In this document: positions 1 through 60,064 of the stretch, in pieces
How the letters are laid out: every line of letters starts with the position of its first letter
Position numbering within the stretch: the first letter of the stretch is position 1
Source: a virus
IMG/VR virus record: IMGVR_UViG_3300043449_001984
Span: 1 to 60,064 of that record
Length of the DNA stretch: 60,064 bases
Reading direction: 5' to 3' (one strand)
Position numbers and translations under genes: made by a program
The notes under the pieces: generated by a model
What the model was told of the DNA's origin: nothing
What the model saw: only the letters and a program-made list of their open reading frames with translations
Databases searched by the model: none

Positions 1-99
1 AGATTTCAATGGTATTCTAGTAGATTGGTTGATAGGGACGATTTTATGCGATGGTTGGTATATAGTTTGCTTATTAGGTTTTAGGTTAACAGCGATTTC

Positions 100-134
100 G
101 TGGGTGGATTTGGGGAATTCTAATGTCCACCCAC
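100..134. terminator. Inverted repeat, possible terminator
   Basis: A perfect 9-bp inverted repeat (GTGGGTGGA / TCCACCCAC) with a 17-nt loop. On the + strand it is followed by TTTATAA, so it could end rightward transcription entering from the left edge. On the - strand no T run follows. Positions 1-99 hold no - strand gene that I can support. Confidence 0.3.
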
Positions 135-141
135 TTTATAA

Positions 142-213
142 TCAAAATAACATCATTATCGCAACAATTACCAAAAACCCTGCTGCTACTATATAAGGTT
201 CATACTTTAACAT
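142..213 (-). CDS. Possible 23-residue membrane peptide
   Basis: A short ORF starts one base after the stop of the zinc-ribbon gene upstream. Its peptide, MLKYEPYIVAAGFLVIVAIM and three more residues, is almost entirely one hydrophobic helix. There is no clear Shine-Dalgarno sequence, so expression would depend on translational coupling. Tiny single-helix proteins are common in phages, but an ORF this short can arise by chance. Nothing recognisable beyond the membrane span. Confidence 0.3.
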   Translation of the reverse strand: MLKYEPYIVAAGFLVIVAIMMLF

Positions 214-214
214 A

Positions 215-376
215 TTACAGCTTCTGAGTCTTACCGCAGACAGAACAAGTTGCCTCGGTTTTCTTTTGATCTAAAGAACAAACTCGCATACCTTGACCAT
301 ATTTAGAATCTTGGTAATCTGATGCGTGAGAAGGATTTCCCTTACAATTACACTTCTTAATTACTGTACCTGACAT
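215..376 (-). CDS. Small zinc-ribbon-like protein (53 aa)
   Basis: An ORF of 53 codons with a strong ribosome binding site (TAGGAG, 8 nt before ATG). The protein has an N-terminal CxC, a single central Cys and a C-terminal CxxC (CSVC), which fits a small zinc-binding fold. Family not recognised. It follows the secreted HExxH protein gene at 401-739 and is probably part of the same early transcript. Confidence 0.7.
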   Translation of the reverse strand: MSGTVIKKCNCKGNPSHASDYQDSKYGQGMRVCSLDQKKTEATCSVCGKTQKL

Positions 377-400
377 AATATATACTCCTATTGTTAATAA

Positions 401-739
401 CTACTTCGGACTTCCGTGGAAATCTCCTTGGAAACAATGTCTAACTTCGTGACCAAGAGTTGCCATTGAAGTCTTCTTTTCGGTAATAATGTGACAAACA
501 TCAAAACCTAATCTTTTTCCCCAGAAAGAACACGCTTCAACTTGAAACGAAAACCCTCCTAATCCTCTACTTCTACTTTCTTTATCACACCTTTTCTGAA
601 CATCTTTTGCCTGTTCCCAAGTAATAAGGCTCATGGATGTAAAGTTCTTCTTTGTAGAAAATAGTGCATTAGGATCTTCGTGATATTCAAATGCTGATAC
701 CGAAGAAGAAATAAAAGCAAGAACCAGAAGGATTTTCAT
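401..739 (-). CDS. Secreted HExxH protein, putative metallopeptidase-like
   Basis: 112 aa. Residues 1-16 form a classical signal peptide: MK, a hydrophobic stretch and an A-x-A-type cleavage site ending SVSA before FEY. The C-terminal half carries HEVRH at residues 97-101, the zincin HExxH pattern, followed by CFQGDFH, whose Asp and His could supply further ligands. Cys51, 70, 82 and 102 could form disulfides after export. By inference this is a periplasmic or secreted zinc protein made early, since promoter 770-798 lies directly upstream. It is shorter than most metallopeptidases and no substrate can be inferred. A non-enzymatic protein with a chance HExxH remains possible. Confidence 0.6.
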   Translation of the reverse strand: MKILLVLAFISSSVSAFEYHEDPNALFSTKKNFTSMSLITWEQAKDVQKRCDKESRSRGLGGFSFQVEACSFWGKRLGFDVCHIITEKKTSMATLGHEVRHCFQGDFHGSPK

Positions 740-769
740 TTTAGTTTACATTTTCAATCAAGGAAATAT

Positions 770-798
770 ATTTTACCTTGATGTGTTAAAAAAGTAAA
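770..798 (-). promoter_or_regulatory. Early (sigma70-like) promoter
   Basis: TTTACT (793-798), a 17-nt spacer and TAAAAT (770-775) read leftward into the gene at 401-739. It shares the CTTTACTTTT start seen at the other early promoters in this window. Confidence 0.6.
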
Positions 799-799
799 G

Positions 800-1018
800 T
801 CATATCCCAAAGAAAATTTCCCAATGTTGATCAGGTTGAATTACATCATTTATTGGAGTATCAGACAACCTGACTCTAGTTTCATAATTTTTCTCTTTCA
901 TTTCATCCATATAAACAAAAGATTGTTGTAATGTTTCAAAATACTTCAAAGGTTCCCAATTTACTATATTAGTAAGGTAATCGGATTTATTATAACCTTC
1001 TACAAGAAATGCTTTCAT
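800..1018 (-). CDS. Hypothetical protein, 72 aa
   Basis: Start chosen at the ATG at 1018, which overlaps the stop of the upstream gene as TAATG, so translation is probably coupled. A longer reading from 1054 has no ribosome binding site and would overlap the upstream gene. The protein (MKAFLVEGYNKSD...) is acidic and aromatic, soluble, and has no motif I recognise. It forms a two-gene unit with the RNase H-like gene at 1018-1488. Confidence 0.6.
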   Translation of the reverse strand: MKAFLVEGYNKSDYLTNIVNWEPLKYFETLQQSFVYMDEMKEKNYETRVRLSDTPINDVIQPDQHWEIFFGI

Positions 1019-1488
1019 TATGCTACCTTCAAAGTTTTGAAACGATCTGCACAATGTGATGCAACAAACGAATCAGGTTTGATGAATGGAACTACATTAC
1101 ATACACCTTTGATATAACCAATCGCTTCATTAACAACGCAAGAAGAACCATACTTTTCATCTTTATTAATATCTAGATGAACTTCTACATCTCTATCTTC
1201 TAAAACATCTGCCAACTTTAAGTAAAGTTCTGCAATTTTATAGACTTCTGTCATTAAACGCATTCTTGGTTTATTTTTCTTTTGATCGTAGTCTCTTTCT
1301 CTTTGAACTTCGCCAAAAACTTTACAACCGTGTTTGCCGTCAATATGTACTACAACAACTAACATATAATCTGCCCACCATTGCCCTTTATACTTAAAAC
1401 GTTCAGAGTCGCCTCCAATATAAATTTTTGTACTTGGACCTTGGTTGTCAATAAATTGTTTTACTTCATCTATGTTAATTGTTTGCAT
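1018..1488 (-). CDS. RNase H-like YkuK/DUF458-type protein
   Basis: 156 aa. The N-terminal IYIGGDSER and following VVVVHIDGKHG strands, an acidic DVEVHLDIN strand near residue 100, and a C-terminal KPDSFVASHCADRF helix match my memory of the YkuK/DUF458 family. That family has an RNase H fold with Asp residues at strand ends. Function of the family is not established; a nuclease role is inference. The gene ends at the start of the 72-aa gene (TAATG) and lies just downstream of the tRNA array, so it may be read from the same transcript. Confidence 0.6.
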   Translation of the reverse strand: MQTINIDEVKQFIDNQGPSTKIYIGGDSERFKYKGQWWADYMLVVVVHIDGKHGCKVFGEVQRERDYDQKKNKPRMRLMTEVYKIAELYLKLADVLEDRDVEVHLDINKDEKYGSSCVVNEAIGYIKGVCNVVPFIKPDSFVASHCADRFKTLKVA

Positions 1489-1519
1489 AAATCACCTACA
1501 TATTGTCTCCATTAAAATT

Positions 1520-1593
1520 TGGAGCGGGTAGATGGTACTGACCCATCTTTTTCTGTTTGGCAAACAGAGGTTTTACCTTTAAACTATACCCGC
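1520..1593 (-). tRNA. tRNA-Gly(GCC)
   Basis: GCGGGTA/TACCCGC acceptor stem, anticodon loop TTGCCAA, T stem GATGG/CCATC with the atypical T loop GTCAGTA, and encoded CCA at 1520-1522. Last tRNA of the array. Confidence 0.93.
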
Positions 1594-1598
1594 AAATT

Positions 1599-1675
1599 TG
1601 GCATCCCAGGAGAGCCTCGAACTCCCAACCTGTGGTTTTGGAGACCACCGCTCTACCAAATTGAGCTACTGAGAT
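1599..1675 (-). tRNA. tRNA-Trp(CCA)
   Basis: Acceptor ATCTCAG/CTGGGAT, anticodon loop CTCCAAA, G73 as expected for Trp, and encoded CCA at 1599-1601. It lies 5 nt upstream of tRNA-Gly. Confidence 0.94.
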
Positions 1676-1676
1676 A

Positions 1677-1871
1677 TTACTCTTCTTTACTTCTATTTAA
1701 AAATGCTTCTGCTCTTAATCTCTTTTCTTCAAGTAAAATTAATACCTGAGAATAAATAATATCAATTTCTTTTGAACCAAGGATAAATTGTTCTTTATGC
1801 GCACAATCTCTTACTTTAAAGATTGTGCCTTCTACTAAATTGTAGATTAATTGTGCGTCTCTTTTGTTCAT
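1677..1871 (-). CDS. Hypothetical protein, 64 aa
   Basis: The start is the ATG at 1871 (MNKRDAQLIYNLVEG). A longer reading of the frame would run backwards through tRNA-Pro and tRNA-Ala and is rejected. The protein is helical and charged, with KEIDIIYSQVLILLEEKR forming an amphipathic segment. It sits between tRNA-Trp and tRNA-Pro, ends 2 nt before the tRNA-Trp 5' end, and has only a weak GAG ribosome binding site. Function not recognised. Confidence 0.55.
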   Translation of the reverse strand: MNKRDAQLIYNLVEGTIFKVRDCAHKEQFILGSKEIDIIYSQVLILLEEKRLRAEAFLNRSKEE

Positions 1872-1888
1872 AATATACTCTAATGAAT

Positions 1889-1964
1889 TGGTCCGGATTG
1901 AGAGATTCGAACTCCCGTCCCTGCGTCCCAAACGCAGTGCTAAACCAACCTCAGCTAAACCCGG
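1889..1964 (-). tRNA. tRNA-Pro(UGG)
   Basis: Acceptor CCGGGTT/AATCCGG, anticodon stem CTGCG/CGCAG with loop TTTGGGA, T loop TTCGAAT, A73 and encoded CCA. Confidence 0.94.
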
Positions 1965-1973
1965 ATTAATTTG

Positions 1974-2048
1974 TGGAGAATATCGGATTCGAACCGATCT
2001 GAAATAAGTTTGCAAAACTTACGACCACCCCAAGCAGTCCCATTCCCC
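1974..2048 (-). tRNA. tRNA-Ala(UGC)
   Basis: Acceptor GGGGAAT/ATTCTCC contains the G3-U70 wobble that defines alanine identity. Anticodon stem TAAGT/ACTTA with loop TTTGCAA, A73. The encoded 3' tail reads CAA instead of CCA, one of the few exceptions in this array, so a CCA-adding enzyme would be needed. Confidence 0.88.
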
Positions 2049-2054
2049 TAAATT

Positions 2055-2131
2055 TGGCTGTGCTCCAGGGATTCGAACCCCGCTACTTTCGATTAACAGT
2101 CGAAGCCTTTCACCTAGCCAGGACGAGCACA
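2055..2131 (-). tRNA. tRNA-Asn(GUU)
   Basis: Acceptor TGTGCTC/GAGCACA, anticodon stem TTCGA/TCGAA with loop CTGTTAA, G73 and encoded CCA. First tRNA after the promoter at 2201-2229. Confidence 0.95.
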
Positions 2132-2200
2132 TTAAACTTTTATTTATTTCTATAATGTTTAGTAATTTCTATCTGTTAACTAGAAATCCATTATAGTAAT

Positions 2201-2229
2201 ATCTTACTACGACTTATAAAGAAAGTCAA
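2201..2229 (-). promoter_or_regulatory. Early promoter for tRNA-Asn block
   Basis: TTGACT (2224-2229), 17-nt spacer, TAAGAT (2201-2206), followed about 70 nt later by tRNA-Asn. Same CTTTC extension after the -35 as other early promoters here. Confidence 0.65.
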
Positions 2230-2239
2230 CCTTTATTTT

Positions 2240-2525
2240 TTATTCAGAATATTCGTCTTTTTTTGGAAATTTTTGTTGTAATTTTTTATCGAAAGCGTCT
2301 GTTGCCCATTTTCTAATTTTTTTATCTACTGGATGGTCTATATGGGGATTATCTATTTTGTGTTTTATATCAGACTTAAATTGTTTATACGTATGTTTTA
2401 TATTTCTTGGAGCATATGGATGTTGGAGTCTATCCATTATTTTTTCTAACTCTGCTTTTTTTTTGTTCTGGAGTTCTTTTATCTTCTTCATTGATTTCTT
2501 GTATAAATTTTTTGAAAGTTTTCAT
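2240..2525 (-). CDS. Capsid-targeted small basic protein, frame split at A9
   Basis: Two overlapping frames look like one gene. The first starts at ATG 2525 with a good ribosome binding site (AAGGAA) and a late promoter, and encodes MKTFKKFIQEINEEDK, a T4-type capsid targeting sequence. It hits a stop after 31 codons. The second frame (2240-2491) encodes the basic helical body from QKKAELEKIMDRLQHPY to KKDEYSE. The frames join if one base is skipped in the run of nine A at 2456-2464, giving a 94-aa protein. The internal ATG at 2491 lacks a ribosome binding site. Options: sequencing error, true inactivation, or slippage on A9. Confidence 0.6.
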
Positions 2526-2551
2526 ATAATTTCCTTAATTGATTGATTATA

Positions 2552-2559
2552 TATTTATA
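2552..2559 (-). promoter_or_regulatory. Late promoter TATAAATA
   Basis: Exact T4 late box TATAAATA, 27 nt before the ATG at 2525 of the capsid-targeted gene. Confidence 0.7.
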
Positions 2560-2574
2560 AAAACTTTTTAAGAT

Positions 2575-2649
2575 TGGAGCTCCCTGCCGGAATCGAACCG
2601 ACTTCTCAAGATTACAAGTCTAGTGCATCGCCGCTTATGCTTAGGGAGC
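2575..2649 (-). tRNA. tRNA-Thr(UGU)
   Basis: Acceptor GCTCCCT/AGGGAGC, anticodon loop CTTGTAA, T stem GTCGG/CCGGC, U73 and encoded CCA. One T-T mismatch in the anticodon stem. Confidence 0.92.
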
Positions 2650-2653
2650 ATTA

Positions 2654-2830
2654 TCATTCTTTCAACAAACAATACGAATATATTTCTGATCCAGTTTTAG
2701 AACTCATATTCGCATACAGAGGTAACATTGTATCATATGCTACCTGACATTTATCTTTAGAAGTAAATCCATCAACTTGAACAGTTTGAATTTGTCCTAC
2801 CATAACAAAATAAACTATTAAAGTATACAT
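2654..2830 (-). CDS. Hypothetical protein, 58 aa
   Basis: ATG at 2830 is preceded by TAGGA at good spacing. The product begins with a hydrophobic MYTLIVYFVMVG stretch, possibly a signal or anchor, followed by a short polar domain with Cys28 and Cys54. It ends 4 nt upstream of the tRNA-Thr(UGU) 5' end. No family recognised. Confidence 0.6.
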   Translation of the reverse strand: MYTLIVYFVMVGQIQTVQVDGFTSKDKCQVAYDTMLPLYANMSSKTGSEIYSYCLLKE

Positions 2831-2838
2831 ACCATTTC

Positions 2839-3366
2839 CTACTTATTTGGATTTACTCTTGCCGCACCTTTACTAGAACGAAGAGGTCTTACCTGACTAT
2901 GATGAGTTATCATATAACTCGTTGAACCAGGATCTTCAAACACATTCTCATATGATAAAGTATGTATACCATTTTTTCTTAATGATTTTGCAACGTGCTT
3001 AAATGTCAAATCTCCTTTTAATACTTTATTCTGTTGATGCTGTTGTTGGGTAATATGCCCGGCTCTTAATAACATATTATTCAAATCGTGAGGAGTATGA
3101 TCTCCTTCAAAATCTGGTAAATGTGCAACTTTACCCAATTTAATTCTAACTGCGTGGTGATGTACTTCATCACCAGTACCTAAATCGCCAGACATTTTTC
3201 TATTTCTAACTAAATCTCTAGAAGCATTTGCAGTTCCAAAATGAGATAATGGTCTAAAATCTGTACCAGCAAATTTATATGGAGAAAGATGATGCAAAAC
3301 TTCGCTTTCCCCTTCTTGCGCTTTATATTCTTTACTTTCTTCTATAAATTTCTTAAACGATAACAT
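2839..3366 (-). CDS. Capsid-targeted ADP-ribosyltransferase-like protein
   Basis: 175 aa. Residues 1-10 (MLSFKKFIEE) match the T4 capsid targeting sequence and end in the I-x-E pattern cut by the gp21 prohead protease. The rest resembles the ART domains of phage polyvalent proteins: an early H-x-S motif near residues 26-28, SHFGT at 41-45, and a C-terminal block Y139-E-N141...E144...G147-S-T-S-Y151 of the Y-x-N-x-x-E-x-x-G-x-x-S-Y type. A late box lies at 3394. T4 Alt is a precedent for a packaged, injected ART. Assignment rests on motif memory; a different H-rich fold is possible. Confidence 0.5.
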   Translation of the reverse strand: MLSFKKFIEESKEYKAQEGESEVLHHLSPYKFAGTDFRPLSHFGTANASRDLVRNRKMSGDLGTGDEVHHHAVRIKLGKVAHLPDFEGDHTPHDLNNMLLRAGHITQQQHQQNKVLKGDLTFKHVAKSLRKNGIHTLSYENVFEDPGSTSYMITHHSQVRPLRSSKGAARVNPNK

Positions 3367-3393
3367 TTAAATACTCCAAAATATGATATTGAG

Positions 3394-3401
3394 TATTTAT
3401 T
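3394..3401 (-). promoter_or_regulatory. Late promoter AATAAATA
   Basis: NATAAATA-type late box 28 nt before the start of the ART-like gene at 3366. Confidence 0.5.
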
Positions 3402-3406
3402 CAACT

Positions 3407-3481
3407 TGGCGGTTCTAAGGGGGAACGATCCCCTACTTATGCTGTGACAGAGCATCGTGCAGACCACTACACTATAGAACC
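3407..3481 (-). tRNA. tRNA-Asp(GUC)
   Basis: Acceptor GGTTCTA/TAGAACC, anticodon stem ATGCT/AGCAT with loop CTGTCAC, T stem AGGGG/CCCCT, G73 and encoded CCA. Confidence 0.95.
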
Positions 3482-3489
3482 TTAAACTT

Positions 3490-3563
3490 TGGTGGCGATA
3501 GGAAGAATCAAACTTCCGCTCAGAGGATATGAATCTCTTGTTCTATCACTAAACTATATCGCC
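3490..3563 (-). tRNA. tRNA with CAU anticodon (Met or Ile2)
   Basis: Acceptor GGCGATA/TATCGCC, anticodon loop TTCATAT with a mismatch at the stem base next to the loop, T stem GGAAG/CTTCC, A73 and encoded CCA. CAU may read AUG, or AUA if C34 is lysidinylated. The sequence alone does not decide. Confidence 0.85.
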
Positions 3564-3572
3564 AATAATATT

Positions 3573-3649
3573 TGGTGGGTCCCCTCGGATTTGAACCGAG
3601 ACTCTCTCATGTTATGAGCATGGCGTTTTTACCCTTAAACTAGAGACCC
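3573..3649 (-). tRNA. tRNA with CAU anticodon (Met or Ile2)
   Basis: Acceptor GGGTCTC/GGGACCC, anticodon stem CATG/CATG with loop CTCATAA, T stem CTCGG/CCGAG, A73 and encoded CCA. One of four CAU genes in the array. Confidence 0.88.
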
Positions 3650-3656
3650 TAATATT

Positions 3657-3730
3657 TGGTGCTCCTAGATGGTATCGATCCACCGTCTGAATCTTATCAG
3701 GATTCTGTTCTACCTTTGAACTATAGAAGC
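3657..3730 (-). tRNA. tRNA-Ile(GAU)
   Basis: Acceptor GCTTCTA/TAGGAGC, anticodon stem GAATC/GATTC with loop CTGATAA, T stem GGTGG/CCATC, A73 and encoded CCA. Confidence 0.93.
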
Positions 3731-3736
3731 ATAAAT

Positions 3737-3822
3737 TGGTGGGGCGAGTGGGATTCGAACCCACTCGGAAATTAATCGCTAGATTAAAAGTCTAGTGCCG
3801 CAACCAATTCGGCGTCCGCCCC
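3737..3822 (-). tRNA. tRNA with UUU (Lys) anticodon on a class II body
   Basis: 86 nt including CCA. Acceptor GGGGCGG/TCGCCCC, anticodon stem CTAGA/TCTAG with loop CTTTTAA, identical to typical tRNA-Lys loops, and T stem GTGGG/CCCAC. The variable region is 14 nt (CGATTAATTTCCGA) and the D arm GCC...GGC is of Leu/Ser type, which is not expected for tRNA-Lys. A73 fits both Lys and Leu. Charging identity is uncertain. Confidence 0.8.
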
Positions 3823-3856
3823 ATGTATTCTAGACTTTACGATTAATTCCAATATT

Positions 3857-3932
3857 TGGCATCGCTAGAGGGACTCGAACCCCCGACCATTCGCTTAGAA
3901 GGCGAATGCTCTATCCACTGAGCTATAGCGAC
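3857..3932 (-). tRNA. tRNA-Arg(UCU)
   Basis: Acceptor GTCGCTA/TAGCGAT, anticodon stem TTCGC/GCGAA with loop CTTCTAA, T loop TTCGAGT, G73 and encoded CCA. Confidence 0.95.
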
Positions 3933-3939
3933 ATTATTT

Positions 3940-4016
3940 TGGTGCGCCCCCTCGGACTTGAACCGAGAACCAACAGATTATGAGTCTGCTACTCTGACCA
4001 ATTGAGCTAGAAGCAC
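3940..4016 (-). tRNA. tRNA with CAU anticodon (elongator Met-like)
   Basis: Acceptor GTGCTTC/GGGGCGC with three G-U pairs, D arm AGCTCAATTGGTCAGAGT, anticodon stem GCAGA/TCTGT with loop CTCATAA, T stem CTCGG/CCGAG, A73 and encoded CCA. The body most resembles elongator tRNA-Met. Confidence 0.9.
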
Positions 4017-4022
4017 TTGTCA

Positions 4023-4559
4023 TTAAATTTTTTCTATTACAATAAATCCATTATTTTCTATGGTGGAATATACAAATTTCCAGTTATGATTCTTTGTCAT
4101 AAATTCTATTATTGCTGGTAATAATCCTATTCTATCGTCTTCACCATAAAGTCCAAACGTAAATGTGTCATGAAACGCAATATATTTTCTAACTTTATGA
4201 GAATGAATATTTAATTCCGCAATTAATTGATCATATGTATGTTTAGAATCTATAAACAAAAAATCAGTTTCTTGTATTTCAACGTTTAGCGTATTTCCTT
4301 TAATATATTCAACATCTCTACCTTGAGATTTTGCTAATTCAAACCTTTCGTTTAGAACTTCATCTATATAAAGATCATAAGATCGTAAAACTACTTCTAC
4401 GGATAATAATGCTCTTGTTGATATTCCATCACGAACTCCAAATTCTGTTACGTGATTACATTCTGATGCTATTGTTCTTAGCAGTGGCAAATGGAAATAA
4501 ATATCACCAAATGTATTGCAAGCAATCTCATATTCTTTTATAAATGATTCATCTACCAT
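4023..4559 (-). CDS. SAM-dependent methyltransferase (Methyltransf_24-like)
   Basis: 178 aa. The class I methyltransferase pattern is visible: VTEFGVRDGISTRALL as the glycine-rich SAM loop (motif I, about residues 37-52), DFLFIDSKHTYDQLIAEL with the IDS-K-H-TYD signature typical of Methyltransf_24 proteins, and IAFHDT after it. These proteins often act on sugars or small molecules; substrate here is unknown. It is wedged between tRNA-Tyr and a CAU tRNA in the array. It may belong functionally with the glycan genes at 32.6-41 kb, but that is inference. Confidence 0.75.
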   Translation of the reverse strand: MVDESFIKEYEIACNTFGDIYFHLPLLRTIASECNHVTEFGVRDGISTRALLSVEVVLRSYDLYIDEVLNERFELAKSQGRDVEYIKGNTLNVEIQETDFLFIDSKHTYDQLIAELNIHSHKVRKYIAFHDTFTFGLYGEDDRIGLLPAIIEFMTKNHNWKFVYSTIENNGFIVIEKI

Positions 4560-4580
4560 AATTTTTCTCTAGTTGTAAAT

Positions 4581-4665
4581 TGGTGGGGGTGGAAGGATTC
4601 GAACCCACTAACCCGAAAGAACTGATTTACAGTCAGCCGCCACTCGCCATCGTAGCCGCACCCCC
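4581..4665 (-). tRNA. tRNA-Tyr(GUA)
   Basis: Class II tRNA. Acceptor GGGGGTG/CACCCCC, anticodon stem GCTGA/TCAGT with loop CTGTAAA, long variable arm around TCTTTCGGGTTA, A73 and encoded CCA. One mismatch in the T stem. Confidence 0.92.
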
Positions 4666-4672
4666 CAAAACT

Positions 4673-4861
4673 TTTTATAAGATAGAATAATCAATCCTAA
4701 CTTTGCTACCACAAAGATACTCGCTATTGGTAGATAACCGGGAACTATCCCGTCGAATATCCTATCTTATAAAAGAACCGATACTCTAAGAGTAATATTA
4801 ATCCTCGGTTCAACAGATATAGATGTCTATTTCCATCAGTCAAATGATATTTCCTATCATT
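4673..4861 (-). ncRNA. Structured non-tRNA RNAs (three stem units)
   Basis: The 200-nt gap between tRNA-Tyr and the next tRNA is full of complementary segments. A perfect 13-bp stem pairs 4673-4685 with 4762-4774 and encloses smaller hairpins (GGGA/TCCC and CTACCA/TGGTAG). A 7-bp stem GAACCGA/TCGGTTC spans 4775-4811 with an inner TACTC/GAGTA hairpin. A third hairpin, AATGATA/TATCATT, spans 4843-4861. No ORF or tRNA fold fits. T4 also carries stable non-tRNA species (RNA C and D) in its tRNA cluster, which is a natural comparison. Confidence 0.55.
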
Positions 4862-4866
4862 ATGTT

Positions 4867-4941
4867 TGGAAGCGAGTGGTGGAATCGAACACACCCTCTC
4901 TAGCTTATGAGACTAGAATAGTCACCAGACTACATACTCGC
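4867..4941 (-). tRNA. Degenerate tRNA with CAU anticodon
   Basis: Acceptor GCGAGTA/CACTCGC with an A-C mismatch, D arm TAGTC/GACTA, anticodon stem CTAGT/GCTAG with loop CTCATAA. The T arm reads GGTGTG-TTCGATT-CCACC, with an extra T breaking the stem, and the 3' end is TTCCA. The 5' end overlaps the last 12 nt of the Mrp-type gene. It may be decaying, or tolerated as a special CAU tRNA. Confidence 0.65.
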
Positions 4942-5778
4942 AAGTTCTTTTATAACTTTTAAAGCAATATTCTTATATATTTTAGAAATTTCTTTCTCTG
5001 ATGTTTGAAATATTAATGGTATTCCTTTATCAGAATTATCTCTAATACTTTGGTTAATAGGTATTGATCCTAATAATTTAGTATTAAATTTTTTCATCAT
5101 CTTTTTTGCGCCACCCTCTCCAAATATATGAGAAGTGTGGTTACAATTTGGGCAGACAAACAAACTCATATTTTCAACAATTCCAAGTATTGGTATATTG
5201 GAATCTTTAAACATCTGTATACCTTTTTGTACATCAAGTAAAGCAATTTCTTGTGGAGTAGTGACAATCACAGCTCCCGCCAAATTCATTTTATTTGACA
5301 TAGAAATTTGAATATCACCAGTTCCAGGTGGCATATCAACAATCAAATATTCAAGAACGTCCCATTTAGTTTTATACATTAAATGGTGAATCATAGAGTC
5401 CAACATTGGACCTCTCCAAGTCACCGATTGATCTTCATCAATCATAAATCCAATAGACATTGCCTGAATATTATAAGCCATCACAGGAATATTTTCCTCA
5501 AAATGCCTTTCCGTTTTTGTATTATTTACTCCAAGAAGTAACGGAACACTTGGTCCATATATATCTGCATCCAAAATACCAACCTTATAACCCAGTTTTG
5601 ATATTGAAGCAGCTATATTAACAGCGGTTGTAGATTTTCCAACACCCCCTTTACAAGAAGAAACTGCAATAATTTTTGTATTTGCAAGAGGATTTTCCTT
5701 TGGCTTATATCTTGCCATTAATTGCTTCAATTCTTCATCAAGAAATTCTTCAGTATTATCTGTTTGAGTATCTTCCAT
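4930..5778 (-). CDS. mrp: Mrp/NBP35/ApbC-type iron-sulfur carrier ATPase
   Basis: 282 aa. Deviant Walker A CKGGVGKST at residues 42-50, ADIYGPSVP switch region at 71-79, VDMPPGTGD at 148-155, and a CxxC pair (Cys209, Cys212) that in the family binds a bridging 4Fe-4S cluster. In bacteria these soluble P-loop ATPases carry Fe-S clusters to apo-enzymes. The N-terminal MIP18-like domain of full-length Mrp is missing, as in ApbC/NBP35 short forms. A good ribosome binding site (AAGGA) precedes ATG 5778. The stop codon lies inside the downstream tRNA gene. An unusual phage gene set inside the tRNA array. Confidence 0.88.
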   Translation of the reverse strand: MEDTQTDNTEEFLDEELKQLMARYKPKENPLANTKIIAVSSCKGGVGKSTTAVNIAASISKLGYKVGILDADIYGPSVPLLLGVNNTKTERHFEENIPVMAYNIQAMSIGFMIDEDQSVTWRGPMLDSMIHHLMYKTKWDVLEYLIVDMPPGTGDIQISMSNKMNLAGAVIVTTPQEIALLDVQKGIQMFKDSNIPILGIVENMSLFVCPNCNHTSHIFGEGGAKKMMKKFNTKLLGSIPINQSIRDNSDKGIPLIFQTSEKEISKIYKNIALKVIKELASM

Positions 5779-5808
5779 AATTTATCCTTACATAAATACT
5801 TATATATT

Positions 5809-5885
5809 TGGCGTCCCTACGGAGGATCGAACTCCGACTCTTCAGATTGAAAGTCTGACGATTTAACCAATTAATCTATAAGGAC
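5809..5885 (-). tRNA. tRNA-Glu(UUC)
   Basis: Acceptor GTCCTTA/TAGGGAC, anticodon stem TCAGA/TCTGA with loop CTTTCAA, G73 and encoded CCA. Confidence 0.95.
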
Positions 5886-5891
5886 AAAATT

Positions 5892-5968
5892 TGGCCCCGT
5901 TATTACTCATAAGCGAGTAGCCCCAATGGTTTCTACTTATCAGTCATTTTAAGTCGGGAGAACGGGAG
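5892..5968 (-). ncRNA. tRNA-like RNA with encoded CCA, no anticodon arm
   Basis: About 77 nt, tRNA-sized. Ends CCCGTT and AACGGG pair like an acceptor stem and are followed by G-CCA (5892-5894). Inside are a TACTC/GAGTA hairpin at the T-arm position and an ACTTA/TAAGT hairpin, but there is no TTCRANY T loop or recognisable anticodon. Best described as a tRNA-like stable RNA of unknown role. Confidence 0.5.
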
Positions 5969-5993
5969 CACCGACATTAGTTGCAACACAATT

Positions 5994-6284
5994 TGGTGCC
6001 GGTGGAGAGATTCGAACTCTCAATCCCGAAGGCGGCAGATTTTCTTACCACTATAGCTTTCACTACCATTTCTGTTTGTGGTCTGGACTATATCTTCACC
6101 ATATCATTAAGACTTAGGTGCTTGGGTATCTAGTCTCTACGGAGTCCTGTTTCCAGTTCCCTCGGTATTACCATCAGCATTATCTGTTAAGGTTTCACCG
6201 ATATCCCCAAGTCCACTTATACAATTTCTTATATAAGGCTCAAATTTCTCAAGTCTGCTGTGTATACCATTCCACCACACCGGC
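5994..6284 (-). tRNA. tRNA-Leu(UAA) interrupted by a group I intron
   Basis: The 5' exon is 6251-6284 (acceptor GCCGGTG, anticodon stem GCAGA, then CTT). The 3' exon is 5994-6043 (AAAA, TCTGC, a variable arm with a TTCG loop, T arm GAGAG/CTCTC, CACCGGC, A73, CCA). Joined, the anticodon loop is CTTAAAA, giving UAA, in a class II body as expected for Leu. The interruption falls between U34 and A35, the same place as the tRNA-Leu(UAA) group I intron of cyanobacteria and plastids. Confidence 0.92.
6044..6250 (-). mobile_element. Group I intron (207 nt) in tRNA-Leu
   Basis: The conserved group I core is visible: R/P7-side AGAGACTAGA and the S element AAGATATAGTCC. The 5' splice site follows a U that pairs with G in a P1 of exon CTT and intron GAG, and the intron ends in G (GGTAAG). 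No ORF lies inside. It is short and near the minimum for autocatalytic group I introns. Spliced exons restore a perfect anticodon stem-loop. The HNH gene at 6291-6710 is immediately upstream in transcription. Confidence 0.9.
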
Positions 6285-6290
6285 TTTTAT

Positions 6291-6710
6291 TCATTTACTA
6301 TACTGATTTTTACCTTCTTTGTTATTTGAAGGTTTTCCTTTCAACCCTTTTGCATTTAAGTTATTTAACATTTTTCTACTATTTAATTTTCTAGCTTCTT
6401 CTAAGCCATATTTTTCTACTAATTTCTGCCAACAGCTTTTCCAAGTTCCATTATCTTTAGCGTCTTGGATATTTTCTGATCTAGTTCCCCAGTATAAATG
6501 TTTTGGGTTAGAACATTTATCATTATGACAAGCGTGACATAAATCTATCCACGGATTTGGTTTATGGGGAATATTCGTATTCAAATATTGAGCAAGAACA
6601 CCTTTATGAACCGTACTGTTTCCACCACGCTCTATACAACATTCAGTCAAATCTAAATGCTCTGTTCTTGAATCTTTATTCTCTTTAATCCACTCTTCAA
6701 CCAAAATCAT
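6291..6710 (-). CDS. HNH homing endonuclease next to intron-bearing tRNA-Leu
   Basis: 139 aa. The HNH_3-type core is C58-H-A-C61-H-N-D-K-C66-S-N-P-K-H71-L-Y-W-G-T-R-S-E-N, with Cys pairs likely binding structural zinc and the GT-x-x-EN-x-x-D tail typical of phage HNH nucleases. The C-terminal NSRKMLNNLNAKG...GKPSNNKEG segment looks like a DNA-binding tail. ATG 6710 has AAGGA upstream and its own early promoter at 6740-6768. The stop codon is 7 nt from the tRNA-Leu 5' end. Such a free-standing nuclease may cut intronless tRNA-Leu alleles and so spread the adjacent intron (inference). Confidence 0.88.
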   Translation of the reverse strand: MILVEEWIKENKDSRTEHLDLTECCIERGGNSTVHKGVLAQYLNTNIPHKPNPWIDLCHACHNDKCSNPKHLYWGTRSENIQDAKDNGTWKSCWQKLVEKYGLEEARKLNSRKMLNNLNAKGLKGKPSNNKEGKNQYSK

Positions 6711-6723
6711 TTCATTTCCTTAA

Positions 6724-6783
6724 CCTCAACTACAGAACTATCTTAACCCATCAAGCCGCGAAAGTAAAGCGTTTTATTTTCGC
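6724..6783 (-). repeat. Promoter-hairpin repeat, copy 1
   Basis: 60-bp segment nearly identical to 6871-6930. It contains a long imperfect inverted repeat (GCGAAAGTAAA on one strand, 11-nt arms, 4-nt loop) overlapping the -35 box of the promoter at 6740-6768, and the shared GTAGTTGAGG start region. Confidence 0.75.
6740..6768 (-). promoter_or_regulatory. Early promoter for HNH gene and tRNA-Leu
   Basis: TTTACT (6763-6768), 17-nt spacer, TAAGAT (6740-6745). Reads into the HNH gene and then intron-bearing tRNA-Leu. Confidence 0.65.
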
Positions 6784-6789
6784 TAAATT

Positions 6790-6872
6790 TGGTGGATCTA
6801 TGGGAATCGAACCCATCCCTCTCTCACATTGCCTCGCGAGTCTATTTTTGAGAGGTCACACCAGCAAGACCC
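6790..6872 (-). ncRNA. tRNA-like gene with normal T arm and CCA
   Basis: 3' part is tRNA-like: T arm ATGGG-TTCGATT-CCCAT, short acceptor AGATCC pairing with GGGTCT, A73 and encoded CCA. The middle does not fold as D and anticodon arms. CTCTCA pairs with TGAGAG around a 20-nt segment holding CTCGCGAG. It may be a highly diverged tRNA or a T4 RNA C/D-like species. No anticodon can be assigned. Confidence 0.5.
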
Positions 6873-6930
6873 TCAACTACAAAACTATCATAACTCATCA
6901 TTCAGCGAAAGTAAAGTTTTTTATTTTCGC
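6871..6930 (-). repeat. Promoter-hairpin repeat, copy 2
   Basis: Second copy of the 60-bp segment at 6724-6783, about 75 percent identical by eye, keeping the GCGAAAGTAAA hairpin, both promoter boxes and CCTCAACTAC. Confidence 0.75.
6887..6915 (-). promoter_or_regulatory. Early promoter for tRNA-like gene
   Basis: TTTACT (6910-6915), 17-nt spacer, TATGAT (6887-6892), about 10-15 nt before the tRNA-like RNA at 6790-6872. Confidence 0.65.
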
Positions 6931-6939
6931 GAAAAGAGG

Positions 6940-7080
6940 ACCGTCGCCAGAGGAACTTAATTCCCATCTCTTACGAGAACCCCGGTCAGAGTGGTATTAA
7001 ATGACCCCACCCACTGCTCATACGCAATCCTTCAAGGTCTATCGGATGCGCTTTCTTCTTCAGATTTCAAACTATAGAGT
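6940..7080 (-). ncRNA. Candidate structured RNA from its own promoter
   Basis: The consensus promoter at 7082-7109 drives about 140 nt with no supported ORF but several hairpins: CGCATCC/GGATTGCG, GGTCA/TGACC, TCTC-GTAA-GAGA and GGAA/TTCC. There is no tRNA T loop. Either a stable RNA or a structured leader for the downstream tRNA-like gene. Confidence 0.4.
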
Positions 7081-7081
7081 T

Positions 7082-7109
7082 ATTATACCTAACTCTTTGC
7101 GAAAGTCAA
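7082..7109 (-). promoter_or_regulatory. Early promoter, near-consensus
   Basis: TTGACT (7104-7109), 16-nt spacer, perfect TATAAT (7082-7087). The -35 overlaps the stop codon of the gene at 7106-7432. Confidence 0.7.
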
Positions 7110-7432
7110 GAACTTTTTAATTTCTCAATATCATCAGAATCTTTTATGTGGTGATCTGTGTGCATCGCCGGAGATCCTTCTATTTTTCCGCTATAATGAG
7201 CAACAGAAGCCATCAACTTTCCACCATCATTTCTAAAATTAAATTCTTTGTTTTTGTGTTGACCCATTGCATTATGAGGTAGGACATATTCCCCATTGCT
7301 GTATTTGGTATCAACATTACCTCTTGGAAAGTGTTTTCTAATTATATCTCTTTGTGGTTCTGTTAAATGTAAATATTCTTTTGTCTCTTTTTTCTTACCA
7401 AACCACTCATTAAATTGTTTAAACGTTTTCAT
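7106..7432 (-). CDS. Late hypothetical protein with capsid-targeting-like start
   Basis: 108 aa, starting MKTFKQFNEWFGKKKETK, close to the T4-type capsid targeting pattern but without a clear I-x-E cleavage site. The remainder (H-rich, FPRGNVDTKYSNGEYVLPH, TDHHIKDSDDIEKL) has no family I recognise. A late-type box at 7462-7469 sits 30 nt upstream. It is flanked by tRNA-Cys and a candidate ncRNA. By analogy it may be a minor internal head protein. Confidence 0.6.
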   Translation of the reverse strand: MKTFKQFNEWFGKKKETKEYLHLTEPQRDIIRKHFPRGNVDTKYSNGEYVLPHNAMGQHKNKEFNFRNDGGKLMASVAHYSGKIEGSPAMHTDHHIKDSDDIEKLKSS

Positions 7433-7461
7433 TAAACTATACCTCTTTTATATAAAGAAAG

Positions 7462-7469
7462 TATTTATT
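7462..7469 (-). promoter_or_regulatory. Late promoter AATAAATA
   Basis: NATAAATA box 30 nt before the ATG at 7432. Confidence 0.5.
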
Positions 7470-7499
7470 TTTTTTGGTACAAAAAATAAAAAAATAATT

Positions 7500-7574
7500 T
7501 GGAGTGCGCGACAGGATTCAAACCTGCATAAAACGAACTTGCAAATCGCTACCTAATCATTCGGTCACGCGCAC
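7500..7574 (-). tRNA. tRNA-Cys(GCA)
   Basis: Acceptor GTGCGCG/CGCGCAC, anticodon loop TTGCAAG, and U73, the key cysteine identity base. T stem GCAGG/CCTGT, encoded CCA. Confidence 0.92.
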
Positions 7575-7581
7575 ATTAAAT

Positions 7582-7655
7582 TGGAGCTCCTAGCAGGTTA
7601 CGATCCTGCGTTTCCGTTATACCAAAACGGTAGTCTTCCATTGACTTATAAGAGC
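7582..7655 (-). tRNA. tRNA-Thr(GGU)
   Basis: Acceptor GCTCTTA/TAGGAGC, anticodon stem CCGTT/AACGG with loop TTGGTAT, T stem GCAGG/CCTGC, U73 and encoded CCA. Its 5' half is overlapped by the 3' end of the endonuclease gene at 7617-8339. Confidence 0.93.
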
Positions 7656-8339
7656 ATTAATTTTATCCCATTCAAGATTATGTTTATCTAAAACGAACAC
7701 TTTTATACTATTTCTTTTTTCGGATTCTGATATTTTAATTTTATCTTTTTCAATCAAGAAATCGTTTTTTGGGTCTAAATAAACATCAAATTCTGTCAAA
7801 TAGAAATCTGGATAATACTTATTACCAGAATCATTCCAGACAAATCCAACCTTTGGTCTTTCCCATTTTATATTATTTTCGTCTAATGATTTTGCGGTAA
7901 TAATTTCAAAATTTGAATCAAACCAAATATCTTTGTAATATTTTCCTTTATTTGGATGGGGTCTATATCCCCCCAAATTTCGTTCTTTAGCAGCAACAGA
8001 TAATCTTTGTAATCCATCTTTTGTGAATTTTCTTTCGCCTCTCTCAATAGAGAGAATATTTGCTTCTCCTGTTGTTCTAGTTTTTAGATCTAATTTCGTA
8101 ATTGTTCCCAATGAAACATTATAATGTGTTGCCAACTTTCTGAGCGAAAGACCTGAATCATATAATTCTTGCGCTTCAATTTTATCTATATTTTTTGGAC
8201 CATAAACGTTTCGTACATTATTTAATTTTAATTTAAAGATAACATTAACCGAAACATCAAAATGATTCGCCAATTTTTTAAACGAAAATCCAGAATCATA
8301 TAATTCTTGCGCTTCAATTTTATCTATATTTTTAGACAT
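7617..8339 (-). CDS. VSR/ED-x-HD-type homing endonuclease with tandem HTH repeats
   Basis: 240 aa. Two near-identical helix-turn-helix repeats (about residues 4-38 and 50-84, both NIDKIEAQELYDSG...KLA.H..VS) precede a linker with a G-Y-R-P-H-P-N-K-G motif. A PD-(D/E)xK-like nuclease core follows: F139-D-S-N-F-E145, W159-E-R-P, YYPDFYL at 175-181 and YLDPKN at 187-192. This order fits the VSR-like homing endonucleases found with fractured split-intein genes and the I-Bth0305I group. A late box lies at 8356 and a strong AGGAGG site precedes ATG 8339. The last 39 nt run into tRNA-Thr(GGU). Confidence 0.75.
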   Translation of the reverse strand: MSKNIDKIEAQELYDSGFSFKKLANHFDVSVNVIFKLKLNNVRNVYGPKNIDKIEAQELYDSGLSLRKLATHYNVSLGTITKLDLKTRTTGEANILSIERGERKFTKDGLQRLSVAAKERNLGGYRPHPNKGKYYKDIWFDSNFEIITAKSLDENNIKWERPKVGFVWNDSGNKYYPDFYLTEFDVYLDPKNDFLIEKDKIKISESEKRNSIKVFVLDKHNLEWDKINALISQWKTTVLV

Positions 8340-8355
8340 ACGTACCTCCTATTAT

Positions 8356-8363
8356 TATTTATA
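8356..8363 (-). promoter_or_regulatory. Late promoter TATAAATA
   Basis: Exact late box 17 nt before the ATG of the endonuclease gene at 8339. Confidence 0.65.
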
Positions 8364-8406
8364 AAAAAGGTTGCGTTCTACCATTTCTACTATAGGAGCA
8401 ATAAAT

Positions 8407-8484
8407 TGGTGCCCTCGGTCAGATTCGAACTGACACTTTACGGCTTCTAAAACCGCTCACTCTACCAGATTGGTGTACAAGGGC
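8407..8484 (-). tRNA. tRNA with UAG (Leu) anticodon on a class I body
   Basis: Acceptor GCCCTTG/CGAGGGC, anticodon stem GCGGT/GCCGT with loop TTTAGAA, T stem GTCAG/CTGAC, A73 and encoded CCA. The variable loop is only about 5 nt, whereas bacterial tRNA-Leu has a long variable arm. UAG reads CUA/CUN codons. Confidence 0.85.
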
Positions 8485-8486
8485 GT

Positions 8487-8574
8487 TGGCGGAAAACTGA
8501 GGTCTCGATCCCCAAACCCGTGCGAGTTCAACAGGATTAGCAATCCGTTCCAGATCCCATCTGGTTAGTTTTCC
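8487..8574 (-). tRNA. tRNA-Ser(GCU)
   Basis: Class II. Acceptor GGAAAAC/GTTTTCC, anticodon loop TTGCTAA, long variable arm, T arm TGGGG/CCTCA, G73 and encoded CCA. Confidence 0.93.
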
Positions 8575-8589
8575 CTTGACTATGTTTAT

Positions 8590-8617
8590 ATCTTACTACA
8601 CTTTTCAAAAAAGTAAA
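8590..8617 (-). promoter_or_regulatory. Early promoter for tRNA-Ser(GCU) block
   Basis: TTTACT (8612-8617), 16-nt spacer, TAAGAT (8590-8595), immediately upstream of tRNA-Ser(GCU). Same TAAGATA as at 2201 and 6740. Confidence 0.6.
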
Positions 8618-8618
8618 G

Positions 8619-8708
8619 TGGCGGAAGCGGTAGGATTTGAACCCACGGAGGTATTACCCTCGACAGTTTTCAAGACTGTTCCAATAAACCAGACTCTGGC
8701 ACACTTCC
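8619..8708 (-). tRNA. tRNA-Ser(UGA)
   Basis: Class II. Acceptor GGAAGTG/CGCTTCC, anticodon stem ACAGT/ACTGT with loop CTTGAAA, variable arm GAGGGTAATACCTC, G73 and encoded CCA. Confidence 0.95.
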
Positions 8709-8715
8709 ATTAAAT

Positions 8716-8797
8716 TGGCATCGCAGAGAGGATTCGAACCCCCATTTTCAGTCCAATTACCTTTTTCTTGGGTCGTAACCAAGAGGGATACTGCGAT
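8716..8797 (-). tRNA. Unusual tRNA-like gene, ACG (Arg) loop, no D arm
   Basis: Acceptor ATCGCAG/CTGCGAT, G73 and encoded CCA, and T arm GGGGG-TTCGAAT-CCTCT are normal. Between acceptor and the CTTGG/CCAAG stem (loop TTACGAC, anticodon ACG) only 7 nt remain, so there is no D arm. About 23 nt follow before the T arm. Either a rearranged or decaying tRNA-Arg(ACG) or a stable tRNA-like RNA. Confidence 0.6.
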
Positions 8798-8806
8798 ATT
8801 ATAAAT

Positions 8807-8881
8807 TGGTAGTTGGGGAGAATTTCGAAATCTCGACCTTCGCTTTGTAAGAGCGATACTCTGCCTCTGAGTTACCCAACT
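8807..8881 (-). tRNA. tRNA-Val(UAC)
   Basis: Acceptor AGTTGGG/CCCAACT, anticodon stem TCGCT/AGCGA with loop CTTACAA, T arm around TTCGAAA, A73 and encoded CCA. Confidence 0.93.
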
Positions 8882-8883
8882 AA

Positions 8884-8990
8884 AATTCTTGATACAGGGA
8901 ACGCTCGACCGATCGTTTTAGGACACTTGTTATTGGTTAGCATATAGCAACAAGGTTATGTATCAAAGGTCGCCCGAAGGTTAGACCTAA
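8884..8990 (-). ncRNA. Structured non-tRNA RNA in the array
   Basis: The gap between tRNA-Val and tRNA-Phe folds on its own: AGGTC/GACCT hairpin at the 5' side, then a long stem TTGATACA/TGTATCAA enclosing CTTGTT/AACAAG. There is no T loop, no anticodon and no ORF. Comparable to T4 RNA C/D by location only. Confidence 0.5.
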
Positions 8991-8992
8991 AT

Positions 8993-9067
8993 TGGTGCCG
9001 CCGAATGGTAACGATCCATCCTCCAGGGATTTTCAGTCCCTTGCTAATCCATCTCAGCTACAGCGGC
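8993..9067 (-). tRNA. tRNA-Phe(GAA)
   Basis: Acceptor GCCGCTG/CGGCGGC, anticodon stem AGGGA/TCCCT with loop CTGAAAA, T stem GATGG/CCATT, A73 and encoded CCA. Confidence 0.95.
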
Positions 9068-9069
9068 TT

Positions 9070-9144
9070 TGGGGTGGTTAACGGGTATCGATCCCGTGCG
9101 TACACTTTCACAGAGTGTGATGCTACCATTACATCATAACCACC
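9070..9144 (-). tRNA. tRNA-His(GUG)
   Basis: Acceptor GTGGTTA/TAACCAC extended by the G-1:C73 pair diagnostic of tRNA-His. Anticodon stem ACACT/AGTGT with loop CTGTGAA. CCA encoded. Confidence 0.96.
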
Positions 9145-9152
9145 ATAAAATT

Positions 9153-9225
9153 TGGTTTCGGGACATGGACTCGAACCACGATTCACAGAGTCAAAGTCTG
9201 TTGTCCTACCATTAGACGATCCCGA
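9153..9225 (-). tRNA. tRNA-Gln(UUG), first of the array
   Basis: Acceptor TCGGGAT/GTCCCGA, anticodon stem ACAGA/TCTGT with loop CTTTGAC, T loop TTCGAGT, A73 and encoded CCA. It starts 17 nt after the boxA element. Confidence 0.95.
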
Positions 9226-9241
9226 ATTAATTTATCCTTTT

Positions 9242-9252
9242 TGTTAAAGAGC
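9242..9252 (-). promoter_or_regulatory. boxA antitermination element
   Basis: GCTCTTTAACA, identical to the core boxA of bacterial rRNA leaders that recruits NusB-S10. It sits 27-35 nt after the predicted transcription start and 17 nt before tRNA-Gln. Confidence 0.75.
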
Positions 9253-9255
9253 TGC

Positions 9256-9269
9256 GAACTTTTCAGTTC
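9256..9269 (-). promoter_or_regulatory. boxB-like hairpin
   Basis: GAACT-GAAA-AGTTC, a 5-bp stem with a GNRA-type tetraloop, 3 nt before boxA. Spacing and order match boxB-boxA leaders. Confidence 0.6.
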
Positions 9270-9286
9270 ACTTTCAACTTAGATAT

Positions 9287-9315
9287 AGTTTACGTCGGAA
9301 GCAAAAAATTGTAAA
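9287..9315 (-). promoter_or_regulatory. Main promoter of the tRNA array
   Basis: TTTACA (9310-9315), 17-nt spacer, TAAACT (9287-9292). It lies between the terminator at 9371-9395 and the boxB-boxA leader. Confidence 0.6.
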
Positions 9316-9370
9316 GCACTTTTTTGTAAACAATTTATTTCCAATCAGTAAACAATCTTACATAATGAAA

Positions 9371-9395
9371 AAGCCCAGCGGTTTAGACTGGGCTT
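9371..9395. terminator. Bidirectional Rho-independent terminator
   Basis: AAGCCCAG/CTGGGCTT, 8-bp stem with 9-nt loop. On the - strand it is followed by five T, and on the + strand by GTTATTTTT. It separates the late gene region from the tRNA array. Confidence 0.8.
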
Positions 9396-9420
9396 GTTAT
9401 TTTTAAACTTATTTTATCTT

Positions 9421-9543
9421 TTAAAAATGACAAACCCTCGTTGGCGTTTGGCGGTGACTATTGGTAAAATCGCAATATGTCACCTGCCACGCTTCGGGTG
9501 ACATTGGTAAATTGGAATTAATGAGTTTAAATGTTTTATTCAT
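9421..9543 (-). CDS. 40-residue ORF or late small RNA
   Basis: A late box ends 5 nt before the ATG at 9543, so the transcript would start at or next to the ATG, leaving no ribosome binding site. The ORF (MNKTFKLINSNLPMSPEAWQ...) has no recognised family. The same DNA holds an 8-bp perfect inverted repeat, ATGTCACC/GGTGACAT at 9477-9504, and ends near the terminator at 9371-9395. The whole 170-nt unit therefore fits a late small RNA at least as well as a coding gene. The ORF is retained as low confidence. Confidence 0.35.
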   Translation of the reverse strand: MNKTFKLINSNLPMSPEAWQVTYCDFTNSHRQTPTRVCHF

Positions 9544-9548
9544 ATTTC

Positions 9549-9556
9549 TATTTATA
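9549..9556 (-). promoter_or_regulatory. Late promoter TATAAATA
   Basis: Exact late box 5 nt before ATG 9543, implying a leaderless or noncoding transcript. Confidence 0.6.
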
Positions 9557-9599
9557 CAAATTTTACACTTTTTTTACGATTTTTTTAACTTTTTTTAAA

Positions 9600-9842
9600 T
9601 TATTTTTCAAAAATCATAACAATATTATCAATTGAGATGATATATTTACCATCACCAACATCAGTTGCCCTATTCCAATCAACCATTGCTTCTTCACCAA
9701 CTGAAATTTCGGTCACATCAGGACCAATTGATTCAATTAAAGCTCTATCCGGATTAAGGGATTCTCTGAGAATAATTCCAGATTCAGTTTCTAGATTTGG
9801 TTTTACGCGACTAACAAGAACATTATTTTTTGTAGGTTTCAT
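9600..9842 (-). CDS. 31: GroES/gp31-like co-chaperonin
   Basis: 80 aa. MKPTKNNVLVSRVKP matches the GroES N-terminal strand (R-x-x-x-x-V-x-V-x-R/x-x). ETESGIIL at about 18-25 is the mobile loop with the hydrophobic tip that contacts GroEL. ALIESIGP...VGEEAMVDW and KYIISIDNIVMIFEK complete the beta barrel. T4 gp31 replaces GroES to fold the major capsid protein; the same role is likely here. Shorter than GroES (97 aa), with a trimmed roof loop. The hairpin at 9873-9894 lies just upstream. No obvious Shine-Dalgarno. Confidence 0.85.
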   Translation of the reverse strand: MKPTKNNVLVSRVKPNLETESGIILRESLNPDRALIESIGPDVTEISVGEEAMVDWNRATDVGDGKYIISIDNIVMIFEK

Positions 9843-9872
9843 ATTATTAATTATATAGTTTGTTTAGAAAGA

Positions 9873-9894
9873 TTGGGGAGCCGAAACTCCCCAA
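9873..9894 (-). terminator. Hairpin terminator after the 9915-10826 gene
   Basis: TTGGGGAG/CTCCCCAA stem with a 6-nt loop, followed on the - strand by TCTTTCT. T run is short, so read-through into the gp31-like gene is likely. Confidence 0.6.
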
Positions 9895-9914
9895 GTAATT
9901 ATATAGTAATCAAG

Positions 9915-10826
9915 TTACATCCATTTTCCGCCGCCAGAACTTGGATCCTTCTTCAACGCAGAAGAAGAAAGTCTTGGTGGGGAAGCTGGCTTTGGAGCGG
10001 AAGCAACTGGTTTTGTTGGTTCTCCGCCAAGTTTAGCAATATTACTATGAATTTGTGAACTTGTCATACCACCTTTAGAAATTGGTCTTTCCATTCTTCC
10101 GGAAGGAGCAATCTTATTTAAAGAAGATACAGTTTTTCCAGTAGATTTTGTTAAATCAGAAGTTGCAGATTTCATTCTAGCAGCACTTCCTTTTAGATCG
10201 TTGATATAACCTTGATCTAACTTAGGTGATTGTTGAACTGGTTTAGTAACTGGAGTAACAACTTTTGGAATTGTTTTTGGTGCAGATTTTGCAACAGAAG
10301 CATCGCTTTTAACGTTACTTTGTCCAGTACTTGATTTAGGAATAATTGGCTTTGTAGAATTACTTGTTACTGGTCTTGGCGAAGACTTAGCAGAAGTATC
10401 AATCGGTTTTGGAGGTGTCATTTGTTTCGGTTTAGCTGATGTTTTATCGCCACCTCTCAATAAATCTAAAGGTTTTGCTAAATCAGCTTTTGCTGCAGCG
10501 GTAGTTTTTGGTCCCCATTTACCATCAACCTTCAAATTAGCACCGCCTAAATTTAATCCACTCTGCACAGCTTTCACTGCAGTGGATTTAACCTTATCCA
10601 AAAAAGAAGGTTCTTTTCCAGCAGCTTCTAATAATTCGTGTATATGATATTCGGAAAGTTCTACTTCATCTCTTTTATAGAGTTCTAAGATGGCTTCTGC
10701 AACAATTTCATTACTGTTATTTTCATCATTAGCAATGTTATATAGCACATCGCTAGGCATATTTTCCAACTGATTATCTGTATTATCATTTACAGATTCT
10801 GATATGAATTTTGAATATGATTTCAT
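9915..10826 (-). CDS. Capsid-targeted P/S/K-rich protein with PG-binding-like motif
   Basis: 303 aa. Starts MKSYSKFISE, a T4-type capsid targeting sequence ending I-x-E, followed by an acidic segment (residues 11-70). A further prohead-protease-like site is HELLE at about 63-67. LNLGGANLKVDGKWGPKTTAAAKADL at about 90-115 has the V-D-G-x-x-G-P-x-T signature of PG_binding_1 domains. Residues 120-303 are low-complexity Pro/Ser/Lys/Thr. The late box 10849 drives it. Likely an internal head protein injected with DNA; the cell-wall-binding motif suggests a role during entry (inference). Confidence 0.7.
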   Translation of the reverse strand: MKSYSKFISESVNDNTDNQLENMPSDVLYNIANDENNSNEIVAEAILELYKRDEVELSEYHIHELLEAAGKEPSFLDKVKSTAVKAVQSGLNLGGANLKVDGKWGPKTTAAAKADLAKPLDLLRGGDKTSAKPKQMTPPKPIDTSAKSSPRPVTSNSTKPIIPKSSTGQSNVKSDASVAKSAPKTIPKVVTPVTKPVQQSPKLDQGYINDLKGSAARMKSATSDLTKSTGKTVSSLNKIAPSGRMERPISKGGMTSSQIHSNIAKLGGEPTKPVASAPKPASPPRLSSSALKKDPSSGGGKWM

Positions 10827-10848
10827 CTTTACTTCCTACAAATAAAAG

Positions 10849-10856
10849 TATTTATA
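10849..10856 (-). promoter_or_regulatory. Late promoter TATAAATA
   Basis: Exact late box 23 nt before ATG 10826; it overlaps the stop of the small membrane protein gene at 10852. Confidence 0.65.
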
Positions 10857-11004
10857 AAAGATGATATTTTTGAATAAAATACACAAGAACCTCATACCAA
10901 GCATATATCGGAAAAATAACAGCTATCAAGAAAAGCCATCCTTTAGCTAAATAGATACCCATCAACCAAGCAATAATACCAAATAAAGTTAATAGTTCTC
11001 TCAT
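10852..11004 (-). CDS. Small membrane protein, 50 aa
   Basis: The start ATG at 11004 overlaps the stop of the 64-aa gene as ATGA. Two hydrophobic helices are visible (LLTLFGIIAWLMGIYLA and WLFLIAVIFPIYAWYEVLVY) separated by KG, with a charged tail. Could be a small inner-membrane protein such as a superinfection or holin-type factor, but nothing identifies it. Translational coupling to 11001-11195 supports it as real. Confidence 0.65.
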   Translation of the reverse strand: MRELLTLFGIIAWLMGIYLAKGWLFLIAVIFPIYAWYEVLVYFIQKYHLL

Positions 11005-11195
11005 TCTTGCAAAAACTCAAGCAATTTAATCCCAGTATGGGTTAATCGGATACAAGATTTATCCGGGAAAACAAAATCTTCTTCTGGTAAATTAGAAACA
11101 GGTTTACCTTGATTTTCTAAAATGACGGATAACGCTTCTCCATAAGAAAAAGGTTTATTTACAAGGTTAGTATAAATTGATTTAGACGTATTCAT
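11001..11195 (-). CDS. Hypothetical protein, 64 aa
   Basis: Soluble, mixed alpha/beta, MNTSKSIYTNLVNKPFSYGEALSVILENQ start and a C-terminal SCIRLTHTGIKLLEFLQE helix. No family recognised. Its start overlaps the end of the basic 47-aa gene and its stop overlaps the next start, so it belongs to a tightly coupled early cluster running from RNase H. Confidence 0.6.
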   Translation of the reverse strand: MNTSKSIYTNLVNKPFSYGEALSVILENQGKPVSNLPEEDFVFPDKSCIRLTHTGIKLLEFLQE

Positions 11196-11325
11196 TGTAA
11201 TTCTTCAAATAATGTTTTTTGTTTTTACGGGATGGATCGAATTTATCATCCGACTTTACTTTCTTCTTTCTTTTAGATTCAATTGGATCAAAATCTTTAA
11301 AGTTTTTAAGTTTTTTACTGTTCAT
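11182..11325 (-). CDS. Small Lys-rich protein, 47 aa
   Basis: ATG at 11325 lies inside the 3' end of the upstream gene and follows an AGAG site. The product is strongly basic (KKLKNFKDFDPIESKRKKKV...SRKNKKHYLKN), with no hydrophobic core, which suggests nucleic acid or ribosome binding. It overlaps the following gene by 14 nt. No family recognised. Confidence 0.6.
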   Translation of the reverse strand: MNSKKLKNFKDFDPIESKRKKKVKSDDKFDPSRKNKKHYLKNYNEYV

Positions 11326-11758
11326 TTTTCTCTGGTAGTAGTCCTGGAAACACTTCGTTAATTAAATTATAAGTCAAACCTTTTGTTTTTAGGTCTTTCT
11401 TAAGCATATTTACAAACACTTTTGCCTCGGTTGGCTCAAACGATTCTAATACTTGATTCAATAAAACATTTCTTTTTTCCTCCGACAATTTATCAGCAAT
11501 TTCATTTCCTTTAATAAACATATAAACCCTTTTGAGTTCTGACTGAATATCAGAAAAACTGATTCCAGGAGCAGTATCATTTGGCTCAATATAATCTTTC
11601 GGGAAATCTTTTACGTAGAATTCAATTCTTGGATCATAAGCATATACTAACATTTGTTTGAACCAAGGAGTCGCATTTTCCATCATAATTCTTTTCTTTT
11701 CATTTTTTGAATCAGTAGAATTGATCTCATTCAAAATTTCGTACATAAATTTTTTCAT
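11315..11758 (-). CDS. Conserved phage protein, DUF6433-like
   Basis: 147 aa, helical. The arrangement resembles my memory of DUF6433, a family conserved in marine T4-like phages: N-terminal YEILNEI helix, YDPRIEFYVKDFP, DIQSELKRVYMFIKG, LNQVLESFEPTEAKVFVNMLKKDL and a KGLTYNLINEVFPGLLP end. The pattern also recalls the N-terminal region of phage DNA ligases. Function unknown. Located 2 nt after the RNase H gene, hence probably replication-related. Confidence 0.55.
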   Translation of the reverse strand: MKKFMYEILNEINSTDSKNEKKRIMMENATPWFKQMLVYAYDPRIEFYVKDFPKDYIEPNDTAPGISFSDIQSELKRVYMFIKGNEIADKLSEEKRNVLLNQVLESFEPTEAKVFVNMLKKDLKTKGLTYNLINEVFPGLLPEKNEQ

Positions 11759-11760
11759 TT

Positions 11761-12606
11761 TTAAAACTCATCTATAACTTCAAGTAAATTAATTAACTTC
11801 TTTTCAACCATATATTTATACAATTTTTGTCTACTAGAAGGTTCCGATTCATCGTATTCTTTGACAATATTTAATCTAATATCTTCAGGTATATTATCAA
11901 AATTAATTAGAGTATCGTTTCTACAATAATTACGATAAACTTCATCATCAAAACAAATTCTAGGATCTTGCTCCAACCATTCTATCAATTTCTTATTTGA
12001 CACAGGCGATTGTCTTCTACCAGTAACAAATACATCATCATTAGAAAATGTATTTGGAATACCGTCTCCAGAATCTCCCCTAATAATTTTTTCTTTTAGA
12101 TCCTTAATAGGATTCTTTGAAGTAACATAAACTCCTAACATTGGATTGTATTGTTTTACGTTAGGATATTTTTGTAATTGTACAAAATCTTTATCCGACG
12201 ATAAAATCAAAATCTTTTCGTGCGCACTAAGTCTAGGAGTAAGAGTTCCTATAATATCATCCGCTTCAGCGCCATCAACTTCAATAACTTTATAAGGAAA
12301 ATGATCCTTTAGATCTTGTTTAATTCCATTCAATGCTTTGAATATTATATTCCAATCAAGTGGAGATTTTTCTCTTGCAGCTTTCCTGTGAGCCTTATAA
12401 TGGGGGAATACTTGTTTTCTCCAATAAGTTCTAGAATCACAACAAAGAATAACTTCTCCATATTCGCCTTTAAACTTCTTGGCGTTTGCCCTAATAGAAT
12501 TAAGAGCAATATGTCTAATTAAATCTTCTTCAATTGATTGTTTAGGATTCACTTGAGCCAATACAGACGAAATCATTACTTGGTTCAAATCCACCAAAAT
12601 AGCCAT
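11761..12606 (-). CDS. rnh: RNase H / 5'-3' exonuclease (T4 Rnh family)
   Basis: 281 aa. FEN/PIN-type nuclease: N-terminal MAILVDLNQVM with the first metal-binding Asp, EVILCCDSRTYWRKQVFPHYKAHR (the Asp plus the arginine-rich arch start), VDGAEADDIIG and LSSDKDFVQL with the acidic cluster, and RGDSGDGIPN, the H3TH/metal site. In T4 this enzyme removes RNA primers from lagging strands with gp45 and gp32. The gene follows the 363-aa gene and precedes the DUF6433-like gene, in keeping with a replication operon. Confidence 0.92.
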   Translation of the reverse strand: MAILVDLNQVMISSVLAQVNPKQSIEEDLIRHIALNSIRANAKKFKGEYGEVILCCDSRTYWRKQVFPHYKAHRKAAREKSPLDWNIIFKALNGIKQDLKDHFPYKVIEVDGAEADDIIGTLTPRLSAHEKILILSSDKDFVQLQKYPNVKQYNPMLGVYVTSKNPIKDLKEKIIRGDSGDGIPNTFSNDDVFVTGRRQSPVSNKKLIEWLEQDPRICFDDEVYRNYCRNDTLINFDNIPEDIRLNIVKEYDESEPSSRQKLYKYMVEKKLINLLEVIDEF

Positions 12607-12616
12607 AATTTATTTC

Positions 12617-13708
12617 CTATTTTAACGCTTTAATAAGAATGGTATCACCATTCAATCTCCCATTAAGTGCAAAATCCTTGCCTTTAATAGTACCCATTAA
12701 TTTTCTAAGTTCAACTTTCTTTGCTTTTGACAGTTGAGATAATATTTCTAAAGGTTTTCTGAGAGTTTTTTGTATACTTAAATTCTCATCAAATCCTTCA
12801 ACACTGGAACCTTTTACCGAAAAACCTGAATCATCGGTACTAATATATAGTCCAAGTTTTTTGGTTTTTACATTAAATACCCAAAGTTGTCTGGCACCAA
12901 TAATTTCAGCTGGATTAATTGAAACCAATTGAAATTCAATATCATCCTTTTTGTATTTAACTTTCGCAACTTTCTTTTCTAGAGGAATTGCTTTCTTCTT
13001 CCTTGGCTTTTTACTTACCTTGGAATTATTTACAATCTTACCACAATCGTCAATAATACCAGAAATAAATTCATAGAATTTCTTCAATTCCATTTTCTTG
13101 AATAAGGAATATCCTTCAACCAATTGTTCATCTGTTTTATTAATTGCTTCTTGCAATTCTTCTTTCATAGGTTTAAAGTGTTCCGCAATTTGTTTTGCGT
13201 GAACAGCCTTAACCAATTTTCCAATCATCCAATCATATGCAGAAAATTCAACGGACTTTTTAGTTTTAATAAACTGATCTACATAATTTTCTATCTCATC
13301 AATAAACAGAGAACATTGATCATATATACGATCTTGAATTGTAACCGTATCATCTTTCTTTGCAAATTGAGAAACTGCAACAGGTTGATCTACTGAAGAA
13401 ATAATTTCTTTGATTCGAATATTGATCCATTCATCGCGATCAATTTCAGCCCCTCGTTGAATAATTCTACAAACAAATCCAAGATTATTAAACCTTTCAT
13501 CATCTGCAGAAGCAACTTTCTCTATTATTTCTTTATTGACTTTCTTTGATTTAAGATAATCTAGTGTAAACTTCTTAGAATCTTTAGGTGACATTTGATT
13601 AGCATACCAAGAAAGAGCTCTTGGTATAGATAATGCACGTTCATCCCAAGTAGGTTCTTCGCCAATAAACAAATGCTCAGCTTGAGCAGAGGTTCTAATT
13701 TTACTCAT
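12617..13708 (-). CDS. Conserved hypothetical protein, 363 aa
   Basis: N-terminal helical part (YANQMSPKDSKKFTLDYLKSK...), a central segment with KKMELKKFYEFISGIIDDC, a lysine-rich linker at about 235-255 (SKKPRKKKAIPLEKK) and a C-terminal beta-rich domain (QLWVFNVKTKKLGLYIS...). Its stop-start overlap with 13705-13956 and its position next to RNase H suggest a role in DNA metabolism. I do not recognise the family. The basic linker suggests a two-domain nucleic-acid-binding protein (inference). Confidence 0.6.
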   Translation of the reverse strand: MSKIRTSAQAEHLFIGEEPTWDERALSIPRALSWYANQMSPKDSKKFTLDYLKSKKVNKEIIEKVASADDERFNNLGFVCRIIQRGAEIDRDEWINIRIKEIISSVDQPVAVSQFAKKDDTVTIQDRIYDQCSLFIDEIENYVDQFIKTKKSVEFSAYDWMIGKLVKAVHAKQIAEHFKPMKEELQEAINKTDEQLVEGYSLFKKMELKKFYEFISGIIDDCGKIVNNSKVSKKPRKKKAIPLEKKVAKVKYKKDDIEFQLVSINPAEIIGARQLWVFNVKTKKLGLYISTDDSGFSVKGSSVEGFDENLSIQKTLRKPLEILSQLSKAKKVELRKLMGTIKGKDFALNGRLNGDTILIKALK

Positions 13709-13956
13709 TGTTTTATTTCAAAATTAATTACAGAGTCTTTCCTGAAACTTCTCCAACCTTTATCATCAACAGACCAAACAGAAATAATACTATCATTTAT
13801 CCTTTTCTTTTGTTCTGATTTAGTTGAAGTGGGTATATGATCACTAGAAAGAGTACAATTTAATACTCTCTCCTCGCCATTTATTTTTGTAAATTTTAGA
13901 TTAACAATGTTTTCGTGTAAAAGTTCAATTAATTTTTCAAATTCCAAATTTTGCAT
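13705..13956 (-). CDS. WYL_2/DUF2693-like small SH3-fold protein
   Basis: 83 aa. LHENIVNLKFTKINGEERVLNCTL followed by ISVWSVDDKGWRSFRKDSVINFEI matches the small phage WYL_2 (formerly DUF2693) pattern, a Sm/SH3-like barrel ending in W-x-V-x-x-x-x-W-R-S-F-R. Molecular function unknown; such domains often bind nucleic acid or ligands. Overlaps its neighbours on both sides. Confidence 0.7.
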   Translation of the reverse strand: MQNLEFEKLIELLHENIVNLKFTKINGEERVLNCTLSSDHIPTSTKSEQKKRINDSIISVWSVDDKGWRSFRKDSVINFEIKQ

Positions 13957-14281
13957 AAAGTTCTTTCATCAATTTCGGGGATTTTTTGGTTTTCTTAACT
14001 ACTACACCGTAAAATCCGCTTTTAATTAAATTATCAACATAAACATAAGGATCAGTCAAAATTGCTTCGAAATTATCCTTATCAATTATTTCACCATCAA
14101 TATCAGCTTTATATAACATAATGTGATAATAATGCCCCAAATCACCTACAACATATTTCGATTTAGTTTGATATTCAAACCCTCTCAAATCCATTTCCCA
14201 ATCGTTTTTTGGAAAAAATGTAACACCATCAACGCCGCTTTCAAACATAGACTTTATTATAGATTTAATTGTACCGCTCAT
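13937..14281 (-). CDS. Hypothetical protein, 114 aa
   Basis: MSGTIKSIIKSMFESGVDGVTFFPKNDW start, aromatic-rich middle (GHYYHIMLYKADIDGEIID) and a basic C-terminus (VVVKKTKKSPKLMKELYAKFGI). No known motif. It lies between the GIY-YIG-like gene and the WYL_2-like gene with 20-nt overlap to the latter. Confidence 0.55.
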   Translation of the reverse strand: MSGTIKSIIKSMFESGVDGVTFFPKNDWEMDLRGFEYQTKSKYVVGDLGHYYHIMLYKADIDGEIIDKDNFEAILTDPYVYVDNLIKSGFYGVVVKKTKKSPKLMKELYAKFGI

Positions 14282-14297
14282 AGATAAAAATGTAAAG

Positions 14298-14690
14298 TTA
14301 TTTTTTTAAGTGTTTTTTTGTAACCTTGACTGAAATCCAAGCATTGTAATATTCTTCTGACAACAATACATCGTTTTCAAATTGTATTCTTGCTTCGTGA
14401 TAACTACACTCAGACTTTGAATTACACAATTTTACAATTTCCCGTTTAAAGTTTGATTCGCCGTGAATCTTCACTTGTTCGTTTAATTCTGCATTAGATC
14501 CAAAATATGTTTTCCAGTCAGAATCCACTAAAAACCGCTTCTTCTTCCCTTTAACCATTTTTGTTTTTCTAAAATAGAATTGCTTTTTACCAATGTATTT
14601 TTTATTATTTACATTGTCGTGTATTATATAAACAAATCCCCAATATTCTTGGGGATCTTCGAATGGCAGATCTTGAAATAACCAGGACAA
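14298..14690 (-). CDS. GIY-YIG-like nuclease domain protein
   Basis: 130 aa. WGFVYIIHDNVNNKKYIGKK at about residues 17-36 carries the two strands of the GIY-YIG fold (VYI...YIG), followed by SDWKTYFGS, LNEQVKIHGESNFKREIVKLC and ECSYHEARIQFENDVLLSEEYYNAWI, an order seen in phage Seg-like or GIY-YIG putative endonucleases. The catalytic Arg and Glu could be Arg41-Lys-type and Glu103-type residues, not certain. It may be a homing nuclease or a domesticated DNA-processing enzyme. Confidence 0.6.
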   Translation of the reverse strand: MSWLFQDLPFEDPQEYWGFVYIIHDNVNNKKYIGKKQFYFRKTKMVKGKKKRFLVDSDWKTYFGSNAELNEQVKIHGESNFKREIVKLCNSKSECSYHEARIQFENDVLLSEEYYNAWISVKVTKKHLKK

Positions 14691-14694
14691 ATTA

Positions 14695-14877
14695 TTAATC
14701 CCATTCTTCTTGGGACAAATAATCCTCTTCTTCTGGAATATCTTCTTCTACAGTTTCAATTTGAGCGCCGCAAAAAGGACAAAAAATATCTTCGTGTTCT
14801 TTTACCAAATTTTCATTAAAAGATAAATTAAATTCAGAATCGCAATCATCACAAACGCTAGAAATAACTTTTTTCAT
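14695..14877 (-). CDS. Zinc-ribbon small acidic protein, 60 aa
   Basis: CDDC near residue 9 and CPFC near residue 33 form a four-Cys zinc ribbon; the C-terminus is very acidic (EEDIPEEEDYLSQEEWD). The late box at 14903 is 26 nt upstream. Probably a small DNA-mimic-like or transcription-associated protein, but no family recognised. Confidence 0.65.
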   Translation of the reverse strand: MKKVISSVCDDCDSEFNLSFNENLVKEHEDIFCPFCGAQIETVEEDIPEEEDYLSQEEWD

Positions 14878-14902
14878 ACAAAATTCCTTTTTAAAATTAA
14901 GT

Positions 14903-14910
14903 TATTTATA
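14903..14910 (-). promoter_or_regulatory. Late promoter TATAAATA
   Basis: Exact late box 26 nt before ATG 14877. Confidence 0.65.
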
Positions 14911-14937
14911 TTTAGCGTTTCAATAAACTCTAAGATA

Positions 14938-15915
14938 TTAATTAGCCCATACGTCTTTCCATCCTCCAGACAAAGCACCTTTAGCGTATGCTGTAGCTCT
15001 ATTTTCGAAGAAATTTGTATGTTGAGGAGCGGATATTAATTCATCAACCCAAGGCAAAGGATTCTTCTTAACTTTAAACACTCCTTTTAGACCCATTGAA
15101 ATTAACCTACGATCACAGATATAACGTATATATTTCTTCAAATCTTCAATTGGCAACCCTTCACATTCTCCGATATCGTAACATATATCAATAAAAGCAT
15201 CTTCAAGATCTACCATCTTCTCAGCAATAGTATATAATTCAGATTTTAATTCATCTTTCCAAATATCTCTATTTTCTTCAACAAAAATACGAAATACTCT
15301 AATCATCGCTTCGCAATGAAGTTGTTCATCAAGAATAGACCAAGAGATAATTTGTCCCATTCCTTTCATTTTTCCGCGACGAGGAAAATTAAGTAACATC
15401 ACGAAAGAACTAAACAGTTGCATACCTTCAGTAAACGCCGAAAATAGAGCAATTTGTTGAGCAATATGTTTATTATCTAATCCAACAAACGATTCAATAT
15501 AATCGTGTTTATTTTTCATCGCTTCGTATTTAAGAAATTCTGTATAGGTTGATTCAGGCATTCCTAAAGTTTCAATTAGATGAGAATATGCAGCAATATG
15601 TACAGCTTCCCTAGCAGCAAAACCAAGAAGCATCATTCTAAGTTCTGGTTGTTTTAAAATTGGTAAATAATTGTTGACATATCCACCCGCAACATCAATA
15701 TCAGATTGAGTAAAAAATCTAAAAATATTTGTGAGAAAATGTTTTTCTTTCTCAGTTACATTATTTTGCCAATCTTTAATGTCCTGGACCATTTCTACTT
15801 CAGAATGTATCCAATGCATTTGCTCATGAGCTAACCAATATTCATAAAACTCTGGATGCGTGAAAGGTTTAAATGTAGTTCTAGAATCTGTTAATTTTAA
15901 TTTATGCTTTACCAT
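14938..15915 (-). CDS. nrdB: Ribonucleotide reductase class Ia beta subunit
   Basis: 325 aa from ATG 15915, chosen because AGAGGA sits 7 nt upstream; a frame-open extension to 15951 lacks a site and overlaps nrdA. Diiron ligands and radical Tyr are present: QSD, RE-x-x-H-x-x-x-Y (E103, H106, Y110), TEGMQLF and DEQLHCE. Makes the tyrosyl radical that is passed to NrdA to reduce NDPs. The C-terminal tail interacts with NrdA. It starts 14 nt after the nrdA C-part stop, so the two are co-translated. Confidence 0.95.
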   Translation of the reverse strand: MVKHKLKLTDSRTTFKPFTHPEFYEYWLAHEQMHWIHSEVEMVQDIKDWQNNVTEKEKHFLTNIFRFFTQSDIDVAGGYVNNYLPILKQPELRMMLLGFAAREAVHIAAYSHLIETLGMPESTYTEFLKYEAMKNKHDYIESFVGLDNKHIAQQIALFSAFTEGMQLFSSFVMLLNFPRRGKMKGMGQIISWSILDEQLHCEAMIRVFRIFVEENRDIWKDELKSELYTIAEKMVDLEDAFIDICYDIGECEGLPIEDLKKYIRYICDRRLISMGLKGVFKVKKNPLPWVDELISAPQHTNFFENRATAYAKGALSGGWKDVWAN

Positions 15916-15929
15916 ATAAAATTCCTCTA

Positions 15930-17018
15930 TTAAGAATGGCACGCTAGGCATTCTTCGCCTGCAATAATATCGTTCATATTAATTTCTTCAATAATATGAC
16001 GTTCAATTTGTTTGGACACTTTATCGGATTTTTTTAAACTATCAGATCTGCAGTAATATAATGTTGGAATTTTTTGTTTCCAAGCCATAAAATGAACAGC
16101 GTGTAAATATTTAATATGAACATTTGGTCTGAAAAACAAGTTCACTGATTGAGTTTGATCGATGTATTTTTGACGATCTGCAGCCAAATCAACAACCCAA
16201 CGTTGATCTATTTCCATAGCAGTTTTGAATACTTCTTTTTCTTGGTCTGTAAACATATCCATATGTTGAATAGAACCGTCGTTAGAAATAATATCTAACC
16301 AAATCTCATCATAGTTTAATTTTGAATTGTCTTTCAATTTTTCTTTAATAAGATTATCTAGAACGTGATTTTTATTTAAATAAGAACCAGACATAGTATC
16401 TTGACGATAAGCATTTGCTCTAATTGGTTCAATAGAAGGAGAAATATTTCCCATAATAATAGAAGTAGATGCCGTTGGAGCAATGGCAATTACGTGACTG
16501 AATCTTTGGTAATAAGGTTTTTCTCCTCTAATGCCTTCTTCAAAATCTGGACAATTGCCTCTCTCAAATCCAAGTTCTTTATTTGCTTGGTCTAAATGAG
16601 TTCTAATATTTTTAAATATTTGCATATTCCTAGATTTAGCAAGAGCTGATTCAAAAGGAACATTATTTTGTTGTAAATATGTATGAAATCCTAGAGTACC
16701 AACACCAATCGCCCTTTCTCTAGCAGCAGAATACTTTGCTCTAGAAATAGCATCTGGAGCATTATCAATAAAAACGGTAAGAACATTATCAAGCATTTCA
16801 GCAACATCGCGGAAAAATTGATAATTATCCTTAAAATCGTCATAATAACGAAGATTGACAGATGATAAGCAGCATACCGCAGTCCTTTCTTTATCAGTAG
16901 GAAGTATAATTTCAGAATTATGAACTAACACATCATTGGCGAAAAAGTTATTCACTTTTTCAACAGAAATATCATAAACTTTTGTCTTTTCTACAATCTT
17001 CTTTCTAATCTTAATCAT
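15930..17018 (-). CDS. nrdA: NrdA C-terminal part with C-terminal half of a split intein
   Basis: 362 aa. Residues 1-34 are an intein C-fragment: KVYDISVEKVNNFFANDVLVHN, with the F-block and final H-N, and Ser35 as the +1 nucleophile. The extein resumes SEIILPT, so Glu36 corresponds to E. coli E441. It continues with C49 (E. coli C462), ATPTAST-like phosphate loop (IAPTAST), LYYCRSD with the radical-path tyrosines, and C-terminal ECLACHS redox cysteines. It needs the partner at 17962-19125 and trans-splicing to make active NrdA. ATG overlaps the HNH stop by 8 nt and has an AAAGG site. Confidence 0.92.
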   Translation of the reverse strand: MIKIRKKIVEKTKVYDISVEKVNNFFANDVLVHNSEIILPTDKERTAVCCLSSVNLRYYDDFKDNYQFFRDVAEMLDNVLTVFIDNAPDAISRAKYSAARERAIGVGTLGFHTYLQQNNVPFESALAKSRNMQIFKNIRTHLDQANKELGFERGNCPDFEEGIRGEKPYYQRFSHVIAIAPTASTSIIMGNISPSIEPIRANAYRQDTMSGSYLNKNHVLDNLIKEKLKDNSKLNYDEIWLDIISNDGSIQHMDMFTDQEKEVFKTAMEIDQRWVVDLAADRQKYIDQTQSVNLFFRPNVHIKYLHAVHFMAWKQKIPTLYYCRSDSLKKSDKVSKQIERHIIEEINMNDIIAGEECLACHS

Positions 17019-17874
17019 CTTTTTTTACCTTTAATTTATTAAATTTTGCGGCATTATTTCTTTGTTGTATTGATCTGAAATATGGATCGTATTTAACATC
17101 ACTATCAAACTCTTTATTATATTCCGAAATAAAGTTTTGATAAGATCCAAAATTATTTTCAATCCACTTAACACTAATTTTATTAAATTCCTTAAATTCT
17201 TTTTTCAAATTATCATCCAAAAGAGAAATTTTCAAATGGTTTTCTATTAAACTATTTTCTAACACCTTAAACGCTCTATACTTTCTTTCCTCAGTCATTT
17301 TTTTGAAATTAGAATTATTACTTCCAATTTGAGATTTTCGGTTTTTTCTTTCCTCTTCCGATATTTTCCTACCTTTAGTATGATGAACCCATTTTCCGGA
17401 AACAACATTCGGATTATTGACTGAAACTCTACCAATCAGTTCTCCGCTAAAACAATCTTTGACTGTAATAAATCCCTTGTTTGCTTCTGATATATTTTTT
17501 AATCCCAATAATCTAAATTTTTCATATTTTTTGCTCTGATAATTAAAGTTTGTTAATCTTGGATGTTGAGGATCAATAACTTTTGAAAAGAAAAATATCA
17601 AAGAACTTCCTATTTTATATCCATATGCGGTGTCTTTATATATTTTGTATAATAATACATGACACAAGAAATGTTCTCTTGCAGTCAACAAAACTTTATT
17701 ATTCTTTTCTTCCGGATTTCCTTCTATGAACCCAGAAATTCCTTTCCTTTTTCTAGTTTTGAAAAGGCATTCTGGTATAATATGATGTTCTTCAAAATAT
17801 TGTCCGGAGTTTTTAGTTCTATTTTCTTTTTTTGCTTTTTGTATTATGTTTTTATATATTTTTTTATAGTTCAT
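17011..17874 (-). CDS. HNH endonuclease inserted between split-intein halves
   Basis: 287 aa. The HNH core is F27-E-E-H30-H31-I-I-P, N58-N59-K-V-L-L-T and E67-H68-F-L-C-H72, the H-H...N...H pattern of phage HNH nucleases. Residues 140-190 hold KWVHHTKGRKISEEERKNRK, a NUMOD3-like DNA-binding motif with the G-R-K-I-S-E-E signature. It is a free gene with its own late promoter (17901) and no intein blocks. Likely role: cut nrdA alleles lacking the insertion, so the fractured arrangement spreads (inference from fractured-gene precedents). Confidence 0.88.
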   Translation of the reverse strand: MNYKKIYKNIIQKAKKENRTKNSGQYFEEHHIIPECLFKTRKRKGISGFIEGNPEEKNNKVLLTAREHFLCHVLLYKIYKDTAYGYKIGSSLIFFFSKVIDPQHPRLTNFNYQSKKYEKFRLLGLKNISEANKGFITVKDCFSGELIGRVSVNNPNVVSGKWVHHTKGRKISEEERKNRKSQIGSNNSNFKKMTEERKYRAFKVLENSLIENHLKISLLDDNLKKEFKEFNKISVKWIENNFGSYQNFISEYNKEFDSDVKYDPYFRSIQQRNNAAKFNKLKVKKDD

Positions 17875-17900
17875 AATTCTGCTCCAAATAAACGCGCAAG

Positions 17901-17908
17901 TATTTATA
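17901..17908 (-). promoter_or_regulatory. Late promoter TATAAATA inside the fractured nrdA
   Basis: Exact late box 27 nt before the HNH ATG at 17874, in the 87-nt gap after the nrdA N-part. Confidence 0.65.
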
Positions 17909-17961
17909 CTAAGCAGAATTTCAGAACATACTAACTTATAGTATTCTATTGACTTTTTATT

Positions 17962-19125
17962 TCAAATTTCTAATAATTCATCAGACTCTTGTAAATCCTT
18001 TGCCATTACATATCCCCTATTAATTGTCCAAACCAAATGATCTGAAGTACATTCAATAATGTTTCCAGAAGGAGTTTCAATTTCATAAAGCTCTTCAACT
18101 TCGCCAGAAACCTTAGCACCATTGACTAAATTCCATTCAATTTCTTTTGTTTCGGTATTATAACTTTTTACATATACATCATCGTCGTAATATCCTAAAT
18201 TATATTTTTCAACAAAAGAATCCATATTATCAACTAGTAAGGTTTCTCCTTTCTTATCAAAAGAAAATTCCAATTCCGTTCCACCAACTAAACAACAAAT
18301 ATTAGATTGTTTAATTTCCAAACCAAGATTCTTTTGAAAATCTGGCATTTGTTCATTAGCAGTATCAATAAACAAAATATATGGTTCGCCAGTTTGCATT
18401 CTTAGTTCAAGAATTTTTTGCCAAAGTTCTTTTGCAGATACGGTTTCCTTGATTTTATCTGGATTATGAGTATCGTAAAGATTCCACGAATCATCAAAAT
18501 CAGGATCGATCATACATTGTTCGATAATATTCATAAACTTATCAGTTAGAATAATACCGTGATGTAAATTAAGGCATTTAATATTTTGATCTCCGGTTGG
18601 TTTACGCATCTCAAGAAACATCATAACATCTGGATGATCTACTCTAAGATAGGCAGCATAAGAACCGCGACGTGTCTTACCTTGACGATAAGCAAGACAA
18701 GAAGCGTCATAAATCTTTAGGTGGGGCATAACTCCAACACTTTTGTCGTCAGCAGAGCGAATATCAACGCCAATTCCGACTCCACCACCGAGCATTGAGA
18801 GGGTATTAACCTCAGAAAGAGTATCAACAAGACCAGAAGCAGAGTCTTGCATGTAAGAAAGGAAACAAGAAATTGGTAATCCATTTTTAGACCTCCCATA
18901 TGAAAGTATTGGAGTAGCAAAACTTAACCAATGCTTAGAAGCATAATCATATAATCGTTGAGAATGTTCTAAATTAGAACCAAAAGACTTAGCAACAAAA
19001 GCAAATCTTTGTTGCGGCGAAGTTTCTGCTTCCGTCATATATGATTCTTTTAATCGTTTGATCCCCAATTCATCAAACAGATTATCTCTTTCTGGATTTA
19101 TTTTTATACCAAGATAGTCTTCCAT
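17962..19125 (-). CDS. nrdA: NrdA N-terminal part with N-terminal half of a split intein
   Basis: 387 aa. Residues 1-277 are NrdA: C87 (ISCFLSY, E. coli C225), GGGVGIGVDIR, LNLHHGI, and KQSNIC ending at C277, the thiyl-radical cysteine (E. coli C439). Residues 278-387 are an intein N-fragment starting CLVGGTELEF with Cys1, block B TPSGNIIECTSDHLVW and NRGYVMAKDL. The N-extein is about 137 residues shorter than in E. coli before C87, so the ATP-cone allosteric domain is absent. Good site AGGAAG precedes ATG 19125. Trans-splicing would join C277 to Ser35 of the second protein, giving a 605-aa NrdA. Confidence 0.93.
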   Translation of the reverse strand: MEDYLGIKINPERDNLFDELGIKRLKESYMTEAETSPQQRFAFVAKSFGSNLEHSQRLYDYASKHWLSFATPILSYGRSKNGLPISCFLSYMQDSASGLVDTLSEVNTLSMLGGGVGIGVDIRSADDKSVGVMPHLKIYDASCLAYRQGKTRRGSYAAYLRVDHPDVMMFLEMRKPTGDQNIKCLNLHHGIILTDKFMNIIEQCMIDPDFDDSWNLYDTHNPDKIKETVSAKELWQKILELRMQTGEPYILFIDTANEQMPDFQKNLGLEIKQSNICCLVGGTELEFSFDKKGETLLVDNMDSFVEKYNLGYYDDDVYVKSYNTETKEIEWNLVNGAKVSGEVEELYEIETPSGNIIECTSDHLVWTINRGYVMAKDLQESDELLEI

Positions 19126-19158
19126 TTTATTCTTCCTTTCTTTGTTAATTCGGTTTTT

Positions 19159-19166
19159 TATTTATT
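19159..19166 (-). promoter_or_regulatory. Late-type box AATAAATA before nrdA
   Basis: NATAAATA 34 nt before ATG 19125. nrdA is normally an early or middle gene, so this may be a secondary promoter or chance. Confidence 0.35.
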
Positions 19167-19374
19167 ACCATTCTGATACATCTACAATTGGAATTACCAA
19201 TTCGCCATCAACTCCATTCACAGATGTTTCTAAAATCATATCAACAGTGCTTCCAAGTTCGCAACTACTATAATTTAATATAAAATTTTTATCTTTATAT
19301 TCTGGAAATTTATCAATAACATTCAACATTTTTATTAAATCTTGTTTTTTTAAATATATTCTATATTCACTCAT
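19165..19374 (-). CDS. Hypothetical protein, 69 aa
   Basis: MSEYRIYLKKQDLIKMLNVIDKFPEYK... with a beta-rich second half (VDMILETSVNGVDGELVIPIVDVSEW). Overlaps the previous gene by 8 nt. No family recognised. Part of the small-gene run between MazG and NrdA. Confidence 0.6.
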   Translation of the reverse strand: MSEYRIYLKKQDLIKMLNVIDKFPEYKDKNFILNYSSCELGSTVDMILETSVNGVDGELVIPIVDVSEW

Positions 19375-19636
19375 AATTTAATCCTAATTCTTCAGCATTT
19401 TTTGTCATTTTATTTAATGCTTCTTGTCTATCGTCAAAATTTAGAAATCCAAAATGTTCTAATAAATGTTGAGTTGATATAAAATCAATAACTGATTCAC
19501 CCTCTCTTATAATCAACTCAACGAACTTTTCTAAATCTTTAGTATCAAAACAAATTGTATCTTCGCAACAATCTTGATAAAATCCATTCGCTTCGTATAC
19601 TAATTCTTTAATTTTTGAATTCATTAGATTTAGCAT
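19367..19636 (-). CDS. Hypothetical protein, 89 aa
   Basis: Start at 19636 kept because GGAAG lies 6 nt upstream; another ATG at 19624 is possible. Helical, with a Cys pair (YQDCCEDTICFD) near residue 23. Overlaps both neighbours. Family not recognised. Confidence 0.6.
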   Translation of the reverse strand: MLNLMNSKIKELVYEANGFYQDCCEDTICFDTKDLEKFVELIIREGESVIDFISTQHLLEHFGFLNFDDRQEALNKMTKNAEELGLNYE

Positions 19637-19808
19637 CCCATTCTTCCAATTTTATCATATAAGGATATTCTTCGCAAGTTATGTGTTTACTATAACTTTT
19701 AAGGTCTTTTTTTGCGGATTCTGGACTATCATAAGCGGCAATGATAGTAAACCTTCTTGGTTTGATAAATCTATGTTCTTCTATTAATAGATATACCTTA
19801 TCAGACAT
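19608..19808 (-). CDS. Hypothetical protein, 66 aa
   Basis: MSDKVYLLIEEHRFIKPRRFTIIAAYDSPESAKKDLKSY: alternating beta strands and helices with a pattern often seen in small phage proteins that end EEWDAKSN. Start overlaps the MazG-like stop as TAATG. Function unknown. Confidence 0.6.
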   Translation of the reverse strand: MSDKVYLLIEEHRFIKPRRFTIIAAYDSPESAKKDLKSYSKHITCEEYPYMIKLEEWDAKSNEFKN

Positions 19809-20227
19809 TACAAATCGCCGTCTTGTCTGTTTTCGGAATAATGAACATCAAACTGTCCGGCAGGATAACGATTAATCAATTTATTAACATTCTCTCGGAT
19901 AACATCATTTGGATCAAGATTAAGAGCACGACAAGCATTAACCCAATACCAAGCAATGTCACCAAGTTCTCTGTATAAATGATACTTAGTATCTTCATCT
20001 AAAGGTTTACCTTGGAAAAGAACCTTCTTAACAATTTCATCAAACTCGCCACCCTCGGAAGCAAGTCCAATACCAGCAGTCATCAATAAGGGGATATTAG
20101 CAACCCCTTGCTGATGTAAAGACTTTACTCTATTAATGAAAAATTCTACATCATTAGATTCGTTTGAAGTCACCGAAGCAACAAATTCCTTATAACGATT
20201 CAAATCGACTTTACTTGCTTTATTCAT
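19808..20227 (-). CDS. mazG: MazG-like nucleotide pyrophosphohydrolase
   Basis: 139 aa from ATG 20227 (a GTG at 20239 is the alternative). The four-helix all-alpha NTP-PPase pattern is clear: ASEGGEFDEIVKKVLF (E-x-x-E/D motif), RELGDIAWYWVNACRALNLDPNDVIRENVNKLINRYP, with E-x-x-D metal ligands and the NxxK end. MazG-type enzymes hydrolyse (d)NTPs to NMPs; phage versions may recycle dNTPs from host DNA or lower ppGpp (debated). It lies directly after thyX, forming a nucleotide metabolism block with nrdA/nrdB. Confidence 0.88.
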   Translation of the reverse strand: MNKASKVDLNRYKEFVASVTSNESNDVEFFINRVKSLHQQGVANIPLLMTAGIGLASEGGEFDEIVKKVLFQGKPLDEDTKYHLYRELGDIAWYWVNACRALNLDPNDVIRENVNKLINRYPAGQFDVHYSENRQDGDL

Positions 20228-20235
20228 AATTATTC

Positions 20236-21054
20236 TCACTTTTGTTGGTTAAATTTATATTCAATATCTGCTCTATGTTGTTTCCAACCTCTAAAGTTTT
20301 TGTGATACTCTTTATCTTTCATAGGGGTTGCTTGATGTTCTGTTGGAGAAGCGTGAATTGGTACAGAACCAACCAAATCATCATACAATTTAAAATCCTT
20401 TTCTTTTGATGGGGTTTTGCCATCGTGCGTAAGATAACTAACTCTAGCGCACCTTGCCGCAGACATAGCAATACAATCTACTATCAAATTATTACAAATT
20501 TCAGAATCGGTGATATATGGTAGATGCCATTCTCCATAACTCAATTTAGTTGGAACAGAATTAAGATATTCAGAATACATCTCACAAGTAAGAACATAGA
20601 TTTCTGGTTGGGCATCGCTGTGCATTCTCAATTCAAAGAAGTTATCCCATTCTGTAGATGTTACAATAGTTTTTGTCCACATCCAAGGTTCAATAATTCT
20701 GTTAGAAATTTGTTTATGTAGTCCAACTTTGTTTAAAAGATATGCTACAAAACAAGCTGGATATCTGCTAGTCTTCCAAAGGAATTGAGCAAAAGATAAT
20801 TCTCTACCAGTTAGTTCTTCCTTCGCTTGCATTCCCGGTTGATTTTTTCCCCAAAAAACAGGAATAACAGGATCGGTAATAACATCCTTAATCATTTTCT
20901 TTACGGGGATTGCTCTAGATGAAGCAGAATTCCTAGAGAATACTCTGTGAGTATTAAACTCAGCTAAAATAAATCTTGGATATTTCAATTCAAAAGTAGT
21001 AATTCGAACTCCTTCTGGTGAAATACTATCTTTAATAACTTTCGCTTCAATCAT
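20236..21054 (-). CDS. thyX: FAD-dependent thymidylate synthase ThyX
   Basis: 272 aa. Carries the ThyX motif as HRVFSRNSASSRAIP (family R-H-R-x-x-S-x-x-x-x-S-x-R; the first Arg is replaced by Thr here, as in several phage forms). WHLPYI and the C-terminal SPTEHQATP segment match phage ThyX. Makes dTMP from dUMP with methylene-THF and FAD. ATGA-type coupling with the downstream MazG gene. Confidence 0.9.
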   Translation of the reverse strand: MIEAKVIKDSISPEGVRITTFELKYPRFILAEFNTHRVFSRNSASSRAIPVKKMIKDVITDPVIPVFWGKNQPGMQAKEELTGRELSFAQFLWKTSRYPACFVAYLLNKVGLHKQISNRIIEPWMWTKTIVTSTEWDNFFELRMHSDAQPEIYVLTCEMYSEYLNSVPTKLSYGEWHLPYITDSEICNNLIVDCIAMSAARCARVSYLTHDGKTPSKEKDFKLYDDLVGSVPIHASPTEHQATPMKDKEYHKNFRGWKQHRADIEYKFNQQK

Positions 21055-21063
21055 TCAATTCTC

Positions 21064-22074
21064 CTAACATTTTTTCCAATTATTAAATTCTAACGTAGCC
21101 TGTAAACCCTGAACAGTGTTTTCATTTATTATACGTTGTACTTGAGGTTTAGTAAATCCATTCAATACAGCTTCGTTGATATCTTTCCCTTGAAATTCAT
21201 TGGGAAATAAACAAACTTTAAAACCTTTATCAATGGCTTTTTTAATTTGTTTAACAATGCTCGTATTTCTTGGTTCATTGTCAAAAATTAAAACAAGTTT
21301 TTCTTTGCCTAAGAATTCAGCAACCGTAAGATTAGAATCCGCAGTCGCTACAGCATTTTTAATAAACAAAGAATCTATTGGCCCCTCAGTAACGTATATA
21401 GTTTCTTTTTTGTTTATTCTATCAAGACCAAATATTTTTTGGGATTCATCATCAAGTTTAATGGTTATATACCTCAATGGATTTTTATTTAACGCTCTAC
21501 CTTGAAAAGCAAATAAATCTCCATTTTCATTCCTGAATGGGATTATCAACCTAGGATCATTATCTATCAATTCTTTATCATACGCAGGATAAATTTCTTT
21601 TACAAATTTCTTGAAATCTTCAGCATAATAAAGATCTTTAAATTGACCTTTAGGAATTTTCCTATCTAATGCATATTTTTTTGCAATATTGTCATCAGGC
21701 AATACATTAAGGGCAGGAATATTTAGGGTTGTCTTTTTCTTAAAAACTGGTTTTTTAAATTCAATGGTTTTTGGTTTTTTATAATTACCGTGTTTCGACG
21801 AACCAGACGCAAATCGTTCTAGAGAATATTCTTTCGCAAGAGTTGGATCAAGATATTCTAATACTTTATAGAAGGTAGTAGAAACCTCGCAATTAAAACA
21901 TCTAAAAAATAGATTATCAGCTTTCTTGTAAAAGAAACCGCGTTTTTTGGATTTCTTTTTAGCAGAATCACCACAGTAACAACAACGACAAGTCCAAAGA
22001 TCAGATTTCTTTTGTGTAAACCCTTCTAATTTGGAAGAAACGAGATTTAAATATTTTGTATCAAGGTAAAACAT
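21064..22074 (-). CDS. 61: DNA primase (T4 gp61-like)
   Basis: 336 aa. N-terminal zinc-binding domain with C29/C30-x-x-C33 style pairs (CRCCYCGDSAKK and FRCFNCEVST), then a TOPRIM fold: FAFQGRALNK, ETIYVTEGPIDSLF with the catalytic Glu, and KLVLIFDNEPRNT with D-x-E (DNE). C-terminal helicase-interaction region. Works with gp41 helicase at 42040-43419. Early promoter at 22103-22130 lies about 30 nt upstream. Confidence 0.93.
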   Translation of the reverse strand: MFYLDTKYLNLVSSKLEGFTQKKSDLWTCRCCYCGDSAKKKSKKRGFFYKKADNLFFRCFNCEVSTTFYKVLEYLDPTLAKEYSLERFASGSSKHGNYKKPKTIEFKKPVFKKKTTLNIPALNVLPDDNIAKKYALDRKIPKGQFKDLYYAEDFKKFVKEIYPAYDKELIDNDPRLIIPFRNENGDLFAFQGRALNKNPLRYITIKLDDESQKIFGLDRINKKETIYVTEGPIDSLFIKNAVATADSNLTVAEFLGKEKLVLIFDNEPRNTSIVKQIKKAIDKGFKVCLFPNEFQGKDINEAVLNGFTKPQVQRIINENTVQGLQATLEFNNWKKC

Positions 22075-22102
22075 AATAAAAAGAAGCGGATGAAAGAAGT
22101 AT

Positions 22103-22130
22103 AGTGTACCTCTTTTCGTTAAAAAGTAAA
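22103..22130 (-). promoter_or_regulatory. Early promoter for primase operon
   Basis: TTTACT (22125-22130), 16-nt spacer, TACACT (22103-22108). Reads into primase, thyX, mazG and nrd genes. Confidence 0.6.
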
Positions 22131-22206
22131 GTAGGAAAAAAGTTCTTTACTTTTTATTTTTTCAATATAGAATTAGTATGTAGCCAGTTGAATGTATATC
22201 TATATT

Positions 22207-22755
22207 TTAATTTAATCGTTTGAATGCTCTGGTACAACTATCATCAGCATCCACACAATAAGTTAATCTTGAATCATATGATATAGTTATTGTTCTATCC
22301 ATACCAAATACCTTATTAAGTTGAATTGGTATACGATTTTCTGTTGTACATTCTTTTGATATATCACAAATACTAAAGTTTACTATTCCAAATAATCCAT
22401 TAACTTTATTAATTTTTTCGATTTTATATTTTGTTTGTGTTTTTTTATCTTTTAATACTTCAATAATTATAAAATCTTTACCTTTATCAATATTGATTTT
22501 AATAATTACATCTCCAACCGAAGAAATCCATTCGCCGTCAATGTAATTTACTAATCTTTCTTCTGAATCTTGTTTAAATTCTTCTATCTTTATTGATTGT
22601 TGTAATTCTGAAATGCCGCGATTATGATTAAAAAAATAATCCCAAAATAAAAAGCATATGGCTCCAAATATAGAACCTACTAGAAAATATTTTCCTTCGT
22701 ACATAAGATTACATTTACGCCTTTCTTTTTTATTGGGATTATTTTGTTGATCCAT
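22207..22755 (-). CDS. Membrane-anchored protein, 182 aa, lysis region
   Basis: ATG 22755 (MDQQNNPNKKERRKC) chosen over an upstream TTG. One transmembrane helix (YFLVGSIFGAICFLFWDYF) near residue 20, then a beta-rich periplasmic-looking domain with paired cysteines (CDISKEC, YCVDADDSC). Overlaps the coiled-coil/TM gene before it. Position after the endolysin suggests a lysis-accessory or superinfection role, but no family recognised. Confidence 0.6.
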   Translation of the reverse strand: MDQQNNPNKKERRKCNLMYEGKYFLVGSIFGAICFLFWDYFFNHNRGISELQQSIKIEEFKQDSEERLVNYIDGEWISSVGDVIIKINIDKGKDFIIIEVLKDKKTQTKYKIEKINKVNGLFGIVNFSICDISKECTTENRIPIQLNKVFGMDRTITISYDSRLTYCVDADDSCTRAFKRLN

Positions 22756-23158
22756 TTTTTCTATACTCTTCTGCAATTCTTTTGGCAATATCGTCCATAA
22801 CTACTTCAGTTTTCTTTGCTGGAGAAATTGTAGTATTCCAGATAAGACCTAAAAATGCAGTTAGTATAAATGCAATCATCCCTAATATCAATTTCTTTAC
22901 AAGACGAAATTCGGGTAATTCCAATTCTACGGAATTTAATTTATTATTCAACTTATCTAAAGAATCTTCAATAGAATCTAAGTCTTTTTTATGAGCTAAA
23001 TCATACTTTATCAATTCCAATCTTTCTTTTAATTTAGAAAACGCTTCATTTCCCGATTTAGATTCTTTTTCTAATTCAAGGATTTGTTTTTCTAAATAAG
23101 ATATCTTGGTTTTTATTTCAAAAATATGATCTTTAAGTTCTTGATTTGTTTGAGTCAT
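22739..23158 (-). CDS. Coiled-coil membrane protein, 139 aa
   Basis: Residues 5-90 are a long heptad-rich coiled coil (KTKISYLEKQILELEKE...), followed by one TM helix (LVKKLILGMIAFILTAFLGLIW, about 87-108) and a charged tail. Resembles phage coiled-coil/one-TM proteins found in lysis modules, for example holin-like or spanin-like partners. The order endolysin, this gene, then a second TM gene supports a lysis cassette. Late box at 23228, 70 nt upstream. Confidence 0.6.
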   Translation of the reverse strand: MTQTNQELKDHIFEIKTKISYLEKQILELEKESKSGNEAFSKLKERLELIKYDLAHKKDLDSIEDSLDKLNNKLNSVELELPEFRLVKKLILGMIAFILTAFLGLIWNTTISPAKKTEVVMDDIAKRIAEEYRKNGSTK

Positions 23159-23227
23159 ATCCTTATAGCTTGTTGATTTGATCCATCAATACAGGGAAAT
23201 GTCCCAACAATCATAAATAGTTTCTAT

Positions 23228-23235
23228 TATTTATA
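23228..23235 (-). promoter_or_regulatory. Late promoter TATAAATA
   Basis: Exact late box directly after the endolysin stop and 70 nt before ATG 23158. Confidence 0.6.
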
Positions 23236-24030
23236 TTATTTTAAAATTGTTAAATATTTGTTAAATCTAACTTTTCTGTCAGTGAGTCCATTACTCCCAC
23301 CATTTATTCTTTTTGTCATTCCAACCAAATCTTTTTTATCACAAAAAGCGTTAATATTATTTACAGACCAAAACCAACACGCTGACATAATACAAATTTT
23401 CTTATCCAACAAAATTAAATCTGGTTTTTCTACCAATCTTAAATCATTAAATAAGAATTTTGAACAATTAATATAATTAGATTTTCCAGTAATTTGAATT
23501 GGACCCCTTCCTCTAAACTTATATCCATCTCCAGAAGCAACGTTACCATTACCTAATCGGTTACCATATACCAAATTAGCAATCATCTGAGGTTTTTTGG
23601 CATATTTTGTTGCAGTGGCAATAGAACCAAAATACTTAGGAAAAGTTTTTCTTAATCCTGCAGCGGAATAATATAAGTTTTCTTGTAAAACGTTATAATC
23701 TTGACTTTCGTGACAAGTTTGAGCTAAAAACCCAGCAACTCTTTCTGGAGTGTTAATACCGTATTGAGGCAATATATTATACATTGCATCAAACCAAATT
23801 TTTTCTTCAGGATTTATTAATATTTTACAGAATTTTTCTTGAGTGAATTTAAACGTATAAGGGTTTTTACTTAATTTGCTAACTTCTTCTTTTGTAACCA
23901 CAATAGTTTCTGTTGGTTTTTTATCAATAACTATCGTTGGAATTTTTTCATCCAATGCATTTTGAATAATTCGCTCTTCGTATGTAGTGGGTCTTTTAAA
24001 CGTTTCTAGTATTTTTGAAAAAATGCTCAT
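23236..24030 (-). CDS. Endolysin, GH19 chitinase-like fold
   Basis: 264 aa. N-terminal about 75 residues are unassigned. Then the GH19/lysozyme pattern: FLAQTCHESQDYNVLQENLYYSAAGL with the catalytic-type Glu after His, YGNRLGNG, GDGYKFRGRGPIQITGKSNY, WFWSVNNINAFCD, and TKRINGGSNGLTDR. Family members cut the glycan chain of peptidoglycan. Together with the two membrane proteins downstream it forms a probable lysis module. Start overlaps the structural gene upstream (ATGA). Confidence 0.9.
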   Translation of the reverse strand: MSIFSKILETFKRPTTYEERIIQNALDEKIPTIVIDKKPTETIVVTKEEVSKLSKNPYTFKFTQEKFCKILINPEEKIWFDAMYNILPQYGINTPERVAGFLAQTCHESQDYNVLQENLYYSAAGLRKTFPKYFGSIATATKYAKKPQMIANLVYGNRLGNGNVASGDGYKFRGRGPIQITGKSNYINCSKFLFNDLRLVEKPDLILLDKKICIMSACWFWSVNNINAFCDKKDLVGMTKRINGGSNGLTDRKVRFNKYLTILK

Positions 24031-25331
24031 TTTATTTCTATCCAGTTCATTGATGCTCGTAAATTAGTATTAACTCCAGAAATTCTATATGCAATCAAGG
24101 CTAAAATTTGACTATCTGTTGAATCGTAATTTTGATATATTGAACTCGTTATATTGTTAATTATATTAGTTTCTACTGCACCGGATTTATTTCCTTGACT
24201 TCCTGTCGCAAATCCATCAGAAAAACAAGTATATTCATTAGCAGAATCCCATCCATTATTTAAAGCAAAATTAGTAATATATTCACACCATCCATATCCA
24301 GGAACACTAGTAAAAACAGTATTAGCATTTGCTAAGTAAGATTTTCCAGGTAAGACTACAAGTTTATATTGAACATCTTGATCAGTAACAATAGTATAAT
24401 CTTTTAACCTTGCAAACGAATGATTTGGTTTATTTACCAAAGTATTTTTTAATCTTATACCCAAAACTCCGTACGCAGTATTTATTAATGGATTGGTATT
24501 TGCAGTTAAAGTTATTAAAGTACCATCGGTACTTGTTGATCGAGTAAAACCAGATTCTAAATCCGCTCCTTCGCAATAAACAGAACCACATATAACCATC
24601 AATTGAGAATTGCTTGAAGAAATTCCTTTATTTTCAATTTCCCATCTACAAGGTAATGAAGGTTGGTGCATATAAACTTCAGTTACTTTATTAGAATGCG
24701 TAAATTGATGGCAATAATAAACAATACCATCAATTACAAATCCAACTCTTACTCTTCCGACACCCAACCATTGATAATCCACCACTAGAATTTGAGATTT
24801 TGTCCAATCTATTGTAATCCCTGATTGATTATATTCATCCATAGAACCATCAAACCGTTCTATATTCCAATTAGTTAAATCAACTATTTGTTCTGAAGTA
24901 TTAGCAGTAGTATAATCGGCACATTTTCTTATAACAACTTGTGGCGTAGTTCCATTCATTCTGAAAAATATGCCATTATAATCATCAAATAAACCAACTG
25001 ATTGAGAAACGTTTGCTTTTGGAGAATTTAAAGTAAATGTTAAAAATCCTAAATTGGATGTTCCTGCAATGTAAGGATGATATTGTTTTGATTGTCTAAC
25101 AACTCTATCTCCAGAAGATGTTCCAACGTTTGCCAAAAAACAATTTCTATTATGATCGGCAACTAATGTTCCGCTTCCTACGATTTTATCGTTAAATTGT
25201 GCTGATGCACCAGATCCATACATATATCTATATTCACCAAGCAACCTTGCATCTGCAGTTCTTAATCTACTAAAAGCAGTTAAATTTGGGCTATCATTAT
25301 ATGAAATTTTTGTATCGTAAATAAAAGTCAT
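24027..25331 (-). CDS. Virion structural protein, 434 aa
   Basis: Beta-rich. The segment SPNLTAFSRLRTADARLLGEYRYMYG, with SGDRVVRQSKQYHPYIAGTSN, YQWLGVGRVRVGFVIDG and the PSLPCRWEIEN region, matches a structural protein recurrent in marine T4-like and other tailed phages. It is likely to be a fibre-, neck- or capsid-decorating protein; exact location in the virion is not known to me. It sits between a fibre-like gene and the endolysin, consistent with late expression. Confidence 0.75.
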   Translation of the reverse strand: MTFIYDTKISYNDSPNLTAFSRLRTADARLLGEYRYMYGSGASAQFNDKIVGSGTLVADHNRNCFLANVGTSSGDRVVRQSKQYHPYIAGTSNLGFLTFTLNSPKANVSQSVGLFDDYNGIFFRMNGTTPQVVIRKCADYTTANTSEQIVDLTNWNIERFDGSMDEYNQSGITIDWTKSQILVVDYQWLGVGRVRVGFVIDGIVYYCHQFTHSNKVTEVYMHQPSLPCRWEIENKGISSSNSQLMVICGSVYCEGADLESGFTRSTSTDGTLITLTANTNPLINTAYGVLGIRLKNTLVNKPNHSFARLKDYTIVTDQDVQYKLVVLPGKSYLANANTVFTSVPGYGWCEYITNFALNNGWDSANEYTCFSDGFATGSQGNKSGAVETNIINNITSSIYQNYDSTDSQILALIAYRISGVNTNLRASMNWIEIK

Positions 25332-25332
25332 T

Positions 25333-26112
25333 TTAAACTATCCACCAAGAATTATTTTTATAAATTAATTGTAACGAAGCATATTTAACTCTTATTTCTG
25401 CTCCATTTATATCGCCATCAATCATTCCATTTATATGTATAGGTGTTAAATGGGCGTGACCAGAAATATCTTTAATAATCACTCTTCTTTCATCGTGCGC
25501 AGGAGGAAGATTTATATATGTTTTAACTGAAGGATTTACCAATAAACAATAATCTTTTCTATTCATAGTGTAATCAGAATTAACTTCTTTTATTGGATAG
25601 GAAAGAGTTATTGCATCAGATGCACCTCCACCTGGTCCTGTCATTGAAATTTTAGAAACCCAATCTTCAAGAAATTTTAATTTATCTTGCAATACTTTAA
25701 TAGAAGGGTCTGATTTTATTGAATTTGGTTGATTGAATAAATCGGTATGTTCTTTTACAGATTTTATTTTTTCTTCTTTATTAATTGAATCAATAGTAGC
25801 AGAAATTAAATCTATATGTTCAAATATAGTTACTGGTTCTTCTACAACTTCTTCTATTATTTCTTTTTGTTCTTTTTGTATTTCTTGACTAGTTTGTTCC
25901 AGTAAATCAAATAAACCAATTTGTAGATTTAATTTTGTGGTTTCTTTTCTTTGTTCCAGCAAAGACTTTTTGAATTGTAAAACTTTATTGTTTTCAATTT
26001 CCGCTTTTAATTCTTCTGAAATTTGGTCCAGAAATGTTGAAGAGTTGGAATATTCCAACTCTTCGGCTTTCTTTTTTAGCTTGTTCTTGAAAACTTCACT
26101 AAAATCCGACAT
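25333..26112 (-). CDS. Coiled-coil fibre-like virion protein, 259 aa
   Basis: Residues 1-130 are a long charged helical region (KKKAEELEYSNS... IQKEQKEIIEEVVEEP). A glycine switch (TGPGGGASDAI) leads into a beta C-terminus: YPIKEVNSDYTMNRKDYCLLVNPSVKTYINLPP, VIIKDISGHAHLTPIHING and LQLIYKNNSWWIV. The VIIKD-x-SG...I-x-I-x-G and final Y-x-x-N-x-W-x-x pattern is common in short virion fibres of marine phages. Likely trimeric; receptor binding is not shown. Confidence 0.7.
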   Translation of the reverse strand: MSDFSEVFKNKLKKKAEELEYSNSSTFLDQISEELKAEIENNKVLQFKKSLLEQRKETTKLNLQIGLFDLLEQTSQEIQKEQKEIIEEVVEEPVTIFEHIDLISATIDSINKEEKIKSVKEHTDLFNQPNSIKSDPSIKVLQDKLKFLEDWVSKISMTGPGGGASDAITLSYPIKEVNSDYTMNRKDYCLLVNPSVKTYINLPPAHDERRVIIKDISGHAHLTPIHINGMIDGDINGAEIRVKYASLQLIYKNNSWWIV

Positions 26113-26113
26113 A

Positions 26114-26530
26114 TTATTTTAATTCACGAAGTTTATATATCGTAGAAGTACAAAGATCTGAAATCTCGTCAATAATATTTTGAATTTCTGAATCATCGGT
26201 AATATTTTGGCGATTGGTATCGATCCATTGTAATAAATTTGCTACAATTGCCAACCCATCGTTATTTTGTGGAATTTTTACATTTGGCATAGATTCAAAT
26301 TTACCATATCTTCCAATAAATGCTTCTGCAAATTTATCAACCAAAGGAATAATACCATCATAAAAAGTATTACTTGCCATATGAGCAGCATAACTAGATG
26401 TCGCTAGATGAAAAATATGCATTGCAGTTGCAGCTTGGCGGCATTGAAGAAATAGTTCGGCTGCTTTTTGTTTTCCAGTTCCCACTGTACCTTGGTTTAA
26501 GGCTTCTTTTAATTCTTTATAACTAACCAT
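26114..26530 (-). CDS. Helical phage protein, DUF5856-like
   Basis: 138 aa. MHIFHLATSSYAAHMASNTFYDGIIPLVDKFAEAFIGRYG has the spacing of His, Asp and Glu seen in DUF5856, a phage family with a Dps/ferritin-like four-helix appearance. Metal binding is possible but unproven. Sits among virion genes. Confidence 0.6.
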   Translation of the reverse strand: MVSYKELKEALNQGTVGTGKQKAAELFLQCRQAATAMHIFHLATSSYAAHMASNTFYDGIIPLVDKFAEAFIGRYGKFESMPNVKIPQNNDGLAIVANLLQWIDTNRQNITDDSEIQNIIDEISDLCTSTIYKLRELK

Positions 26531-26543
26531 TTGTAAAAATCCT

Positions 26544-26750
26544 CTATTTTTGTGGTGGTTTTCTTGTAAACATTTTCATTACAGGAGTCTTTGGTTTTGG
26601 GAAGTCAGACTTTCTTTTTGTAGTTGTTGTAACTCCAGCAGGAACTCCTGGTTCTCCTTGCGGACCAACGCCAGCTCCAGCAATATGCCCAGTCCCCACA
26701 ACGCTGGCACCCGCTGACATTTCTTCCGTAAATTCTTTAAAACTTTTCAT
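26544..26750 (-). CDS. Capsid-targeted small virion protein
   Basis: 68 aa. MKSFKEFTEEMSAG is a capsid-targeting-like start with E at residues 9-10. Then VGTGHIAGAGVGPQGEPGVP, a collagen-like glycine stretch, and a basic tail (KRKSDFPKPKTPVMKMFTRKPPQK). Likely processed by the prohead protease and packaged. Stop overlaps the next start region of the upstream gene order (ATGA with 26747). Confidence 0.65.
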   Translation of the reverse strand: MKSFKEFTEEMSAGASVVGTGHIAGAGVGPQGEPGVPAGVTTTTKRKSDFPKPKTPVMKMFTRKPPQK

Positions 26751-27133
26751 ATTTGTCTAAGTATATTTGCTATAACAAAATCTATTGGTATTTCAGATGA
26801 AATAATTGTCGTTCCTTCAACGTTATATATTTTTTCTGGCATATAATTTAAATATATAAGAAAAGTTTTTAGTGCAGAATAGTTATTTGGTTTTAGTCGA
26901 AAAAACAACATCTTCGTACACGCTTCTGTTTCAAATACATTATACGTCATAATAATATGATTTAATATTAACCTTTCTTTTAATACGCCATAAGTTCTAT
27001 ATTTCTGAATTAAACTTTTAATATATTTAATTCTTCTAATATCAGAAAAAAATTCTTCTTCAATATAATGCGGCGAAATATAATTATTCGCCGCAAACAA
27101 TAAAAAATTTTCGCTAGTCAAATTATAATTCAT
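26747..27133 (-). CDS. Conserved phage helical protein, DUF7207-like
   Basis: 128 aa. MNYNLTSENFLLFAANNY, IKYIKSLIQKYRTYGVLKERLILNHIIMTYNVFETEACTKMLFFRL and LKTFLIYLNYMPE match the pattern I recall as DUF7207, a family of small proteins in T4-like phages near structural genes. Function unknown. Confidence 0.6.
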   Translation of the reverse strand: MNYNLTSENFLLFAANNYISPHYIEEEFFSDIRRIKYIKSLIQKYRTYGVLKERLILNHIIMTYNVFETEACTKMLFFRLKPNNYSALKTFLIYLNYMPEKIYNVEGTTIISSEIPIDFVIANILRQI

Positions 27134-27139
27134 TAAATT

Positions 27140-27535
27140 TTATTTTTTGACTACCTCGGCATCAACAACATATTTTCCATTTACTAATTCAAATTTAAAT
27201 TTAAAAATATGATGTTCGTCAAATTCACCAAAAGGCTTCGTAACATTTCTATGATTTTCCCCAGAACTCTTGTGGGTTGAAATCGGAATATTTATAGATC
27301 CCTTCTTTGCAAAAGTTCCTTCCACTTTCCCGAGTTCTATACTATACATAGATAAAACCTTTCTGATTTTATCAAATGCTTCTCCTAAATCGGAAAATCC
27401 GATTGAAGTTGCAATAGAAAGGTTCTTATTAATTTCATTAACAGTTTCAGGATCATCAAGATCAACCTTAGTTTTTTCTATAGAAACTATAGGAGCGTTG
27501 TAATTTTCCAACACAAATTCCTTAAACTTTTTCAT
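27140..27535 (-). CDS. Capsid-targeted conserved virion-associated protein
   Basis: 131 aa. N-terminus MKKFKEFVLENYN follows the capsid targeting pattern with V-L-E as probable cleavage site. The rest (NAPIVSIEKTKVDLDDPETVNEINKNLSIATSIGF...LSMYSIEL) is a compact alpha/beta protein seen in marine T4-like phages. Neighbours are all virion genes. Confidence 0.65.
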   Translation of the reverse strand: MKKFKEFVLENYNAPIVSIEKTKVDLDDPETVNEINKNLSIATSIGFSDLGEAFDKIRKVLSMYSIELGKVEGTFAKKGSINIPISTHKSSGENHRNVTKPFGEFDEHHIFKFKFELVNGKYVVDAEVVKK

Positions 27536-27538
27536 TTA

Positions 27539-28048
27539 TTATACACCAGTAAAATATGGTAATCCAGAATTTGCATCGTTTACAGTGGGTTCTGATAATG
27601 TAACTAGAGTTTCTGATTGAACTCTACCCATTCTACCACCAGGAACTACTGTCAATACCAAGCCACCATTATTTGCAGAAGAACCAGCTGATACCGTTGG
27701 AGCAGATTCATATCCTGCACCCACAACGTTCATCGCGACAGAAACTTGGTTTCCGTTTAGAACTACAAGTTGGCCATTTGCAGCAGTTGTATTTGTTCCA
27801 GTAAATGTTAAATACGCATTAGCATAAGTTAAAGTAGAACTTACATTTGCAACTTCCACTCCTTTAACAAATCCAGATCCCTGAGTAATTTTAACCCAAC
27901 CTTGGTGAGCAACTGCTTCACCATCGCCAAAAGTAGCATTTGCTAATCTTGATGCGTTTACCAGATAAACGTCAGTATTTCCTGGATGATTTGTTTGTAA
28001 GTATTTTGGTTCGTTATTAGCGAAATCTATTTTGCCCCATTCAGACAT
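27539..28048 (-). CDS. Virion structural protein (head decoration-like)
   Basis: 169 aa. MSEWGKIDFANNEPKYLQ start, then Gly/Thr/Val/Asn-rich beta repeats (TLTYANAYLTFTGTNTTAANGQLVVL, GAGYESAPTVSAG) and VPGGRMGRVQSETLVTLSEP end. Composition and the late box at 28091 fit a surface-exposed capsid or fibre protein. No precise assignment. Confidence 0.65.
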   Translation of the reverse strand: MSEWGKIDFANNEPKYLQTNHPGNTDVYLVNASRLANATFGDGEAVAHQGWVKITQGSGFVKGVEVANVSSTLTYANAYLTFTGTNTTAANGQLVVLNGNQVSVAMNVVGAGYESAPTVSAGSSANNGGLVLTVVPGGRMGRVQSETLVTLSEPTVNDANSGLPYFTGV

Positions 28049-28090
28049 AGTTTTTACCCTTTATAATTGAAATTGAAAAGAAATATATAA

Positions 28091-28098
28091 TATTTATA
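28091..28098 (-). promoter_or_regulatory. Late promoter TATAAATA
   Basis: Exact late box 43 nt before ATG 28048 of the structural gene. Confidence 0.7.
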
Positions 28099-28110
28099 AA
28101 TAACTGGTTT

Positions 28111-28833
28111 TTAAGTTTGTAATCTGGTCGTTGATGATATCGTTGGATTAATTTCAATCACATTAGTATTTGCACTATTTCCAGTCATAGTTTTTTGTAT
28201 TTCAAATTCTTGAGCATTAGCTTGATCTCGCTCTTTCATTTGTTTACTTTTGTTTAGTAATTTATCTACTTGATTCATTTCTTTCTCTAGTAATTTGGTT
28301 GATTGATTTTCAACATCTTCAAATCTTTTTAAAGCCATCTTTCCGTGTATTTCATACCCTTTTGGTAATCTCATTGAAACGTGTCTAGTTCCGTGACCAG
28401 GTATATCTTTATGAAACTTTTTTGTTAAAGGGTTTGGTGCTTTGAAACCTCTATGTCTTGGTGATCCACTTTTTGATTTTGGTAACTTGTAACTCATTGA
28501 ATAGCCTTTATTTATCAAATCAACTATTCTTTTCTTTTTTGACATATGGGCAGGATTCATTTTATGAAAATTGTGCAAATCATATTGTCTTGGTTGGACA
28601 TCTTTTGATTCTTGGACTGAAGAATTTTGTATATTTTTATCAATGGTTTTTTTAATTTTTCTTAATCCCTTAAATTGTTTATATGCTTGTGTTCTAGCAA
28701 TCTTATCTATTTGTTTTTCATTCATTTTAGTCCAATCTAATCCAATATATCGAATATATTTTCTTAGAGGAGTTAATCTTCTAGCTTCTTCTTTAAAATA
28801 ATATTTTTCTAAAATTTTGTTTTTGAATGACAT
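28111..28833 (-). CDS. Basic virion-associated protein, 240 aa
   Basis: Very basic N-terminal two thirds (RLTPLRKYIRYIGLDW, KKTIDKNIQ, SKKKRIVDLINKGYSMSYKLPKSKSGSPRHRGFK) and a helical acidic/Gln C-terminus. Could bind DNA inside the head. Starts MSFKNKILEKYYFKEEA, a weak capsid-targeting resemblance only. No family recognised. Confidence 0.55.
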   Translation of the reverse strand: MSFKNKILEKYYFKEEARRLTPLRKYIRYIGLDWTKMNEKQIDKIARTQAYKQFKGLRKIKKTIDKNIQNSSVQESKDVQPRQYDLHNFHKMNPAHMSKKKRIVDLINKGYSMSYKLPKSKSGSPRHRGFKAPNPLTKKFHKDIPGHGTRHVSMRLPKGYEIHGKMALKRFEDVENQSTKLLEKEMNQVDKLLNKSKQMKERDQANAQEFEIQKTMTGNSANTNVIEINPTISSTTRLQT

Positions 28834-28835
28834 AA

Positions 28836-29744
28836 TCAGCCTTTAAAAAGAATTTTTTTAATTCTTGTTGGTAATTGCTTAGTTCTATTAACATCTTGGT
28901 CTTTCTCAAAATTTTTCATTCTATTTGGATTTTTCTTTTGTGAAAAAACGTATCCGTGATGATTTTGTATATCGTCACCAACTTGAGGACTATTTTGTAC
29001 ACCGCCCATCATTCCAGTATCAATAGGATTTGGAGAATCAATAGCTTCTTTGGCAAATGTATATGTTTGTATTAAATTAGTATCGCCAGTTTCTCTTGTA
29101 TCAAAAGTTTGTGTAAGTCCAGTTTTTGGTATTAAATTTCCAATAACTTTTTGAGTATCAGATTTTTTTACTTTTTTCGTTTCTTTATCTTGTTTAAATT
29201 TATTGTATAATCCGTTCGTTTCTTCAAATAATTTATTTCTAAATTTATTAATAAAAGGGTCTATGTCAATTTCAGCAAATAATTCTAAATTATTTGAAAA
29301 TATTTCTATATCCAGTTGTTTATTGATTTTTTGTAATTGATCTTGGATTTCCGTAGATTCTAGTAAATAACTATTATCAAAAATATAAACAGTTTCAAAT
29401 ATAACTTTAAATTTATTAAGGTTTTCTTTTGATTCAATCAATCTTGTTATTCTCAGATTTTCATCAATATCTCTATTGGATAATCTCTCTTTTGATATAC
29501 TATTAGATACATCAACATAAATCATAAATGTATTATAATTTAAGTTTTCAAATAGTTTTTGAGCTTCTTTTATCTTATCAAAAGAATATGCATTTGCGGT
29601 CACAACAACATTTTCTTCGAATAATTTTATATTCTTTATTTGTTCTATGTTATACTCTTTAACATTGCGGTTAACTAATGATTCTTTGATAATTATATCT
29701 TTGCCGGAACCTGGTCCACCAACTAGGAATATTACATTTTTCAT
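28836..29744 (-). CDS. P-loop kinase-like protein, 302 aa
   Basis: MKNVIFLVGGPGSGKDIIIKE: an N-terminal strand followed by Walker A GGPGSGKD (residues 9-16), as in nucleotide and polynucleotide kinases. FMIYVDVSNSISKERLSNRDIDENLR at about 93-118 looks like the lid/R-rich region (V-D-V-S...R-x-x-x-R). The C-terminal 120 residues are low-complexity and end in a basic tail (TKQLPTRIKKILFKG). Substrate unknown. ATGA overlap with the nucleotidyltransferase gene suggests a shared pathway. Confidence 0.65.
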   Translation of the reverse strand: MKNVIFLVGGPGSGKDIIIKESLVNRNVKEYNIEQIKNIKLFEENVVVTANAYSFDKIKEAQKLFENLNYNTFMIYVDVSNSISKERLSNRDIDENLRITRLIESKENLNKFKVIFETVYIFDNSYLLESTEIQDQLQKINKQLDIEIFSNNLELFAEIDIDPFINKFRNKLFEETNGLYNKFKQDKETKKVKKSDTQKVIGNLIPKTGLTQTFDTRETGDTNLIQTYTFAKEAIDSPNPIDTGMMGGVQNSPQVGDDIQNHHGYVFSQKKNPNRMKNFEKDQDVNRTKQLPTRIKKILFKG

Positions 29745-31660
29745 ATACTTAGTATCTGTTTTACTTTATAAAATAAACTTTCTGAAACTGGTTTAGATCT
29801 TTTTTTAATAGTTTTCATCAATTCTTGAGCATCTTCATCAGAATAATCTGGATGTAAAAGTTTTTTAAATTCTGCAACGTGAGAAGGGTTATTATGATCT
29901 AATTTCTTTGCAGCGTTTCTCATAACTGAACCAGAAACTGTTCCTCTTTCGTTTGGAACAAAATTAGTTGATTCATAATCCATTCTCAAATCTCCACCTC
30001 TTGTTGATCCATCTGGATTAGTAGACTGTGGAAATCTTGTTTTATTGTATTTATCAACCAGCGATTTATATCCTTCCAACGATCCACCAGCAGAAGATTT
30101 ATTTTTTATACCTTCTTCTCCAGAGCCAGCTATGACAGTTAAATGAACTTTTCTTCCTGGTTTTTTCAAACTATGCCAAGTGTGTACTAATGCTTTTTGT
30201 GGGTTAGATGTATGTCTTTCATTTCCAGGAATAAAAGAATCAGCTTTCTCTGGGTATAGTTTTTTTAGTTGAGCAACTTTCTCATCTACAGTTAAAGGAT
30301 CTTTATCTGTGGTTTGCTCTTTTGATGATGGACCCATCACATATACTCTATGTGAATCCGCTGGAGTATTAAAAATTTTTGATAAAAGTTTATGATGTTC
30401 TACAGTTGGTCCAGTAAATCTACCCGCACCAAAAACAACGTGATGATGCTCATCTTCTGATTCTTTTACTATTGAAGTTGGGTTATTTTCGGTTTCTGTA
30501 GAAGGGATAGTAGTCGATTTTTTTGACATTTTAAATTTCTTTGGATTATTTTCATCATAATATTCAGCTTTTTGTTGATCAGTTTTTTGTTGTCTGGCCA
30601 GAGCTTCACCGGGGAAATGTCTGGCCATAAAATCGTAAGCATTTTGTTTTACTTTTTTATCAGTATCCCTATCAACACTTGTTTCTTGTGCAGTTGGATG
30701 CCAAAGTTTATTTACAAAAGCATCGAACACTTTTCCGTGGTGTTCCTGTGGAATATGTTTTTTGATATGATCAACTAGTCCACCAGTATGATGAATATCA
30801 GCAATATCTTGTTCGCTTGCGTCTCTATTAAATAAAGTCTTATAAATTGTTGGAAGATCTTTAGTATACTCTGACTCGCTTGGAGATTTTTCTCTTACAA
30901 CATCTTTACCATTTTCTTCTCCAACTTTTTCCCATTTTTGTCTTAAACCTTTATCAACGGAAAAAGTGTTTGGGTTGTAATTACCTTCTTCCCTAGTTTC
31001 GGCTCTTGCTTTACCTCTACCAGTCATTTTGGAAATTAGACCTGGTTTTTGACCAGCAGCAGTAATGCTTTGTAATAGATATTTATGGTGGACGCCTTTT
31101 AAACCTTGTTCTAAATCGTTAATATGACTATTATGTGCAAATCTTTCGTATGGTGTCGGTTCTTGTGTTTTTGGATCATATTCAACTGGTTCAAAATCTA
31201 TTTGATGATGTTGTCCAGTTCCTAAATGTTGCACAACTGCGTGTGTTTGGCTACCACTATTTCTGACGTGGGCCACTTTAAATTGACCGTGCACTTGTCC
31301 AGGTTGTAGATATTGATTTAATTTTTCTCTGTGTTCTTGGGGAATTTGTACATCAAAATCTCCCATTGTAGGTTTTGCTTTTGCAAATCTTTCGTGGGAT
31401 ATATTTGGGTCCATATATCCTTCAGCTGAACCGGAAGCAAATCTATTATTTGTTAAAGCGTTGCCAAAAAGATTATGACCGTGTTTTTGTTTAAATCCGG
31501 TATCAAGAGAATTAAAAAATTCTTTGAAATGTCCTTGTTGTTCAGCTCTTCTTGATGAATCTATCGAATCTGATACCCTATTTCCTTTTGATGGATCGTT
31601 TGGGTCGTGAGGAAATGGTAAATTTCCACCCTCAGCTAAAAATTTTTTAAACCTTAACAT
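29741..31660 (-). CDS. Capsid-targeted two-domain nucleotidyltransferase
   Basis: 639 aa from ATG 31660 (site GGAAGAAGGAA). The N-terminus MLRFKKFLAEGG is a capsid targeting sequence with L-A-E. Domain 1 (about 80-230) has TMGDFDVQIP and HHQIDFEPVEYD, a pol-beta-type D-x-D...D pattern. Domain 2 (about 400-560) has VVFGAGRFTGPTVEHHKLLSKI, a G-R-F-x-x-x-T-x-x-H-x-x-L cytidylyltransferase signature, and later SVMRNAAKK. Both domains transfer nucleotides. Substrate unknown. It lies between a kinase and a ligase-like gene. Confidence 0.7.
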   Translation of the reverse strand: MLRFKKFLAEGGNLPFPHDPNDPSKGNRVSDSIDSSRRAEQQGHFKEFFNSLDTGFKQKHGHNLFGNALTNNRFASGSAEGYMDPNISHERFAKAKPTMGDFDVQIPQEHREKLNQYLQPGQVHGQFKVAHVRNSGSQTHAVVQHLGTGQHHQIDFEPVEYDPKTQEPTPYERFAHNSHINDLEQGLKGVHHKYLLQSITAAGQKPGLISKMTGRGKARAETREEGNYNPNTFSVDKGLRQKWEKVGEENGKDVVREKSPSESEYTKDLPTIYKTLFNRDASEQDIADIHHTGGLVDHIKKHIPQEHHGKVFDAFVNKLWHPTAQETSVDRDTDKKVKQNAYDFMARHFPGEALARQQKTDQQKAEYYDENNPKKFKMSKKSTTIPSTETENNPTSIVKESEDEHHHVVFGAGRFTGPTVEHHKLLSKIFNTPADSHRVYVMGPSSKEQTTDKDPLTVDEKVAQLKKLYPEKADSFIPGNERHTSNPQKALVHTWHSLKKPGRKVHLTVIAGSGEEGIKNKSSAGGSLEGYKSLVDKYNKTRFPQSTNPDGSTRGGDLRMDYESTNFVPNERGTVSGSVMRNAAKKLDHNNPSHVAEFKKLLHPDYSDEDAQELMKTIKKRSKPVSESLFYKVKQILSI

Positions 31661-32537
31661 TTCCTTCTTCCTTTTGTTTTGCTTTAAATTCTTTAAATTG
31701 TGGAGATTGAATCTTAAATCTCCCGGTATCAGTATGGAAAACGTCCCCTTCAGATTCTCCAGCAACTTCCCAAGGTCTTGGTTTTATATTTGCAGTATGG
31801 TTTGCTAATTTCTTTTCTAAGGAAGATTTTATTCTAGCAAGTTTCTCTTCTTCTTGGGATCTATAATCTTTGTGTTCAGCTTTTCTTGATTTTAATACAT
31901 CCGGATTTATTGTAGAATACAATTTACTCTCATCCGACGCATCAATATTAAAATCCGAATTTTCTGATCTATCGTGATCAAAGGTAACGTGTTTATCACC
32001 AAGAGTCGCTATATGATTTGGATCGTGGCAAGAATTTTCTGGTAATTTGTGATGCATAATAAACATACCAGAATGTCCCATTGCCGCAGGATTATATGAA
32101 GTATTTACAAACTTTATGCCTTTATCTGTTTGTTGCCCTAATCCTCGAAGAAAAAACTCTCCTTTAACAGAAGCAGGTTGCCCAGCTTCGTGTTTACTTT
32201 TTAGATAATTAACTAGAGCTTTATTGTTTTGTAATTTATGGTGCATATCATCATATTGGTCTGATATAGAAGTATCTGCATCTTCCCCTCTTTTATTTCT
32301 TGTATATGCAGAATATTCTCCAGGATTTCTTATTTTATCAGATCTTGCTGATCTTGTGTAAAATCCGTTTTCGTCGTAACCAACCTCGCCAGCAGCCCCA
32401 TCGGTTTTCCTTGTCGAAGAACCTGATAATGTTCCTGTTTTTAACAATTCTCCCAAACTAGAATGATCTAATTTTGAAAGATGTTCTAATCCTTGTCGAA
32501 GTTTTTGTTCGGAAATAAAATTCTTAAATGATAGCAT
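31647..32537 (-). CDS. Capsid-targeted ligase-like nucleotidyltransferase
   Basis: 296 aa. MLSFKNFISEQK is a capsid targeting sequence with I-S-E. RKTDGAAGEVG at about 43-53 contains K-T-D-G, the lysine-AMP motif I of DNA/RNA ligases, followed by GFYTRSARSDK (motif Ia/III-like) and KGEFFLRG, similar to the G-E motif IIIa. Motif V is not obvious. Late box 32566 lies 29 nt upstream. Could be a packaged nick- or RNA-sealing enzyme, or an inactive relative. Confidence 0.5.
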   Translation of the reverse strand: MLSFKNFISEQKLRQGLEHLSKLDHSSLGELLKTGTLSGSSTRKTDGAAGEVGYDENGFYTRSARSDKIRNPGEYSAYTRNKRGEDADTSISDQYDDMHHKLQNNKALVNYLKSKHEAGQPASVKGEFFLRGLGQQTDKGIKFVNTSYNPAAMGHSGMFIMHHKLPENSCHDPNHIATLGDKHVTFDHDRSENSDFNIDASDESKLYSTINPDVLKSRKAEHKDYRSQEEEKLARIKSSLEKKLANHTANIKPRPWEVAGESEGDVFHTDTGRFKIQSPQFKEFKAKQKEEGNVKV

Positions 32538-32564
32538 AAATTAAATAAACTAATTATTAATTAG

Positions 32565-33272
32565 CTATTTATAATTTTTATATTTGTCAATACAATATTG
32601 ACGTTCTTTTGCGTCTAATTCTCTATATTTTGAATCCAGAAAAGCAGAATCTTGATGTTCTCTGAATGCCACAAGAGTATCTTGAATAATTATTGGATCG
32701 CCGTAATGATAATAAGAACGATAAAAATATTCCCCATCAACTAACCATAGAAGATTTTCGTCCATTTTCAAGACACATTCTTTTCTAACTGCATAAGTAG
32801 ACGGATTTCCTGTAGTATTATCACCATTAACATACCTATTCTCAAACCAAGGTATTCTCGTATCATAAAAATTGGTTTTATTTTGATCGCAATGCGTAAA
32901 ACCACAAATCAACCACTTACCGTTATTTTTATAAAAAGCATCTGATATTTTTTGTAAAGCATAAACATCAACAAAAAAATCATCCATATAAAGCAATTTT
33001 ATGATTTCTCCAGTTGCTAATTTTATTGCGTTGTTGACATTATTAGCAGCATTTTTAATTGAACTTTTATTTGTATAATATTTAATATCTAATACTGAAG
33101 AAAATACGTCGCAAACATTTTTTAATTTAGAGTTTGAGTCTTGGTCAGAAACAATAACATCAAAATCTCTAAATGTTTGATGCATAAGATTTGCGAAATA
33201 TTCAACAAGAAATTTTTCGCTATTCCCGTTCTTCATTTCATAAACAGGAACACAAATAGAAATTCTAGGCAT
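32565..33272 (-). CDS. Glycosyltransferase family 2
   Basis: 235 aa. GT-A signature: ISICVPVYE at residues 4-12, FDVIVSDQDS (first nucleotide-binding Asp), NNAIKLATGEIIKLLYMDDFF with the M-D-D metal motif, and WLVDGEYFYRSY as the acceptor/catalytic region. Transfers sugar from an NDP-sugar to an acceptor. Last gene of the glycan cassette that extends to 41 kb; overlaps its upstream neighbour by 8 nt. Confidence 0.88.
   Translation of the reverse strand: MPRISICVPVYEMKNGNSEKFLVEYFANLMHQTFRDFDVIVSDQDSNSKLKNVCDVFSSVLDIKYYTNKSSIKNAANNVNNAIKLATGEIIKLLYMDDFFVDVYALQKISDAFYKNNGKWLICGFTHCDQNKTNFYDTRIPWFENRYVNGDNTTGNPSTYAVRKECVLKMDENLLWLVDGEYFYRSYYHYGDPIIIQDTLVAFREHQDSAFLDSKYRELDAKERQYCIDKYKNYK
32566..32573 (-). 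promoter_or_regulatory. Late promoter TATAAATA
   Basis: Exact late box 29 nt before ATG 32537; it overlaps the 3' end of the glycosyltransferase gene. Confidence 0.65.
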
Positions 33273-34023
33273 TATTATTTTCCATTAAATTAATATAATA
33301 ATTCATTTTTTCTCTGAGATCTTTACAATTAGGTAACATATTTCTATACATATTCAATAATGATTCCAAAGTCAATCCAGACCCATTATTTGTATGTTCC
33401 CCACCAAGCCCTTTGGATTTATCGCTATCAGGAATTTTATTTTGTATTTGGAGTTTTCTTTGATAAAATTCTTTAGTCATTGGAGAAAACCCATAATTAA
33501 AAATAACAAAATCTTTAGTATTATTTGCGTTCCTAAAGTGTCTTCCGGGACTATACCAAATTCTGTTATTATGTAATACTCTAGATCCTCTCGAGAATTT
33601 TGTATCAGGGATATCTAATCCAAAAAATAATTGTTCATATAATGGTTTAGTTTTATCAATAAAATTTCTTGTTTCTAAATCATCAATAAAATAAAAACAA
33701 GGAATATAAATCTCAGAAGATGTTGAAGTATCTAAAGTTTTATAATCTCCAATTAAAAATTCAGTAGTGTTCAAAGCAATTTTCCAACCAGAAATATTTG
33801 CTTCTATATCCATAACTTCTTCATCGACTTCGACAGCTGAAAAAGAAGAATTTCTAGAATCAATTACTTTCCAATCTGGGCAGTATGATTTAATAATATT
33901 TACCGAATTATCAGTAGATCCGTAATTTATCATAATACCATCATCAAAATATTTTCGATGATGTACTAACCACCAAGGAAGTAAGTATTCTTCGTTATAA
34001 AAATGAGAAATTATTGTTTTCAT
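33265..34023 (-). CDS. Glycosyltransferase-like protein (GT2_4/GT92 type)
   Basis: 252 aa. ISHFYNEEYLLPWWLVHHRKYFDDGIMINYGSTDNSVNII is the N-E-E-x-L-L-x-x-W-x-x-H-H signature of Glyco_tranf_2_4-type enzymes. The later FLIGDYKTLD and SRVLHNNRIWYSPGRHF segments fit the core. Part of the sugar cassette and coupled to the methyltransferase gene. Confidence 0.78.
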   Translation of the reverse strand: MKTIISHFYNEEYLLPWWLVHHRKYFDDGIMINYGSTDNSVNIIKSYCPDWKVIDSRNSSFSAVEVDEEVMDIEANISGWKIALNTTEFLIGDYKTLDTSTSSEIYIPCFYFIDDLETRNFIDKTKPLYEQLFFGLDIPDTKFSRGSRVLHNNRIWYSPGRHFRNANNTKDFVIFNYGFSPMTKEFYQRKLQIQNKIPDSDKSKGLGGEHTNNGSGLTLESLLNMYRNMLPNCKDLREKMNYYINLMENNNA

Positions 34024-35219
34024 TCAATATCAATAGAAGGGAAGTATCTGACAAAAATTACATTTTTGATTCTTTCAGAAACATTTCTTTTTATTTCGTC
34101 AAAGAAATTCCAGGCTAATGGTATAATTACTACAGTTTCTTTTTCATCCAATAAAGCATCTGGAGACTTTATTGGAATATTTCTTCCTGGAGTATATAAA
34201 CCTTGTTTTAAAGGATTATCATCAACAATATAATCCAGATCTATTTCTCCGAAATTTAGAAGAGTATTCCCTTTTGCTGCTGCTCCGTATCCAATAATTT
34301 TGTATCCTTGAGCAATAAATGATTGGATGGTATCTTTTAAATCATCAACAACTCTATAACAATTATTTGAATATTGTTTCATAATCGAAGAGTTTAGTTC
34401 ATTTTCTATAAATAAGAGTTTATCGGATTTATCATCTTCAGTTTTAGAAATAACAAAAACGAAACTTGTTCCGTGAACGCTGGTTCTTTCAATATTTACC
34501 ACATTTAATCCGCAACGTTTAGCTAAAGTGCAAAACGATTTGGGGCTAAAGAATGAAATATGTTCGTGATAAATTGTATCGAATTCATTATTCGCTACCA
34601 TATTTGCCTGGGAAGTTTGGATATACATATATCCGGTATCGCTTAAAACTTCTTTACAAGCTAATAGAAATTGTTCGGGATAATCATTGTGAGCAAAAAC
34701 ATTTTGCGCAACAATAGCATCAAATTTTACTCCAAACGATTTTACATTTTCTTCCGACAAATAATCACAAATAACATTATGTTCTTTTGAGCTTATCTCG
34801 TATAAATTTTCAGCTGGATCAACACCAAAAGTATTATATCCTAACTTTTTGAATGAATTAAGTTGTGATCCGTCATTACAAGCAATATCAAGAACATTTT
34901 TCGTTTGATTCTTATTGTCTTTATCAACGAATTCAGCAAACCAATCAAAATAATCTCTCAAAGTTTTACTTGTTCCTGAAACATACAAATAATTCTTAAA
35001 AAGATAATCAGGATGTACAGCGTGGCTTAATTGAAGGTGAGTACAATCTTTACAAAAATTAAGTCTCAAAGGAAAAAATGTTTCTACTTCACCAATTTCT
35101 TTTACATATGAATTAGCAAGAGGTTGTTTATTTAAGTCTATAACAAATTCAAGATTTTCTCCTCCGCAACAAACACAATTTTTTAATTCTTTTATAATTT
35201 CGCTTGTTTTATATAACAT
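34020..35219 (-). CDS. Sugar C-methyltransferase (zinc-domain, SAM type)
   Basis: 399 aa. N-terminal zinc domain C16-x-x-C and later C-x-x-C (NCVCCGGEN, NFCKDCTHLQLSHAV), SAM loop VLDIACNDGSQL at about 109-120, YHEHISFFSP catalytic-type H-E-H, and C-terminal domain IIGYGAAAKGNTLLNF. This domain order matches methyltransferases that C-methylate NDP-keto-sugars (TylC3/NovU type). Likely makes a branched deoxysugar with the neighbouring epimerase and aminotransferase. Confidence 0.85.
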   Translation of the reverse strand: MLYKTSEIIKELKNCVCCGGENLEFVIDLNKQPLANSYVKEIGEVETFFPLRLNFCKDCTHLQLSHAVHPDYLFKNYLYVSGTSKTLRDYFDWFAEFVDKDNKNQTKNVLDIACNDGSQLNSFKKLGYNTFGVDPAENLYEISSKEHNVICDYLSEENVKSFGVKFDAIVAQNVFAHNDYPEQFLLACKEVLSDTGYMYIQTSQANMVANNEFDTIYHEHISFFSPKSFCTLAKRCGLNVVNIERTSVHGTSFVFVISKTEDDKSDKLLFIENELNSSIMKQYSNNCYRVVDDLKDTIQSFIAQGYKIIGYGAAAKGNTLLNFGEIDLDYIVDDNPLKQGLYTPGRNIPIKSPDALLDEKETVVIIPLAWNFFDEIKRNVSERIKNVIFVRYFPSIDIE

Positions 35220-35937
35220 TTATATAATCTCTCAAATAATTAATCACTTCATTTTTTGAATTCTGATTCCATCTTCTATGCGAACCAGCAACATAATGAA
35301 CACCCATCATTTCTCCGTTTTCATTTTTGAAGTAACAGTTTCCATAACCAATAGAATCTGATTTCCAACTTAATGTTTTAATTTTATTCTCAAATATATA
35401 TTTCCTAATTCTCCAACCAACTTCAATATAAGAAGTTGATCTGTCTATTTCCCAAGGAGCTATTGCCCAAGAATTAGATTTTGCTATTATAGAATCATAA
35501 TATCCACAAAAACAACAAGGAATATCTTTGAACTTTTCTGGAAAAGCGTTTACAACAGGAATAGTTGCATCACCATCGTGCCATTCAGCCCCAACAGCAA
35601 CATATCCTTCTTTAAATTTTTCAATTACATAATTATGTATATTTTTATTCAAAATAAAGAAATCTGAATCTAAGATACAAACTATTTTAGATTTTGTAAA
35701 AGTTAGACCATAATCTATAGCAAATCCGTGAGAAATTCCATCAAATTCATTAACACTATTTCTATAAACTATTACTTCGTTATTCTCTGCTTCTATTGGT
35801 TTCTTTTCAGAATCAGGCGTATTATCAACTATAATAAATCTATACTGTTCTGAAGAAAATAAAGATTTAAGTATTGATCTCTGTATATCCAATAATTCGT
35901 AATTCTTAAATATAACTGTTAAATAATCTATCATCAT
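35209..35937 (-). CDS. Glycosyltransferase-like protein, GT-A fold
   Basis: Start at the ATG at 35937, replacing an upstream TTG. FIIVDNTPDSEKK, ILDSDFFIL with the D-x-D metal site, and DRSTSYIEVGWRIRKYIFE fit a GT-A transferase. No ribosome binding site is obvious; it starts inside the epimerase gene, so coupled translation is likely. Confidence 0.7.
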   Translation of the reverse strand: MMIDYLTVIFKNYELLDIQRSILKSLFSSEQYRFIIVDNTPDSEKKPIEAENNEVIVYRNSVNEFDGISHGFAIDYGLTFTKSKIVCILDSDFFILNKNIHNYVIEKFKEGYVAVGAEWHDGDATIPVVNAFPEKFKDIPCCFCGYYDSIIAKSNSWAIAPWEIDRSTSYIEVGWRIRKYIFENKIKTLSWKSDSIGYGNCYFKNENGEMMGVHYVAGSHRRWNQNSKNEVINYLRDYINVI

Positions 35938-36814
35938 TTCTGGGTAAAAAATTATCAATTGAGTCTAAAGTTTCAAAATCAGAAGCTATGTCTTTTATCG
36001 TTTCTTTGAATTGAAAATTATAAGTCATAGAAAATAAAGAAGTATCCAACATAAAATCATAAACATCAGAATAATTATCATCACCTTGATCAATAATCGG
36101 AACATTCCAAATTTCAGAAACAGTTTGTGCAATTTCTTTTACTGTCGAATTAAACGAAGAAATATTATATTGACCACTAACTATACGACTATTAATCAAT
36201 TTGTCAATAGAATTTACTAGATCTTTGGTGGATAAAATTGGCCTATGTATATTTGAATTCTTAATTAGAATCTTATTCTGCGTCTTTGCTGAATAATACA
36301 TAGAATTTATCATTAAATCAGATCTAATATTCTTAGAAACTCCATTTATTGTACCAAATCGTAATCCAACAATTTTTTTATTTTGATGTATAAAATTATT
36401 AGCTATAATATCGTTGGTAATTTTTGTTAAATCGTAGTTGTTTATTGGATAAAGATTTAATTGATCTTCAGTAGAAAGACCAGGATTCCTACCATAAACT
36501 GATGCTGAACTAGCATATATTAATGTTTGATGTTCTTTTAATTTTGAACAAAGTTCATAAAAATATGATACGTTATTTAACCAAGCATTTTCTTTGTTAT
36601 AATCAGCCATTTTAACTGACGAATGGGCAGCCAATAGTACAATATGCGAATAATTATCAGTATAAAAATTATTATAATTTGTTTTTATAGAAAATCCTAA
36701 ATCTTCCCCAAATAAACATAAATCTACTGAATCAACATCATAATTTTTAGTTTTGAAATGGTTATACAGAGTTGAACCCGCATAACCATTTCCACCAATT
36801 AATAGAATTTTCAT
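35906..36814 (-). CDS. NAD-dependent sugar epimerase/dehydratase (SDR)
   Basis: 302 aa. Rossmann GGNGYAG at 7-13, LLAAHSSVK, SSASVYGRN, and the catalytic Y-D-L-T-K (Y-x-x-x-K) at about residues 128-132, followed by GLRFGTINGVSKNIRSD. Extended SDR that modifies an NDP-sugar. Overlaps its neighbours; part of the glycan pathway. Confidence 0.88.
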   Translation of the reverse strand: MKILLIGGNGYAGSTLYNHFKTKNYDVDSVDLCLFGEDLGFSIKTNYNNFYTDNYSHIVLLAAHSSVKMADYNKENAWLNNVSYFYELCSKLKEHQTLIYASSASVYGRNPGLSTEDQLNLYPINNYDLTKITNDIIANNFIHQNKKIVGLRFGTINGVSKNIRSDLMINSMYYSAKTQNKILIKNSNIHRPILSTKDLVNSIDKLINSRIVSGQYNISSFNSTVKEIAQTVSEIWNVPIIDQGDDNYSDVYDFMLDTSLFSMTYNFQFKETIKDIASDFETLDSIDNFLPRNDDRLFNSYI

Positions 36815-37884
36815 TGAAAATTATTCAGAGCATTAACAATATGAGCCAAATCTTGATCAGTTAACCACCAACCATTTGGAATACAAACTTGCGTTTTATC
36901 AAATTCTGTAACTCCAGGAAGGTCGCCTTCTTGGAATTGTTCTGTACAACTATACTTATCATTTCTAAAATGCACAGGACTTGAAGAAATATACCTTTCG
37001 TTTAGATATTCAATAAATTCTTGTTTTCTGCCATTCAATACGTGCATACTGAACAACCAATAAGAACAAGTATCGTCCCAATCCGGTAGAATTAAATTTG
37101 GGTTATTTACGTTGTCGATAATATATTTCGAATTTTTTCTTTGTTGATATACTGATTTTCTTGCTTCTGGTAAATTAGAAATACCAATAGTTGCGGCAAT
37201 ATCGTTCATATGATATTTAAACCCAGCAGATTCAATATTCTGAGTACAACGGAACGATTGACCCTTTGTTCTATCTAACCCATACCAACGAAGAATTCTA
37301 GCAGCTTCTTCTTTTTCTTTTGGGCAAATAAGAATTCCTCCATCACCAGTAGTGAGGAATTTTATTGCTTGGAAGCTGTAGCATATATAATCCCCTCGTT
37401 CAATACCAGAAACATCAAATACGTCCCAAGTGTGAGCAGCATCTTCAACAATAGGAATACCGAAAGACTTCATTGTAGCATAATCGCACAATTTACCCGC
37501 CCAATTAACACAAATAATTGCTTTTGTTTTTTCTGTAATCAGAGATTTAACAGAATCAGTATCAATCAATCCTGTTAAAGGATCAATATCAGCCCAACGA
37601 ATTTTTGCGTGTCTATGAATTGCTCCAACTTGGCTTGCAAAACAAGTTTGTGGGGTAGAAATAACTTCATCACCAGGACCAACACCAATCAATTCCAACG
37701 CTAAGTCAATAGCAGATGTACAAGAATTAACAGTGACAGGTCTAGTTGCGGTTTCTAATTCAATTTGAAGCAAATCTTCAAATTCTTCAACCTTTTCGCC
37801 TTGTCCTATAAATCCAGAATGTAAAACTTCTGAAACATATTTGTCAACAGAATTAGAAACTCTAACTTTAAATAACGGAATCAT
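36811..37884 (-). CDS. DegT/DnrJ/EryC1/StrS sugar aminotransferase
   Basis: 357 aa. Type V PLP enzyme: GSGF...NSCTSAIDLALELIGVGPGDEVISTPQTC, VEDAAHTWD with the PLP-stacking Asp, and SFQAIKFLTTGDGG, where the K is the Schiff-base lysine. Converts an NDP-keto-sugar to an amino-sugar. With the GNAT gene next to it, an N-acylated amino-sugar is a likely product. Confidence 0.9.
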   Translation of the reverse strand: MIPLFKVRVSNSVDKYVSEVLHSGFIGQGEKVEEFEDLLQIELETATRPVTVNSCTSAIDLALELIGVGPGDEVISTPQTCFASQVGAIHRHAKIRWADIDPLTGLIDTDSVKSLITEKTKAIICVNWAGKLCDYATMKSFGIPIVEDAAHTWDVFDVSGIERGDYICYSFQAIKFLTTGDGGILICPKEKEEAARILRWYGLDRTKGQSFRCTQNIESAGFKYHMNDIAATIGISNLPEARKSVYQQRKNSKYIIDNVNNPNLILPDWDDTCSYWLFSMHVLNGRKQEFIEYLNERYISSSPVHFRNDKYSCTEQFQEGDLPGVTEFDKTQVCIPNGWWLTDQDLAHIVNALNNFQ

Positions 37885-38335
37885 AATGATACTCCATAGT
37901 AATTACTTTACCATCGTCTTTAACAACTCTAAAACCAAGTTTATTGTATATAAAAAACGCTCTGGTATTATTTTTTAACACTTCCAATTTAATCGGCATT
38001 TCTTTATCAAGATTTTTAATTAAATAGTCAAACAAAATTTTACCGTACCCTTTACCTCTACAAGATTCCACTAACCCACCAGAAACTAATGAAAATCCAG
38101 CTTCTTCTCGAATTAACCCATAACCAACTGGCGAAGAGACAACCCCAAATTCAACCAAATACAGTAAATAAATTTTAACGTTTGGATCGAGATTTTCAAA
38201 CCATCTCTTTTGTTGATCTTCCGAAATATAAGAACAATCTCTTGTCATAAAATCTTTACATTGATTCCTAATATTCCTGAGAATCATAGCTTCTTCAAGA
38301 GTTTCAATTTTTTTCAACACAACAAAATCAGACAT
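37868..38335 (-). CDS. GNAT family N-acetyltransferase
   Basis: 155 aa. RGKGYGKILFDYLI is the acetyl-CoA binding motif A (R/Q-x-x-G-x-G/A), with SLVSGGLVESC before and NNTRAFFIYNKLGFRVV after it. Probably acylates the amino group made by the aminotransferase it overlaps. Confidence 0.88.
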   Translation of the reverse strand: MSDFVVLKKIETLEEAMILRNIRNQCKDFMTRDCSYISEDQQKRWFENLDPNVKIYLLYLVEFGVVSSPVGYGLIREEAGFSLVSGGLVESCRGKGYGKILFDYLIKNLDKEMPIKLEVLKNNTRAFFIYNKLGFRVVKDDGKVITMEYHYDSVI

Positions 38336-38337
38336 AA

Positions 38338-39321
38338 TTAATTCCTCAAAAATATTTTTTCAAATTTTTGCATAACATTCATTGGAGAATATTCTTTAAC
38401 AATACATTGATAACAATTTTTATAAATTCCATATTTCAATTTAAAAATCTTATCCAACAATTCATATTGATTATTATATATTAGATCGTATTTTTTCAAT
38501 AATTCAACGTTATTTTTATCCCTACCGCCACCAAAACTTATTACTGGTTTATTATGAAATAAAAATTCACAAATTGATAATCCGAACGATTCACCATCAG
38601 ATCTTGCGTGTATCATTGCATCACAAGAAGAAATAAAATCAGTTTTTTCTTGCGGATCAATAATTGATCCCAAAAACAAAATTCTAGGGTGTTGATAATT
38701 TATAAAATTTCTAGTATTGACAAATACAAAAGTGATATTCGGATCATTTTCCGCAACAAACAATACCATTTGTTTGGCGAATTCAATGTCAAACTGATCA
38801 AACCCGCCATATCTACCAATCACAAATTGGTCTTTATTGATTTTTAATTTTTCTCTATAATCGGTGGTTGTACTTTTTGGTAAATCTACAATATGGGGAA
38901 CATAATTTGTTTGATTCCCAGAAGCAGCTTCACTCAACCATCTTGAAACATAAGAATACTTATATCCGTGCGGTTGATTATAATTAAAAACACAATGTAT
39001 CAAAGATTTTGTACTTTTCGATTGTATCCCATCATTAAATCCTGCTTTTAAAAAATATGCATAATCGCACTTATTTGATTGCAATTTCGATTCAAAATCG
39101 TTTATATCTGAATATTCAATTACATCAAATAAAGATTTATATCTATTAAGGACTTCCATTCTATGGATATAATTTTCATCCTGTTCGGAATATTTTATTG
39201 ATTTATCTAAAAAAATAAATGACTTATTATTTAATAATTTCTCATTATAGAAAGCATAATCTTTAACAGCAGTTGTCGTGCCCCTAAAAGAAAGATTATC
39301 AATGTGAAATGCTATTCTCAT
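38338..39321 (-). CDS. Glycosyltransferase, GT4-like
   Basis: 327 aa. MRIAFHIDNLSFRGTTTAV start, VIGRYGGFDQFDIEF, ILFLGSI and DAMIHARSDGESFGLSICEFLFHNKPVISFGGG, the E-x-x-x-x-x-x-E GT-B donor-binding region. Retaining GT-B type. Belongs to the cassette. Confidence 0.85.
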   Translation of the reverse strand: MRIAFHIDNLSFRGTTTAVKDYAFYNEKLLNNKSFIFLDKSIKYSEQDENYIHRMEVLNRYKSLFDVIEYSDINDFESKLQSNKCDYAYFLKAGFNDGIQSKSTKSLIHCVFNYNQPHGYKYSYVSRWLSEAASGNQTNYVPHIVDLPKSTTTDYREKLKINKDQFVIGRYGGFDQFDIEFAKQMVLFVAENDPNITFVFVNTRNFINYQHPRILFLGSIIDPQEKTDFISSCDAMIHARSDGESFGLSICEFLFHNKPVISFGGGRDKNNVELLKKYDLIYNNQYELLDKIFKLKYGIYKNCYQCIVKEYSPMNVMQKFEKIFLRN

Positions 39322-39322
39322 A

Positions 39323-39982
39323 TTAATATTCCGTACAACTAATCATCCCTTCGGTTGTAAAAGTTCCATCAATAATCTGTTTACAACGTTCAGCAAATAA
39401 TTTATTATTCTCGCCATACCTACCTTGAAACAGGTTATAAATTCCTCCAGGGTAATATGTTCCAATACCAAAATAACCATAATTATTTAAACGCCACTTT
39501 CCTTCGGATGGTTCCCTATCATAACATAACGGATAAATTGATCTGTACGTTTTACCCATTTCATCCGCAACGTGACTAATTTCCTGAGAAACGTCAGACC
39601 TGTGATTTTCCAAAAACGAAGGGGATCCTAGATATTTGTAACATTCTTTTGTGATAAAATAAAATGTACAAGCAGCAGAAACGTGAATTGCCGGTTTAAT
39701 ATGATTACTTGATTGAGCTAATCCAATAAAAGAGTTATTGTCAACTGACCATTTAATACAACGTTCAACAATTTCTTTATTAGTTGGAACGCAATCAATA
39801 TCCATAAAACCAATAATATCACAATCAGATTGTCGCATTACTTCATTACAAAAATGACCGTGACGCATTCCGTCTAAATTATGATATTGAACAGGAATCC
39901 CAAGATGTTCAGTTACTGATTTATGCAGTTCAGCTAAATCTGATGTATTATTCCAATACAAAGAATGAATAGAAACTTTCAT
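39323..39982 (-). CDS. GT-A type glycosyltransferase-like protein
   Basis: ATG 39982 overlaps the upstream stop as ATGA (the longer GTG reading is disfavoured). CDIIGFMDIDCVPTN carries the D-x-D motif; HFCNEVMRQSDCD, LAQSSNHIKPAIHVSAACTF and WRLNNYGYFGIGTYYPGG are recognisable as a family of phage and bacterial GT-A-like proteins. Substrate unknown. Confidence 0.7.
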   Translation of the reverse strand: MKVSIHSLYWNNTSDLAELHKSVTEHLGIPVQYHNLDGMRHGHFCNEVMRQSDCDIIGFMDIDCVPTNKEIVERCIKWSVDNNSFIGLAQSSNHIKPAIHVSAACTFYFITKECYKYLGSPSFLENHRSDVSQEISHVADEMGKTYRSIYPLCYDREPSEGKWRLNNYGYFGIGTYYPGGIYNLFQGRYGENNKLFAERCKQIIDGTFTTEGMISCTEY

Positions 39983-40320
39983 GACATTGAACACCACTTA
40001 TTTAATCTGTGTAAAACCATATCGCTTGTATGTCCATCCCATTCAGGAGCAACATCTAACGTTTTAATATTTGACAAAATATCCCAAAATTTGTCTACGA
40101 TGTGATAAGTAATATCACCCGTTGGCAATTTCATACCAGCAATAAAATATCCTTCATATTCAGTATTGTCAAAATGTTTTTTTGACTTCCAAGAAATATG
40201 TGGATACGATTTCATCAATGAAATAAACAATACCATTCTATGAGAATATAATTCTGCAAAAGTATGATAGCCGTCGCTAATTTTCGATGGGTCTTCTACT
40301 TCAATTGTAATTTTAGGCAT
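39979..40320 (-). CDS. Conserved phage protein with WDGHT motif, 113 aa
   Basis: Start at ATG 40320, preceded by TTGGAG. SDGYHTFAELYSHRMVLFISLM, WKSKKHFDN, GYFIAGMKLPTGDITYHIVDKFWDIL and APEWDGHTSDMVLHRL form a pattern common in phages and prophages (S-D-G-Y-H-T-F ... W-D-G-H-T). Function unknown to me. It interrupts the sugar genes. Confidence 0.7.
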   Translation of the reverse strand: MPKITIEVEDPSKISDGYHTFAELYSHRMVLFISLMKSYPHISWKSKKHFDNTEYEGYFIAGMKLPTGDITYHIVDKFWDILSNIKTLDVAPEWDGHTSDMVLHRLNKWCSMS

Positions 40321-41032
40321 TTTTTCTCCAAGGAAAAGATTTTGACATTTTTGCAACTTGTTCATTGCCTCTTAAAAAGAACTCTGAACTCACCGATCCT
40401 TCGTTTCCACCAAGTCTATAATTTAATGTGTATTGTCCAGAACAATCATATTTTTGAAAATGTTGAGAAAGAGCTTGATAAAATATTCTATCTTGACCCC
40501 ATTTTCCGTGGAACACTTGACTAATTTTAATTGCTATATCAGTTCGTAAACAATAGCAGTTTGTATCAATATGATTATAATTAGTTAATGGTCGCCATTT
40601 TCCGAGACTTTCGCATTCATCATTACAAATATATACACCGTCTTTATCCACTATTTTTCTCAAACTATATGACCAATAACAATCATTTTCTTCAATCACT
40701 TTCACCAAAGAATTAACGTGATTATTATCAATCCAACAATCTTGGTCTAGATATAAAACGTAATCCGAATTAACAAGATGAGTTGTAGCTGCATATATTC
40801 TATGTCCATAGAAACCATCTGCCCCAACGTTTTCCGGAACAATCATAGTAACTATATTTTTATTTGGACGTTCTATTTTTGAAACGATATTTTCTACTTT
40901 TTCTTTATATTGATTTCCATCAACAACAACATATGCTTGTACGTTCTCATATTCTTGGTTAAGAACCGATTCAATAGTTTGTTGTAAAGTGTCGGAGCCA
41001 GTTGTTGGTATAATTACAGTTGCTTTTTTCAC
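40313..41032 (-). CDS. Glycosyltransferase family 2
   Basis: 239 aa. TVIIPTTGSDTLQQTIESVLNQEYENVQAYVVVDG is the classic GT2 N-terminus, YLDQDCWID the metal motif, and GKWGQDRIFYQAL the catalytic/acceptor region. First gene of the cassette in transcription order; starts in overlap with the deaminase stop. Confidence 0.88.
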   Translation of the reverse strand: MKKATVIIPTTGSDTLQQTIESVLNQEYENVQAYVVVDGNQYKEKVENIVSKIERPNKNIVTMIVPENVGADGFYGHRIYAATTHLVNSDYVLYLDQDCWIDNNHVNSLVKVIEENDCYWSYSLRKIVDKDGVYICNDECESLGKWRPLTNYNHIDTNCYCLRTDIAIKISQVFHGKWGQDRIFYQALSQHFQKYDCSGQYTLNYRLGGNEGSVSSEFFLRGNEQVAKMSKSFPWRKNA

Positions 41033-41457
41033 AGGATCATCACTCCAAAATTCTCAACAATATTTTCTTCATAATCTAAAGTATATATTACACTTTTTAT
41101 ACCATATTCTTGAATACATCGCATACAACCAGAACAAGGTTTCGCTAAACCAGAAACAAACCCGTCTTTCTCTGTACCATTATATTTAACTCTTACAACA
41201 TACAATACAGACTTTTTAAATTTATCAAAATTTAATTTTTTATCAGCGTTGTAAATTGCAAGAGTTTCTGCGTGCCAATAAACGCATTGATCATTTTTTC
41301 CGTATCTATATTGGTACGGATGCGTCTTCATTTGATTCGTTCCATATGAAACGATTTTGTTCCTATGAACCAAGGCGGAGGCAACCCAAACTTTTGGATG
41401 ACCTGCGCTCAAAGCCAGCGTCTTCAGATTTTTTATCAAGGTAGTATCAATATTCAT
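41029..41457 (-). CDS. Cytidine/deoxycytidylate deaminase-fold protein
   Basis: 142 aa. Zinc site HAE (YWHAETLAIYN) and PCSGCMRC. Cytidine-deaminase superfamily; distinct from the dCMP deaminase at 48527. The predicted TATAAT of a consensus promoter ends 6 nt before ATG 41457, so the mRNA may be leaderless. Substrate could be dCMP, cytidine or a modified base. Confidence 0.82.
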   Translation of the reverse strand: MNIDTTLIKNLKTLALSAGHPKVWVASALVHRNKIVSYGTNQMKTHPYQYRYGKNDQCVYWHAETLAIYNADKKLNFDKFKKSVLYVVRVKYNGTEKDGFVSGLAKPCSGCMRCIQEYGIKSVIYTLDYEENIVENFGVMIL

Positions 41458-41463
41458 ATAAAA

Positions 41464-41492
41464 ATTATACTACCAAAAGACAAAAAAGTCAA
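41464..41492 (-). promoter_or_regulatory. Consensus early promoter, leaderless start
   Basis: TTGACT (41487-41492), 17-nt spacer, TATAAT (41464-41469). Distance to ATG 41457 is 6 nt, so transcription should start at the start codon. Confidence 0.7.
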
Positions 41493-42040
41493 ACGTAATT
41501 TATATAAGTGGTAAGAATATACTTAGGACCTGATTTTGGCTTTTTACCTTGATGAGGATGAGTCCAAAGAGGAGGAAACATCAAAAGATTTCCTCGTTTC
41601 GGTTTAATTACCCATTCCCCTTTTAATCCAAAAGTCGTTTCTCCCCCTTCTTCCACATCATTAAGATAAAACAAATATGATATCATTCTCTTTGAAGATT
41701 CCGCAGTATCAGCATCAACGTGAAAATTAAATTCATCGCGATTATTTGGATAATATTTTTTTATTCTAATTTCTTCTAAACCATACTTTTGAGGAAATTG
41801 TTTCTCGTGTATTTTAAAATCTCTCCTATAATGCCCAAGATATTCTCCACAAACTTCGAGTAAATATTTTGTTACAATTTCCCAATTTTTACTTTGATTT
41901 AAATTAATTTCCGTAAATTTTACATATTCGTCAATATTCCTAATAACTTGTTCTTCATTATATGTTTCAAACATATAAATTAATTTTTTACAAATATCTT
42001 CTGATAAAGCATTACCATATATTTTTGAATAAGGAAACAT
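41489..42040 (-). CDS. 2OG-Fe(II) dioxygenase
   Basis: 183 aa. Double-stranded beta-helix enzyme with FNFHVDAD (H-x-D iron ligands), YLFYLNDVEEGGETTF and LWTHPHQGKK (distal His) plus a basic 2OG-binding residue in KPKSGPKYILTTYI. Prolyl-4-hydroxylase-like members are frequent in marine T4-like phages; target unknown. TGA stop lies in the promoter of the downstream gene. Confidence 0.85.
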   Translation of the reverse strand: MFPYSKIYGNALSEDICKKLIYMFETYNEEQVIRNIDEYVKFTEINLNQSKNWEIVTKYLLEVCGEYLGHYRRDFKIHEKQFPQKYGLEEIRIKKYYPNNRDEFNFHVDADTAESSKRMISYLFYLNDVEEGGETTFGLKGEWVIKPKRGNLLMFPPLWTHPHQGKKPKSGPKYILTTYINYV

Positions 42041-43419
42041 TATACTTTAAACCCCTCAAATGATTTCTTAGTTGGCCTTTGAATGTTATCTACATAATCC
42101 TCTTGCCCAGAATTAATCAAGTCATCTTGAGCTGACATTTCTACGTCATATAAACGCATTTTTAACGTATCAACCCCAATAATAAACTTGTTATCTCTAT
42201 TGAGATCTCTATATCTATTTTTAATTTGTTTAATCAAAATCTGATTTAAATTTCTCATTTCTTCAGTATTAATAATACCAAACATAGAATCGCAAGTTGC
42301 GTTTAGTGCAAAACTTTCGCTTACTGAAGCCATATCCAAATCACTATTGTTAACACCACCCTTATTAGTTTGTGTGGCTGTTATGATTGGTATATTAAAT
42401 TCTTGAGATACTCCTCGTATTTCTTCAGAAATACTTTTAATCAAATAATAACTATTAACGGAACCGTTGGACTTTATCCTACTTGAAGAACAAATATTCA
42501 AATAGTCTATAACAACAACCTCAGGAACAAAATTAACTTTTAAATTTAATTCATTAATTAACGCTCTAAAATGATTCGCACTACCAACTCCAGTAGGATA
42601 TTCTTTAATAATCAATTTTCCAGAACACTTTTCTTTTAGTTTACCAACCTTCTTTTCAAAAGTTGATCTATCTAGGCGCATAAGATCTTCAATAGAAACA
42701 TTCAACAGATTAGCATCAATTCTTTTTGCAATTTCTTCTTCCGCCATTTCAAGAGTAATATACAGTACATTTTTACCTTGTAATAAATATGCGGCAGTCA
42801 AGTGACACATCAACAACGTTTTACCAGAATGAGGTGGGGCAAGAAATACGTTTAATGTTTTCTTTGAAAACCCTCCATTTGTAACTTTGTTGAAAAATTG
42901 TAAATCAAAAGGAATTTTCTCTTCTTTTCTATGATAATATTCATATCGATCAGTATAATTTTCAAGAAAATCGTGTCCAACATTTGTATCAAAACCAACC
43001 GATAAAGCATCTGATAAAATTTGCGGAATCGCTCCTTTATCTTTTGTTTTATTTTTGCCATCGGCAATAGAAATTGATTCTAACAACCCATTATAAATTG
43101 CTTGATTTTTACAAAATTCTTCAGATTGATCTATCAACCAATCCAATTTACAAGTTTCGTCTTTGGTTGAATGTATATCATTAATAATTTCAAGAGTAGA
43201 TTTATATTCTTCTTCAGAAATAGTTTTATTATTTAACTGTATTACTAGACTTTCATATGTTGGATTTGTATTATACTTATCAATAAATTCTTGTATCTCA
43301 GTAAAAACAATTCGTTCATTTCTATCAGTAAAATATTCATCTTTTAAAAATGGGAGAACTTTTCTAGTATACTCTTCATCATAAATTAAATGCTTTAAAA
43401 TAGCAGTTTCAATTCGCAT
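42040..43419 (-). CDS. 41: Replicative DNA helicase (T4 gp41)
   Basis: 459 aa. DnaB-like: N-terminal helical domain, Walker A APPHSGKT at about 197-204, ITLEMAEEEIAKRIDA (motif H1a), VVVIDYLNIC (Walker B), TATQTNKGG (H3) and KNRYRDLNR (arginine finger/H4). Hexameric helicase that unwinds DNA with gp61 primase. Overlaps the 2OG gene. Confidence 0.95.
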   Translation of the reverse strand: MRIETAILKHLIYDEEYTRKVLPFLKDEYFTDRNERIVFTEIQEFIDKYNTNPTYESLVIQLNNKTISEEEYKSTLEIINDIHSTKDETCKLDWLIDQSEEFCKNQAIYNGLLESISIADGKNKTKDKGAIPQILSDALSVGFDTNVGHDFLENYTDRYEYYHRKEEKIPFDLQFFNKVTNGGFSKKTLNVFLAPPHSGKTLLMCHLTAAYLLQGKNVLYITLEMAEEEIAKRIDANLLNVSIEDLMRLDRSTFEKKVGKLKEKCSGKLIIKEYPTGVGSANHFRALINELNLKVNFVPEVVVIDYLNICSSSRIKSNGSVNSYYLIKSISEEIRGVSQEFNIPIITATQTNKGGVNNSDLDMASVSESFALNATCDSMFGIINTEEMRNLNQILIKQIKNRYRDLNRDNKFIIGVDTLKMRLYDVEMSAQDDLINSGQEDYVDNIQRPTKKSFEGFKV

Positions 43420-43430
43420 AAATTCTCTCC

Positions 43431-43739
43431 TTATTCAGTAACCACCTCGCTGTCTTTTTCCATATTCATATTTTTCACCATAATGGTACTTAGAATATCT
43501 CCAATGTGATTTTTAAAACCAATATTAGACTCTATATCTTCAATTCCGTTTGGGTCAACAACATTATATTCAAAAGCCAAATATGCTTGATCATTATCCC
43601 TATCTTCTTCAACCGAAACTTTTCCATAATTATATACTACACCAAAATATTCTCCACTATTAATTCTGATATCAACAGAATTATTGTCATCTTCTGGTAT
43701 AACAAATACGTAATCAACTCCTTCTTTATATTCACTCAT
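43431..43739 (-). CDS. Small acidic protein between uvsX and gp41
   Basis: Start at the second of two in-frame ATGs (43739), 5-7 nt after GAGGTGG. YKEGVDYVFVIPEDDNNSVDIRINSGEYFGVVYNYGKV: beta-rich, acidic. No family recognised, but its location between recombinase and helicase genes suggests a DNA metabolism role. Confidence 0.65.
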   Translation of the reverse strand: MSEYKEGVDYVFVIPEDDNNSVDIRINSGEYFGVVYNYGKVSVEEDRDNDQAYLAFEYNVVDPNGIEDIESNIGFKNHIGDILSTIMVKNMNMEKDSEVVTE

Positions 43740-44814
43740 CATCCACCTCAATATTTTCTACTTTATCAAATTCTTTTGCCACATCTTCATCGATCATAAT
43801 AGAACCAGAAGAAATTGCATATCTATTATATACAGCATCCTTAAATGCTTGAGAATTTAAAATAGGATCCCAAAATTCTTTATTACTGGTATCTTTTATT
43901 CTGTATTTCTTTTCCTCAACTTCTCCTGTTTCAGTATTTACTCTAGCATACCACCCCATTGATGGTTTGGTAACAAATCCCAATTCCAAAGCAATATCAA
44001 TCAAACCGGAATATTTACTAACACCGTTATCAAAAGAAATGTTAATTGGAATCTTTGATTTTTCTCTAACAAATCTTGATTTTTCAACATTAATAATAAA
44101 GTTGTATCCGCTTAACTCGGTCCCTTCCTTTTCTTGTTGTCTACCAAGAATATAGATATTATCTGCAGCATAAACAGAACCAGTACCACCACCAACAACA
44201 TCTTTGGCATACAATTCCATAGTTTTATATGTATGATTAATAACAACCATAGGAATATCTTTGATAGCCAAATGAGGAGTAATCATACGAAATAGTGATT
44301 TAAGATTTTTTGCTCTACTCATATCTACGGTAGATTTAGAATCTAAAGCATCCTCAACTTCCTTCTTTGATGCAAGATTACCAATAGAATCAATTAAAAT
44401 AATAATCTTATCAGATCTTTCGATTTGATTTAGTTGTTGCATAACATCAAACTTTAATTGTTCAACATCAGTAATTGGTGTATGAATAACACGATTCAAA
44501 TCAATATCGAAAGACTTAAAATATGATTGCGGAGAACCAAATTCGGAATCATAAAATAATAAAACTGATTCGGGATACTTATCCATAAATGCTTTTGCCA
44601 TCATAAGGGAAAAGCCAGTTTTGAACATTTTGCTAACGCCTGCCCACATAGTCAAACCGGAACTAAATCCCCCATCAATTTTTCCAGACAAAGCAATATT
44701 TAAAACTGGAATCTTAGTCGTAATCAAATCTCTGTCAGTAAAAAATTTTGAATTTGATAATACTGACGTTTCTTTAATTGTGCTGTTCTTTTTAATCTTT
44801 TCCAATAAACTCAT
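43732..44814 (-). CDS. uvsX: UvsX RecA-like recombinase
   Basis: 360 aa from ATG 44814 (GAGGAAA 8 nt upstream); the TTG reading at 44829 is rejected. Walker A GVSKMFKT at about 65-72 (T4 has the related G-P-S-K-S-F-K-S), LLFYDSEFGSPQSYF, IILIDSIGN (Walker B) and VVINHTYKTM (L1/L2 region). Forms presynaptic filaments for recombination-dependent replication. Confidence 0.93.
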   Translation of the reverse strand: MSLLEKIKKNSTIKETSVLSNSKFFTDRDLITTKIPVLNIALSGKIDGGFSSGLTMWAGVSKMFKTGFSLMMAKAFMDKYPESVLLFYDSEFGSPQSYFKSFDIDLNRVIHTPITDVEQLKFDVMQQLNQIERSDKIIILIDSIGNLASKKEVEDALDSKSTVDMSRAKNLKSLFRMITPHLAIKDIPMVVINHTYKTMELYAKDVVGGGTGSVYAADNIYILGRQQEKEGTELSGYNFIINVEKSRFVREKSKIPINISFDNGVSKYSGLIDIALELGFVTKPSMGWYARVNTETGEVEEKKYRIKDTSNKEFWDPILNSQAFKDAVYNRYAISSGSIMIDEDVAKEFDKVENIEVDDE

Positions 44815-44825
44815 AATATATTTCC

Positions 44826-45233
44826 TCAATGAATAACTTTCTTTTCTTGTTCCTGTTCAACAAATCCATAACTTTCCAAATTGATTCCATCCAAATCAAT
44901 TTCCTCGTCATTTAAATCAAATTCTTCAATTACTTCATTTTCCTCACCAAATACCATTACTTTAGAACCAATTTCTTCAAAAAGAGTTGCAGCAATTTCA
45001 GCAACTATTACTGCACACTTTTTAGAATCGTCCATAACAACATCCGTAAAAAGTGTAATTGTTTTTTCTTCGTACTTATCGTCCGAAACGCCATCATCCA
45101 ACCAAATCAACAACGCTCCATAGTAAAAGAATTCTCCATTAATTACTTTTTGGAAAACATTAACTATTGCTTTTTTCACTCCAAACATAGACCAATTTGG
45201 AATAGTTACATCTAACGTTCTTTTTGTCATCAT
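44826..45233 (-). CDS. Hypothetical protein, 135 aa, next to polymerase
   Basis: MMTKRTLDVTIPNWSMFGVKKAIVNVFQKVINGEFF with an acidic C-terminal half (EEIDLDGINLESYGFVEQEQEKK). No motif known. AGGAA precedes tandem ATGATG. Encoded between DNA polymerase and uvsX, so likely expressed with replication genes. Confidence 0.6.
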   Translation of the reverse strand: MMTKRTLDVTIPNWSMFGVKKAIVNVFQKVINGEFFYYGALLIWLDDGVSDDKYEEKTITLFTDVVMDDSKKCAVIVAEIAATLFEEIGSKVMVFGEENEVIEEFDLNDEEIDLDGINLESYGFVEQEQEKKVIH

Positions 45234-45246
45234 TTTTTCCTATTAT

Positions 45247-47838
45247 TTAAAAGAAATCTTCAATAGAATTTCGCTTTTCTAGTTCCCAACCAATAACTTC
45301 TGTTAACGATTTCAACGGTTCCAAAAAAGCCTTTGACCACATTAAATCATAATCTACAAATCTATTTAAGTCAAGTTCTTTTGGCAATTTTTCTGGAAAA
45401 CTCAACACATTCTCTTTGGTAGGATTTGGCATTTTCAAATAACAAAATTTGATTTTATCGCCTTCTTTAATTAATTCGTAATTATAATCTAATTTTCTTT
45501 CGGTTAAAATATTATTGAAAATAATTGAACCTCTAACGTGAATCGGAGTTCCCTTTTTATATAGCATAACAGAATCTATATATTTACTTAATCCATTCAC
45601 TCCTCTAGGAAAAGCAATCTCTTCGATTGATGAGCTATAAAAGACCTTTTTAAAATCATTAACACATTTAATCAATTCTTCTTTTTCCTCATCAAGAATC
45701 AATTTAATACACTGTTTAAGACTAGTCCTTACCAAGTAAGGACTAGAAGACTTTACAATTTCTAGTCCAGTAACTTTAATCTTGGGTTCAGAATAAACGA
45801 CTCCTTCGTTTGAATAAACATTCAAAGCATACCTTTTCTTAGCAACAAAAACTCCAGAAGAACAAATTTTCTCAAGTTTATAAGAAATGGCGTCTTTGTA
45901 TGAGTTAACATATTCTTTTAATTGTAGACAAAATTCGTCAACTTTTGGTTGAATTTTTTTCTCAACCATTTTTAACAGAAAATTAATCTTTTGTTCTCTT
46001 GTATATTCCGGAGGACAAACTGTTTCCACAATCTTTTCCATTGTGACACCAACAGAGTCAGTATCCATAAAAATGACAAAATCATCATTGGTCTTAAGTA
46101 TACCGTTGAAATATTCATTGATATGATTTGCTGTCCAACGATTCGCAAATTGACCCTCAAGAGTAATTGCCTCTGCCATTTTTAATTCAAAGAATCTAAA
46201 ATATCTGGAACCAAGACAACCATAAAGAGAATTTAGGCACAACTTTTTTGAGCTTTGCAGATTATCAAATTTTGATATTTTGTAACTTAACTCGTTTAAT
46301 TTATTTTTTATAGAAGGATCTTTTGTTTTCTTGTATTCGCCAGTCAATAACTCATATTCTTTTTCTGCATTTAACTTTTCTGCTTTATAATATTTACGTT
46401 CTTTGAACATCTTTTCAACCATTTCTGGAAGAAATCCTTTTTTATCAGTTCTAAAGAACTGTCCGTTTGGAGTTATTGTTACATCATTCTCTTTTAGTTT
46501 CGATAAATCAATTTTTTCGTTTAGAAGGTTTTCGACGTTAATTCCACTAGACAAAATATCAACCATATCTTTGGTATATTCTTCAGGGGAAACCATTGTT
46601 TCCGGAGAGATATTTTTAGCCATAATAATCGAAGGATATAGACTGGTGGCATCCAAAGTAGCGATCCATTTATGATATCCAACTAAAGGAGGTTTAACGT
46701 ATGCCCCTTCATACGAAGAATCTTCTCCAATCTTTATCTGCGGAATATGTATATTCTTTTTCTTCAAGAAGTCATATACTAAACTGTCCCACATTTTAGT
46801 CTGTTGAAATATATCTTCATAATTCGTTTTTGAATCATAAGCCAAGGTTAATGCCAATTCAAACAACTTACACTTATGATCCAATTTCTCGATCAAATTA
46901 ACGTCTTGAATATTATATTCAAAAAACTTTTGTTTATCGCTCGTGTATAGCTTGTGAAGCGAACCTTCATATTCCACTTTCTTTTCGCCAATTTCATTTT
47001 CAGCAATATTATCAAGTTTGTACGATTCTTGCGAATTTCCTCCAGGTTGATATTTTTTAAATAGATCAAGATAATCCAGAGACGATACTCCAATGATCTT
47101 AAAACTAAGATCTTCTTCGTATCTATTAAACCTAGAATTAAATTTCTTAGATTTCTTTTCTTGAATTATTCCCCAAGGAGACAATTTTTTGGTTTCTCTA
47201 TCGGAGACAATCTTATTAAACCTACCAACCAAATATGGAATATCGAAACCTTCTGTATTCCATCCAGACACAATATCTGGATAATCGTTTGACCAAACAT
47301 CAATAAACCTTTTACACAAGTCATACTCATCGCGACATTTAACAAGTATTACATTGTCAGCAGGAATATAATCTTGACAATCATAAGCAAACATATAAAA
47401 CTTGTCTTCACCAAAAAATTTCAGAGCAATAGAAATGATTGGTTGAAAAGGATCTTCAGTCGAGGCAAATCCTCCATTATCTGGATCGGAATTTACCTCG
47501 ATGTCTATAATTGCAATTCTTAATTTAGAAAATTCCCAATCAACTTCATTTGGGAATAGATCAGAAATTAAGCAATATTCAAATTTTGTATTGCCATATA
47601 TTTTAAAATTTTCAACATCAGAATATTTGCTAAGAAATTCCTTAGATTCAGCAATAGTTTTAAATTTGATTTTAGTTAGTTGTTCTCCATAAATAGTTTT
47701 GTATTTACTTTCTTCATTTGTTGGAACAAATAAACTTGGAGCATAAGGAATTTTCGCTCTTACTTTTTTCCCATTTTTAAACCCAGTGTACAAAATGGAA
47801 TTTCCAAATTGTTTGGAATTTATATAAAAATTGCTCAT
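45247..47838 (-). CDS. 43: DNA polymerase, family B (T4 gp43)
   Basis: 863 aa. Exonuclease: D112-I-E114 (ExoI), NTEGFDIPYL with D198 (ExoII), Y307-x-x-x-D311 (ExoIII). Polymerase: D395-ATSLYPSII (motif A), KLCLNSLYGCLGSRYFRF (motif B), FMDTDSVGV (motif C), KKRY (KxY). The ExoI positions match T4 gp43 exactly. Length is close to T4's 898 aa. Complete gene, no intron or intein. Confidence 0.97.
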   Translation of the reverse strand: MSNFYINSKQFGNSILYTGFKNGKKVRAKIPYAPSLFVPTNEESKYKTIYGEQLTKIKFKTIAESKEFLSKYSDVENFKIYGNTKFEYCLISDLFPNEVDWEFSKLRIAIIDIEVNSDPDNGGFASTEDPFQPIISIALKFFGEDKFYMFAYDCQDYIPADNVILVKCRDEYDLCKRFIDVWSNDYPDIVSGWNTEGFDIPYLVGRFNKIVSDRETKKLSPWGIIQEKKSKKFNSRFNRYEEDLSFKIIGVSSLDYLDLFKKYQPGGNSQESYKLDNIAENEIGEKKVEYEGSLHKLYTSDKQKFFEYNIQDVNLIEKLDHKCKLFELALTLAYDSKTNYEDIFQQTKMWDSLVYDFLKKKNIHIPQIKIGEDSSYEGAYVKPPLVGYHKWIATLDATSLYPSIIMAKNISPETMVSPEEYTKDMVDILSSGINVENLLNEKIDLSKLKENDVTITPNGQFFRTDKKGFLPEMVEKMFKERKYYKAEKLNAEKEYELLTGEYKKTKDPSIKNKLNELSYKISKFDNLQSSKKLCLNSLYGCLGSRYFRFFELKMAEAITLEGQFANRWTANHINEYFNGILKTNDDFVIFMDTDSVGVTMEKIVETVCPPEYTREQKINFLLKMVEKKIQPKVDEFCLQLKEYVNSYKDAISYKLEKICSSGVFVAKKRYALNVYSNEGVVYSEPKIKVTGLEIVKSSSPYLVRTSLKQCIKLILDEEKEELIKCVNDFKKVFYSSSIEEIAFPRGVNGLSKYIDSVMLYKKGTPIHVRGSIIFNNILTERKLDYNYELIKEGDKIKFCYLKMPNPTKENVLSFPEKLPKELDLNRFVDYDLMWSKAFLEPLKSLTEVIGWELEKRNSIEDFF

Positions 47839-47839
47839 A

Positions 47840-48136
47840 TTAAAGAATCAAGGATTGTGTGGGGGCAATAATATTACTAAACAAAGTGTTATATTGTGTA
47901 ACAAATTCTTCCGCAGGTTCGCAAACAAATACAATCTTATCAGATTCTAAACTAATAATTTTATCGTTTGACACCAAAGGAAAAGGAATAAATCCAAAAT
48001 TAGGTTGACCAGAACTTCTACTTGGAACCATAGAAACTTGCACAGGGTTTTCCAATTTAACAGTTGTACCGGACAACGAATATTCAGCAATCACATCTTC
48101 GCCAGTAACTAACTTCACGCACTTAATATTACTCAT
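47840..48136 (-). CDS. Conserved phage small beta-barrel-like protein, 98 aa
   Basis: Start at the second ATG (48136), 7 nt after AAGGAG. MSNIKCVKLVTGEDVIAEYSLSGTTVKLENPVQVSM and FGFIPFPLVSNDKIISLESDKIVFVCEP follow a pattern seen beside gp43 in T4-like phages (K-x-V-K-L-x-T-G-E-D/E...NP). Sm-like fold is likely. Function unknown. Confidence 0.65.
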   Translation of the reverse strand: MSNIKCVKLVTGEDVIAEYSLSGTTVKLENPVQVSMVPSRSSGQPNFGFIPFPLVSNDKIISLESDKIVFVCEPAEEFVTQYNTLFSNIIAPTQSLIL

Positions 48137-48530
48137 CATTTTCTCCTTCATCATTTACAACTCTAATTTGTGGCGAATTAAATTTCGTAGGAATAATTAT
48201 GACCTTATTACCCAAAGAAATCAACTTTTCTTTAATATAACTTAAATACTTTTCAACTTTATTTTCTTCTAAATTAGTTGTATCAACATATACAGCCAAT
48301 TTATCATTTTCTTCCATTCGTAAAATTTCTACTCCAATACCACTATATGTAACAAAAACTTTATTTCCTTGATCTTCAATATATCGAATAAATTCATCAT
48401 CACGAATATTGGACAATTTTTCTACAGCTTCTTCTTCTGTTAGACCATACGTATTTACTTTGATAACTAAACAATCGTCTTCTTTCAAATTTAGTTTTTG
48501 AAATTCTACTTCTAAATCTACTTTGCTCAT
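48129..48530 (-). CDS. Hypothetical protein, 133 aa
   Basis: ATG 48530 overlaps the dCMP deaminase stop (ATGA) and has AAAGGTGG upstream; a longer reading inside the deaminase gene is rejected. SKVDLEVEFQKLNLKEDDCLVIKVNTYGLTEEEAVEKLSNI with LAVYVDTTNLEENKVEKYLSYIKEKL: two alpha/beta repeats. Not recognised. Confidence 0.6.
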   Translation of the reverse strand: MSKVDLEVEFQKLNLKEDDCLVIKVNTYGLTEEEAVEKLSNIRDDEFIRYIEDQGNKVFVTYSGIGVEILRMEENDKLAVYVDTTNLEENKVEKYLSYIKEKLISLGNKVIIIPTKFNSPQIRVVNDEGENDE

Positions 48531-49030
48531 AATTTTACCACCTTTATGCCACAATTTTTTAAAAAATGTATACCAGAATCATCTCTATAATCAAATGAAT
48601 AATAAACTTCTTTAATTCCGGCACCGTATATCATTCTTGAACAAATGAAACAAGGATTATGTGTGACAAACATAATACCACCTTCTGCAGATTCCGTTGA
48701 TCTAGACAGTTTCATTATCAAGTTTTCTTCTGCGTGTGAAACTTCAGGTTTAGTTTTTAAGTCGAACCTAATATAGTCATCGCCAATTTTTTCAGAAAAA
48801 GGATATTTTTTATATAGTTCTGGATAATCTAAGCTGACTGCATCATCCATACTTACAAATATTTTATCTTCTGCGGTATTATTCCACCCTGAAGGTGTTC
48901 CGTTATAACTAAACCCTATAATATTATCATTTTTTACCAATACTGCCCCAACTTTAAGTTTGGTTGCATAAGACAATTCAGCAGTCCTATGCGCAATATC
49001 CATAAAATAATTAATAAATTTATCTTTCAT
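48527..49030 (-). CDS. cd: dCMP deaminase
   Basis: 167 aa. KVGAVLVKNDNIIGFSYNGTPSGWNN, VSHAEENLIMKL (H-A-E zinc/proton shuttle) and HNPCFICSRMIYGAGI (P-C-x-x-C) are diagnostic of dCMP deaminase as in T4 gp cd. Feeds dUMP to ThyX at 20236-21054. Confidence 0.93.
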   Translation of the reverse strand: MKDKFINYFMDIAHRTAELSYATKLKVGAVLVKNDNIIGFSYNGTPSGWNNTAEDKIFVSMDDAVSLDYPELYKKYPFSEKIGDDYIRFDLKTKPEVSHAEENLIMKLSRSTESAEGGIMFVTHNPCFICSRMIYGAGIKEVYYSFDYRDDSGIHFLKNCGIKVVKL

Positions 49031-49033
49031 ATA

Positions 49034-49429
49034 TTATTCAAGTTCAAACGCACTATTCCAATATTCTTTGGTATGACCGCCATTTGAACAATGAATGTAA
49101 TAATGAAGATCTTCGCAAATGTCATCAATATATTTTCTGGGGGTATTTTCTTTTTGAGAAATTATAGACAAAATATCAGTGGCGATATTAAAAAATTTGA
49201 TTTTATCTTTTTCAATTTCAAATACATCGCTATAATTTGAGTCATTTGACTCCAACCTTTCGAGAGCAATTTTCCTACCCTCTGCCTTCTTAAATTTGTC
49301 GTGATTATTACGAAAAGCCCAAGCAAATTTCACAAAAGTCTTATCACCTTCATCAAATAAATTTGATACAATGGTAATATCGCGATTTTTCCATTCATTT
49401 CTTACATACAAGAATTTCACATTACTCAT
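49034..49429 (-). CDS. Hypothetical protein, 131 aa
   Basis: Start at the second in-frame ATG (49429), 7 nt after GAGG. MSNVKFLYVRNEWKNRDITIVSNLFDEGDKTFVKFAWAFRNNHDKFKKAEGRKIALERL... then YIDDICEDLHYYIHCSNGGHT. The pattern R-N-H-D-K-F-x-K-x-x-G-R-x-I-A-x-x-R-L is a feature of a small phage family I cannot name. Function unknown. Confidence 0.6.
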   Translation of the reverse strand: MSNVKFLYVRNEWKNRDITIVSNLFDEGDKTFVKFAWAFRNNHDKFKKAEGRKIALERLESNDSNYSDVFEIEKDKIKFFNIATDILSIISQKENTPRKYIDDICEDLHYYIHCSNGGHTKEYWNSAFELE

Positions 49430-49437
49430 CATTAACC

Positions 49438-49635
49438 TCACTCGTTAGAATATTTTTTCATATTTGATTTAAGCATATAATGCAACATTTTATCAGACGG
49501 AGACTTTTTCACTCCCATAAAAACTTGACCATCAATAATTCTTTCTGGAAAATCTTTTGAAGAATAATACAGATCTGAATTAATGATACTTTTAACTTTA
49601 AAAAGAGGTGATCGCTCTTGAAGTTTTTTTACCAT
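49438..49635 (-). CDS. Hypothetical protein, 65 aa, early
   Basis: ATG 49635 with GGAGAG directly upstream and a consensus promoter at 49655-49683. MVKKLQERSPLFKVKSIINSDLYYSSKDFPERIIDGQVFMGVKK: short, basic, beta-rich. It leads the early transcript running through dCMP deaminase to DNA polymerase. Function unknown. Confidence 0.65.
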   Translation of the reverse strand: MVKKLQERSPLFKVKSIINSDLYYSSKDFPERIIDGQVFMGVKKSPSDKMLHYMLKSNMKKYSNE

Positions 49636-49654
49636 AACGCTCTCCAAAAATATA

Positions 49655-49683
49655 ATTATAAATCCAAACGCAAATAAAGTAAA
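49655..49683 (-). promoter_or_regulatory. Early promoter for polymerase operon
   Basis: TTTACT (49678-49683), 17-nt spacer, TATAAT (49655-49660). The -35 overlaps the downstream arm of the terminator at 49679-49704. Confidence 0.7.
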
Positions 49684-49704
49684 GGGGGAAAACTCCCCCT
49701 TTAC
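49679..49704 (-). terminator. Terminator after Hsp20
   Basis: GTAAAGGGGG/CCCCCTTTAC, 10-bp stem with 6-nt loop, followed by TTTATTTG on the - strand. Confidence 0.75.
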
Positions 49705-49712
49705 AATTTTAC

Positions 49713-50171
49713 TTATTTTTCTTGTGTAAGAAGTTTTTTATCATCCATAACGATCGGAATTTTTTTGGGTTTCCTTTCTTCTGGAATAACATTTTCGATT
49801 TGAATTTTTAAGATACCATTTACAATATTTGCTGATCTTACAACAGAAATATCGCTTAATGTATAAACGTGTTTAAAATCTCTATTTGCTAGACCGTGAT
49901 GCAAATATTCGACCTCAATTTCTGGTTTATCAGAAACACCAGAAACAGTCAGTTTATTTTGTGTCGTTTCCACATCAATATCTTCTGGAGCAAATCCAGC
50001 AACAGCGATTTGAATCTCATAATTGAGTTCGTCTAGCTTTACGATATTATATGGTGGATATGATGGCGCTTTTGAATTACCAAAAATTCTGTCCATTTCT
50101 TCCATTGTGGAAAATAGACGATCAAAACCAACAGTCATTGGTAATATATTTTTGCCGTATGCGTATGACAT
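49713..50171 (-). CDS. hsp20: Small heat-shock protein (Hsp20/IbpA-like)
   Basis: 152 aa. Alpha-crystallin domain: PPYNIVKLDELNYEIQIAVAGFAPEDIDVETTQNKLTVSG ... HHGLANRDFKHVYTLSDISVVRSANIVNGILKIQI, with the C-terminal I-x-I-like KKIPIV anchor. IbpA-like chaperone, common in marine T4-like phages. Strong AAGGAG site; its own terminator. Confidence 0.92.
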   Translation of the reverse strand: MSYAYGKNILPMTVGFDRLFSTMEEMDRIFGNSKAPSYPPYNIVKLDELNYEIQIAVAGFAPEDIDVETTQNKLTVSGVSDKPEIEVEYLHHGLANRDFKHVYTLSDISVVRSANIVNGILKIQIENVIPEERKPKKIPIVMDDKKLLTQEK

Positions 50172-50326
50172 AGTATTTCTCCTTTATTATAAGCAAGATT
50201 AAACAAATATACTTCCCCAATCGGGCAAAGTATTACTGGTTCCGCCGCCAGCATCCCTTTTTCGTATGGATCGGTTACTTGATACGCTTTCTGTTATTTT
50301 AGTTCGTTTCCAGTTTCGAACATTAC

Positions 50327-50334
50327 TATTTATA
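50327..50334 (-). promoter_or_regulatory. Late promoter TATAAATA before Hsp20
   Basis: Exact box overlapping the RegA stop. It implies a 150-nt leader to Hsp20 (50172-50326) in which I see no supported gene. Confidence 0.5.
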
Positions 50335-50749
50335 TATTTTGATTATATTTTTTCGCTCCAACAGAATATTTATGCGAAATATTCCACTCAGATTTTTCTT
50401 TGTGTGTTAGTATTTTAATTTGACTCATATCTACTACATTATTTTCTATTTCTTTATTATCAGAAATTTTTAATAATTCCCAATCTTGTAAAAGCAGAGC
50501 AATTGTATTTCTACGAGCAACATCATTTTCACAAATATCAGTCGGTTTACCATCAAGTGCAAATAACTCTTTAAAGTGTAATATTGCATATTGACCTCGT
50601 TTATGCAATATATAACAACTTGGGAAAAGCGTTTTTTCCTTCCTAGATGCTATTCCAATTCTAGTCAACGTTTCTCTAACTTTAAGAAAAGAATCATCAT
50701 CTTCTAATAAGATTTGAACTCCAAATCCTTTAAATAAATTATCATCCAT
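50330..50749 (-). CDS. regA: RegA translational repressor
   Basis: 139 aa. VQILLEDDDSFLKVRETLTRIGIASRKEKTLFPSCYILHKRGQYAILHFKELFALDGKPT is close to T4 RegA over its whole core. Binds AU-rich translation start regions of early mRNAs. Standard place after gene 62. Confidence 0.95.
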   Translation of the reverse strand: MDDNLFKGFGVQILLEDDDSFLKVRETLTRIGIASRKEKTLFPSCYILHKRGQYAILHFKELFALDGKPTDICENDVARRNTIALLLQDWELLKISDNKEIENNVVDMSQIKILTHKEKSEWNISHKYSVGAKKYNQNI

Positions 50750-50794
50750 ACTAAATAATCTCCATCTTTTTATGACTTAATATTATTTAGTAAT

Positions 50795-51184
50795 TTACGA
50801 TTTCCCACCTTTATCTAACTTATTTTTTATAAAGATCAAATCTTCTTTGGAAAATAAAGGTAAAACTTGTTTTGCTTTATCCGTTGAATAATTATAATAT
50901 TCTTTTATTAGTTGAAGATCTGATGATTCAGTATTTTTATACCACTTTTGATATCCTCTATTATACCTCCTTAATGAATGAAAAAGATAATCATATTGCA
51001 TCTTTTTATCAAGGTGACAATTAATATTCATCTCATTCACATAAAAAATACAATCAATATGTTGCGCCAATGCCTTATTTACTATAAACGGAGTATAATC
51101 AGATTCTTCTATTTCATTGTTTATTAGATGTTCGTTTATTTTCAGCAAACTTGGAATGATTTCTTTAAATAAATCTAAACTCAT
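50795..51184 (-). CDS. 62: Clamp loader small subunit (T4 gp62)
   Basis: 129 aa, shorter than T4 gp62 (187). DYTPFIVNKALAQHIDCIFYVNEMN, KKMQYDYLFHSLRRYNRGYQKW, IKEYYNYSTDKAKQVLPLFS fit the family. Works with gp44 in a 4:1 loader of gp45. ATG is adjacent to the gp44 stop. Confidence 0.9.
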   Translation of the reverse strand: MSLDLFKEIIPSLLKINEHLINNEIEESDYTPFIVNKALAQHIDCIFYVNEMNINCHLDKKMQYDYLFHSLRRYNRGYQKWYKNTESSDLQLIKEYYNYSTDKAKQVLPLFSKEDLIFIKNKLDKGGKS

Positions 51185-52123
51185 TTACTTAAACTCTGCT
51201 TCTACCATAATCTCTGTCATACAGGCAAGCAACTGAATTTCAGGATCAGCAACAAATCCCGTTTGATATTGATACTTGGCAATAATTAAGACAATATGAG
51301 GGATAGAATTTGGTTTTAGGAAACTGTACATACCATCATACAACCTCCTATAAACGGTATTATAATCATTATTAAGGTTAAGATTAATCCATTCCCGTAC
51401 TTTCGCAAAATCTTTGTCTTTCATAAACTTAATCAAGTCTTTAAGATTAATATCTCCTACTTGAGAAAGAATACCAACATCGATTTTTCCGCTTACAGAA
51501 TAGCGTTGCAGTTCATTTAGAATCTTTCTATTATCAGGATAATATTTTGTAATAAATTCCGCAACAGAAGTTTTATCATATATAACATTTTCAGTATCAA
51601 GAATATTACAAATTCTTTTAAAGAATTGTGTAATAAGTTGTTTCTTTTCGTCTTTACCAATAGCAAAATCTATACTAGAACACCTTGATTGTATCGCTTC
51701 TGGAAACTTGTTTTTAAAATTCCCAGTAAGAATAAATGTACAATTTTTTGAAAATGATTCAATTCCTGCCCTCAAAGCAGCAAATACTTGTGGTGTAAGA
51801 AAATCTGCCTCATCAATAATAATTACCTTTTTTCCTCCAGATAAACTTACTGAAGAAGCATAATTTGTAATTTTAGTTCTAAAAGTATCAATACCATTTT
51901 CGCTGGAACCATTCAAAAACAAATAATCACAACCAACTTCATTACAAAGTGCTTTTGCTAGAGAGGTTTTACCACTACCAGCTTGACCAGTAAGAAGTAA
52001 GTTTGGGATTTCTTTCTTATTTACATATTCTTGAAAAGTATTTTTTACTGAATCCGACAAAATACATTCGGATACAGTTTTTGGTCTGTATTTTTCACAC
52101 CACAAGAAATCATCATTAAACAT
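51185..52123 (-). CDS. 44: Clamp loader AAA+ subunit (T4 gp44)
   Basis: 312 aa. Walker A GQAGSGKTS at about 45-53, IIDEADFL (Walker B), SRCSSIDF with the SRC arginine finger, and the C-terminal collar. Loads gp45 clamps with gp62. Confidence 0.96.
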   Translation of the reverse strand: MFNDDFLWCEKYRPKTVSECILSDSVKNTFQEYVNKKEIPNLLLTGQAGSGKTSLAKALCNEVGCDYLFLNGSSENGIDTFRTKITNYASSVSLSGGKKVIIIDEADFLTPQVFAALRAGIESFSKNCTFILTGNFKNKFPEAIQSRCSSIDFAIGKDEKKQLITQFFKRICNILDTENVIYDKTSVAEFITKYYPDNRKILNELQRYSVSGKIDVGILSQVGDINLKDLIKFMKDKDFAKVREWINLNLNNDYNTVYRRLYDGMYSFLKPNSIPHIVLIIAKYQYQTGFVADPEIQLLACMTEIMVEAEFK

Positions 52124-52138
52124 AACAAAAACCTCAAA

Positions 52139-52369
52139 TTATTCAATAATATCATACGTCTTTTCAAAGATTTCCTTATCACAAGGATACTTCTCACCAT
52201 TAACACCGATCATTAAGTAATCGCCACATTTCCCATTAACAAGACCTTCCATGGTCGTAACGGTAAATCCTTCTGGATTGTTAATTTGAATTGCTTTGAT
52301 AATGATTGGTTTTTTACGAACGTTTAGAACTTTCGACTCATCTAACAATACATTATCGACGTTAATCAT
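52139..52369 (-). CDS. Conserved small phage protein, GDYLMIGV motif
   Basis: 76 aa. KKPIIIKAIQINNPEGFTVTTMEGLVNGKCGDYLMIGVNGEKYPCDKEIFEKTYDII matches a small phage domain with G-D-Y-L-x-x-G-x-x-G-E-x-Y-x-C. Function unknown. Between DsbA-like and gp44 genes. Confidence 0.7.
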   Translation of the reverse strand: MINVDNVLLDESKVLNVRKKPIIIKAIQINNPEGFTVTTMEGLVNGKCGDYLMIGVNGEKYPCDKEIFEKTYDIIE

Positions 52370-52370
52370 T

Positions 52371-52658
52371 TTAATTTTCTTGAGATTGTGAAATCACACC
52401 TTCATACAACGCTTCAAATTCTTCATTTTCAGCAGTTACTTCAGAAAAGTTTTTTTTATGATATGTTACAGCCATCTTACGAATAAGTTTCTTTGGAATC
52501 TTCAACTCATCATAAAGAGTTCCAAGAATATCTTTGATTACTTCCCTTTGTGATTCCATCATCGTCATCACATCAGAAAATTCTCTTAACCCTTTTTTAA
52601 GGGTATTTAATTCTTCATCAGTAAACGTACCAAATGCACTAACTACAGTTTTTGCCAT
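52371..52658 (-). CDS. dsbA: dsDNA-binding protein, T4 DsbA-like
   Basis: 95 aa. EVIKDILGTLYDELKIPKKLIRKMAVTYHKKNFSEVTAENEEFEALYEGVI resembles T4 DsbA (late-transcription dsDNA-binding protein) in the L-Y-H-K-x-x-F-x-E-x-x-x-E-x-E-E pattern. N-terminal helix is different. Likely architectural DNA-binding. Confidence 0.65.
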   Translation of the reverse strand: MAKTVVSAFGTFTDEELNTLKKGLREFSDVMTMMESQREVIKDILGTLYDELKIPKKLIRKMAVTYHKKNFSEVTAENEEFEALYEGVISQSQEN

Positions 52659-52670
52659 TTATATCACCTA

Positions 52671-53348
52671 TTAATATTGACTAGAAGTTTCCAGAGTTAC
52701 ATAATATACAATATCGTCAGTAGTACCAACAAATTTTGCAATCCCCCTAGAACTAATTTCTACATCATAACTCCCAGGAATCATTTTTAGATTTTCAGTT
52801 TTAAAGATCAATTTGTAAGATTTACCTTCAGGATTCACATTTTCCAAAATCATATCATTACTATGAGCAGCATCGTTTGAAACATCAAATGTTGTCAAAG
52901 AAACGGTTGTACCATCGCTTTGAATTGCTACATTAGGAGAACCTAGCACGCTTGCTGTACGCAAAATCCAAGAAAAATCATCTTGAGTAAAGACGAACTT
53001 AACATCAACTTCTTGGATATTTGGGCGCTTATCTGGTGCACCAACAACCATAGAAGAATCTGTATAACGATACCTAATTTTTGATCGACCTCCCATACCA
53101 GAAACTAAAACATTCTTTTCATCAAACTCGAGTTCAGCTCCTTCCTTGAAGAGAGAAATTACTGATAGAAAATTAGTTAGATCGTAAATACAGAAATCTC
53201 TAGGAATTGTTTCCTCAATAGAAGCATCAGCAAGAATATTCTTTTGAGCAGACACTGTAGAAATCTTATTCCCAGCTTTAAATGCAATACCAGAATTAAT
53301 GGTTGCAAAATTCTTAAGAATAGATAGAGTTTTTTCACTTAGTTTCAT
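52671..53348 (-). CDS. 45: Sliding clamp (T4 gp45)
   Basis: 225 aa. MKLSEKTLSILKNFATINSGIAFKAGNKISTVS and TIPRDFCIYDLTNFLSVISLFKEGAELEF match gp45; C-terminal YYVTLETSSQY. Trimeric clamp for DNA polymerase and for late transcription from TATAAATA promoters. Confidence 0.96.
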   Translation of the reverse strand: MKLSEKTLSILKNFATINSGIAFKAGNKISTVSAQKNILADASIEETIPRDFCIYDLTNFLSVISLFKEGAELEFDEKNVLVSGMGGRSKIRYRYTDSSMVVGAPDKRPNIQEVDVKFVFTQDDFSWILRTASVLGSPNVAIQSDGTTVSLTTFDVSNDAAHSNDMILENVNPEGKSYKLIFKTENLKMIPGSYDVEISSRGIAKFVGTTDDIVYYVTLETSSQY

Positions 53349-53380
53349 TTTATAAACACCTCAAATTACCAAAAATAAAA

Positions 53381-53617
53381 TTATACCTTATCTTTTTTGG
53401 ATTGTAAAGAATTACTTTCCAAAGATTCAATTAGCCAATTCAAATAGTCACGCGCCTTATACAAATCATTTAATTCAGTACCCTTATATTCACACCTCGA
53501 CGTATATTTAATAACATTTCCCAAACAAAACCCTTCATATCGCTCTTTTGACATTTTTTGTTTCATATATTCAATAGGTTGGATTCCACCAACTGTATAA
53601 TGGGAATTTTGTTTCAT
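53381..53617 (-). CDS. DUF3310 (SaV-like) protein
   Basis: 78 aa. HYTVGGIQPIEYMKQKMSKERYEGFCLGNVIKYTSRCEYKGTELNDLYKARDYLNWLI fits DUF3310, a nucleotide-kinase-annotated small phage family of unknown biochemical role. ATG overlaps neighbour stop. Confidence 0.88.
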   Translation of the reverse strand: MKQNSHYTVGGIQPIEYMKQKMSKERYEGFCLGNVIKYTSRCEYKGTELNDLYKARDYLNWLIESLESNSLQSKKDKV

Positions 53618-54414
53618 TACAACTCTCCAATATATTGAGCAACTGCAGGCAGATTCCCGCTAAACATATATGAACCAATATGAATTAATCTCATCCAAGG
53701 ACATAGCCACGAATCAATACCAATTTCTCTGCATTTTTGCGTAAAGAAATAATCTTCCGACAAATACCGTTTACTAACCGGATCAATGATACAATCAAAA
53801 AATGCACATATTTCCCTTTCTCCACCGAAATTAGCTTGTCCTACGTGATCTGGGCGGTACATATTTTCAGGATAAGATTTTTCAAACTTTTCAAAAACTT
53901 CGCGCTTAATTAACATAAAACCTGTACCCAAATCCATAACACGCAAAGGTTCTGTGATACTAAATTTAGAAGTACCTGCAACTGGATTAAATACCATCGA
54001 GCCAGTTAATTTTTCAAAATCTGAAGCTGGAATTTCTGGATTCTTTTGTAACGCTTTGTGGAGTTGATTCCATTCAATACTTTTCTTTGGATAAGGTCCG
54101 CCAATAATTTCCTTATCGAGAGCTAGTAAAGCAATAACATCGTGTGGATTGAATGCAATATCAGCATCAATAAACAATAGATGAGTACAATCTGATCGAT
54201 GATAAAATTCATCAACCAAATAATTTCTTGCTCGTTGAATCAAACTTTCATTAAAAATAAACGAAAACTTTATTTCAACACCATACTGCGCCATAACACC
54301 TTGTAGGTCTAAACAAGACTTCATAAACATTCCTGTGCACTGACCACCATACATCGGTGTAGCTACAAAAAGTTTTTTAGTTTTCAATTCTTCTGGACTA
54401 ATTTGTATTTTCAT
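53617..54414 (-). CDS. GT-A glycosyltransferase-like phage protein
   Basis: 265 aa. KKLFVATPMYGGQCTGMFMKSCLDL, NESLIQRARNYLVDEFYHRSDCTHLLFIDADIAF (D-x-D), EIIGGPYPKKSIEWNQL, MDLGTGFMLIKREVF and SEDYFFTQKCREIGID. A GT-A family frequent in marine T4-like phages. May glycosylate DNA bases or proteins; unknown. Confidence 0.8.
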   Translation of the reverse strand: MKIQISPEELKTKKLFVATPMYGGQCTGMFMKSCLDLQGVMAQYGVEIKFSFIFNESLIQRARNYLVDEFYHRSDCTHLLFIDADIAFNPHDVIALLALDKEIIGGPYPKKSIEWNQLHKALQKNPEIPASDFEKLTGSMVFNPVAGTSKFSITEPLRVMDLGTGFMLIKREVFEKFEKSYPENMYRPDHVGQANFGGEREICAFFDCIIDPVSKRYLSEDYFFTQKCREIGIDSWLCPWMRLIHIGSYMFSGNLPAVAQYIGEL

Positions 54415-54423
54415 TATTCACCT

Positions 54424-55743
54424 TCATAATTTTTCACCCTTTTCAAAACCCCTTAAACGCATAAATACTGGAAACCTTAACGAATATCCTCCGTTTTGAT
54501 TTTGTGTAATTACATCACATTTAACTTCAGCAATTTTACCAATTACACCATATTTATTTGACCAAAACAGTTCTCTTTGTTCATCCGTAAACCCGGAACC
54601 AACATTAACTTCAATTTCCTTACCATCTTCAATTCCTCTACAAACAATTGCCCCAAGTTTGCCTACATATTTATCATCCCCTTCAATAAGATCAACAACC
54701 TCTAAATCAAAAGTTAATACAGGCTTTAATTTAAGCCAGGACGAAGAACGTTTGCATTCATAAGGAGCCATAGGATCCTTAATCATAACACCTTCTTTTC
54801 CGGATTCAATACATTGTTTGTTGAAAATATTAAATTCTAGTTTACCTTGTTCTGTATCCAAATCAACATATTTATTAGTCAATACTTTAATATTATCAAG
54901 ATCATCTACAAATAAATCTTCTAAATCAGTCGTTCTAATCGTTTGTGGAACATCTGAATATCCAGCTTTAAATTCTTCTAGAGTAAGTAAATCAAAAAGA
55001 TACAAAACTGAATCATTTGTTTGTACATCTTCTTTTCTGTACAATTGAGTCATTAATGCTTGAAACGACGAAGACATAACTTCGCCATCCAATACAATCG
55101 GCTTCTTCAACTTTAGAGCTATATTGGAAAGTTGATTCTTAATTTCGGTAAAGTTAGGTAATTCTTTACCGTTTCTGGAAAATTGATCAACTTTTCCGTC
55201 AGGATATAAAATACTTAATACTCTCGTTCCATCAAGTTTTTCCGACAACATTTTTCTGCCTGTCATCTTCTCCGAATAATTTCTAGAATCTTGAGCTAAT
55301 TGGCAAGAAAAAGTTGGAATCTCAAATTGTTTCTTTTTAGATTTCTTTGAACAATTATTAATCGTCTTTTCATTGACACCACATTTTAAATCTTTTACTA
55401 GAATCCTACGATACCAATTATTCCAAGTATGATTAGAAGTTTTGTTACAAATTTCAAGCAGTAAATCTTTAGCTGCATTTCCAGTAACACTTCTTTTGAT
55501 AAGATCTTCAAGAATTTTATTGAATTCCGAAAAAGGCACTAAATCTACATTTGATTCCTCTTTTTCATTATATGGAACGGTTTTTTCACTAACACCAAAA
55601 GTTATTAATTTATCACAAGCATAACGAATACCATCAAAAAACTCTTCATTGTTCAATTCCATTTCACGAATAATAACAGATTCTTTAAATAGTCTACTAT
55701 TATTCGATTCCAATTCAACAATAATGTCAGCTGGTTTTTTCAT
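54424..55743 (-). CDS. 30: ATP-dependent DNA ligase (T4 gp30)
   Basis: 439 aa. SEK169-LDGTR, where the Lys at residue 169 is the adenylation site (motif I K-x-D-G), FSRNGKELPNF (III region), KPIVLDGEVM, EGVMIKDP (IV) and SSWLKLKP (V). N-terminal DNA-binding domain ends LLLEICNKTSNHTW...KCGVNEKTI. Overlaps the deformylase by ATGA. Confidence 0.95.
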   Translation of the reverse strand: MKKPADIIVELESNNSRLFKESVIIREMELNNEEFFDGIRYACDKLITFGVSEKTVPYNEKEESNVDLVPFSEFNKILEDLIKRSVTGNAAKDLLLEICNKTSNHTWNNWYRRILVKDLKCGVNEKTINNCSKKSKKKQFEIPTFSCQLAQDSRNYSEKMTGRKMLSEKLDGTRVLSILYPDGKVDQFSRNGKELPNFTEIKNQLSNIALKLKKPIVLDGEVMSSSFQALMTQLYRKEDVQTNDSVLYLFDLLTLEEFKAGYSDVPQTIRTTDLEDLFVDDLDNIKVLTNKYVDLDTEQGKLEFNIFNKQCIESGKEGVMIKDPMAPYECKRSSSWLKLKPVLTFDLEVVDLIEGDDKYVGKLGAIVCRGIEDGKEIEVNVGSGFTDEQRELFWSNKYGVIGKIAEVKCDVITQNQNGGYSLRFPVFMRLRGFEKGEKL

Positions 55744-56336
55744 ACAGTTTTATTATTCCTCACAAGTTCTCTTGCAAATTGTTTCATTTGTTTTTCTCTA
55801 CGCTTTAAACCCATCTTTAAAGATAAAGGTTTTGCAACTTTATTGAATGTTATACCATTTAAATGATCCATTTCGTGTAAAAATATTCTAGCAGAAATCC
55901 CAGAAAAAACACGATTTATTCTTTCTCCTAAGTCATTTTGATATTCAACTTCTATTTCCTTTGACCTAGAAACTGCTAAAGTTAAAAATGGAAAAGAAAG
56001 ACAACCTTCCTCCATATGAAGGATTTCTGTAGACGAAGAAATAACTTTTGGATTAAACGCAGTTATATAATCTCCCTCTGCCCCCATTACAAATACTCTA
56101 TGCTCCAGACCACATTGAGGTGCAGCTAATCCGAACGCTCGATGCAATTTTAAAGTCTCTGTTAATCTTCCAGATAACTCAGTTGCGTCAATTGTTCCAT
56201 CAAAAACAAATTCGTCTATGTATTCACATAGAATGGGATCATCTTCTGAAACCAATTTATAAGGTTCATAAGATATCTTAATTTTCGTTGCGGTCTTAGC
56301 AGCAACTTCAGTGTCTATAGTAATTAGTTCATTCAT
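55740..56336 (-). CDS. def: Peptide deformylase
   Basis: 198 aa. AFGLAAPQ (motif 1), EEGCLSFP with metal ligand Cys112 (motif 2), HEMDH at 154-158 (motif 3). N-terminal extension of about 35 residues. Removes N-formyl groups of nascent proteins; phage forms are proposed to speed processing of photosystem or virion proteins. TATAAT lies 6 nt before ATG 56336, so the mRNA may be leaderless. Confidence 0.93.
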   Translation of the reverse strand: MNELITIDTEVAAKTATKIKISYEPYKLVSEDDPILCEYIDEFVFDGTIDATELSGRLTETLKLHRAFGLAAPQCGLEHRVFVMGAEGDYITAFNPKVISSSTEILHMEEGCLSFPFLTLAVSRSKEIEVEYQNDLGERINRVFSGISARIFLHEMDHLNGITFNKVAKPLSLKMGLKRREKQMKQFARELVRNNKTV

Positions 56337-56342
56337 AAAATT

Positions 56343-56370
56343 ATTATACCTGTTTTCGTTTTTTTGTAAA
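56343..56370 (-). promoter_or_regulatory. Early promoter, leaderless start
   Basis: TTTACA (56365-56370), 16-nt spacer, TATAAT (56343-56348), then 6 nt to ATG 56336 of the deformylase gene. Confidence 0.65.
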
Positions 56371-56373
56371 GCA

Positions 56374-58095
56374 TTAAATTTGCATCATCCTCGTAAAGTC
56401 TTTCTTCTTTTCAAATTTCAAAGTTCTATCAAATTTATCACCAATCTGATCCCCTCGATGAGAGATCACGATGATATTTGTATTATGATCTAAATTATCA
56501 ATTAAGTCAAAAAATTGTTCAGCACCTTCCAAATCAAGTGAACCATCAAGAATTTCATCCATAATTAACAAATTTGTATTTACTGAATTTTTCATTTTAG
56601 CAATTTGTCTAAATGTAAAAAGAATTGCTAAATCAATTCTCAACTTTTCTCCTTCAGAAAAATTCTCATACCTAAATTCGTCTCTATAACGACTTTTAAT
56701 TATTTCTTCAAAATTTTCATTAATATTAAAATTTACAAAAAAGTTTAGTTGTGATAAATATGCATTAATTAATTTATTCATCACTGGTAAATATTGTTTA
56801 ATGATTCTTGTTTTAATGCCACCATCTTTCAACAATACTGCAGAAAAATCGTAGTATTTTTTTGATTGTTGTAACTCTTCTTGTTCAACTGTAAACCTAT
56901 TCAATTCTTCCATCAATAAATTCAATCTACCATTATTATCCTCAATATTATCAAACGTATCAGATATTTCAGATAAATTATTTAATTCTTTTTGTACAAA
57001 TTTTTGAATTGCTGATATTGAAGCATTTATTCTCACAATTTCAGATTGATGTTCTTGAATATGTTCATTAATACCAATAATCTCATTTAATCTTAAATCC
57101 AACTTAACCATTTCTTCATTAAGTTTTACTAATCCATCAGAAAATTCATTTTGTTTTTTTGAATTAATTTCTATTTGAGATTGTTTAAATTCTTCATTAA
57201 TCTGTTGTCTACAAGTTGGACAACTATCATTAGATTGAAAAAAATCGGAATCTTTTTTTAATCTATTTAAATTGGTTTCCAATTTAGATTCAATTGAAAC
57301 CATTTTATTTTTCTTTGATTCTAACGACAGTTTATCCTTAACTTTAATTTGAAGAACTTCTATATGTTTTTGTATTAAATAAACGTCTTTTTGCAAATTT
57401 TCAATTTGTTGATTGGATTTTTCTATTTCCAATTGTTTTTGTTTTATTTGGTCTTGTGTACTTTTCTTATGTTCCTTAATATTTTGTTTTTGTAAATTAA
57501 TTTTTTCATTAGTTAGTTCAATATTGTATGTCAATTTTAAATTTTCTTCTTTTAATTTTGATATTTTATCTTTGACTAAAAGATTCATCGTTGAGAAAAT
57601 TTGAATATCCAATAATTCTTCAATAATACCTCTTCTGTCTGAAGCCGGCATACTCATAAATGGTGTATATCTAGCAGAACCTAAAATAACAACATTTATA
57701 AAAGATTTATAATTAACTTTTAAAATGTATTTTTCAAGATATTCTTGATAATCTTTACTTTTAGCGTCTTGATTTACAAGAACTCCATTACAATATATTT
57801 CAAATACATTTGGTTTAATTCCTCGAACAACTTTATATTGCCGACTACCAATATTAAATTCTATTTCAACTAATAAACCTGATTTATTTTTTGAGTTTAC
57901 AATTCCAGGTTTTGTCGTTTTACGAAACGGTTTCCCATAAAGAGCAAAAACAATAGAATCTAAAATACAAGAACTTTTAGATGCTCCATTTTTACCAATA
58001 ACAAGAGTCTTTTTATGAGTATTGAGGTCAATCTCGATTGGAGTATTTCCAACCGAGAAAAAATTACGCATTTTTACTTTTTGAAAGATTATCAT
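56374..58095 (-). CDS. 46: Recombination endonuclease ATPase subunit (T4 gp46)
   Basis: 573 aa. SbcC/Rad50 family: Walker A GKNGASKSS at 34-42 (with Ser where Gly normally precedes Lys), two long coiled coils around the zinc hook C292-PTC295, signature NFSEGEKLRIDLA and Walker B NLLIMDEILDG. Partner of gp47. Overlaps its start by ATGA. Confidence 0.95.
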   Translation of the reverse strand: MIIFQKVKMRNFFSVGNTPIEIDLNTHKKTLVIGKNGASKSSCILDSIVFALYGKPFRKTTKPGIVNSKNKSGLLVEIEFNIGSRQYKVVRGIKPNVFEIYCNGVLVNQDAKSKDYQEYLEKYILKVNYKSFINVVILGSARYTPFMSMPASDRRGIIEELLDIQIFSTMNLLVKDKISKLKEENLKLTYNIELTNEKINLQKQNIKEHKKSTQDQIKQKQLEIEKSNQQIENLQKDVYLIQKHIEVLQIKVKDKLSLESKKNKMVSIESKLETNLNRLKKDSDFFQSNDSCPTCRQQINEEFKQSQIEINSKKQNEFSDGLVKLNEEMVKLDLRLNEIIGINEHIQEHQSEIVRINASISAIQKFVQKELNNLSEISDTFDNIEDNNGRLNLLMEELNRFTVEQEELQQSKKYYDFSAVLLKDGGIKTRIIKQYLPVMNKLINAYLSQLNFFVNFNINENFEEIIKSRYRDEFRYENFSEGEKLRIDLAILFTFRQIAKMKNSVNTNLLIMDEILDGSLDLEGAEQFFDLIDNLDHNTNIIVISHRGDQIGDKFDRTLKFEKKKDFTRMMQI

Positions 58096-59174
58096 ACTGA
58101 GTCTAGATTAACTGCTTCATTATATAAGTTGTTTAGAATACCTTTCAATTTATTTGAATCCAAATCTTTTGCTTTTATATTGTCAACATATTTGGATAAA
58201 ATTGTTAGAGTATCTTCAGTTTCATCCACATCATTAATTTCTTCGCTCAAAATTTCAGACATATCTTCAATAATTACCAAATCAATTGGATTAATCTTAT
58301 AAATTGCATCAATAAAAAGATCAAAGAGATATGGATTTTCTTTATTCTTGACTATAACTTTTATATAGCTTCCGTGGTACTCTTCTAATTTTGAATTTTC
58401 CAATTGATCTTTTATCACTTCTTCAGAAATAAGATCATCGTAATATATTTTATTAAACATATTATATGGATTTTGGATAAATTCCAATTCTCTAGTTTCA
58501 AGATCAAAAATATGAAATCCTTTTGGATCAGAATTATCGTGCCAAGTTAATTCATAAGGTGTTCCGAGATAATAGATATTACCGCGATTTGATCGGTGGT
58601 GGTAATGTCCGGTGAAGACGAATTCAAATTTATCAAATATTGAAGGTTCCATTCCTTCGTCAGAAACGATGCCTTTATGCATAGCAAAATCTCTGAGTTC
58701 TAGATGACCAAAACAAATATCTGATTTGCTAGAATTTATTTCGTTAATAACGTCATCATAATTTTCTTTACAAATCCAAGGAACAAAAGTCATATCTAAC
58801 GAACTATTACTGATAGAAGTAGTAGTCGGTTGTTCAATAATTTTTATTTTTTTATATTCTCCTAACAATAATTTTGGAGAATTTACTGAAATTGTATCTT
58901 TAAAAAACGAATCGTGATTTCCAACTAAAGTTATTAACTCGATGTCAAACTCTTCAAACTTATCAAAAAAATATTTTTTACATTCCGATAATCCCTGAAG
59001 ATGTGTCGTTTTTCTATTATCAAATATATCACCTAATTGTACAACAGTCTTTATATTGTTGTTTACAAGATGCGGAAAAAATACGGTTTCATAAAATTTT
59101 TCAAAATAAGAATTAAACGATTTACTTCCATTACGAACTAAAAAATGTGCGTCACCTAATATCGCTATTTTCAT
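58092..59174 (-). CDS. 47: Recombination nuclease subunit (T4 gp47)
   Basis: 360 aa. Mre11/SbcD phosphoesterase: GDAHF, VVQLGDIFDNRKTTH, LVGNHDSF, GHLELR and FTGHYHHRS. The metal motifs are all present. Forms the end-processing complex with gp46. Confidence 0.95.
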   Translation of the reverse strand: MKIAILGDAHFLVRNGSKSFNSYFEKFYETVFFPHLVNNNIKTVVQLGDIFDNRKTTHLQGLSECKKYFFDKFEEFDIELITLVGNHDSFFKDTISVNSPKLLLGEYKKIKIIEQPTTTSISNSSLDMTFVPWICKENYDDVINEINSSKSDICFGHLELRDFAMHKGIVSDEGMEPSIFDKFEFVFTGHYHHRSNRGNIYYLGTPYELTWHDNSDPKGFHIFDLETRELEFIQNPYNMFNKIYYDDLISEEVIKDQLENSKLEEYHGSYIKVIVKNKENPYLFDLFIDAIYKINPIDLVIIEDMSEILSEEINDVDETEDTLTILSKYVDNIKAKDLDSNKLKGILNNLYNEAVNLDSV

Positions 59175-59176
59175 AT

Positions 59177-60064
59177 TTACTTTAATATATGTTTAATATC
59201 TTTTACATCTAAAGTTTCCTTTTCAACTAATAATTTGGAAATCTCCAGAACTTCATTCCAATGAGTCTTTAAAATTTTTCTAGATCTTTCATAATTAACT
59301 TTAATTATCTTTTCTATTTCAATTTCAACTTTCGAATTTAATTCGTCTAATCCTGATTTTAATCTAGATTGACCAGTAAATCCATCTCTTTCAACATATT
59401 TTATTGGAGCAAGATTCTTACACATTCCCCACTCAGTTACCATTTTAGTTGCAATTTCTGTTGCTCTATCAATATCAGAACTTGCCCCTGTGGTTATCTT
59501 TTCCCTGCCAACAAACAATTCTTCAGCTACTCTTCCACCAAATAAAGTTGCAATTTGGCTTTCAAGTTTAGTCTTAGAAACCGAAACTGTATCTTTTTCT
59601 GGAACAAATATAGTAACTCCTAAAGCTCTTCCTCGCGGGATGATACTCATTTTATAGGCTGGATCGTGATCCTCGGAATAATATGCCGTTAAAAAGTGTC
59701 CGACTTCGTGAACTGCTGTCAACATTTTTTCTTCATCATTCATCAAAGAATTACTTCTTTCAGATCCCATCAAAATTTTATCAAGAGATTTTTCAAAATG
59801 TTCGCTATACACTTCTTCATAATTTTCTCTTGATGCAAAAATAGCAGCTTCATTTACCAAATTAGCCAAAGAAGCTCCAGAAAATCCAGGAGTTCTTTTT
59901 GCAATATTAATCAGATCAACACTTTCATTCAGAGGAACTTTTTTTGTATGTACTTTTAAAATTTCTTCCCTACCTTTTAGATCTGGTAATCCAACAGAAA
60001 TTTCCCTATCAAACCTTCCAGGTCTTAATAATGCCGCATCTAGAAGATCAGCTCTATTAGTTGC
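59177..60064 (-). CDS. ftsH: FtsH-type AAA+ protease, 5' end outside window
   Basis: The frame stays open to the right edge. Visible part: AAA+ second region of homology [52 protein letters not shown], then the M41 zinc site H-E-V-G-H with [24 protein letters not shown] and [12 protein letters not shown]...TGASSDI. In bacteria FtsH is a membrane-bound ATP-dependent protease. The membrane part and Walker A are beyond the edge. Stop is 2 nt from the gp47 start, so it belongs to the same operon. Confidence 0.93.

Follow-up and report, generated by a model that had tools for sequence, protein, structure and literature searches.

The window analysed here comprises the 60,064 bases of an IMG/VR record and carries on its minus strand (6284–5994) a class II tRNA-Leu(UAA) gene that is split by a 207-nt group I intron. 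The intron belongs to an apparently overlooked family that extends across several kinds of phage tRNA, and the gene that it interrupts adjoins a co-oriented gene for a free-standing endonuclease. The arrangement is probably one of collaborative homing, in which a self-splicing intron without an ORF is mobilised by a separately encoded endonuclease that targets tRNA-Leu. Group I introns and phage homing endonucleases are both known as kinds of element; new here are the class of host gene in phages, the breadth across tRNA types and the tRNA-specific linkage. The locus consists of the following features.

6725..6770, minus strand: candidate promoter of sigma70 type, TTTACT...TAAGAT, preceding the endonuclease gene (read by eye)
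6291..6710, minus strand: gene for a free-standing HNH/His-Me-finger endonuclease with a putative I-PpoI-like zinc loop, 139 aa, ending 7 bp before the tRNA (PHROG HNH, sub-cut-off PF05551 and weak I-PpoI matches)
6251..6284, minus strand: tRNA-Leu(UAA) 5′ exon, nt 1–34, ending CTT, with U34 at 6251 (sequence reading and ARAGORN)
6044..6250, minus strand: group I intron, 207 nt, without ORF, P1–P9 present, R element AGAGACTAGA, S element AAGATATAGTCC, terminal ωG at 6044 (RF00028 at 52.2 bits, ARAGORN and covariation)
5994..6043, minus strand: tRNA-Leu(UAA) 3′ exon, nt 35–84, CCA encoded (sequence reading and ARAGORN)

The interrupted tRNA gene and its ribozyme

The joined exons form an 84-nt tRNA, including CCA, with an acceptor stem of 7 bp, an anticodon stem GCAGA/TCTGC bearing the loop CTTAAAA and the anticodon UAA, a long variable arm and a T stem GAGAG/CTCTC. 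An earlier note on this DNA, which gave no strand, had proposed that removal of 6044–6250 yields a class II tRNA-Leu(UAA) and that the insertion lies between U34 and A35. Both statements are correct to the base: ARAGORN, with introns allowed, returned c[5994,6284] tRNA-Leu(taa) i(35,207), agreeing on the gene, the anticodon and the length of the intron, whereas 500 shuffled copies of the tRNA-Leu region gave no intron-containing tRNA call.

The group I assignment made in that note, together with its reading of the R and S elements and of the U–G pair in P1, likewise holds. The covariance search for which it had called gave a match to the Rfam group I family (RF00028) at 6260–6062, spanning the full model (1–253) with 52.2 bits (E = 1.7e-12 for the 511-base region scanned), approximately 2 bits above the gathering cut-off of 50. 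The match is absent from whole-window Rfam scans and from a search of the intron’s own record under stricter or fast filters; it thus depends on filter settings and barely passes the cut-off, and automated annotation would miss the intron as window-scale scans do.

Direct reading of 6251–6239 shows the CUU of the 5′ exon paired with the GAG of the internal guide sequence (IGS) in P1, with U34·G10 at the splice site. The last intron base, at 6044, is ωG, and the UUU of the IGS can pair with the AAA of the 3′ exon as a possible P10. P2 forms a hairpin of 9 bp capped by a GAAA loop, P3–P9 can be drawn, with P7 formed by the R and S elements, and the 207 nt contain no same-strand ORF. Among 24 phage tRNA introns, compensatory changes are found in nine helices (P2, P3, P4, P5, P6, P7, P8, P9 and P9.1), with 933 cells of the helix alignment paired and 153 unpaired, indicating that the structure is maintained in the family. 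P3 is the weakest helix in this count, many of its cells being gapped or unpaired owing to an alignment shift.

The phage origin given in the earlier note is borne out by T4-like genes, among them those for PolB, RegA, a gp44-like clamp loader, a T4-type RNase H and a ribonucleotide reductase. The PolB protein is 42% identical to that of Synechococcus phage DSL-LC03, its nearest relatives being T4-like cyanophages, and no close cultured relative of the window phage was found. Relatives identified through the polymerase (L265–L274, 65–82%) contained neither a match to the tRNA nor a homologue of the endonuclease. No close relative covering the tRNA-Leu and endonuclease region was found in which presence and absence of the intron could be set against each other at otherwise equal loci. 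Searches with the neighbouring genes gave nothing informative, and a plasmid search gave only weak Bradyrhizobium matches to the core.

Other elements of the window were also recorded. The large subunit of the ribonucleotide reductase (15930–19125, minus strand) is divided over two ORFs, of which 17962–19125 ends in the N-terminal half of an intein and 15930–17018 starts with the C-terminal half; a homing endonuclease ORF (17011–17874, phrog_655) lies between them, so that the gene is fractured and its intein split. The phage tRNA cluster also includes a gene for a Mrp/NUBPL-type ParA P-loop NTPase (4930–5778, minus strand), and a tRNA-like sequence at 4872–4941 (minus strand) scores 33 bits against Rfam tRNA-Sec, under the cut-off of 47.

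Within the near-complete tRNA set of the window phage, the product of the interrupted gene is the sole tRNA found to read UUA and UUG. These two codons account for 589 of the 917 leucine codons (64%) in the larger ORFs, so that splicing should matter to the phage. It is accordingly hard to credit that the insert is a group I remnant which has decayed and no longer splices, and that the tRNA gene is dead. Its narrow passage of the family cut-off would suit a relic, but the exons are intact down to the CCA, the U·G pair and ωG are present, the core helices all carry compensatory changes in the family, and no other tRNA of the set would serve the UUR codons.

A family of introns in phage tRNA genes

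Phage tRNA introns were gathered by pattern scans of viral contigs followed by ARAGORN, with a group I core required inside the intron. This resulted in 35 interrupted tRNA genes on viral records, 27 of them distinct. Most are genes for tRNA-Leu(UAA), the rest being Arg(UCU), Ile(UAU) and UCA-anticodon tRNAs, and the insertion site is nearly always after U34; the exceptions are L048 and L130, read as 33/34, and L261, which may be a Leu(CAA). ARAGORN labels of ‘Phe’, ‘Ser’, ‘Tyr’ and ‘Lys’ at several loci were reinterpreted as Leu(UAA) or Arg(UCU) by the position of ωG and exon length. Three false tRNA calls (L106, L111 and L003) and three chance-like calls in Bacteroidota (L185, L194 and L195) were excluded. 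In Microcoleus phage My-WqHQDG (OR578706.1; L121:1313–1598), a 286-bp feature annotated as ‘tRNA-Arg’ contains a 213-nt group I intron after the CCU anticodon.

Endonuclease genes are associated with some of these introns. Two tRNA-Arg(UCU) genes, in L062 (3470–4164) and L098 (6086–6764), hold group I introns of 606–620 nt with an HNH gene inside (Pfam HNH_3, E about 3e-12), and HNH genes stand beside the split tRNA genes of L128 (10 bp upstream), L129 (43 bp downstream), L065 and L022. No recognisable endonuclease gene was found close to those of L015, L053, L075, L107, L135 and L142.

Two further groups were observed in the course of the survey. UCA-anticodon tRNAs, either opal suppressors or tRNA-Trp, carry a group I intron at 34/35 in several phages (L015:725–1004, L135:650–924, L139, L257 and L259), possibly tying stop-codon recoding to tRNA splicing. 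In two Bacteroidota genomes (L187 and L189), tRNA-Leu(UAA) genes have group I introns at the same site with a phage-like GAGTGC guide.

According to a 2014 review, all phage introns then known lay in protein genes, despite the many tRNA genes of phages (PMC3984707). Within the open library covered by the literature search, phage tRNAs with group I introns were not found described, and the lineage to which the window intron belongs is apparently unreported.

Trees were built from the phage tRNA introns together with cyanobacterial (Leu, Arg and Asn) and Bacteroidota tRNA introns. The window intron falls inside a clade of phage tRNA introns (support 100/95), where its nearest neighbours are non-Leu introns of phage Ile(UAU), UCA and Arg(UCU) tRNAs (93/98). 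With all columns included, a clade uniting the window intron with the cyanobacterial Leu introns is rejected (approximately unbiased (AU) test, p = 0.0002), and a grouping of every Leu intron into one clade is rejected too (p = 0.0003). Since the window’s own R/S motif had served to find the phage set, the R and S columns were deleted from the alignment, and then P1–P2 as well. The phage clade persists after both deletions (94/90 and 98/97, respectively), and the rejections stand (p = 0.0047 and 0.0012 for the union of the window intron with cyanobacterial Leu introns), which speaks against the clade being an artefact of the search motif. The introns of L128 and L129, found by a P1–P2 pattern only, also fall inside it. 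One viral Leu intron, that of L127, changes between the phage and the cyanobacterial side with sampling.

These results bear on the suggestion, made in the earlier note, that the phage copy could be a vehicle for the lateral spread of the tRNA-Leu intron of cyanobacteria and plastids. The site between U34 and A35 is identical, the polymerase is nearest to that of T4-like cyanophages, although at only 42%, and the 5′ 40 nt of the intron (P1–P2 with the IGS, TTGAGCCTTA) resemble the Anabaena intron, with 86% identity over 35 nt. This likeness is restricted to nt 4–40 and is in part forced by pairing with the same exon, whereas the body of the intron is closest to the phage Ile, Arg and UCA introns, and a grouping with cyanobacterial Leu introns is rejected with and without the search motifs (p = 0.0002–0.005). 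A recent transfer from cyanobacteria is therefore highly improbable, and the vehicle idea finds only partial support. The 5′ end of the intron may be mosaic, and phage and cyanobacterial tRNA introns are likely to share a deeper ancestry.

A wider scenario can be advanced tentatively. A lineage of tRNA-invading group I introns belonging to phages may jump among U34 tRNA genes (Leu UAA, Arg UCU, Ile UAU and UCA) at anticodon position 34/35, driven in part by free-standing endonucleases specific for tRNAs; in that case the tRNA introns of bacteria and plastids could have come from a reservoir in phages.

The adjacent endonuclease gene and a proposed collaborative homing

The earlier note described the tRNA and its intron correctly and overlooked the adjacent gene at 6291–6710. 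The 139-aa product matches PHROG HNH families (E = 7e-9) and, below the cut-off, Pfam PF05551. Its top match is I-PpoI, in a PDB profile search (E = 0.017) and in a fold search (E = 0.13), both matches being weak, neither significant alone, and both confined to a small conserved core of about 31–37 residues in the putative zinc-loop and active-site region. The structural model has a pLDDT of 70, and a pattern of C, H and N residues is invariant over 12 proteins. The protein is presumed to be a homing endonuclease for tRNA-Leu(UAA). The promoter candidate at 6725–6770, to which a similar box at about 6925–6870 corresponds by eye, is likely to co-transcribe the endonuclease gene and the tRNA. 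A sequence resembling the 3′ half of a tRNA (GATGGGTTCGATTCCCATAGATCCACCA; 6870–6790, minus strand), not called as a tRNA, is located just upstream of the endonuclease gene with the promoter-like repeat on either side.

The endonuclease has 12 viral relatives (60–74% identity), 10 of which have their gene adjoining an intronless tRNA-Leu(UAA), upstream of it and in the same orientation; of the other two, one is at a contig end and one has a tRNA-Leu upstream. The further tRNAs around the linked relatives vary, with Asn, Asp, Met, Gly, Arg, Leu(UAG) and Leu(CAA) on the 5′ side and Met, Gly, Ile, Leu(CAA) and Leu(UAG) on the 3′ side, and the constancy of the endonuclease/tRNA-Leu pair amid these differing orders points to joint movement of the two as a cassette. 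Immediately upstream of the endonuclease gene, L247 and L248 each have a fragment that resembles the 5′ part of tRNA-Leu and stops at nt 26–27 (score 35; shuffled sequences reached at most 21–26), as might be left by insertional repair of a cleaved tRNA-Leu; a comparable fragment was seen by eye in L243. In two phages of the Straboviridae (Klebsiella phage vB_Kpn_AM_K6 and Citrobacter phage Ursula), the relatives are located within or close to tRNA regions without adjoining tRNA-Leu.

In collaborative homing, as described for F-CphI and the psbA intron of S-PM2, an intron protects its own allele while an adjacent endonuclease opens intronless alleles (PMC6083498, PMC10448857). The window shows the corresponding arrangement, a free-standing endonuclease gene adjoining an endonuclease-less intron, and the endonuclease gene is linked to the host gene of the intron also where the intron is lacking, in the 10 linked relatives.

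From this arrangement, we infer the following course of events. The ribozyme would self-splice in two guanosine-dependent steps, with P1 presenting CUU↓G at the U34·G pair, ωG closing the intron and the AAAA of the 3′ exon pairing with the IGS in P10, and splicing would restore the UUA/UUG-reading tRNA. The endonuclease would cut intronless tRNA-Leu(UAA) alleles of co-infecting phages, the phage’s own copy being split, and hence shielded, by the intron, and repair would copy endonuclease, tRNA and intron together. The ribozyme belongs to a lineage specific to phages that has passed from one kind of tRNA gene to another while keeping its place in the anticodon.

The main rival, which appears rather unlikely while deserving serious consideration, accepts self-splicing and makes the endonuclease an independent, SegB-like homing gene directed at some other part of the tRNA region, with adjacency due to chance or endonuclease turnover and intron spread due to reverse splicing of RNA or plain recombination. 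The absence of the intron from tRNA-Leu in all ten linked relatives shows that the endonuclease family is independent of the intron and must escape self-cutting there by another route; the site that it cuts may be elsewhere than in the anticodon loop. For many phage tRNA introns, no endonuclease gene can be recognised nearby, and the invasion of four kinds of tRNA at one anticodon position fits ectopic reverse splicing through a CUU-pairing IGS. Two observations speak against independence: 10 of the 12 relatives tie the endonuclease specifically to the neighbourhood of Leu(UAA), and the only intron-bearing case known is exactly a tRNA-Leu(UAA). Collaborative homing is the explanation preferred here. 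With its recurrence in several types of tRNA, at the site for which the intron of cyanobacteria and chloroplasts is famous, the phage lineage offers a concrete test of intron spread, and the ribozyme and endonuclease form a simple pair for examining whether collaborative homing operates on a tRNA gene.

Comparison with known systems

The cyanobacterial tRNA-Leu(UAA) intron shares with the window intron the host gene, the U34/A35 site, a small ribozyme without ORF, the CUU/GAG pairing in P1 and a similar P1–P2 region. The window intron differs in residing in a phage genome with a linked endonuclease gene, in the S element (AAGATATAGTCC, compared with AAGAGAGAGTCC in cyanobacteria) and in a core and 3′ part that fall on a separate, supported phage branch. 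The intron of Microcoleus phage My-WqHQDG is a phage tRNA group I intron from the same phage clade, located in tRNA-Arg(CCU), where the insertion follows the anticodon and not U34, and its record does not name the ribozyme.

In the F-CphI/psbA system of the T4-like cyanophage S-PM2, a free-standing endonuclease gene likewise stands beside a group I intron that encodes no endonuclease itself. Its target is psbA and its endonuclease has an Endo VII motif, in contrast to the tRNA gene and putative I-PpoI-like zinc loop of the window system, for which cleavage and protection by the intron are predicted. I-PpoI itself, a His-Cys box homing endonuclease, weakly resembles the 139-aa protein in the zinc loop and active-site region and is encoded within an intron of nuclear rDNA, whereas the window endonuclease is free-standing. 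SegB of phage T4 is also encoded in a phage tRNA cluster and biases the inheritance of tRNA genes, but belongs to the GIY-YIG family and has no accompanying intron.
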